A stretch of DNA of 25,999 nucleotides, taken from the IMG/VR virus record IMGVR_UViG_3300037847_005260, positions 1 to 25,999 of that record, one strand, 5' to 3'. Below the pieces are notes generated by a model. The model saw only the letters and a program-made list of their open reading frames with translations. It was not told where the DNA came from and did not search any database. The stretch comes from a virus. Shown piece after piece: positions 1 through 25,999 of the stretch (position 1 is the stretch's first letter; every line of letters starts with the position of its first letter). The position numbers were made by a program, and so were the translations under genes.

Positions 1-140
1 TCATTGTAGAGCATGAATGTAGAGACATCAGCTTCATATTGATTTGATGGCATTGATTTTTCTAGTTTCTCTAAGTGATGCTCTAGAATATAGATAGCAG
101 TGTCAAGGTCGTTCAATTGTTTGTTATTAATATTGTTCAT
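1..140 (-). CDS. Hypothetical protein, partial (N-terminal 46 residues)
   Basis: A leftward frame opens with ATG at 138-140 and stays open to the left edge, so only the N-terminus is visible. The peptide starts MNNINNKQLNDLDTAIYILE and continues with a charged, probably helical stretch (EHHLEKLEKS). I do not recognise a family. It begins 26 bases downstream of a strong leftward terminator at 167-180, so it probably has its own promoter or relies on readthrough. The upstream bases are A/T-rich with no Shine-Dalgarno, like most starts in this window. Confidence 0.55.
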   Translation of the reverse strand, partial: MNNINNKQLNDLDTAIYILEHHLEKLEKSMPSNQYEADVSTFMLYN

Positions 141-162
141 GATTAAAAATAAAAGGGTTAAT

Positions 163-180
163 AAAAGGGGCCGAAGCCCC
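163..180 (-). terminator. Rho-independent terminator, leftward, UUCG loop
   Basis: Read on the minus strand this is GGGGC-TTCG-GCCCC followed by TTTTATTAA. The perfect 5-bp G/C stem is closed by a C(UUCG)G tetraloop and followed by a U-rich tail. It lies just downstream of the stop of the 61-aa gene at 197, so it should end that transcript. Confidence 0.85.
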
Positions 181-196
181 GTATCAAAAGGGTTGG

Positions 197-382
197 TTAG
201 ATATCTGATTTGTAGATGGTATAAGAAGCCACAGCACCTACGCTGAATAACAACTGCAGGAAACCATACTTTGTTAATTCATTCCATGTAGCGTTATCAG
301 GTGCCGCTTGGAAGAAGCAATACACTGCCATTAGTAAACAAGCAATGTAAACATAGTAATAGATAGACTTAATAGTTTTCAT
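197..382 (-). CDS. Small two-helix membrane protein
   Basis: This 61-aa protein has two hydrophobic segments, at about residues 8-26 (YYYVYIACLLMAVYCFF) and 38-56 (KYGFLQLLFSVGAVASYTIY), joined by a short polar loop containing DNATWNE. Two short membrane segments with charged ends suit a holin-like or other small inner-membrane phage protein, but no family is recognised. It is isolated: 347 noncoding bases separate it from the next upstream gene, and a UUCG terminator follows directly. A weak promoter candidate at 521-553 would give it a long leader carrying a small hairpin (408-426). A better holin candidate exists at 4024-4266, so its role is open. Confidence 0.65.
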   Translation of the reverse strand: MKTIKSIYYYVYIACLLMAVYCFFQAAPDNATWNELTKYGFLQLLFSVGAVASYTIYKSDI

Positions 383-407
383 AATATATAATTAAGATGA
401 TTAAATT

Positions 408-426
408 ATGTCACCTCTCGTTGGTG
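408..426 (-). promoter_or_regulatory. Leader hairpin upstream of the 61-aa membrane gene
   Basis: GTCACC (408-413) and GGTGAC (421-426) form a perfect 6-bp inverted repeat around a 7-base loop. It lies 26 bases upstream of the ATG at 380-382 and would sit in the 5' leader of that transcript. It could affect translation or be a protein-binding site; no riboswitch family is recognised. Confidence 0.35.
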
Positions 427-484
427 ACAACTCTAAGATAGGTAAAAAAGTTGAGACCACAAAATTTTTTTTTAGAATCACTGA

Positions 485-508
485 GACGACAGGACGACAG
501 GACGACAG
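485..508. repeat. Triple direct repeat of GACGACAG
   Basis: Three exact, contiguous copies of the 8-mer GACGACAG occur at 485-492, 493-500 and 501-508. They are bracketed by CTGAGAC-like words (481-487 and 511-517). The block lies in noncoding DNA. Iteron-like binding sites or a simple-sequence expansion are both possible. Confidence 0.7.
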
Positions 509-520
509 GACTGAGACCAT

Positions 521-553
521 GAAAGGTAGAACACTACACTCTACAGATACAAA
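521..553 (-). promoter_or_regulatory. Weak Bacteroidota-type promoter candidate, leftward
   Basis: Minus-strand TTTG (550-553) is followed after 21 bases by TACCTTTC (521-528), one mismatch from the Bacteroidota -7 box TAnnTTTG. It could drive the isolated 61-aa membrane gene, which sits downstream of a terminator and otherwise has no promoter. Confidence 0.3.
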
Positions 554-675
554 GTAGGTAGTAAAAATAATCTTGTAGGGGGTAGCAAAAATTTTTTGTT
601 GGGTGGGATGTTGTAATATATATTACCCACACCCCCAACATGCAAAATTCCACACCCACAATCTACGGGGGGGGC

Positions 676-701
676 AAAAAAAACACCCTCCGAAGAGGGT
701 G
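676..701 (-). terminator. Strong rho-independent terminator, leftward, UUCG loop
   Basis: Read leftward: CACCCTC-TTCG-GAGGGTG followed by eight T. The 7-bp perfect stem (684-690 with 695-701), the C(UUCG)G loop and the T8 tract are all textbook. It lies 28 bases past the stop of the HNH-like gene and ends the long left-arm operon. Confidence 0.92.
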
Positions 702-729
702 CAAAACTAAAAAACGAGGATGGGATTAG

Positions 730-1020
730 TTATTTTTTCTTTGAGCTTCTTTTCTTTTTCTTATTTGCGTTTGCAATAGCAGCACCTCTCTTCCTGTTAG
801 CAGTACGAGTGGTTACCTTTAAGTTGCTCTTTGCGTTTGTCCCTCCCTTAGAGAGGGGTCTTTTGTGGTCTACTTCTTTACCGTCTCCTTTTTTGAGTCG
901 GCCTTCTTTAGTAAGGATACGTCTAGCTTTGTTACGCTCGGAGCGTTCAGCTATCGCTTTCTTAGAACCCCAATACTTCTTGTAGTTCTTCTTGTTATAT
1001 TCTTTACTGTTCGTAGCCAT
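730..1020 (-). CDS. Small HNH-like endonuclease
   Basis: This 96-aa basic protein has an HNH-type core: EVDHKRPLSKGGTN at residues 49-62, followed by SNLKV and TRTANRKRG at 66-79. The DH pair (51-52) with GG, NL and the final Asn-Arg-Lys-Gly match the usual spacing of HNH/McrA-type nucleases. The zinc-binding cysteines of longer members are absent. The N-terminus is rich in Lys/Tyr and the last 12 residues are almost all Lys/Ser/Arg. HNH proteins often assist terminase cleavage in phages, but this gene is far from the terminase here and may instead be a free-standing nuclease. It is the last gene of the left-arm cluster before a strong terminator, and a 90-base gap precedes it. Confidence 0.7.
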   Translation of the reverse strand: MATNSKEYNKKNYKKYWGSKKAIAERSERNKARRILTKEGRLKKGDGKEVDHKRPLSKGGTNAKSNLKVTTRTANRKRGAAIANANKKKKRSSKKK

Positions 1021-1110
1021 GTGTATATATTAGTCCTTCGTGATATGTAGTTGTTATAGTATATATCAATCTATCCATCTCTAAGGTGTTATCCGAGGGA
1101 ATATGCTCCA

Positions 1111-1278
1111 TTACTTCTTTTTCCTGTGGACCTTCTGGATACCAAACTCAGCATACTTGGACGAACCAGGATGCTTTTTATATCCAGTCGAAGGGTCCTT
1201 CATTAGCTTGAGGGAGCCTCCTTTGCCTTTCATCCAGTGAAACCCCTTGGGTGCTGGTACTCTTTTCTTATCTGCCAT
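1111..1278 (-). CDS. Small basic protein with PAPxGFxW motif (55 aa)
   Basis: The frame runs from ATG at 1276-1278 to TAA at 1111-1113. The peptide starts MADKKRVPAPKGFHWMKGKG, continues with GSLKLMKDPSTGYKKHPGSS, and ends KYAEFGIQKVHRKKK. It is Lys-rich with no Cys. The block V-P-A-P-K-G-F-H-W-x-K…G-S-L-K-L matches A-P-A-P-A-G-F-K-W-x-K…G-S-Y-K-L in the next gene upstream (1281-1391), so the two look like diverged copies. It lies 2 bases after that gene, so they are co-transcribed. No function is assigned. The coding call rests on tight packing, the shared motif and the Lys tail common to neighbours. Confidence 0.65.
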   Translation of the reverse strand: MADKKRVPAPKGFHWMKGKGGSLKLMKDPSTGYKKHPGSSKYAEFGIQKVHRKKK

Positions 1279-1280
1279 GA

Positions 1281-1391
1281 TTACTTTTTAATTTGTTTTA
1301 ACTTATAGCTTCCATCAGCCTGCTTCTCCCACTTAAAACCTGCGGGTGCAGGTGCGAATTCAAAACTTATTCCTGGTCTATCAAATCCCAT
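1281..1391 (-). CDS. Small protein with PAPxGFxW motif (36 aa)
   Basis: The ATG at 1389-1391 overlaps the stop of the preceding gene by one base (TAATG), and the frame ends at 1281-1283. The peptide begins MGFDRPGISFEFAPAPAGFK and ends WEKQADGSYKLKQIKK. Its centre resembles the N-terminal part of the 55-aa downstream neighbour, sharing PAP-x-GF-x-W and GS-x-KL, which suggests a duplicated small fold or binding motif. The function is unknown. The one-base stop-start overlap is seen elsewhere in this genome (5394, 5032, 10322), supporting a real translated gene. Confidence 0.6.
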   Translation of the reverse strand: MGFDRPGISFEFAPAPAGFKWEKQADGSYKLKQIKK

Positions 1392-1711
1392 TACTTCTTT
1401 TTCTTCCCGCCTCCCTTCAAATCGTTGTCTTGAGAGTGACCTCCTTTAATAAATGAATTAACTCTAGCCATTGCCCATTGGTGTGCAGACATTCCTGGTC
1501 TACTACCGCTAGATGCATAAGCTCCTAATCCTCTCTTATATACTTTTTTAAGAGTGGATTTGGAAAACCTTGAGTTAGCTGCCTTTGCGGCAAGCTTGGA
1601 ATCAACAGAGGCTCCTCCTTTCTTTGAGGTTTTACCGCCTTTCTTATATCCTTGTACGCCCATACCACTACCATCAGCGTATTGACTTGTAAATGGTGCT
1701 TTCTTTCTCAT
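1391..1711 (-). CDS. Small basic phage protein, DUF5824-like
   Basis: This 106-aa protein is basic and Gly-rich. The N-terminal half is Lys/Gly-rich. The C-terminal half carries VYKRGLGAYASSGSRPGM, then HQWAMARVNSFIKGG and a D-x-D-L. The pattern 'Y+RGL.A…S..RPG…..WA.ARVNSF..GG' recurs in uncharacterised marine phage proteins that I associate with DUF5824; that name is from memory and unverified. It ends in GGGKKKK. It overlaps its upstream neighbour by 4 bases (ATGA) and its downstream neighbour by 1. The conserved Arg/Lys/Trp pattern could suit nucleic-acid or capsid binding, which is speculation. Confidence 0.7.
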   Translation of the reverse strand: MRKKAPFTSQYADGSGMGVQGYKKGGKTSKKGGASVDSKLAAKAANSRFSKSTLKKVYKRGLGAYASSGSRPGMSAHQWAMARVNSFIKGGHSQDNDLKGGGKKKK

Positions 1712-1923
1712 TTTTTCTTTCGTTTTACAGATTTTTTACGTGCGGTGGTTTTCTTTTTATTTGCATCCCGAACTTTCTTCTCCATCCTCTCTCTAAGTTC
1801 AGCAGCTTCTTTCTTTCTTCCTGCTCGATACAACTCGCCTGCTTTGCGAATCATCTTCTCCCTAGCAGAGCCAGGAGCAGCTTTATATCTCTTTGGTAAC
1901 GGTTTACGTGCTTTCTTAGGCAT
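1708..1923 (-). CDS. Small Lys/Arg-rich protein, probably helical
   Basis: This 71-aa protein is extremely basic. The middle (about residues 20-50: REKMIRKAGELYRAGRKKEA and following) is a plausible helical pair. The tail is nearly all Lys/Arg/Ser/Thr, ending KKSVKRKKK. Such composition suggests nucleic-acid binding, perhaps compaction, but no family is recognised. It overlaps the 52-aa gene upstream by 8 bases and the 106-aa gene downstream by 4, typical of translational coupling. Confidence 0.65.
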   Translation of the reverse strand: MPKKARKPLPKRYKAAPGSAREKMIRKAGELYRAGRKKEAAELRERMEKKVRDANKKKTTARKKSVKRKKK

Positions 1924-2074
1924 GACTTTCGATGTTTAAGGTGAATGTTGCCATAAAAAGAAAGATTTGGATAGTATGCCATTTGTCGTTTGGCGTGGGG
2001 CGTAAATATTCCCACCCAAGAGCAAGCCTATCGTGAGGCCAGTGCAATGATAACATTAAATCCCAATCTCTCAT
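1916..2074 (-). CDS. Small Trp-rich hypothetical protein (52 aa)
   Basis: The ATG at 2072-2074 overlaps the previous stop (ATGA) and the TAA is at 1916-1918. The peptide starts MRDWDLMLSLHWPHDRLALG, continues WEYLRPTPNDKWHTIQIFLF and ends MATFTLNIESHA. It has four Trp in 52 residues and an amphipathic or hydrophobic β-like C-terminal half (TIQIFLFMATFTLNI). Similar 'WD.M.SLHWP.DRLA.GWE' proteins are, from memory, present in other marine phages. Unlike its neighbours it lacks a Lys tail. Function unknown. Confidence 0.62.
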   Translation of the reverse strand: MRDWDLMLSLHWPHDRLALGWEYLRPTPNDKWHTIQIFLFMATFTLNIESHA

Positions 2075-2208
2075 TTTCTGTTTTTAAAGTATTGAATTTG
2101 TCGCTCTCTTTCTTGAGCTTTCTTCTTACTCCTAAAAGTACCTAAAACTTTGCTACCATCCTTAGAAAAAAGCTTCCATTGATTCTTATTGCGAGTTTTT
2201 CTAATCAT
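2071..2208 (-). CDS. Small basic protein with ERQ-QYFK motif (45 aa)
   Basis: ATG at 2206-2208 overlaps the stop of the nuclease-like gene (ATGA); TGA at 2071-2073 overlaps the next start. The peptide starts MIRKTRNKNQWKLFSKDGSK and ends VLGTFRSKKKAQERERQIQYFKNRK. The pattern 'W-x-L-x-S-x-dG-x-x-LG-x-F-x-SKK-A-x-x-RERQ-x-QYFK' recurs in small proteins of marine phages (recollection). The fold looks like two short β-strands plus a basic helix. It may bind nucleic acid; no role is known. Confidence 0.68.
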   Translation of the reverse strand: MIRKTRNKNQWKLFSKDGSKVLGTFRSKKKAQERERQIQYFKNRK

Positions 2209-2558
2209 CTTTCCAATATTTTATGGAATGGTATCAGAACCAATCTACTTGTATTATTGTCACCTCCTGGTACTTTTCTAGCGAATGACTTCTTACATAG
2301 ACTTTTTAGCCTTTCCGTCTTTACTAAAATTATAGTGTCTTGGTCATTTCCTTCTACAAAGGCAAACCATTCTGCCTCTGTAGTGGATATTCCTGAGTAT
2401 TTGCCTCTACTGGCGTACTCAACAGCTAAATTATTAGTATCTGCAAGGTGAAAATCGGTTTTAACCTCTATCTTTTGGTCGGAAAGAAGATTACCTAGTG
2501 CTTCTTCCCCAATTTTACCTATTTCAAGGTCATACTTAAAGTCAGAATTATAATTCAT
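2205..2558 (-). CDS. PD-(D/E)XK-like nuclease candidate
   Basis: This 117-aa protein has the layout of a minimal restriction-endonuclease fold. An N-terminal helix contains GKIGEEALGNLL (residues 14-25). A strand carries IEVKTD (30-35), the E-x-K element typical of the PD-(D/E)XK core. Then come a strand ending in NLAVEY (43-48), a conserved-looking SGISTTEAEWFAFV (55-68), and a C-terminal strand TIILVKTERL. Likely activities are resolvase-like or end-processing DNA cleavage. Phage proteins with the same 'EVK.D…SG…T.A.WW' skeleton are usually annotated as endonucleases. It heads a chain of genes overlapping by 1-8 bases. Moderate confidence, because the first catalytic acidic residue is not certain. 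Confidence 0.6.
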   Translation of the reverse strand: MNYNSDFKYDLEIGKIGEEALGNLLSDQKIEVKTDFHLADTNNLAVEYASRGKYSGISTTEAEWFAFVEGNDQDTIILVKTERLKSLCKKSFARKVPGGDNNTSRLVLIPFHKILER

Positions 2559-2574
2559 TACTTAGTAGGCATGA

Positions 2575-3279
2575 TTAAGTTGTAGCCTTTCTAACAAAAG
2601 AAACATTAGCTGCAGTAATTTTACCTGATGGATTCACACGAAGGTATCCTCCGCACTCAGGTAAAACAGCCTCAGCTTTTTCTTTTATGTAAACAGGGAA
2701 CGAAGCCAATACTTGGCTAAGTCTTATGTATCCTTTTGGGATATTGCAGTTTCTATAGACAATTTGTTCTTTTTTAATTGCAATATCAAAGTAAGGTACT
2801 TTCTTTTCCAATGCTCCAGTAGTAACTGGTGTACCCCCGAGACGAACAAAAGCTAAGTCTCCAGAACCGCCTAGAAGATATGGGTCACATTCTTTAAGAC
2901 CATCTCCTAATGCAGCTGAATTATTATCGTATACAGGTAAACTTCCGTAAACAGATGTAAACCTTACATAACCATTTGGTATTTGGCAACCATACTTTAC
3001 AACTTCTTCTTGAGGAATAGCAATATCAAGAGCATTTGTAATGGCTCTATCTCCTACGGAAGTGCCACCTGAACCTCCTGAACCTACAATACCAATTGTA
3101 TTATTTATGCCGTTTGCATACATGTCACAGTCTCTTAGTCCTGCGGCTATTGCATCTTCATCTTTGTTATATGCAGGTAATCTTGAGATTACTGAGCTTA
3201 ATCTTACGTACCCTGCAGGTACAGCACATCCGTGCTTGACTAGGTTTTCTTTTTTAATCGATATATCGTAACTAGGCAT
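2575..3279 (-). CDS. Triple-repeat structural-like protein (3 x 80 aa)
   Basis: The 234-aa protein is three tandem repeats of exactly 80 residues, aligned at D5, D85 and D165. Each begins (Y/L/F)-D-I-(S/A)-I-x-x-E-x-(V/I/L)-V, then C-x-(V/I)-P-x-GY-(V/I)-R-(L/F)-(S/T), then (L/F)-P-(A/V)-Y, then a second Cys (51, 131, 209). Cys 18/98/178 and Pro 21/101/181 are invariant. Gly/Ser linkers separate the units. The same motif opens the 359-aa tail protein on the opposite arm (23675), which suggests a virion-associated domain used for assembly or attachment. No catalytic motif is visible. A small gap (32 bases) precedes it, with an A/T-rich leader. The function is inferred only. Confidence 0.75.
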   Translation of the reverse strand: MPSYDISIKKENLVKHGCAVPAGYVRLSSVISRLPAYNKDEDAIAAGLRDCDMYANGINNTIGIVGSGGSGGTSVGDRAITNALDIAIPQEEVVKYGCQIPNGYVRFTSVYGSLPVYDNNSAALGDGLKECDPYLLGGSGDLAFVRLGGTPVTTGALEKKVPYFDIAIKKEQIVYRNCNIPKGYIRLSQVLASFPVYIKEKAEAVLPECGGYLRVNPSGKITAANVSFVRKATT

Positions 3280-3311
3280 TATTTCTCGTTTTTAATTTTA
3301 TTTTTAGTTAT

Positions 3312-4031
3312 TTAGTTATTCTCAGCTTCCCATTCAAGCTGTTCTTTCAATTCATTTAGTGCTTCGGTTAGTCTTTCGCTTCCCTCAGCGTATTGTTCAA
3401 GGCTATCTGTCCATTTTGTGTTAAACCATCCAAGTTTGACAGTAAACCCTTTCCCATTTGTACTTCCTCCCCCATCATCTTCTAATTCTTTACCATCATA
3501 GTAAAGTTTTTCTACAAACTCTCCAAAGTTAGTTTCTAGTATTCCAGCAGAGAGTTTCTTCTCATCGAACTCTTCTCCTTCCTCTAACTCTAGAACCCAA
3601 GTAGCCAATCCTCCTTTCTCTTCGCTCATACAAGCCACTACAGGCACGTAATCTTCTTGGTTGACATCTTGGTGCAGATTATCCCAATCAGGCTCCTCCT
3701 CGTCAAAGAAACCGCCTTCTCGGCCCCACAAGAACTGGTGCTCAACTTCCTCTTCCTCTCCAGTTTCTGTATCTATTAAAGTTACAGTTGAACTAGCGTG
3801 ACTTCCGTAAAAGTGCAGGATATCATCAATATCATGCCAGTAGTGGTCTCCATTTTCTGTCATTTCGGGGATATTCTCATCTTCATTATCTTCCCAAGCA
3901 TCTAGAATATAATTAGTGAACTCTTCTTCATCTGAGTTAGCCCAATAATTATAGAATTCTTTTGTTACCTGTCCGATAGTGATTTCACCACCGTATCTAT
4001 ACCCTCTAATGTTATAAACTTTTTTACTCAT
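3312..4031 (-). CDS. Acidic hypothetical protein (239 aa)
   Basis: This is a strongly acidic protein (many Asp/Glu runs, e.g. DNEDE, EEEEEVE, FDEEEPDWDN) with few basic residues. It starts MSKKVYNIRGYRYGGEITIG, a β-like N-terminus. Residues 50-75 carry a Trp/His/Asp-rich stretch (HYWHDIDDILHFYG). The C-terminus (from about 205) is a charged helix, SLEQYAEGSERLTEALNELK. I do not recognise the family. Extreme acidity can point to a DNA mimic or to an inhibitor of host proteins, but also to ordinary solubility, and nothing here decides. It overlaps the holin-candidate gene by 8 bases, so the two are likely co-translated. Confidence 0.7.
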   Translation of the reverse strand: MSKKVYNIRGYRYGGEITIGQVTKEFYNYWANSDEEEFTNYILDAWEDNEDENIPEMTENGDHYWHDIDDILHFYGSHASSTVTLIDTETGEEEEVEHQFLWGREGGFFDEEEPDWDNLHQDVNQEDYVPVVACMSEEKGGLATWVLELEEGEEFDEKKLSAGILETNFGEFVEKLYYDGKELEDDGGGSTNGKGFTVKLGWFNTKWTDSLEQYAEGSERLTEALNELKEQLEWEAENN

Positions 4032-4266
4032 GGTTTTGGTTGTTTCTTTTACTAAGTATTTCGGAAAACTTTTCCGATGCTGTGAATCCTAGTCCTGCCA
4101 TGACTATCCATTGTAAGGATTCAAACATATGTTGTTCTACGGTGTAATCACCAAACAAGTTTGATGTAAAAGCAATAAGCATAAAAAGCAGGCACATTGC
4201 TGTAACCACTCTTTTAGAGGATACTTCTCCTCCTTCTGAAAACATTGCTTTAAAAAACTTTCTCAT
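4024..4266 (-). CDS. Holin candidate, two transmembrane helices
   Basis: The 80-aa protein starts with a basic, amphipathic stretch (MRKFFKAMFSEGGEVSSKR). TM1 is at about residues 20-39 (VVTAMCLLFMLIAFTSNLFG), then a short loop (DYTVEQHMFE), TM2 at about 48-64 (LQWIVMAGLGFTASEK), and a charged tail ending KRNNQNHE. Size, two helices and charged tail fit a class II-type holin, and similar 'SSKR…TASEKF' phage proteins are annotated as holins (recollection). Its start overlaps the stop of a 24-aa membrane peptide (ATGA), making a small membrane cassette behind its own promoter candidate (4387-4416). No endolysin is recognised in the window. Confidence 0.65.
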   Translation of the reverse strand: MRKFFKAMFSEGGEVSSKRVVTAMCLLFMLIAFTSNLFGDYTVEQHMFESLQWIVMAGLGFTASEKFSEILSKRNNQNHE

Positions 4267-4337
4267 GACTTACGCAGTCTGTCAATAATAATATATGCTA
4301 ATAATAATACAGTAACTATAGCAGTTTCTATTGACAT
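4263..4337 (-). CDS. 24-residue single-pass membrane peptide
   Basis: ATG at 4335-4337 opens a frame MSIETAIVTVLLLAYIIIDR followed by LRKS and TGA at 4263-4265. One hydrophobic helix (AIVTVLLLAYIII) is followed by a basic DRLRKS end, so the topology would be N-out/C-in. The stop overlaps the holin-candidate ATG by 4 bases (ATGA), implying coupled translation. It could be a holin partner or antiholin, or a leader peptide that controls holin translation. Support is the clean hydrophobic/charged pattern, the overlap and the promoter candidate upstream. Confidence 0.55.
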   Translation of the reverse strand: MSIETAIVTVLLLAYIIIDRLRKS

Positions 4338-4386
4338 TATTTTTTTCTACAATTTTTTACCTCGCAATAACCCATGCAAACTTTGC

Positions 4387-4416
4387 CAAAGGTAACCCAT
4401 TTCACAAATAAACAAA
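4387..4416 (-). promoter_or_regulatory. Bacteroidota-type promoter candidate before the membrane cassette
   Basis: Minus-strand TTTG (4413-4416) is followed after 18 bases by TACCTTTG (4387-4394), an exact TAnnTTTG -7 box. It lies in the 88-base gap between the 39-aa gene and the 24-aa membrane peptide, the largest gap in this part of the left arm. The spacer is slightly short, hence the moderate confidence. It would allow the lysis cassette to be timed separately from the upstream genes. Confidence 0.45.
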
Positions 4417-4425
4417 TATTTTTTT

Positions 4426-4545
4426 TCATTTTTTTGCTCTTTTCTTTTTACCAGCACAATGAGCCTTTTGACTGAAACCTTTTGGGTTTTTACAATTAAT
4501 GGACTTTTTATATTTAGTTGACCATTTTTTACTCTTCCTTGTCAT
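4426..4545 (-). CDS. Small basic protein with C-x-NPKGFS-xx-AHC motif (39 aa)
   Basis: The frame runs from ATG 4543-4545 to TGA 4426-4428, overlapping the 83-aa gene by 17 bases. The peptide is MTRKSKKWSTKYKKS, then INCKNPKGFSQKAHCAGKKK, then RAKK. The motif C-x-N-P-K-G-F-S-x-x-A-H-C is one I recognise as recurring in small ORFs of marine phages, including cyanophages. The two Cys and one His could bind a metal or form a disulphide. The protein is very basic and its role is unknown. The motif match makes it a confident gene despite its size. Confidence 0.7.
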   Translation of the reverse strand: MTRKSKKWSTKYKKSINCKNPKGFSQKAHCAGKKKRAKK

Positions 4546-4780
4546 ACCACTGTGCGGTGTTAGTGTCTATATCTTTTTTTGGCTCTTCTTCTTGCTTCTT
4601 CTCCTCTTCTTGAAGAACATCATCATTACATAAAAACTTCATCATATCGTAGCTCCATATACCTACCATATCAGGATACTTAATAAAAAGTTCCCCCGAA
4701 GTTTTTAAATCCTCATACCTAGCTCTAGAGTCCCAAAAAGACTCCTCTTGTATAGGTTTATAATTTTTTCTTCTAGCCAT
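4529..4780 (-). CDS. Hypothetical protein (83 aa)
   Basis: It opens MARRKNYKPIQEESFWDSRA, has a central region with Trp/Tyr (IWSYDMMKFLCNDD), and an acidic low-complexity stretch (QEEEKKQEEEPKKD) near residues 57-70. I recognise no domain. The gene overlaps the 39-aa gene by 17 bases and is separated from its upstream neighbour by 42 A/T-rich bases. It may be an early host-interaction protein, but nothing in the sequence shows that. Confidence 0.6.
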   Translation of the reverse strand: MARRKNYKPIQEESFWDSRARYEDLKTSGELFIKYPDMVGIWSYDMMKFLCNDDVLQEEEKKQEEEPKKDIDTNTAQWYDKEE

Positions 4781-4822
4781 GTAATATAGTAAAAATTATT
4801 CAATTATCCAAATTATTGACAA

Positions 4823-5032
4823 TTAGTTGGGGCAACAATCGAAACCCCATTTAACTCTCATTTTTATTTCGTCTACAATGATAAGTGCATCTTCAACATT
4901 TAACCCTATGTGCATAATATTTTCTAGGAGGTCATCCTCTATGACTTTTTCGTCATAGCCCAGTCTCCTGTAGTCTAACCAACTTTTTGATAGTTTATGT
5001 AATAGTTTTAAATGTTTCTCACTTAGATTCAT
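4823..5032 (-). CDS. Small helical hypothetical protein (69 aa)
   Basis: The protein starts MNLSEKHLKLLHKLSKSWLD and appears all-helical with alternating hydrophobic and charged residues. It ends KWGFDCCPN with a Cys-Cys pair. Its ATG overlaps the stop of the 120-aa gene by one base (TAATG). I see no known domain. Small helical proteins in early phage operons often act as regulators or inhibitors of host proteins, but that would be a guess here. Confidence 0.6.
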   Translation of the reverse strand: MNLSEKHLKLLHKLSKSWLDYRRLGYDEKVIEDDLLENIMHIGLNVEDALIIVDEIKMRVKWGFDCCPN

Positions 5033-5394
5033 TATACAATTGTAATATAATCTTTTACTCTTTCTATGACTGATTCATACGTGTCGTCATATAGTCTAGG
5101 CATAAAGCTGTGTCTAGACTGAATAATAACTTTACCTTTGGAGTTTTGAGATATGTTCTTTATATCTTCTACTCTAATTAATATTTTTTCTTTTTTTAAA
5201 TCAGATGTGTCCACCTCTTCTAAATCGTCTCCGCAAATTTCTTCACAAGCTGCTTCAAAATGCTCTGAAGGTAATCCTAAATTTTCAGCTTTTTCTTTTG
5301 CTTCTTCCAAACACTTTTCACAGTCTAAAGTATCCGCAAAACTATTTGAAGTTGCGTAATAACCTGTTAATTCTAAAAATACTATTTTACTCAT
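5032..5394 (-). CDS. Hypothetical acidic protein (120 aa)
   Basis: This acidic protein contains four Cys in two groups: LDCEKC (residues 24-27) and ACEEIC (about 49-53). The spacing C-x2-C…C-x3-C could form a small metal site, although the surrounding sequence looks helical, not ribbon-like. The C-terminal half looks α/β (KGKVIIQSRHSF). No family is recognised. It overlaps both neighbours by single-base TAATG junctions, so it is part of the same leftward operon as the exonuclease upstream. Confidence 0.6.
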   Translation of the reverse strand: MSKIVFLELTGYYATSNSFADTLDCEKCLEEAKEKAENLGLPSEHFEAACEEICGDDLEEVDTSDLKKEKILIRVEDIKNISQNSKGKVIIQSRHSFMPRLYDDTYESVIERVKDYITIV

Positions 5395-6383
5395 TAAACT
5401 GATTTTGTCAGGAGCCTTCTAGCTTCTGTTGTCAGAGAACTTGCTCTTGACCTGTTAATACTTCCACAAGAATCACACCTAAGAGCATCGTACTCAGACA
5501 TGTACGTCTTGTAAGTTCCTACAATAGTTAAGTCTGTCCCCCCACAAGTTGCACAACAAGTTACGTTTTCACCTATGTGAAGACCCATATTTGGATGAGG
5601 AGTAATCCAAGAACGTATCCTTAAATATACTTCCTCTAGAAGAGTCACATCTTTGATATTGTACTCCTCCATTTTGTTAAGAGATTCTTGGTCTCCTTCC
5701 ATACATCCTTTCCACAGCTCAAAACCACCAGTCTCCATCTTACCTCCAAGCTCTAGAAACTTAGCAACGTAGTCTAGTTTGTTAGATGAAATGTTAAACT
5801 TCTTCCTGACATGTTTAAGGGTGTCAATAGTCTGGTACGGTGTCGGTGGGTGTAAACCCAGTTTTAGGAAGCGAGTGTTAACTCTTTTGATATCAAACTT
5901 GTCTCCATTGTGAGCGATTACAATATCTGCATCGTTCAAGAGTTGCCAAAAGTTTCTTACTATTCTAGAATCATCTTGATTCTTTGCTTCTTCAGGTGTT
6001 AATTTGCCTGTAAATACTTCTTCTTCAAATAACCATTTTGCTGACCAGGTGATAATAAACCAGTCTGATTCTAGCATTGATAGGTTGTGTCCTACGTTTT
6101 GATTCCACAGTCCCCATATGTTAGACATCAGTGGAGCAGTTTCAATATCAAATATAAGTACTCTCGCAGGACTAATGCTTTGTGCTTCTTCTCTTAATGC
6201 TTCATCAGCATCAATTTCGGGTAAGGAGTTAATATATCTACTAACAGCTCTTCTCCAAGAATCAGTGTATTTGTACTTATGTTTTTTGCAAAACTCTTCT
6301 GCTGTATACGTAAAGTTACCGTGTTTACCATATATTGCTAGTATTTCCTCGATGTGTTTACGTATAATATCCTTTATAACCAT
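5394..6383 (-). CDS. DnaQ-like 3'-5' exonuclease (RNase H fold) with zinc ribbon
   Basis: The 329-aa protein has a helical N-terminal domain (1-65), an RNase H-type exonuclease core and a C-terminal zinc ribbon. Exo I is FDIET (D79, E81), Exo II is AHNGDKFD (H158-D164), and Exo III is YNIKD (Y241, D245), all DEDDy-like and intact. The ribbon has CCATC (276-280) and CDSC (303-306). It should degrade DNA or RNA 3' to 5' with two metal ions. In this context (next to GIY-YIG, PhoH and RecA) a role in recombination, repair or nucleotide recycling is plausible. No polymerase domain is attached, so proofreading would be in trans. It lies 1 base downstream of the GIY-YIG gene. The family is probably the phage RNase_H_2/DnaQ-like group. 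Confidence 0.85.
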   Translation of the reverse strand: MVIKDIIRKHIEEILAIYGKHGNFTYTAEEFCKKHKYKYTDSWRRAVSRYINSLPEIDADEALREEAQSISPARVLIFDIETAPLMSNIWGLWNQNVGHNLSMLESDWFIITWSAKWLFEEEVFTGKLTPEEAKNQDDSRIVRNFWQLLNDADIVIAHNGDKFDIKRVNTRFLKLGLHPPTPYQTIDTLKHVRKKFNISSNKLDYVAKFLELGGKMETGGFELWKGCMEGDQESLNKMEEYNIKDVTLLEEVYLRIRSWITPHPNMGLHIGENVTCCATCGGTDLTIVGTYKTYMSEYDALRCDSCGSINRSRASSLTTEARRLLTKSV

Positions 6384-6384
6384 C

Positions 6385-6861
6385 CTAACAGTTTAAGTCC
6401 CCTGGGAAATATTTCCCTAGAATGTTACCGTTATAAAACCTCCTACTATCTCTAATAACATCCATCTTGAATTGAGCTTCAGTTTCAAGGAAAGAGAGTT
6501 TCTTTTCGCAATTAGAAAACTCCCAAATCACCTTATCGAACCTGTCTCCATTCTTTATATCCTCGTTGAGCTGTGTATTCGAACCTGTATACAACAACCA
6601 ATCAGACTCTAATCTAGCCTTATGCACCCAAACAGGCAAGCCTTTTTTGGATTTTTTTTTGTTTTTATGTCTTTTTACTTGGCAACCCTCTAGTTTTAGC
6701 TCCTGAAATCTCTTGATTCCAACCCTTTTCCAGTGGTACAAGCTTTTTTTACCTATGTACATCCTATCCTTGGATAGATTGGTTATGCAATACACAAAGC
6801 CAATCGCATCGGTAGGTATCTGCTCTATAGAGCTTATCTTCTTGTCATCGTAAACCCACAT
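6385..6861 (-). CDS. GIY-YIG-type endonuclease
   Basis: The N-terminal part has the GIY-YIG signature as GFVY…(10 residues)…MYIGKKS. Later blocks are ESDWLLYTGSN, then FLETEAQFKMDV with the likely catalytic Glu, and a YNGNI near the end. This order matches phage GIY-YIG proteins of the Seg-like group. Such enzymes cut DNA with one metal ion and are often mobile (homing). Two starts are possible: ATG at 6873 (162 aa, overlapping PhoH by 13 bases) or ATG at 6861 (158 aa, one-base TAATG overlap). I choose 6861 because TAATG junctions recur in this genome and the skipped residues (MRLV) carry no motif. A Lys-rich segment (KRHKNKKKSKKG) may contact DNA. Confidence 0.75.
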   Translation of the reverse strand: MWVYDDKKISSIEQIPTDAIGFVYCITNLSKDRMYIGKKSLYHWKRVGIKRFQELKLEGCQVKRHKNKKKSKKGLPVWVHKARLESDWLLYTGSNTQLNEDIKNGDRFDKVIWEFSNCEKKLSFLETEAQFKMDVIRDSRRFYNGNILGKYFPGDLNC

Positions 6862-7535
6862 TACCAGCCGCAAATTTTTTCGTACTGTTCCATGAATTTA
6901 GCAACCATAGGGTCTCTGTAATTCTGTTGAAGTTCCACGTGAACCATTTCATCTAGTCTGTCTGCAGTTTCTATCAGTTGATGAAAACCACTTCGACTAG
7001 GTTGCTTCAAATCATTCTGTCTCAAGTCTCCTGTAAATATCATAAGAGAGCCTTTACCAAGTCTTGTACAGAATAGATACGTTTGAAGCTTAGTCAGGTT
7101 CTGTGCTTCATCAATAATCATTATACTGTTAGTCACTGTTCTCCCTCTAGCAAACTGCAAAGGTAATAATTCTAGTTGACCATCTTTCAACCACTTCTCT
7201 ACTTCTTTCTTCCCGTTCTCTCTTAGAATCTCCATGTTTTCTATAACGGGCGCACACCACTGCCTCATTTTCTCATCTTTGTTTCCTGGAAGGTATCCCA
7301 TGTCCTCTGTGGAGACCTGTGGTCGAGCTATATACATTTTCTCTACTCCTCCCTTCAAAAACAAATCTAAGGCTATCTGTGAAGCTAAGAACGTCTTTGA
7401 CGTACCTGCTTTACCAGTAATGATAGCAATCTTAGAGTCAAGAATTTTTTCTTTTGCAAGTTTTTGTTCTTCACTCAATTCGTACTTAAAAGACGGGTTG
7501 GTTTTTGTCTTTCTAGTACTTAAGTCCTCTCTCAT
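6861..7535 (-). CDS. phoH: PhoH-like ATPase
   Basis: This is a 224-aa P-loop protein. Walker A is GKAGTSKT (41-48), Walker B is IMIIDEAQN with D142/E143, and a GDLRQND (169-175) motif follows where PhoH proteins have GD..Q.D. The block ARPQVSTEDMGYLPGN (70-85) is also diagnostic of PhoH. The size matches phage PhoH forms that lack extra domains. PhoH-like proteins are widespread in marine phages; they bind ATP and are proposed to act in RNA metabolism or as helicases, without a settled role. It overlaps RecA by 4 bases (ATGA) and is in the recombination/nuclease block. Walker A has Ser where Gly is usual (GTSKT), seen in other phage forms. Confidence 0.9.
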   Translation of the reverse strand: MREDLSTRKTKTNPSFKYELSEEQKLAKEKILDSKIAIITGKAGTSKTFLASQIALDLFLKGGVEKMYIARPQVSTEDMGYLPGNKDEKMRQWCAPVIENMEILRENGKKEVEKWLKDGQLELLPLQFARGRTVTNSIMIIDEAQNLTKLQTYLFCTRLGKGSLMIFTGDLRQNDLKQPSRSGFHQLIETADRLDEMVHVELQQNYRDPMVAKFMEQYEKICGW

Positions 7536-8524
7536 TGATTATAATGTTTAGTTATCTCCTCTCTCAAGATATCCTCAAGGTCAGGATTATCTTCAAGTAA
7601 AGCGAACACCGCTTTCTTGCCTTGTCCTAGCTGCGAGCCATCATAGCTGTACCATGCTCCCTTTTTTTCTATGAGACCAAGAGCTATGGCCATATCTACT
7701 ATTTCTTCCTTTGCATCAATCCCCACTCCAAACTTTAACTGAAAAGAATGCTTTTGCAAAGGTGGATATGTTTTATTTTTTTCTGTTGTTGCAGTTACTA
7801 AGTTAGATACTTGCCTATCAACACCATCAACTTTCTCTTTGTTACCAGCAGACTTGCTTGATGTGAGTTTTATCCTAATAGACGAATAGAACTTCAAAGC
7901 GTTGCCCCCTGTAGTGACATCTGGAGAACCATACATAACACCAATTTTTTGGCGAAGCTGGTTCACAAATATAAGAGTGCAGTTGTTTCTACTTGCAATA
8001 GGAGACAACACACGCATTGCTTGTGACATCAATCTTGCATGTACACCCATCTTGCTCTCTCCTGCTTCACCTTCAGCTTCAACAGAAGGTACCATAGTTG
8101 CAACTGAGTCCACAACCACTAATCCTATCTCACCAGTGTTAGCAAGTGTCTTAGTTATTTCTATAGCCTCTTCTCCGCTACTAGGTTGGCAAAAAATAAG
8201 CTCTTCAGTGTTTACACCTAGAGCTTCTGCATAGTTCTTATCAAACGCATGTTCCATATCAACAAACGCACACTTCTTGCCCATTGCTTGTGCCTGTGCT
8301 ATTGCATGGATGCACAATGTGCTCTTCCCTGAAGACTCCCAACCAAACAACTCTATAATTCGTCCTAGAGGGTATCCCCCTCCTGTTATTGTATCTAGCC
8401 CTAGAGAACCTGTAGGTATTCTCTCTAGTTTTTCAAATGCTTCGTTTTCACCGAGATGAAAAACAGAACCCGACCCAAAATTTTTATTTAAACTCTTTAG
8501 AGCTTCATCTAGCTTACTTCCCAT
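7532..8524 (-). CDS. recA: RecA recombinase
   Basis: The 330-aa protein is a clear bacterial-type RecA and not a T4 UvsX. Walker A is GWESSGKST (61-69), the catalytic Glu lies in DMEHAFD (E91), Walker B is IGLVVVDSVA, and the L2/DNA-binding block is NQLRQKIGVMYGSPDVTTGG. It forms filaments on single-stranded DNA and drives strand exchange, here for phage recombination, repair or replication restart. It is about 20 residues shorter than E. coli RecA, mainly at the C-terminus, which normally modulates activity. EHAFD replaces the usual EHALD, and GWESSGK replaces GPESSGK. It overlaps PhoH by 4 bases and the 77-aa gene by 11, so it is near the start of the left-arm operon. Confidence 0.95.
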   Translation of the reverse strand: MGSKLDEALKSLNKNFGSGSVFHLGENEAFEKLERIPTGSLGLDTITGGGYPLGRIIELFGWESSGKSTLCIHAIAQAQAMGKKCAFVDMEHAFDKNYAEALGVNTEELIFCQPSSGEEAIEITKTLANTGEIGLVVVDSVATMVPSVEAEGEAGESKMGVHARLMSQAMRVLSPIASRNNCTLIFVNQLRQKIGVMYGSPDVTTGGNALKFYSSIRIKLTSSKSAGNKEKVDGVDRQVSNLVTATTEKNKTYPPLQKHSFQLKFGVGIDAKEEIVDMAIALGLIEKKGAWYSYDGSQLGQGKKAVFALLEDNPDLEDILREEITKHYNQ

Positions 8525-8747
8525 TGTTTAGTTTTGTTTTAAATAGTTTGAACATTGTCTCCACAAAATGAGTGGCAATACCACATCTGACATCATGTAG
8601 AAATAATTCGAAAACAAAATCCTCTATCTCTGTTTGTAGTTCGTCATATAGCTCATCTGACAAGTGCTCAGTGTCCACATAATCTACTACGCATTCGAAG
8701 TAATCATTAAAATACTCCCTGTCCAATAATTCGTTAGGGTCTGTCAT
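8514..8747 (-). CDS. Small acidic protein, first gene of left arm (77 aa)
   Basis: This is a strongly acidic, Phe/Tyr-rich helical protein (MTDPNELLDREYFNDYFECV, later DELYDELQTEIEDFVFELFL), ending KTKLNNGK. I recognise no family. It is the first gene leftward from the divergent promoter region and overlaps recA by 11 bases, so it should be expressed earliest with recA. Small acidic first genes often modify host functions or regulate the next gene. That is an inference from position only. Confidence 0.65.
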   Translation of the reverse strand: MTDPNELLDREYFNDYFECVVDYVDTEHLSDELYDELQTEIEDFVFELFLHDVRCGIATHFVETMFKLFKTKLNNGK

Positions 8748-8770
8748 AAATATGGTTTTGTGTGAAACTA

Positions 8771-8804
8771 CAAAATATATCTGACATAAACAAGTAATTT
8801 ACAA
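8771..8804 (-). promoter_or_regulatory. Leftward promoter candidate for the recA operon
   Basis: Minus-strand TTG (8802-8804) is followed after 22 bases by TATATTTTG (8771-8779). This resembles the Bacteroidota -7 box with one extra base between TA and TTTG. It would start transcription about 20-30 bases before the ATG at 8745-8747. No better candidate lies between the two divergent first genes. Confidence 0.45.
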
Positions 8805-8833
8805 TATTTTTTTTACCTGTAAACTTTTTTTAC
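8798..8833. promoter_or_regulatory. Operator candidate: three TTTAC words and a palindrome
   Basis: TTTAC words occur at 8798, 8812 and 8829. The middle one is half of the perfect palindrome TTTACCTGTAAA (8812-8823). They sit exactly between the leftward and rightward promoter boxes, where a bound regulator could control both. The same word family (TTTACAA/TTGTAAA) clusters upstream of the scaffold gene at 15811-15867. Confidence 0.35.
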
Positions 8834-8841
8834 AAAAACCC

Positions 8842-8872
8842 TTGACATTGTCAATTTTATTTACTATGTTTG
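8842..8872 (+). promoter_or_regulatory. Rightward Bacteroidota-type promoter
   Basis: TTG (8842-8844) is followed by 20 bases and then TATGTTTG (8865-8872), a perfect TAnnTTTG -7 box with optimal spacing. Transcription would begin near 8878-8882, giving a leader of about 75 bases before the ATG at 8956. The same bases also contain TTGACA, but no matching TATAAT lies at 17 bases, so the Bacteroidota reading fits better. Confidence 0.75.
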
Positions 8873-8886
8873 CAATGTCCAAACAA

Positions 8887-8938
8887 GGGGAGAGAGGAAA
8901 GGGGGACTACAGGGGGTTTGGTGAGAGGGGTTCTAGGG
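8887..8938 (+). promoter_or_regulatory. G-tract leader, possible RNA/DNA G-quadruplex
   Basis: Five G-tracts lie on the transcribed-sense strand: 8887-8890 (4), 8901-8905 (5), 8912-8916 (5), 8927-8930 (4) and 8936-8938 (3). Loops are 10, 6, 10 and 5 bases. The stretch is purine-rich and unlike the surrounding A/T-rich DNA. It falls in the 5' leader of the rightward transcript. Loops longer than seven bases make a quadruplex possible but not certain. Confidence 0.45.
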
Positions 8939-8955
8939 TGAGTAAATAATATAAT

Positions 8956-9321
8956 ATGTCTAAATACACAGCACTTCCTTTTGACATACAATATACAGAT
9001 AAGATTGACCTTATAAAAAAGGTCTTAGAGATATATTCTGTTTCTGTTACATCTTTAACTAAAAGAGACATGGATATCTTGCTTTTATGTTTATTGTATG
9101 ACATGAATGATAAGAAATTTAAAAATAAAGTTATTTCATCTGGTATAGGTGTAAATACAGAACAAAATGTGGCTACAATGCTTTCTAGGTTAAAAAAGAA
9201 AGGATTAATAGATAAAAACAACAGAGGTAAAAAAGTATTTAATACTGACCTGTCACATCTAAAATCAGCTCTAGACTCAGAACACAATGTAGCATTCATC
9301 ATGAAATTCAATGGAATATAA
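8956..9321 (+). CDS. Winged-helix-like putative regulator, first gene of right arm
   Basis: The 121-aa protein starts MSKYTALPFDIQYTDKIDLI. The region about 33-100 reads as a winged helix: LTKRDMDILLLCLLYDMND (first helix), then SSGIGVNTEQNVATMLSRLK (turn and recognition helix), then KKGLI and a basic wing (NNRGKKVFN). 'L+kRe..iL.lll' followed by 'RLKKKGLI' is typical of MarR-like and other wHTH folds. As the first gene behind the rightward promoter it could regulate either arm or act in packaging. No terminase small-subunit signature is seen. It overlaps the next gene by 11 bases. Confidence 0.6.
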   Translation: MSKYTALPFDIQYTDKIDLIKKVLEIYSVSVTSLTKRDMDILLLCLLYDMNDKKFKNKVISSGIGVNTEQNVATMLSRLKKKGLIDKNNRGKKVFNTDLSHLKSALDSEHNVAFIMKFNGI

Positions 9322-9715
9322 AGATAAAATATATTTCTTAGAGGATATTTTAGATGAGTTTGAAAAGCGAGGTGGAGACAAGGAAGCAGCAGAAGCTATA
9401 TACTGGTACTTTCTTGATAAGACACTTCAAGAGATGTCTAAAACAGATAACGTAGTATTTAAGATACCTAAGTTTGGTAATTTGTATTACACAATATCTT
9501 CTCTTCATGGTTTAAAAAATAAAGTTGAGAGGGAACTAAAGTATACAAAGAAAAATTCTCCAAAAACTATTGCAGAAATAAAAAATATTCTGTATATTGT
9601 AAATACAAAAATAGACAAAGTAGATGCTCTAGTGCAAAAAGCTTTGGATAACAAAGTGAAAAACATATGGTTTTTTAGAAAGAGATTTAATCCTAAATCA
9701 ATTAAAAATGGGTAA
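9311..9715 (+). CDS. Hypothetical protein (134 aa)
   Basis: The N-terminal half includes WYFLDKTLQEMSKTDNVVFK, then IPKFGNLYYTISSLHGLKNK, a 'helix then IPKFGN hairpin' pattern loosely like the β-arm of HU/IHF-type proteins but too short and irregular to claim. The C-terminal half is a basic helical region (VERELKYTKKNSPKTIAEIK) ending RKRFNPKSIKNG. A nucleic-acid-binding role is possible. It overlaps both neighbours (11 and 8 bases), so it belongs to the run leading into the terminase. Confidence 0.6.
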   Translation: MEYKDKIYFLEDILDEFEKRGGDKEAAEAIYWYFLDKTLQEMSKTDNVVFKIPKFGNLYYTISSLHGLKNKVERELKYTKKNSPKTIAEIKNILYIVNTKIDKVDALVQKALDNKVKNIWFFRKRFNPKSIKNG

Positions 9716-10322
9716 GATTAGACCAAAGAGAATTATCGAAGGATGGAAGAATCATTTAACGGGTAAGATGCCCGAGTTTAGTGAACTTCGTTATGAAACT
9801 TGTATGTCTTGTGAAAACAAAAAACAAATTGTTGGAGGTCATATCTGTGGTATTTGTAAATGCCCATTAAAAGCAAAAACAAAAGTTGCTGATGAAGTTT
9901 GCCCAGCAAACAATTGGCACGATATAAAAGAGTTCCCAGAGCAAGGTATAGCAGTTAGAATACACGATGCAGAGAAGGTATATATGACTGTTGAAGGGGA
10001 AAAAATAGTAATTGAATACGTAGATGATTTAATTCTAAACTCAAACCCAAATACATCTAAATTTAAGTTTAGCCTCATTAACTTGCGAGGTGACTATGAT
10101 GGATTTGAAGATAATGAAATGGATATCGAACTTTTAAAAGCAAAAATTTGCAGTTGCTTTGAAGTAAGATATACAAAAAACAAGATAGGAGATGGGGATT
10201 CTTTAGATATTACAGCAATGTACAACACAAAGATTCCAGGAGAAATACACAAGCATTTAAGTTTAGTGACTAATGTCGGTCTGTATAAAATATTATTTAA
10301 AGGAAATGTTATAGAAGAATAA
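9708..10322 (+). CDS. Zinc-ribbon-containing hypothetical protein (204 aa)
   Basis: The N-terminal 70 residues hold six cysteines: CMSC (32-35), CGICKC (47-52) and C65 in VCPANNW. This is a zinc-ribbon pattern of the kind 'C-x2-C…C-x2-C-x-C…CP-x3-W' common in short phage proteins. The remainder (about 80-204) looks β-rich and has no recognised domain. It may bind nucleic acid or a partner protein through the ribbon. The stop overlaps the next ATG by one base (TAATG). Confidence 0.65.
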   Translation: MGKIRPKRIIEGWKNHLTGKMPEFSELRYETCMSCENKKQIVGGHICGICKCPLKAKTKVADEVCPANNWHDIKEFPEQGIAVRIHDAEKVYMTVEGEKIVIEYVDDLILNSNPNTSKFKFSLINLRGDYDGFEDNEMDIELLKAKICSCFEVRYTKNKIGDGDSLDITAMYNTKIPGEIHKHLSLVTNVGLYKILFKGNVIEE

Positions 10323-10534
10323 TGAACTCATTAAGAAAAACACATATAGCTGACTTGGTTACAAAAGTACTTACAGAAAGTAACGACCACACAGCAATGG
10401 ACCTAATCAGGGCTACACTAAGAAGAAAAAACTTTAAAAGGAAGAGTGTGACACCCGTAGCTTTAAACTGCACGGATGAAGAATTTGCACAAGCCTTAGA
10501 AAAAACTTTAGAAGAAATAAGAAATGGCAAATAA
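10322..10534 (+). CDS. Hypothetical protein (70 aa)
   Basis: This is a mostly helical, basic protein (MNSLRKTHIADLVTKVLTES, then LIRATLRRKNFKRKSV, then FAQALEKTLEEIRNGK). I recognise no family. It overlaps the next gene by 11 bases and forms part of the packaging-proximal operon. The charged helical composition would fit a DNA- or protein-binding adaptor. Confidence 0.6.
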   Translation: MNSLRKTHIADLVTKVLTESNDHTAMDLIRATLRRKNFKRKSVTPVALNCTDEEFAQALEKTLEEIRNGK

Positions 10535-10916
10535 TACTTTAGAACAACAGGAACAGTACTTCAAGAATACTATCAAGTATTCAGAAGAGATGTACGAAGA
10601 ACTCACAAAGAGAGCCAACAAACTTTCTGATGAGGACGAAGCAGAACGATATATAAAAGTAATGTTAATATCTTCAGCACAAGAATGTTTGTTTAAAATC
10701 AGAGAAGCTAACTCAGCTGCTAAACAAGTGTTTGGTAAAGACTTTGATGTAAATGAAGAACTAATCCCCCTAATAAACGAACTAAAGCCTGCTTTCTATT
10801 TTGAAGGAGACAAGCTTATGAATGTTTCAGGTATGGAATATAGTGAAATGATTGAATTCATCAGAGGGGCTGTAGCTGAAAGAAACACCAAGAATGCAGG
10901 AGGCAAGGATTCCTAA
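10524..10916 (+). CDS. Hypothetical helical protein before the terminase (130 aa)
   Basis: The protein is almost entirely helical by eye (EQQEQYFKNTIKYSEEMYEE, RYIKVMLISSAQECLFKIRE) and acidic overall. It directly precedes and overlaps the large-terminase gene by 23 bases, which is the usual place for a terminase small subunit. No helix-turn-helix is visible in it, so the small-subunit idea rests on position alone and is weak. The winged-helix protein at 8956 is another candidate. Confidence 0.55.
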   Translation: MANNTLEQQEQYFKNTIKYSEEMYEELTKRANKLSDEDEAERYIKVMLISSAQECLFKIREANSAAKQVFGKDFDVNEELIPLINELKPAFYFEGDKLMNVSGMEYSEMIEFIRGAVAERNTKNAGGKDS

Positions 10917-13041
10917 AATAGCATATAGCTCTTTTCTTATCCATCAGGTGTTACCTGAGAGAGATGATGAAAATTATGTCTCATTTTGGATGAGGCATAT
11001 AGGATATTGTAAATCAGGTGTAGAAGTAGGAGGAGTTCACATTACAGGATGGTTATACTGGCATCTTAATTTTTTTAAGTTGTCTATAGATAAGCGTGAT
11101 GAGTTTGGTAATTCTGTAAGAGTTGTAGATAATCCTAATCTAAGAGACAACGAATGGCTTATAAATTGGTGCTATGAACAAGCTGATAAAAATGGTAAAC
11201 AACCTATACTTGCATTTGGTACAAGACGATTTGCTAAGACATCTTTTATTGCATCAAGAGTCGCATACAATACTTTTATTTTTCAGTATAGTAACCCTTT
11301 AATTATTGGAGGGTCACAGTCTGACCTTAACAACATTACCAAGTATCTAGATGAGTTCTACGAGAAAAGACCTGATTGTTTTTCAGACTTTGTAAAGATT
11401 AGTGACTGGAACAAAGCAACATCTTCTGATGTTGAGATAGAGTTTAACAAAAGAATTGTAACGAAAGGAAGAAACCCAATCAATCCAATTAGTTATGAAT
11501 TCTTTCCTATAGCTGATAAACCTAACGATAACTCATTTGCTTTTTCAAGAATATCAGTTAGGAACCTTCAGCAGGGACAAGTTACTTCAAAAGAAGAATT
11601 ACTTGCAGGTATCACACCTACCGAGGCTGTATGGGATGAGGTAGGAAAATATTTGTATTCTAAACAACGTTCAGCACTTTTACCTGCCATCGAGAATGAC
11701 CTTGGCGAAAGAAGATTTGTTGAGCTATTGATTGGTACTGGAGGTAACACAGACTTTGCTGCAGATGCAGAAATGGATTTCTTGTTTACAGAAAAATCAG
11801 ACTTTTTCCACTTTGATGTAAAAAAATATTTAGAAGAAGTAAAAGATGAACATTTTCAATACGTTCAGGATACTGATAAACAAGTTAGTCTTTTTGTTCC
11901 TGCCCAAATGTCTAACAAGGGGGGCCAGAAGAAAAAAATACCTTTGGTACAATACCTCAACAGAAAGTTCAACGAGGAGGAACTTAAGGCACTTGAAGGA
12001 CTGGATATCTTTGTTACGGATTGGGAAGAGTCCCAACAAAAAGTAGAAGGATTTATAAATGCAGAACACAGGAAGTCCTCAGACAAAGGAAAGAAGGCGC
12101 AGATGTACTATCCTTTCCAACCAGAAGATTGCTTCTTGTTTTCAGGTAACAATCCTTTCCCTGTTGAAGAAGCTAAGAAAACACAGGACAGAATAAGGCT
12201 GGATGGTTTAACAGGAGAGTACGTAAGACTGGAACAAACACCACATGGTATAATAACAATTACTCAATCTGCCCTAGAACCCGTAACAGAATACCCATTT
12301 AGAGGAGGAGCATACGATGCCCCTGTAGTTGTATATGAGAGACCTATATTTGATGACCCTAGACAAATCAAAAGAGGAACGTACATAGCAGGGTTTGACG
12401 GTGCGAAAGTCGCTACATCTACAACATCTGACTCTTTGAACTGTCTTTACATATTTAAAAGGCAGGCTGGTGTTTCAGGATTTCAAAACCAAATAGTAGC
12501 ACAGCTTACAGGTAGACCACATATGGATACCATTTATTACAGACAAGCGATGCTGCTTCTTAAGTTATACAATGCAGAGTGTCTACCAGAGGCAGACGTT
12601 CCTTTTGTCAAGTATCTACGCAGCCAAAAGGCAGAACATTATATTGCACAAGCAAAAGGAACAAACCTTAGAATTAACGAGAATAGTAGGGCAAACGTTG
12701 ATTATGGGTTACCAGCCACAGCTAGAAACAAAGAGCATCTTCTTAAATTATTGAAGACTTATTGTTGGGACCAAATACCTACAGGTGAAACTACTCAAGA
12801 GGGGGATGAGATAACAGTTCTAGGTATCTCTAGAATAACAGACCCTATGCTACTGGAAGAGATTATTAAGTTTGGTAACTATAAAAACTATGACCGAATA
12901 ATGTCTTTTGGTCATGCTCTTATATGGGACGAAGAGCTATCTATAAATAATATCAAAGGCTCTGAAGATAAATATCAAGTCAAGCGAGATACTTTTTCTA
13001 AACTTACCGATAAGAATTTTGGTAGGGGAAGATACCGATAA
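10894..13041 (+). CDS. terL: Terminase large subunit
   Basis: This 715-aa packaging motor has an N-terminal ATPase and a C-terminal nuclease. The Walker A-like loop is GTRRFAKTS (109-117), Walker B is TEAVWDEV with D248/E249, and the coupling motif is IGTGG (280-284). The nuclease starts with YIAGFDGAK (D502) and its last acidic site is probably in HALIWDEE near 677. It cuts the concatemer and pumps DNA into the prohead through the portal. It is longer than many terminases, with about 200 residues between the two cores (about 290-490), partly Lys-rich. It overlaps its upstream neighbour by 23 bases and is followed by a 61-base gap holding a promoter for the portal. Confidence 0.88.
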   Translation: MQEARIPKIAYSSFLIHQVLPERDDENYVSFWMRHIGYCKSGVEVGGVHITGWLYWHLNFFKLSIDKRDEFGNSVRVVDNPNLRDNEWLINWCYEQADKNGKQPILAFGTRRFAKTSFIASRVAYNTFIFQYSNPLIIGGSQSDLNNITKYLDEFYEKRPDCFSDFVKISDWNKATSSDVEIEFNKRIVTKGRNPINPISYEFFPIADKPNDNSFAFSRISVRNLQQGQVTSKEELLAGITPTEAVWDEVGKYLYSKQRSALLPAIENDLGERRFVELLIGTGGNTDFAADAEMDFLFTEKSDFFHFDVKKYLEEVKDEHFQYVQDTDKQVSLFVPAQMSNKGGQKKKIPLVQYLNRKFNEEELKALEGLDIFVTDWEESQQKVEGFINAEHRKSSDKGKKAQMYYPFQPEDCFLFSGNNPFPVEEAKKTQDRIRLDGLTGEYVRLEQTPHGIITITQSALEPVTEYPFRGGAYDAPVVVYERPIFDDPRQIKRGTYIAGFDGAKVATSTTSDSLNCLYIFKRQAGVSGFQNQIVAQLTGRPHMDTIYYRQAMLLLKLYNAECLPEADVPFVKYLRSQKAEHYIAQAKGTNLRINENSRANVDYGLPATARNKEHLLKLLKTYCWDQIPTGETTQEGDEITVLGISRITDPMLLEEIIKFGNYKNYDRIMSFGHALIWDEELSINNIKGSEDKYQVKRDTFSKLTDKNFGRGRYR

Positions 13042-13083
13042 TTGTAAGAAATTTGTTTAATTAAAATATTATACATATATTCG
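13042..13083 (+). promoter_or_regulatory. Promoter upstream of portal (repeat element + -7 box)
   Basis: TTGTAAGAAATTTG (13042-13055) ends in a TTTG -33 element. After 20 bases comes TATATTCG (13076-13083), one mismatch from TAnnTTTG. The portal ATG is 20 bases beyond the -7 box. The identical 14-mer and spacing recur before the scaffold gene (15900-15941), which strongly supports function. Confidence 0.65.
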
Positions 13084-13102
13084 CTAGATATTAAATTAGC
13101 AT

Positions 13103-15808
13103 ATGTTTTTCGACATAAATCTTAAGGATGCACCATTTTTGGGGGATAGTCTAAGACTTCCTGCTCAGGCGTTACCTGACAAAAAGAAAACCAAAATATG
13201 GTTTAAGGACTGTATGGATACTCTAGAAACTATAGGTATTCGACAGCTCAATGTCGCAAGACATAGATTTGAAGATGCTTACCGCATCGTAGAGGGAAGT
13301 TACTCATATAGTGCTGTGACTAATACTTCTGCATTTTTATCAGAGGTTGACATGTTAAGGCAACAGTCAGACCTTCCCGAAGACTTACAACACTATGGCT
13401 TCATAGAACCTATAGTCAACACTCTTATAGGTGAGTACATCAAAAAGCCAAATCCTACTATAATCTACACTAACGACCCAACTTCCACGAATGAATATCT
13501 ACGTGTGAAGAAAGACCTTTTGTGGCAGAAAGTAGGAAAAGCAATAGATACTGAGGTCAACTTGAAGCTGATGAAAATGGGTATGGACCCAATGGGTAAA
13601 AAGTTTGAAAACGAAGAGCAGAAGCAGAAGTTTATGCAACAGCTCCAGCAAGCCAAGCAAAAAAACATACCAAAGGAAGTTCAAGATTATATGGATTCCG
13701 AATGGAAACCTATCTACATAGAGTGGGCTGAACAACTTATTGAAGAGGGAGAGACAAGATTCCAAATGGATGAACTGTATAGAGAGCTATTCAGAGATTA
13801 TCTAATCACTGGTAGATGCTTTATGCACTGGAGAATCGGTCATGACTTTTATCAACCTGAAAGATGGTCGCCTTTGAACACTTTTACTTCAGTTACTCAA
13901 CAAGAAAAGTATCCTGAATTAGGCGAGTATGTGGGTCGGATACAATATCTATCCCCTAATCAAGTGGTAGTGAACTACGGACACATGATGACAGAAAGTC
14001 AAAAAAGAGACTTGCTTAAATCAAAACACTACACTCAATCCGAGGTATCTGCATCTAACAGCATAAAAGACACGCAGTCTTGGTTAGAAAATTTTGGAGG
14101 TTATAATAAAAGAGTATCCCATCCTAATTATATTGCTTATGAAAATTTAGGTGTTCTACAGGACCAAACTGGTATGGACTTTGGATACAGAGGGCATTTC
14201 CCTAATCAAGACCAAAATTTTAATTTGTTCTTTAACGATTACGAAAATCGTTATGACATGATTAGAGTTGTAGAAGCATATTGGGTATCCTACAAAAGGA
14301 TAGGGTTTCTTACAATGAAGAAAGGGGATACTCAGCAACTTGTAACAGAAATTGTAACAGACGAAATTTTAAAAGATATTATTAACGAATATCAAATAAA
14401 AAAACTCACTACGGTTTCCTTAGAGGAAAACCAAAAAAATCCAAGAGAGAATACTATTCTTTGGGACTACGTTCCTGAAGTTTGGAAAGGAGTTAAAATA
14501 CTAAACGATAATACAGACCTACCAGAACACTTATACCTCTATGGAGAACCTATGGAATATCAATTAAGAGGTGAAAGCTCTCTATTCCATACTCTCCTGC
14601 CTGTTAATGGTCTATTCGAACACACATCTCTAGTTTCTAGAGTAGAGATAGACCAAATTGAATATTCTCTTGCTATGAACATGGCTAGAGACTATATGTC
14701 TAAGGAACTTGGATTATTCTTCCTAATGGACCTAGCATATATGCCTGAGTTCTTAAAAGACTTTGGAGGAGACGAAGCTATTGGCAAACTAATGGAAGTA
14801 ACGAGGAACCTTGGGCTTCTCCCTGTAGATTCTTCTCAAGCTAGAGGAACTGCCTTCAATAACTTCCAAATGGTCAACATGGATTTAACGGCAGCTATGA
14901 TGGGCAAACTAAACTTTGCTCAAGCTATTAGAAACAGGGCATTCGAAAAACTCGGTTTACATCCTCAAAGAATGGCAGGCCAAATAGAACAGACAACTGC
15001 TACTGGTATACAAGTAACTCAAGATGCATCATATGCACAAACAGAGGTTTGGTTTGATAAGTTTTCTAAGTTCCATCAGAGGTCAGCAGAAATGCATATT
15101 AATGTAGCACAATGGCTACAGCAGCAGGGTAAAGACATTACGGTTAGTTACACAGATAGCGACAAGATAAGACATTTTGTTTCTATGATTGACCCCGAAT
15201 TACCAATAAGAAGATTCAAAATCTATACTCAAAATAATTCAAAGAGAAGAAGTGAGTTAGAAACTCTCAAGAAAACTTTCTTTAGTGACAATACCATATC
15301 TAAGACATTAGAAGATATGGCTGAGGTAATATCTGCAGATTCTACTGCTAAAATTATACAGATAGCTAGGCTGGGTAGGCAAAGAGCAGACCTTCAAAAA
15401 CAAATGCAGCAAAAACGTCAGCAACAGCAACTGCAGATTGAAAAAGCAAATGAATTTGAACTTGAACAGCTTAAACATCAACATAAGATGGAGATAGAGA
15501 AGTTAAAAGGAGAAATTGCATTGAACAAGCAAACTATCTTGTCTTTAGGATTTGTAAAGGATGATGGCCAAACCCCAGACGAAGAAGAAACTCCAAAAGT
15601 TGTAGAACAACTACAGACTGCAACACAAGACCTTGACACTAGGTTTAAGATGAGGCAAATGGAGTTACAAAATAGGTTGAAAGAAACTCAAGAAAATAGA
15701 CAATACCTTCTTAAGCAGCAAGAATTAGCTCTTAAGCAGCAAGAGATAAACGCTAGAAAAGAGATTGCTGACAAGCAGATGCAAATCGCCAAGATAAATA
15801 AAAACTAA
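13103..15808 (+). CDS. Portal protein
   Basis: This 901-aa protein sits directly after the large terminase and before the scaffold and capsid genes. The order, size and a typical portal block near residues 620-650 (RMAGQIEQTTATGIQVTQDA) support the call. The dodecameric portal forms the capsid vertex through which DNA enters and leaves. The N-terminal third contains a Lys/Gln-rich helical stretch (about 165-200). The C-terminal approximately 145 residues (about 755-901) are a Gln/Lys/Glu-rich coiled coil with runs such as QQKRQQQQLQIEK, longer than in most portals. It may form an extended barrel or bind scaffold. The large size is shared by portals of crAss-like and other Bacteroidota phages (general knowledge). 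Confidence 0.85.
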   Translation: MFFDINLKDAPFLGDSLRLPAQALPDKKKTKIWFKDCMDTLETIGIRQLNVARHRFEDAYRIVEGSYSYSAVTNTSAFLSEVDMLRQQSDLPEDLQHYGFIEPIVNTLIGEYIKKPNPTIIYTNDPTSTNEYLRVKKDLLWQKVGKAIDTEVNLKLMKMGMDPMGKKFENEEQKQKFMQQLQQAKQKNIPKEVQDYMDSEWKPIYIEWAEQLIEEGETRFQMDELYRELFRDYLITGRCFMHWRIGHDFYQPERWSPLNTFTSVTQQEKYPELGEYVGRIQYLSPNQVVVNYGHMMTESQKRDLLKSKHYTQSEVSASNSIKDTQSWLENFGGYNKRVSHPNYIAYENLGVLQDQTGMDFGYRGHFPNQDQNFNLFFNDYENRYDMIRVVEAYWVSYKRIGFLTMKKGDTQQLVTEIVTDEILKDIINEYQIKKLTTVSLEENQKNPRENTILWDYVPEVWKGVKILNDNTDLPEHLYLYGEPMEYQLRGESSLFHTLLPVNGLFEHTSLVSRVEIDQIEYSLAMNMARDYMSKELGLFFLMDLAYMPEFLKDFGGDEAIGKLMEVTRNLGLLPVDSSQARGTAFNNFQMVNMDLTAAMMGKLNFAQAIRNRAFEKLGLHPQRMAGQIEQTTATGIQVTQDASYAQTEVWFDKFSKFHQRSAEMHINVAQWLQQQGKDITVSYTDSDKIRHFVSMIDPELPIRRFKIYTQNNSKRRSELETLKKTFFSDNTISKTLEDMAEVISADSTAKIIQIARLGRQRADLQKQMQQKRQQQQLQIEKANEFELEQLKHQHKMEIEKLKGEIALNKQTILSLGFVKDDGQTPDEEETPKVVEQLQTATQDLDTRFKMRQMELQNRLKETQENRQYLLKQQELALKQQEINARKEIADKQMQIAKINKN

Positions 15809-15871
15809 AATTTACAAATTTTGTAAATTTACAAATTGTAAAACATAAATATTACAGAGTTTGTAAAACTC
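15808..15871. promoter_or_regulatory. AT-rich palindrome cluster with TTTACAA/TTGTAAA words
   Basis: Five copies of TTTACAA or its complement TTGTAAA occur at about 15811, 15821, 15828, 15836 and 15861. They build a 23-base near-palindrome (15808-15830), a perfect 16-bp palindrome TTTGTAAATTTACAAA (15820-15835), and a hairpin GAGTTT-GTA-AAACTC (15857-15871). They lie between the portal stop and the scaffold promoter and look like operator sites. They lack the G/C stem and T-tract of a terminator. Confidence 0.5.
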
Positions 15872-15899
15872 AATAATAAAAATTAATCAAATTTAACTC

Positions 15900-15941
15900 T
15901 TGTAAGAAATTTGCATAAGTTAGATATTATTTTTAAGTTTG
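15900..15941 (+). promoter_or_regulatory. Promoter upstream of scaffold/capsid (repeat element + perfect -7 box)
   Basis: The 14-mer TTGTAAGAAATTTG (15900-15913) is identical to that before the portal. It is followed after 20 bases by TAAGTTTG (15934-15941), a perfect TAnnTTTG box. The scaffold ATG at 15960 is 19 bases downstream of the box, matching the 20 bases seen at the portal. Confidence 0.75.
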
Positions 15942-15959
15942 TACCGTAAAATAACCACC

Positions 15960-17132
15960 ATGTCAGAGAAAGACCAAAAGAATCCATTTACTATTGGCAA
16001 CCCTTTTACTATCCAACTAGAAGATAGTGAAGCCGAAACACCGACAGCAGAGATGGAAGATATTTCTTCAGATGAACTAGAAAAAAACATTGAAGAAGAT
16101 AGGAAAGAAAGAGAATCTTTAGAAAAAAATTCTGAACCCTCTACAGAAATAGAAGAAGAAGAAGGAGAACTTGAAACTAAAGAGATTGAAATAGAAGATA
16201 TTTTAGATAAACCAGTTGCCTTTGACGATGAGGGAGCTAAAGAATCTAAGAAAAAAGTAAACGAGGCATTAGAAACAAACGATGCTTTTTTTGACTATCA
16301 AGCAACTGCTGATAAGTTAATAAAAGATGGTTTCTGGGAAGACTTTGAAGGTAGGGAAGACCTTGACATAGACAAAGAGGTCTTTGAACAGCTCTCTAAG
16401 CAACAGGATGTATGGAAAAAACAGAACTTAGGTAGTTCTTTTTATAATAGTTTACATCCAGCTGAAAGAGAGTATCTTGAGTTTAAAAAGATGGGTGGTG
16501 ATTTGGATAGTTACTACCAATCTATGACCAAAGTCAACAGGGTTAATAATTTAAATATTGATTCTGAACAAGGAAAATTAAGTGCTATTTACACATACTA
16601 CAAAAATTTTGTAGGGTGGGATGATGCAAAAATTAATAAATATGTTAGCAAGTTAGATGCTAACGATTTAGAGGAGGAAGCAAGTACTGCGTTTTCTCAT
16701 GTACAAGCTAGAGTTCAAAATGAACATAAGCTTATGATGCAGAAACAAGCAGACTTAGCAGCTAAGAGAGAGAAAGCCATCTCTACATATAAAAAGAATG
16801 TAAGAGGCATTCTTAAAAATCAGAAAGTAAATGACAGGCAAGCTAGAGAAGTAGTAAAGAGCTTAACTGACGTTAACCCACAAACTGGTTTTACAGCTGT
16901 AGACGAGGCCTACGTGGCATTTAGAAATGACCCACAGCGTTCTGTTCTACTTTATAAATTTCTTTCAGACCCTGAGTCATTTATCGATGAGGTTTCATCT
17001 GGTAAACAACAAGAGGAAAGAAAGAAGTTATTTTTTGAATTAAAGAAAAAGGGGAAGACTACTGAAAAGAAAGACTTCTCATTTAAGCCTACAAGGGATA
17101 AACAAACTCGTAATCCCTTTACTAATAAATAA
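15960..17132 (+). CDS. Probable capsid scaffolding protein
   Basis: The 390-aa protein lies between portal and capsid genes. Residues 1-90 are very acidic (EEEEGELETKEIEIED region). The middle has aromatic/helical stretches (NLGSSFYNSLHPAEREYLEF), and the C-terminus is basic and helical (EERKKLFFELKKKGK), the usual scaffold layout of a soluble helical protein with a charged capsid-binding end. The motif NPFT occurs twice at the start (KNPFTIGNPFTI) and once at the end (RNPFTNK). I chose ATG 15960; the in-frame TTG at 15939 overlaps the -7 box and would lie upstream of the transcript. It would be removed or cleaved during maturation; no protease gene is seen in the window. Confidence 0.7.
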   Translation: MSEKDQKNPFTIGNPFTIQLEDSEAETPTAEMEDISSDELEKNIEEDRKERESLEKNSEPSTEIEEEEGELETKEIEIEDILDKPVAFDDEGAKESKKKVNEALETNDAFFDYQATADKLIKDGFWEDFEGREDLDIDKEVFEQLSKQQDVWKKQNLGSSFYNSLHPAEREYLEFKKMGGDLDSYYQSMTKVNRVNNLNIDSEQGKLSAIYTYYKNFVGWDDAKINKYVSKLDANDLEEEASTAFSHVQARVQNEHKLMMQKQADLAAKREKAISTYKKNVRGILKNQKVNDRQAREVVKSLTDVNPQTGFTAVDEAYVAFRNDPQRSVLLYKFLSDPESFIDEVSSGKQQEERKKLFFELKKKGKTTEKKDFSFKPTRDKQTRNPFTNK

Positions 17133-17158
17133 AATATTAAACACACAATCGAGTAAAA

Positions 17159-18829
17159 ATGGGAAAAGAAAATTTTAACGGACAATTTATTGGAGCCAAT
17201 TTTAATGACTCCACTGTGATTGGGGTTACTAACAAAAGTGACATCCAGTCTCAATTTGGGTATATTGACTCAGTTGCCCTCAAAGCAGCTGACTATGTAG
17301 ATGACAGAACATCTTTAGGGATGCTTGAGCTATTTGAAAACGCTCGCATCGTAAACGTTCCTTTTATTAAGGATGCATTAAAGAATTCTGATAAAATCTT
17401 TGTTAACGGAATCAGAGGAAGCTTTGACTACGAAATTGCAATGGATATTGATAAGCCATGCGTTGTACAAAACGTAGAAGAAGGTGACTACTTAGGTATT
17501 GATGGTTCATTCTTCGATATCAAATTATCTCATCCATTCTCTCCTGGTGATATCCTTACTTACGACCCAGTAGATGGTGAGCAAGTAATCGTTATCGAAG
17601 ATTCAGAAGTTGTAGACGAAGGGGACGGATACGTTCACACTGTACAGCTTGTGACAAGAGACAGAAGCAAGTACTTCCCAGCATCTAAGCTTAAGCCTGG
17701 TACTGAGTATGTTAAAATTGACCACATTGCTGGTGAGTTCGATACTCAATATTCTGCTCCTAATATGGCGGGACTTGGTAAAAACTCTGTTAAACTTCAG
17801 TATACTTTAGGAGATTACCGTGCAGTACAAGTTGGATACTCTGCTTATGCAGACGTTCTTACTGTAAACGGAAAAGAAGCTTCTCACTTGACTGATAGAT
17901 TGCAGAAAATGCAAGACAAACTTGGAGGTGACTATTTCTTCGTAGGACAAATTAATCCTGGAACAGGTCGTCTTGTTAAGAACACAGTAAGAGTACAGCC
18001 TATCATGGAAGCTCTTGCAATGGCTGAGTTAATGAAGCTTACTGCAATGGGTATGATGTTTGACCGAGGTGCGACTATCACTGGTATCAACGGTTCGAAG
18101 TTAATCAACGAAGGACTTTACCACCAATTGCGTAGAGGTCACAGATTCATCTACAAAAATGTAAGCGAATTACGTCAGTTGATTCAACGTGCTGCTGAGA
18201 TTATCTATCACGGTACATCTATCCAAATCCACGACAGAAAATTAGTTTTCAAGGCTGGATTCCACGCACACAACTTAGTTCGTGAGCTATTCAAAGAAGA
18301 GTTCAAGAACACTACTCCAGTACATATCGACCAAGAAGCTCTTCCAGTGAAGATTCTTTCTGGTAACGATAGATACAACTTAACTTATGCTTCTTATGCT
18401 ATTGGTGAGGCATTCCTTAACGGAATCGGTCACGTAAGAGTTGAGCACGACCCATCTCTTGACTATGATAGCTTTGGAGATTACATTAGCCGAGGATACT
18501 CTGCAGGTCTTTCTAAGAGAGCTTACACATTAGTAATGTATGATATCTCTGACCCAATGTACTCTAACGTACTTGACCGTAGCGTAATGCCAAAAGGAGT
18601 TGAGATTGACAACAAATCTAAAGGTACAAGCAATCTTTACATTGTTAAGCCTAAGAATGTGCCTGACTTCTCTTATGGTTCTACTAACGGACCTGTATTC
18701 GAATCAGGATTCAACTACTCAAGACCACAACCTGGTAGAGAGTTCACTTGCATGTCTTCCATGTCAGCATGGATTCCAGACAAGTCTCGAGTTGTAATGA
18801 TTGAGAAACTCGAAACTAACGAGTTTTAA
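17159..18829 (+). CDS. Major capsid protein (HK97-like candidate)
   Basis: This 556-aa protein follows the scaffold candidate. It is followed by a strong hairpin, and its codons end in C more often than its neighbours' do, which suits very high expression. It starts MGKENFNGQFIGANFNDSTV. The central part has a long helix-like stretch (about 280-340, QPIMEALAMAELMKLTAMGM) and the C-terminal part is β-rich. Exact motifs of the HK97 fold cannot be seen by eye, so the call rests on position, length and expression signs. It forms the hexamers and pentamers of the head shell. A short A-rich leader (AATCGAGTAAAA) precedes the ATG without a Shine-Dalgarno. Confidence 0.75.
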   Translation: MGKENFNGQFIGANFNDSTVIGVTNKSDIQSQFGYIDSVALKAADYVDDRTSLGMLELFENARIVNVPFIKDALKNSDKIFVNGIRGSFDYEIAMDIDKPCVVQNVEEGDYLGIDGSFFDIKLSHPFSPGDILTYDPVDGEQVIVIEDSEVVDEGDGYVHTVQLVTRDRSKYFPASKLKPGTEYVKIDHIAGEFDTQYSAPNMAGLGKNSVKLQYTLGDYRAVQVGYSAYADVLTVNGKEASHLTDRLQKMQDKLGGDYFFVGQINPGTGRLVKNTVRVQPIMEALAMAELMKLTAMGMMFDRGATITGINGSKLINEGLYHQLRRGHRFIYKNVSELRQLIQRAAEIIYHGTSIQIHDRKLVFKAGFHAHNLVRELFKEEFKNTTPVHIDQEALPVKILSGNDRYNLTYASYAIGEAFLNGIGHVRVEHDPSLDYDSFGDYISRGYSAGLSKRAYTLVMYDISDPMYSNVLDRSVMPKGVEIDNKSKGTSNLYIVKPKNVPDFSYGSTNGPVFESGFNYSRPQPGREFTCMSSMSAWIPDKSRVVMIEKLETNEF

Positions 18830-18846
18830 TATAACCTTTTTTTAAT

Positions 18847-18865
18847 GGGGGGATTTATTCCCCCC
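18847..18865 (+). terminator. Stem-loop after capsid gene (attenuator or processing site)
   Basis: GGGGGG (18847-18852), a 7-base loop ATTTATT, and CCCCCC (18860-18865). The 6-bp G/C stem is 18 bases past the capsid stop. The following bases are TTAAATAC, not a T-run, so it may be a partial terminator, or a stabiliser of the 3' end of the capsid message, rather than a full stop. Confidence 0.6.
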
Positions 18866-18880
18866 TTAAATACTTGAGAC

Positions 18881-19120
18881 ATGGGATACGGGAAGAAAAG
18901 AATGGGAGATGGTACTAAAACTAATGGTAGCACTAATAGTGATATCCAGTCTAAAGTCAATGCCGCTTATAAACGTAGAAGAAAAGTAAAAACGTCTAGT
19001 TATGGGCATGGTGGCTATGTTTCTGATGCTATGAAAGATAGAGCACAAGGATTTGGTATACAAAATCCATCCAGTTCTCCCTTTACTTGCGGAAGCAAAA
19101 AGAAAAAAAGAAAAAAATAA
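18881..19120 (+). CDS. Small Lys/Gly-rich protein with FGIQN-SPF motif (79 aa)
   Basis: The protein is basic and low in hydrophobic residues (MGYGKKRMGDGTKTNGSTNS, KVNAAYKRRRKVKTSSYG). It carries GFGIQNPSSSPFT about 20 residues from the end, then a Lys tail (KKKKRKK). The next gene downstream ends with VFGIQNGGRSPFS, so both share FGIQN-x3-4-SPF. This may be a common docking peptide. It lies just after the capsid gene, so a minor head component or capsid-bound DNA-condensing protein is plausible. No family is recognised. Confidence 0.65.
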   Translation: MGYGKKRMGDGTKTNGSTNSDIQSKVNAAYKRRRKVKTSSYGHGGYVSDAMKDRAQGFGIQNPSSSPFTCGSKKKKRKK

Positions 19121-19122
19121 TT

Positions 19123-19467
19123 ATGCCTAATTATAGAAATATTTATGAAATGGGTGGAAGACCCATGCGAGGAGGCAGGCCTACGCCTATGAGGGGGAAT
19201 CCAGGAATGGGAGGACCATCTTCACCTTCAGGAAAAGTTTCGAAGCAAGAAATGTTTAATCGACTTGTAGAAAGATATATGAGTGAAGGTATGCCTCAAG
19301 ACGAAGCAGTAAAAAAGGCAAACGAAGTTATGAACAACATGGCTGGTACAAAAGCTATGGATGGAGGCAAAAAGAAAAAGAAAAAGAAAAAGAAGTCTAC
19401 TCCTAAATATAAAGACGGGGGTAGCGTTTTTGGAATTCAAAACGGAGGTCGGTCACCTTTTTCCTAA
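19123..19467 (+). CDS. Small Gly/Met/Lys-rich protein with FGIQN-SPF motif (114 aa)
   Basis: It starts MPNYRNIYEMGGRPMRGGRP and has a Gly/Pro/Arg/Met-rich N-terminus. A helical segment follows (about 40-75: SKQEMFNRLVERYMSEGMPQ), then a run of nine lysines (KKKKKKKKK), and the end is GGSVFGIQNGGRSPFS. I chose ATG 19123; the in-frame ATG at 19087 lies inside the previous gene's Lys tail and has no support. The protein follows its neighbour by 2 bases. The helical middle resembles a UBA-like 'MPQDEAVKKANEVM' pattern, a weak guess. The FGIQN-SPF tail pairs it with the 79-aa protein. Confidence 0.65.
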   Translation: MPNYRNIYEMGGRPMRGGRPTPMRGNPGMGGPSSPSGKVSKQEMFNRLVERYMSEGMPQDEAVKKANEVMNNMAGTKAMDGGKKKKKKKKKSTPKYKDGGSVFGIQNGGRSPFS

Positions 19468-19503
19468 TAAAGACCATTTAAAAACCACTTAAAACAACCA
19501 ATT

Positions 19504-20415
19504 ATGTATTCAGAATGCTTTGAAATAGTCAAAGGTAGAGTTTATCGTATTGTAGAGAAATTAGACGATTCAACTCCAGGAGGATTAAGAGATATCAATA
19601 GATATAAAATGGTGTCATACACCGCTGAACCAGCAAGATGCTTGTACATCGGTAACCCTGAAACAGGTAGATATGATACTGGATTTGATGAAAACTCAGT
19701 TGAGTTTGCAGGGAAATCTAGCTCTGAGTCCACAAAAGTTTTAAAAGAAAGGAAGGACCTTATCGATTGGTTTAACAGAAAGAAAGAAAATTATTTCAAG
19801 ACCAATCCTACAGCGACTGAAAATGATTTTATAGCTTCCGACAACTGCGGTATTGATTTATCTCACAATGTGATTATCGATACAAACGACATGGACCAAT
19901 ACTTTAAGCTTTACATGGCTTATAGAGGAGGGCAACTTACCCCGCACTGCGACCAAAGTAACCCAAGATATAATGGTTCTTTGTACGCTATTGTAGATAC
20001 TACTAAGAGTGCAGAAGACCAAACTACAGCATCTGAAAAGAAATTAGAAGTAATGACTTGGTTTGGAAACTTACACAAGAAAGATTCTGATAAACTAAAG
20101 CAATACTTACAATATGTAGGGGCTTTACGAAGAGGTCAGAGTGCAACAAAAGGTGTAATGCTTTCACTCTTAGAAAAATGGATTGCAGACTCTAGAAACT
20201 TGGAATACATTCTAGAAACAATTCAAGAAACTGATTACGAAGAAATCTTAATTAAGAATAGGATTAACGATTTCGTAAAAAGAAGAAAAATTATTAAAGA
20301 AGACGGAACCTATTATATAGACGGTGAAAAGCTAGGAAGGACTGTTAATCAAGCTTATGTTACCCTGACTAAGGTTGGAAACGAAGAACTCCTAGAGAAA
20401 CTTCAACTTGACTGA
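19504..20415 (+). CDS. Putative structural/connector protein (303 aa)
   Basis: The 303-aa protein starts MYSECFEIVKGRVYRIVEKL and looks α/β. Residues 120-165 carry NVIIDTNDMDQYFKLYMAYR, then a loop with GGQLTPHCDQSNPRYNGS. Residues 180-240 look helical with LKQYLQYVGALRRGQSATKG. The C-terminus is helical and charged. I recognise no named family. Position between the capsid region and the neck-like gene points to a minor head, stopper or adaptor protein. It ends in a TGATG junction overlapping the next start by one base. Confidence 0.6.
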   Translation: MYSECFEIVKGRVYRIVEKLDDSTPGGLRDINRYKMVSYTAEPARCLYIGNPETGRYDTGFDENSVEFAGKSSSESTKVLKERKDLIDWFNRKKENYFKTNPTATENDFIASDNCGIDLSHNVIIDTNDMDQYFKLYMAYRGGQLTPHCDQSNPRYNGSLYAIVDTTKSAEDQTTASEKKLEVMTWFGNLHKKDSDKLKQYLQYVGALRRGQSATKGVMLSLLEKWIADSRNLEYILETIQETDYEEILIKNRINDFVKRRKIIKEDGTYYIDGEKLGRTVNQAYVTLTKVGNEELLEKLQLD

Positions 20416-21083
20416 TGAATATACAAGAAGCATACTTAAGATTCCTAACTAAAGTAAACAAGAACTTAAGTTCTAACAATATAACTGCTTCTAAAGACAG
20501 GTTCGTTCTTCTTTATAATGAAGAACAGATAAGACGGGTAGAGTACATTCTTGACAACAAGAATGATGACGAGATTAGAGAGATTAACACTTTTCTTGTT
20601 CAGAACAACAACCTACCTCAAACATCACAGATAGATGACAAGGCGATAGTAGCACTGCCAGATGATTACCTAGACCTTTCCAGTGCTTATGCTTATGCAA
20701 AGTCAGCCGATTGCGAAGGGATTCGATTGAGTCTCTTTGAAATAAAAGACTTTGATTCTGAAAGCTACATATTCGACCCGAATAACGGCCCCTCTCTTAA
20801 GTGGAGAGAAGCTCCTTTTTATATTGGAGCAGATGCCTTGAACATCATTACAGATAACTTTGAAATAGAGCGAGTACATTTATCGTACTATCGTCATCCA
20901 CGACCAGTTGATATATCGGGATACATAGACATAAATGGAAACGCTTCTACAGATATAGATACTGAAGGTGACGATGCTTTTTCTAATAAAGTAATTTCGA
21001 TGTGCGCAGAGTCATTCTTCAGGAACTATGGGGATGCCAATTCAACTGGCATTCAAAGGGATAGGATTATTAACAATATTTAA
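20415..21083 (+). CDS. Head-tail connector (neck) candidate
   Basis: This 222-aa protein opens with helical MNIQEAYLRFLTKVNKNLSS and then FVLLYNEEQIRRVEYILDNK. Residues 80-110 hold VALPDDYLDLSSAYAYA, and later blocks include PSLKWREAPFYIG, then VHLSYYRHPRPVDISGYI. The pattern 'P.DYL….S…PS..WREA.F…..V.L.YYR.P..vD..GY' is one I associate with head-tail adaptor proteins of Bacteroidota phages including crAss-like ones; that is recollection, unverified. It begins with a one-base overlap with the previous stop and precedes the large tail protein by 22 bases. Confidence 0.65.
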   Translation: MNIQEAYLRFLTKVNKNLSSNNITASKDRFVLLYNEEQIRRVEYILDNKNDDEIREINTFLVQNNNLPQTSQIDDKAIVALPDDYLDLSSAYAYAKSADCEGIRLSLFEIKDFDSESYIFDPNNGPSLKWREAPFYIGADALNIITDNFEIERVHLSYYRHPRPVDISGYIDINGNASTDIDTEGDDAFSNKVISMCAESFFRNYGDANSTGIQRDRIINNI

Positions 21084-21105
21084 ATTTTAACTAAAACTCG
21101 AAATT

Positions 21106-23526
21106 ATGAATTCACGTTCTCACAATTCAGCGTATTCACGCTTAATGGTTCTCTCAGAATTGGGAGCCCAGTCCGTCAAAAACAGTGGCGGCTCACTGAC
21201 CCTCGCTAATGGGCAGGTTGGTTTATTTAGAATGGCTGCTAAGACTGCTCAAGGTCCAGCCGCAGTAGCAAGCCTTGATGGCTATGGAGCAAAAGAATTG
21301 TTCCAAATTCAAGTTGGTACAGGTCGTACACAGGAAGCTGGTGGAATGACTAACAAGAACTTCTCAACTATCGCATTTACTAGAGATGATATTCTTGATG
21401 TCACTGTTGATACAGCTAAAGCTCCTGTATATTCTTCTGTAACTTTAGGTTATAACGGAACAGCTGGTACTGGTATCAAACTAAAAGAAAATGAGGCTAC
21501 TACAGTTTCATTGAAATTATTTGGTGAGCAACTTTCTTACCTCGGTTTCCGTGATGGAGTTGCTAATATGGAATTCAGTGTATTCTCAGGTGCTCCTGAT
21601 GCTTGTGATAACTGTCTTAACCCATGTGCTAACACTTCTTGTCAGTCTATTGTAGAGGACCTAGTTGAAAACATTAGAAATTATGAGCTCCGTGCTGGTT
21701 CTGATGCTGGAACAGGTGCATCTATTAAAGTAGGTGACTTAGTAGAAGTTATCGGTACTTCTTCTTGTAAGCCTGAAATGACTCCTGCAAGTACTGTTGT
21801 TAAGTACAGCCTTACAATCCAGGATGAAGGTACTGGCGAAGCACTAGCAAGTGTTGCTTCTCAATACTCAGCATACACTGTAGAAAGAATTTCTAGAGAA
21901 GGAATTACTTCTGTTTATCAATTAGTATCAGGAGGAGGTCTTCCTACAGCATATGCTTTCCCTGCTAATACAGTTACTGATGACTCTGGAGATGAAAGAG
22001 AAATCAGAATCTTGGAAGATTGTGATACATGCCCTGCTGGATTCACAGCATTTGGTGATGGATTCCTTTACAAGGTAGTATACGATGCAAACGTTCTAGT
22101 TAACGCAGGTGCTCTAGAGACTAACTTAGTAGCTGATACTGCTGCTACTGCTGCTTCTATCACAAAAACAGTAGGAAGAGGGAATGGCCCTCTTGATTCA
22201 GTGGTATATATTATCGAGCTAGATGTAAATGTAGCTATCGAGGATATGATGGACACCATCAATGACCACTCTCAGGGTCTTGGCGCAGTAGGAAAAGAAA
22301 GATTTGAGCTCTCTTCTATCGGAGAGTCTGATTCTGTTTGTGTTTCTGACACTGACTTTTCTGCTACTACAGAAGCTTGGGTTGCAGGTGAAACTTGTAG
22401 TATCTTCAACAAGACTATCGAACTTGATGTAGACCTAGATTGTGGTCCTTTTGCTACTGTTGCCGCTAAAAATACAGCTGCTGCTGCAAAACTTGCGGAA
22501 TTACAAGCTATCTATACTGACTTGAGTGTAACACTATCTTCTGATGATATCGGAGAGTGTAGAGCACGTTATACAGGGACATTGGTTTCTGAGCCAGTAT
22601 GTGATGGTTGCGAAACTCCAGACCCAATTTTCCCAGCTATGCCAGATGATTACGAATTTTCTGCATGGTCTGAAGTTACTCCTGCTGCAGGCGAAGTTAC
22701 TTCTTTCACAGTAGATTCTTCTGGAGCTACTATTTTAGAAAATGACACTATCACTGCCACAGTAGGTTCTACAGGAGTAACTACAAGTGGCTCAGGTACA
22801 GGTGCCACATTAGCATTAGGAATTGTAAATGGTACACCAGACGAAGCAAACGTTACACTCTCTGCTGCAGGTTCAGGATTTGCAATAGGCGATACTATTA
22901 CAGTAAGTCTTGTTGCTTCTGATGCAGGTAGCCCTGGAGCAGGTAAAGCTGGTAGTACTAACACAGGTAACGTAGTAATTACTATTACAGCAGTCAGTGG
23001 AGAATATTCAGACGATTGCGAATGTGGTATCAAATTCGTTGCTAAGAACGCTTTCTTGTGTCCTCCAGCAATGCTTGCAGAGCAAATTGGAACTTTCACT
23101 CCTAAAGGAGTTAAAATCCAAGTTTCTGGTGGTGAAGCTCCTTCAGTACTCCAAGAGGGTTACCAATATGTAACTACTCCATTCCGTGTAACTCGTCACG
23201 AAAGAGACTTTGACGGAACTAGCTGGGGTATCAACTATGTGAAGCAAGAGAAAGCTTCTGCTGAGTACTTCGCTGGAATTTCTCCACGATTGAGCTACGC
23301 TGAAGGTTACTTGAGTGGATTCGAAACTAAACTTGAGCCTTGCGTACAGTACGACAAGTTCACAGTTAAGTTGAGAAGAAACAACTATGCTGGAACAGCG
23401 AGCCGCAGAATGGCTGAAGAAATCAGATACGTATTCTTGATTCCTCAAGGTGCACAGTGCTTATACCAAGACTTCATTGAAGCTCTAGGTGGAACTACTG
23501 ATTGCCCTGATGTAGCAGGAGTCTAA
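21106..23526 (+). CDS. Large Cys-rich structural protein (tail tube or major tail candidate)
   Basis: This 806-aa protein is mainly β-strand by composition, rich in Ala/Gly/Ser/Thr, with codon use close to the capsid gene, so it is probably abundant in the virion. It has 19 Cys, many in pairs: CDNC-x3-C-x3-C near 166-176, CDTC near 308, CDGC near 503 and CEC near 644. Residues about 520-635 look like an inserted Ig-like/β-sandwich domain (Val/Thr/Ser/Gly repeats between PAAGEV and VSGEY). The C-terminus (from about 670) returns to a structural-protein style (RHERDFDGTSWGINY, RRNNYAGTASRRM). It is followed by a strong terminator. A tail tube, sheath or decoration role cannot be told apart by eye. 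Confidence 0.65.
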   Translation: MNSRSHNSAYSRLMVLSELGAQSVKNSGGSLTLANGQVGLFRMAAKTAQGPAAVASLDGYGAKELFQIQVGTGRTQEAGGMTNKNFSTIAFTRDDILDVTVDTAKAPVYSSVTLGYNGTAGTGIKLKENEATTVSLKLFGEQLSYLGFRDGVANMEFSVFSGAPDACDNCLNPCANTSCQSIVEDLVENIRNYELRAGSDAGTGASIKVGDLVEVIGTSSCKPEMTPASTVVKYSLTIQDEGTGEALASVASQYSAYTVERISREGITSVYQLVSGGGLPTAYAFPANTVTDDSGDEREIRILEDCDTCPAGFTAFGDGFLYKVVYDANVLVNAGALETNLVADTAATAASITKTVGRGNGPLDSVVYIIELDVNVAIEDMMDTINDHSQGLGAVGKERFELSSIGESDSVCVSDTDFSATTEAWVAGETCSIFNKTIELDVDLDCGPFATVAAKNTAAAAKLAELQAIYTDLSVTLSSDDIGECRARYTGTLVSEPVCDGCETPDPIFPAMPDDYEFSAWSEVTPAAGEVTSFTVDSSGATILENDTITATVGSTGVTTSGSGTGATLALGIVNGTPDEANVTLSAAGSGFAIGDTITVSLVASDAGSPGAGKAGSTNTGNVVITITAVSGEYSDDCECGIKFVAKNAFLCPPAMLAEQIGTFTPKGVKIQVSGGEAPSVLQEGYQYVTTPFRVTRHERDFDGTSWGINYVKQEKASAEYFAGISPRLSYAEGYLSGFETKLEPCVQYDKFTVKLRRNNYAGTASRRMAEEIRYVFLIPQGAQCLYQDFIEALGGTTDCPDVAGV

Positions 23527-23550
23527 TCGACTGATTCATTAACCTAAGAA

Positions 23551-23577
23551 GGGGGAGGGTATCCTCCCCCTTTTTTT
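23551..23577 (+). terminator. Strong rho-independent terminator, rightward
   Basis: GGGGGAGG (23551-23558), loop GTAT, CCTCCCCC (23563-23570), then seven T (23571-23577). The 8-bp perfect G/C stem with a T-tract lies 24 bases past the large structural gene's stop. It is the strongest rightward terminator in the window. The genes beyond start only 15 bases later with no obvious promoter between. Confidence 0.93.
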
Positions 23578-23591
23578 ATAAATATATTATC

Positions 23592-23678
23592 ATGGCTAGT
23601 AATCCAGGACTATCAAAACTATTTGAAAGATTGCGTGAACTCGCAGAAAGTATTAAACAACAAAATAACGGGCAATGA
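23592..23678 (+). CDS. Small helical peptide (28 aa), coupled to tail gene
   Basis: The frame ATG 23592 to TGA 23676-23678 encodes MASNPGLSKLFERLRELAES followed by IKQQNNGQ. It is a clear amphipathic helix (LSKLFERLRELAESI) and its stop overlaps the next ATG (ATGA). It is the first frame after the strong terminator. It may be a small virion or chaperone peptide, or a leader for the tail protein's translation. Support is the overlap and the regular helix; there is no homology evidence. Confidence 0.5.
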   Translation: MASNPGLSKLFERLRELAESIKQQNNGQ

Positions 23679-24754
23679 GTTTATCTAAGTACACGGCAAG
23701 TACGCCCACATATGATGTCTCCATACCTCGGGAAAGGGTAATTAAACAAAATTGCAACATCCCTGCAGGGTATCGGAGACTTTCGTGTTATTTCGCAAAT
23801 ACTGCGGAGAATGGCGTTTACTTTAAAAAAGGAGAAGAAGGAGCCAAAACTATTGCACTTGGAGGACCTTTAACAGAAGATACAATTGTAGGAAACACTG
23901 AGACTGACTTTTCTATCGCTATCGGTACAGGTGACGATAAGAAAGGAGGTGCAGGTTTTATAGCTATTGAGAAGTTAGATGATAATGGGAAACTGCCTCA
24001 AGGTTTTCCCCTTAGAGACTTCTTTACAATAACTGATTATCTTGGAATCCCAGGCACTCAAAAAATTATTAATGACGAAGGAGCAGTACTATATGTTTCT
24101 AAGTTTGAGAATAATGCCACAAAAGGGCAGTTTGTAATAAAGTCTGCAGGTATAGATTCAGAAGGTACGCTAAACTTCTATAATCCAGGGCAACCTGCTA
24201 TATACAGTACTGACATTACCAATTCTTACGAAACCGATGCTTTCACATTCCTAACAACTAGTCAATATGGAGACCCTTCTGCATACGGCACAGCGGGTAT
24301 TGCAAATATGAATGTCATAGCAGACTCAGTTGAATCAGATGCCTATATTTCAATAGCTGCTCAAACATCAAAGGCAGCAGGAGGAGCTATAGCTAACACG
24401 ACTATTTCATCAACAGGTGTAGGTGTTAATGCAAACACATCTGTAGTACTCAAAGCAAGCACCTCATCAAACACTCACTCACTAAGAGTTAACGTAGATA
24501 ATATTGGAGCCAAGTCATTAGCATATTACCACAACAATACTCCAGTATATGGTTTACCTACAGACAACACGGCACCTGGAGCAAACAAAATGCTTATTAC
24601 AGATGGCAGTAGTGTTCTTCAGTTCTCTGATATACAAGCTGTATTAGCTCTTGTACCTGCATATGCAGACAATGCTGCTGCATCTGGAGCAGGATTAGCG
24701 GCAGGTGCTACTTATTACAACACAACTAGTAATACATATACTAGAGTAGTCTAA
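23675..24754 (+). CDS. Tail fibre/tail protein with N-terminal C-x-IP-x-GY repeat
   Basis: The 359-aa protein opens MSLSKYTASTPTYDVSIPRE, then RVIKQNCNIPAGYRRLS (21-37), the same motif found three times in the left-arm 234-aa protein. The rest is Gly/Ala/Thr/Ser/Asn-rich and β-like, typical of fibre shafts. The C-terminal block YADNAAASGAGLAAGATYYN, then TTSNTYTRVV, is a common ending of phage tail-fibre proteins. It may form part of the host-recognition apparatus, the N-terminal unit anchoring it to the particle. No enzymatic motif is seen. It overlaps the 28-aa gene by 4 bases. Confidence 0.7.
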   Translation: MSLSKYTASTPTYDVSIPRERVIKQNCNIPAGYRRLSCYFANTAENGVYFKKGEEGAKTIALGGPLTEDTIVGNTETDFSIAIGTGDDKKGGAGFIAIEKLDDNGKLPQGFPLRDFFTITDYLGIPGTQKIINDEGAVLYVSKFENNATKGQFVIKSAGIDSEGTLNFYNPGQPAIYSTDITNSYETDAFTFLTTSQYGDPSAYGTAGIANMNVIADSVESDAYISIAAQTSKAAGGAIANTTISSTGVGVNANTSVVLKASTSSNTHSLRVNVDNIGAKSLAYYHNNTPVYGLPTDNTAPGANKMLITDGSSVLQFSDIQAVLALVPAYADNAAASGAGLAAGATYYNTTSNTYTRVV

Positions 24755-24765
24755 AATAAAATAAA

Positions 24766-25443
24766 ATGGCAAAAGAAGTATTAATACCAAAAAAATGGAT
24801 ATGGGACGGAAGTTGTACTTATTCTAGTAAGTATGACCTTTTGTCGAAGTATTTTATTAAACAACCAGCAACAGCTGGTACTGAAGGACAAGTTCTTGCA
24901 CTTAATTCTGATTTAGAGCCTGTATGGACAGACGAAGGAGAACTTCCTGCCCCAGGCACAGAAGGACAAGTCTTGGCATTAAACTCTTCTTTAGAAGCTG
25001 TATGGCAAGATGACAAGACTACTACAGTTTTTCATAAGGATGATGTATCTAGTAACTATGACTACAAAGGAGATGTATTCGTACCTTCTTATACAACTGG
25101 TAGTTTCACTCAAGGTACTGTACATTACATGAGTCAATTTGTTAGCGATGTACCAAGATTTCTCCCAATCACATCTTTGACAACTGAATCTCAAATGACA
25201 GGTATGGTAGGAGTAACATTCAGTACCTCTCCATCTGATGGAGTATTAATTAGAGGGATAATTGATGTAGGATATAGTGTAGGAATTGGGACTTCTGGAG
25301 TTCCAATTTTTATAGGAGGTTCAGGACAAATAACAACAGTAGCTCCTACAGGTGCTGGAGAATATGTAAGGGCAATAGGATATAAAATAGCTGACCAAGT
25401 TGTATTCTTTGACCCATCACAAGACAATATAGAATTAAATTAA
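24766..25443 (+). CDS. Tail fibre-like protein with two 26-aa repeats
   Basis: The 225-aa protein has two copies of G-T-E-G-Q-V-L-A-L-N-S-(x)-L-E-(x)-V-W at residues 38-54 and 64-80, period exactly 26 residues (DNA 24877-24927 and 24955-25005). 'G..GQVL…W' repeats are typical of tail-fibre and head-fibre proteins. The remainder is β-rich with Gly/Ser/Thr/Val, ending in YKIADQVVFFDPSQDNIELN. It is likely a receptor-contacting or fibre-shaft component. The leader is A-rich (TAAAATAAAATAAAATG) with no Shine-Dalgarno. Confidence 0.7.
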   Translation: MAKEVLIPKKWIWDGSCTYSSKYDLLSKYFIKQPATAGTEGQVLALNSDLEPVWTDEGELPAPGTEGQVLALNSSLEAVWQDDKTTTVFHKDDVSSNYDYKGDVFVPSYTTGSFTQGTVHYMSQFVSDVPRFLPITSLTTESQMTGMVGVTFSTSPSDGVLIRGIIDVGYSVGIGTSGVPIFIGGSGQITTVAPTGAGEYVRAIGYKIADQVVFFDPSQDNIELN

Positions 25444-25453
25444 ATTTATTAAA

Positions 25454-25753
25454 ATGGCATTACAAGGTTCAATTACATTTAAGGGTTTATCAGTACCAAA
25501 AGCATATCTAGACTTAGATAAAATTACTATTGATGTGCAAAATGATAGCGCAGTTATTACATATAGAGTATATGCAAATCATGATGCATTTAAGGCAAAC
25601 CCAGCTGATTATCTTACAACTCATACAGAAGCAATCTCTGGTTCTGCAGTAAAAACAGCAATAGCAAGTATAGTTAGTATGGGTAGAGAGGCAGCTAAGA
25701 AAGAGGGTAAGAAGTATAACGGTTTTACCGATTACGTACCTGGTAAAAAATAA
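25454..25753 (+). CDS. Small structural hypothetical protein (99 aa)
   Basis: It starts MALQGSITFKGLSVPKAYLD and looks like a small β-protein with alternating hydrophobics (ITIDVQNDSAVITYRVYANH), then a helix with AVKTAIASIVSMGREAAKKE. It ends KKYNGFTDYVPGKK. I recognise no family. It sits inside the tail-fibre run with an A-rich leader and a 10-base gap before it, so a minor tail component is the most likely role. It carries a short Lys tail. Confidence 0.6.
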   Translation: MALQGSITFKGLSVPKAYLDLDKITIDVQNDSAVITYRVYANHDAFKANPADYLTTHTEAISGSAVKTAIASIVSMGREAAKKEGKKYNGFTDYVPGKK

Positions 25754-25756
25754 TCT

Positions 25757-25999
25757 ATGTCTACCATAAATAGAATCAATGGAGTATTAGCTTCTAGTAT
25801 TGCATCAATAGACAATCATAATGTATCTGCTATTACAAGCATTAATGGGATGCTATTTGCAAGTGGTTCTACAATATCTGGGATTACTAACGCTGGTACA
25901 CAATCAAATATTATAACTGGCAGTATCGATGCCAATATAAATGGTAGAGGCGTTGAACTGCAATTAGGCCGATATGTATATATATTCGCACAAGCAGGC
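25757..25999 (+). CDS. Tail fibre-like protein, partial (N-terminal 81 residues)
   Basis: The frame opens at ATG 25757-25759, 3 bases after the previous stop, and stays open to the right edge. The peptide begins MSTINRINGVLASSIASIDN, then HNVSAITSINGMLFASGSTI, so I-N-G-(V/M)-L-x-x-S recurs at residues 7 and 29. The Gly/Ser/Ile/Asn-rich composition, its position after fibre-like genes and the short internal repeat support a tail or baseplate fibre subunit. The C-terminus lies outside the window. Confidence 0.6.
   Translation, partial: MSTINRINGVLASSIASIDNHNVSAITSINGMLFASGSTISGITNAGTQSNIITGSIDANINGRGVELQLGRYVYIFAQAG

Follow-up and report, generated by a model that had tools for sequence, protein, structure and literature searches.

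The question raised by this locus is whether a fourteen-base sequence, repeated exactly before the portal gene and before the presumed scaffold gene of a virus recorded in IMG/VR, belongs to a promoter and, if so, which protein would read it. In the window, i.e., the whole stretch of 25,999 bases analyzed here, the terminase large subunit gene lies before the first copy and a head protein gene follows the presumed scaffold gene, the 390-aa product of which has no match in PHROG or Pfam. The window terminase is ~31% identical to those of Cellulophaga phages phi17:2 and phi4:1 (genus Lightbulbvirus), fourteen portal relatives are found in IMG/VR, and the hosts of this virus group are probably Bacteroidota. 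Two of the related contigs, G002 (26.6 kb) and G171 (64.5 kb), come from one metagenome and may be two parts of one genome, as judged from their sum of ~91 kb, which is near G008 and G009. The gene timing of Bacteroidota phages on host polymerase is little described; for crAss001, transcription of the middle and late genes is thought to rely on the host enzyme (PMC8375218).

Repeated element upstream of the portal and scaffold genes

The sequence TTGTAAGAAATTTG occurs exactly at 13042–13055 and 15900–15913, and the window holds no third copy. At both sites its terminal TTTG is followed, after exactly 20 bases, by a second box, TATATTCG before the portal gene and TAAGTTTG before the scaffold gene (Table 1), in exact agreement with the preliminary description. 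The ATG lies 19 bases past TATATTCG (ATG 13103) and 18 bases past TAAGTTTG (ATG 15960), in each case one less than the 20 and 19 bases given there.

Measured against the Bacteroidota host promoter consensus (PMC6847099, PMC7366714), in which the –7 element is TAnnTTTG, TAAGTTTG is an exact fit and TATATTCG has one mismatch; TAAGTTTG does not fit the refined consensus TAHHTTTG. Several –7 boxes in this phage group have the same sequence as TAAGTTTG, with G at –9, a base nearly absent at this position from mapped F. johnsoniae promoters (PMC6847099), which would fit promoters that depend on help. On sequence grounds, the element is a predicted Bacteroidota-type promoter (–33 TTTG, –7 TAnnTTTG) with an added TTGTWA box that starts ten bases before the –33 element. 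An E. coli-type sigma-70 scan of the window was set aside as not meaningful for this phylum, and searches of the window with Rfam and ARAGORN gave no match.

The claim that the arrangement is too regular for chance holds for the whole, since two identical 14-mers, each with N20-TAnnTTnG downstream, appeared in none of 300 simulated windows. The 14-mer repeat is weak evidence and by itself unremarkable, because the window contains 13 exact direct repeats of at least 14 bases (2.6 ± 1.6 in first-order Markov sequences). The strong evidence for the predicted element is comparative and comes from the relatives.

Table 1 Coordinates of the predicted promoter elements, genes and other features in the window
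Feature	Position	Strand	Basis and remarks
Weaker boxed candidate, TTGTCAATAATTTG-N20-TATATTAC	4781..4822	–	Orthologous sites AAGTAA, ACGTAA or ATGTAA
Leftward boxed promoter: TTGTAAATTA, CTTG (8791–8794), N20, TAGTTTCA (8763–8770)	8763..8804	–	Sequence; NTGTWA kept in relatives
Rightward promoter without box: CTTG, N20, TATGTTTG	8841..8872	+	Sequence
121-aa winged-helix protein, candidate box reader	8956..9321	+	Fold model, structural matches, conservation; putative link to box
TTGTAA box, portal promoter	13042..13047	+	~–46 to –41 of predicted start; invariant in ten non-identical relatives; fixed register
–33 element TTTG, portal promoter	13052..13055	+	Fits Bacteroidota consensus (PMC6847099); invariant in relatives
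–7 element TATATTCG, portal promoter	13076..13083	+	Start predicted at ~13088 from consensus
Portal protein gene	13103..15808	+	PHROG 6547, E 1.3e-86
TTGTAA/TTACAA cluster, both orientations, AT-rich inverted repeats	15806..15875	+	Hairpin energy z –3.35
TTGTAA box, scaffold promoter	15900..15905	+	Sequence; fixed register
–33 element TTTG, scaffold promoter	15910..15913	+	Sequence
–7 element TAAGTTTG, scaffold promoter	15934..15941	+	N20 after TTTG; predicted start ~15946
Presumed scaffold gene, 390 aa	15960..17132	+	Position between portal and major head protein

Invariance and spacing in related phages

The portal-side element, for which a scan of relatives had been proposed, occurs at each of the 14 related loci; in L016 it has drifted to TTGTTAGGTTTTTG. 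With a spacer of 17–22 bases allowed, the length is 20 every time at the portal and scaffold sites. TTGTAA and TTTG are invariant among ten sequences, whereas the mean pairwise identity is 61% in the spacer and 67% in the upstream flank. In more distant relatives, read by eye, the scaffold site has TTGTTA or TTGTTT and a changed –33 element, and the –7 element is still 20 bases away. The extension TTGTAAGAAA lies upstream of the –33 element, as had been described, but its conserved part is only TTGTWA, usually with an A directly before –33.

Promoter candidates were collected from 12 contigs of the lineage with the pattern [CT]TTG-N20-TAnnTT, mostly outside genes and upstream of a gene starting with ATG, and near-identical ones were collapsed, which left 62. 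TGTWA begins at –9 from the –33 element in 27 of the 62, a count that overstates independence because many sites are orthologous; no other offset occurs more than once, and the full TTGTWA begins at –10 in 21. Boxed genes across the lineage are those for the portal, the scaffold, a 233-aa and an 829/1021-aa product, the leftward gene at 8747 and a gene which we take to be ribonucleotide-reductase-beta-like from our own reading of the sequence; in G014 they include a 359-aa gene and a large RNR-like gene. A site at a lipoprotein gene (G005, G006, G008, G171) was left out as separate evidence, since its strongly conserved flank may be coding. In G014 both the portal gene and the scaffold gene are preceded by CACCTRTTTGTTAGG, and two further sites have close variants of it; phi17:2 has one clear boxed site (gp75), the others having drifted, and the regions inspected in csAssE-Sib contain no boxed site.

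Boxed and unboxed promoter candidates

The preliminary description proposed a class of promoters for structural genes. A recurrent and conserved class is borne out, but its restriction to structural genes is not. On the minus strand, TTGTAA at 8799–8804 is part of a leftward promoter candidate that reads TTGTAAATTACTTG from the box through –33 (8791–8804), downstream of which lie a small gene, i.e., the leftward gene at 8747, and then RecA-like, PhoH-like and exonuclease genes. These replication-module genes, and the boxed sites at the ribonucleotide-reductase-beta-like gene in G171 and the large RNR-like gene in G014, rule out that the extension marks structural genes alone, and the split between boxed and unboxed candidates does not follow that between structural and non-structural genes. 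The weaker boxed candidate in Table 1 abuts the ORF start that was used, and either this start or the site itself may therefore be incorrect.

The rightward promoter, which had been placed at 8842 and described as lacking the extension, indeed has no box, and the matching regions of the relatives likewise have none. Two timing classes of promoters are plausible, as a large number of the G014 promoter candidates lack the box; these lie mainly on the other strand. The p value of 0.002 from a Fisher test of box against strand in this contig is not relied on, because the counts are manual and one of the unboxed classes was selected once the data had been viewed.

Several further observations concern these promoters. 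The divergent pair at 8841–8872 and 8763–8794 shares CTTG followed three bases later by WTGTCA, and the rightward member contains the palindrome TTGACATTGTCAA, a possible operator that is for the most part conserved in relatives. The words TTTCCG, TTTCGC and TTCCGA are strongly over-represented in the intergenic regions of G014 and stand just upstream of several unboxed promoters, where they perhaps form a second upstream box of another promoter class. At 35370–36610 of G014, the contig of L016, a boxed promoter stands immediately before a TnpB-like gene and the next gene is also preceded by one, as if the insertion had separated or copied the promoter. The 317-aa ribonucleotide-reductase-beta-like protein is ~99% identical among G171, G008 and G009, the portals of which are ~71% identical to that of the window; recent exchange or strong constraint is possible.

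Proposed mode of action

We favor, at somewhat better than an even chance, a composite phage promoter in which TTGTWA would be bound by a phage-encoded protein that acts like a class II activator, so that middle/late units are switched on. The host RNA polymerase, carrying the primary sigma factor of Bacteroidota, would read TTTG (~–36 to –33) and TAnnTTTG (–12 to –5), exactly 20 bases apart, and the phage-encoded DNA-binding protein would occupy TTGTWA (~–46 to –41, as computed with the –7 element set at –12 to –5) beside sigma region 4. The region next to –33 in which the box is situated is the home of class II activator sites and of proximal UP subsites. The activated units would comprise the portal, the scaffold, two further structural-side genes, ribonucleotide reductase and the leftward replication module, and the first-needed genes, including that of a winged-helix protein (8956–9321), would be served by promoters without the box.

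The activator model is supported by the fixed register, by the invariance of the box as against the drifting spacer, and by the use of the same box at different genes in several genomes; a phage-encoded activator is favored because the box has an invariant G, is restricted to phages and has changed in G014. The sequence observations comprise the boxes, with their register and conservation, and the lack of an excess in host genomes; we infer promoter activity, activation rather than repression, the timing and the identity of the reader. The boxed promoter of the replication module weakens the timing part of the model.

Alternative readings of the box

An unlikely alternative is that the box is a phage-optimized UP-element subsite for the C-terminal domain of the host polymerase alpha subunit, or a site for a host factor, in which case these would be strong host-type promoters requiring no phage factor. 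The box coincides in part with where the proximal UP subsite lies in E. coli promoters, and a small, partly ascertained sample of host promoters is A/T-rich at this position; however, the same sample has no TTGTAA pattern, and the box is no A-tract, as one of its invariant bases is a G. Furthermore, no enrichment of the box over shifted controls was found in either set of host-group genomes. The full pattern gave 3 matches in 149 genomes from the class around Bergeyella, and also 3 with the box shifted by 4; in 196 Flavobacteriales genomes it gave 7, four of which are near-copies of one sequence and one the genome used as center, against 5 with the box shifted by 3. These controls and the host promoter profile, small as that sample is, rule out that host promoters carry the extension in general.

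Among other viral contigs, one stringent pattern gave 22 sites in 18 stretches, whereas the pattern with the box moved by 4 gave 0, as did one with a word of equal composition; an earlier pattern scan had many matches that, among those listed, lay inside genes, and these are excluded from the counts. G022 carries several boxed sites among about 60 core promoters. With no host excess and yet sites in other viral contigs, the box emerges as a phage feature wider than one lineage. Its occurrence in other phages also keeps the UP-element explanation alive, as it is found in Bacteroidota-type phages without the winged-helix protein.

The box might instead be an operator, at which a phage repressor would keep these promoters off until late, a reading that we consider improbable. 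It would be in keeping with the TTGTAA/TTACAA words that surround the scaffold promoter in both orientations, and with the fold of the candidate protein discussed below, which is common among repressors. The gap between the portal and scaffold genes holds six such words where 0.81 are expected, a number reached in none of 1000 shuffles; the same gap has five or six in the four closest relatives and, summed over eleven genomes, 38 against 7.3 expected, with none in L009 and L016. The clustered words also speak for the activator model, as they fit a DNA-binding protein, and together with the changed G014 site they suggest a sequence-specific protein whose site has diverged in G014. TTGTAA between genes numbers 12 against 3.7 in the window and is likewise in excess in G005, G009 and G013, with no such rise in G008, G014 and phi17:2, so that the excess is deemed local and a general intergenic enrichment was rejected. 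What argues against an operator is the fixed register to –33, which is seen more often with factors in contact with polymerase, whereas operators usually vary in position.

Even less likely is a phage-encoded sigma factor that would read the whole extended promoter. An ECF-type sigma gene is present in G014 and a longer one in G022, and some –7 boxes depart from the host consensus; the –33 and –7 elements nevertheless remain near that consensus, and the restriction of Pfam sigma-70 region 2 matches to G014 and G022, among records of which several are fragments, lowers the probability, with no match in G008, G009, G002 (the partner of G171) or the whole phi17:2 record. A chance repeat or local duplication without function, common as fourteen-base repeats are in the window, is very improbable given a register that is fixed across diverged genomes and different genes and a box more conserved than its surroundings.

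A candidate reader of the box

For the preferred reading, activation by a phage-encoded protein, the product of 8956–9321 is the candidate reader. Its model has a mean pLDDT of 85 and the element order of a winged helix, and the protein is 98–100% identical in the five closest genomes, where the neighboring gene product is 65–95% identical to that of the window; either strong constraint or recent exchange could account for this. Foldseek matches of the model include the MotA activation domain. In VIA-align, however, the MotA chains (Z 6.4–6.7) tie with Zur, DnaD and LexA (Z 6–7) and with many unrelated winged helices, so only the general winged-helix fold is supported and MotA is not accepted as the family.

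In G014 the winged-helix protein is 37% identical, and the box there has changed coherently at the portal and scaffold sites, which would agree with this protein reading the box. Our proposal that the winged-helix protein heading the structural operon is the master middle/late activator, acting with Bacteroidota polymerase at TTGTWA (–46 to –41) and co-diverging with it in G014, is tentative and less likely than not; if true, it would provide a phage activator–promoter pair in a phylum with an unusual primary sigma factor. In phi17:2, gp75 has the same fold and its promoter is itself boxed, which speaks against a reader made from an unboxed promoter. A search of G022 with the profile of the winged-helix family found no copy, although G022 has boxed sites.

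Two features adjoin the winged-helix gene. Between it and the rightward promoter lies a leader with runs of G (8875–8950; GGGG, GGGGG, GGGGG, GGGG) that is nearly identical in G002, G004, G005 and G006, its run pattern being kept in G007–G013. A 24-codon ORF is open in the leader of the window and not open in G008 or G009. The leader has no Rfam match and its ordinary folding is unremarkable; a G-quadruplex, an origin or a packaging site is possible. The second gene of the rightward operon (9311–9715) is conserved in all relatives, and its positional counterpart in csAssE-Sib carries the annotation of a DNA-binding protein.

Comparison with known promoter systems

Searches of an open-access library gave no description of this promoter class or box. 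A box in fixed register and a conserved candidate reader make up a directly testable system, which could yield switchable promoters for laboratory Flavobacteriia.

The core resembles promoters of the Bacteroidota primary sigma factor (sigma ABfr), with –33 TTTG, –7 TAnnTTTG and a similar spacing, but differs from them in the added TTGTWA at a fixed upstream place, in some –7 elements with G at –9 and in a spacer of always 20 bases. A site beside –35/–33 in fixed register is likewise found in class II activator promoters (lambda cI, CRP at ~–42); the putative activator site in the lineage of the window, by contrast, is a hexamer without a clear dyad. UP elements are alike in position and A/T-rich make-up, and the box differs from them in its invariant G and phage-specific use. 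In T4 middle promoters, too, a phage-specific box (the MotA box, with sigma appropriation) is placed on promoters of the host polymerase (MotA/AsiA features: PMC6755090), and the candidate 121-aa protein weakly resembles the MotA activation domain, though no more than it does many unrelated winged helices. The MotA box, however, replaces the –35 element, whereas here the –33 TTTG is kept and invariant with the box upstream of it, and MotA has an activation and a DNA-binding domain, whereas the candidate consists of one 121-aa domain. The predicted promoters described here would belong with other phage promoters that have an accessory upstream box, in this case on a Bacteroidota –33/–7 core.
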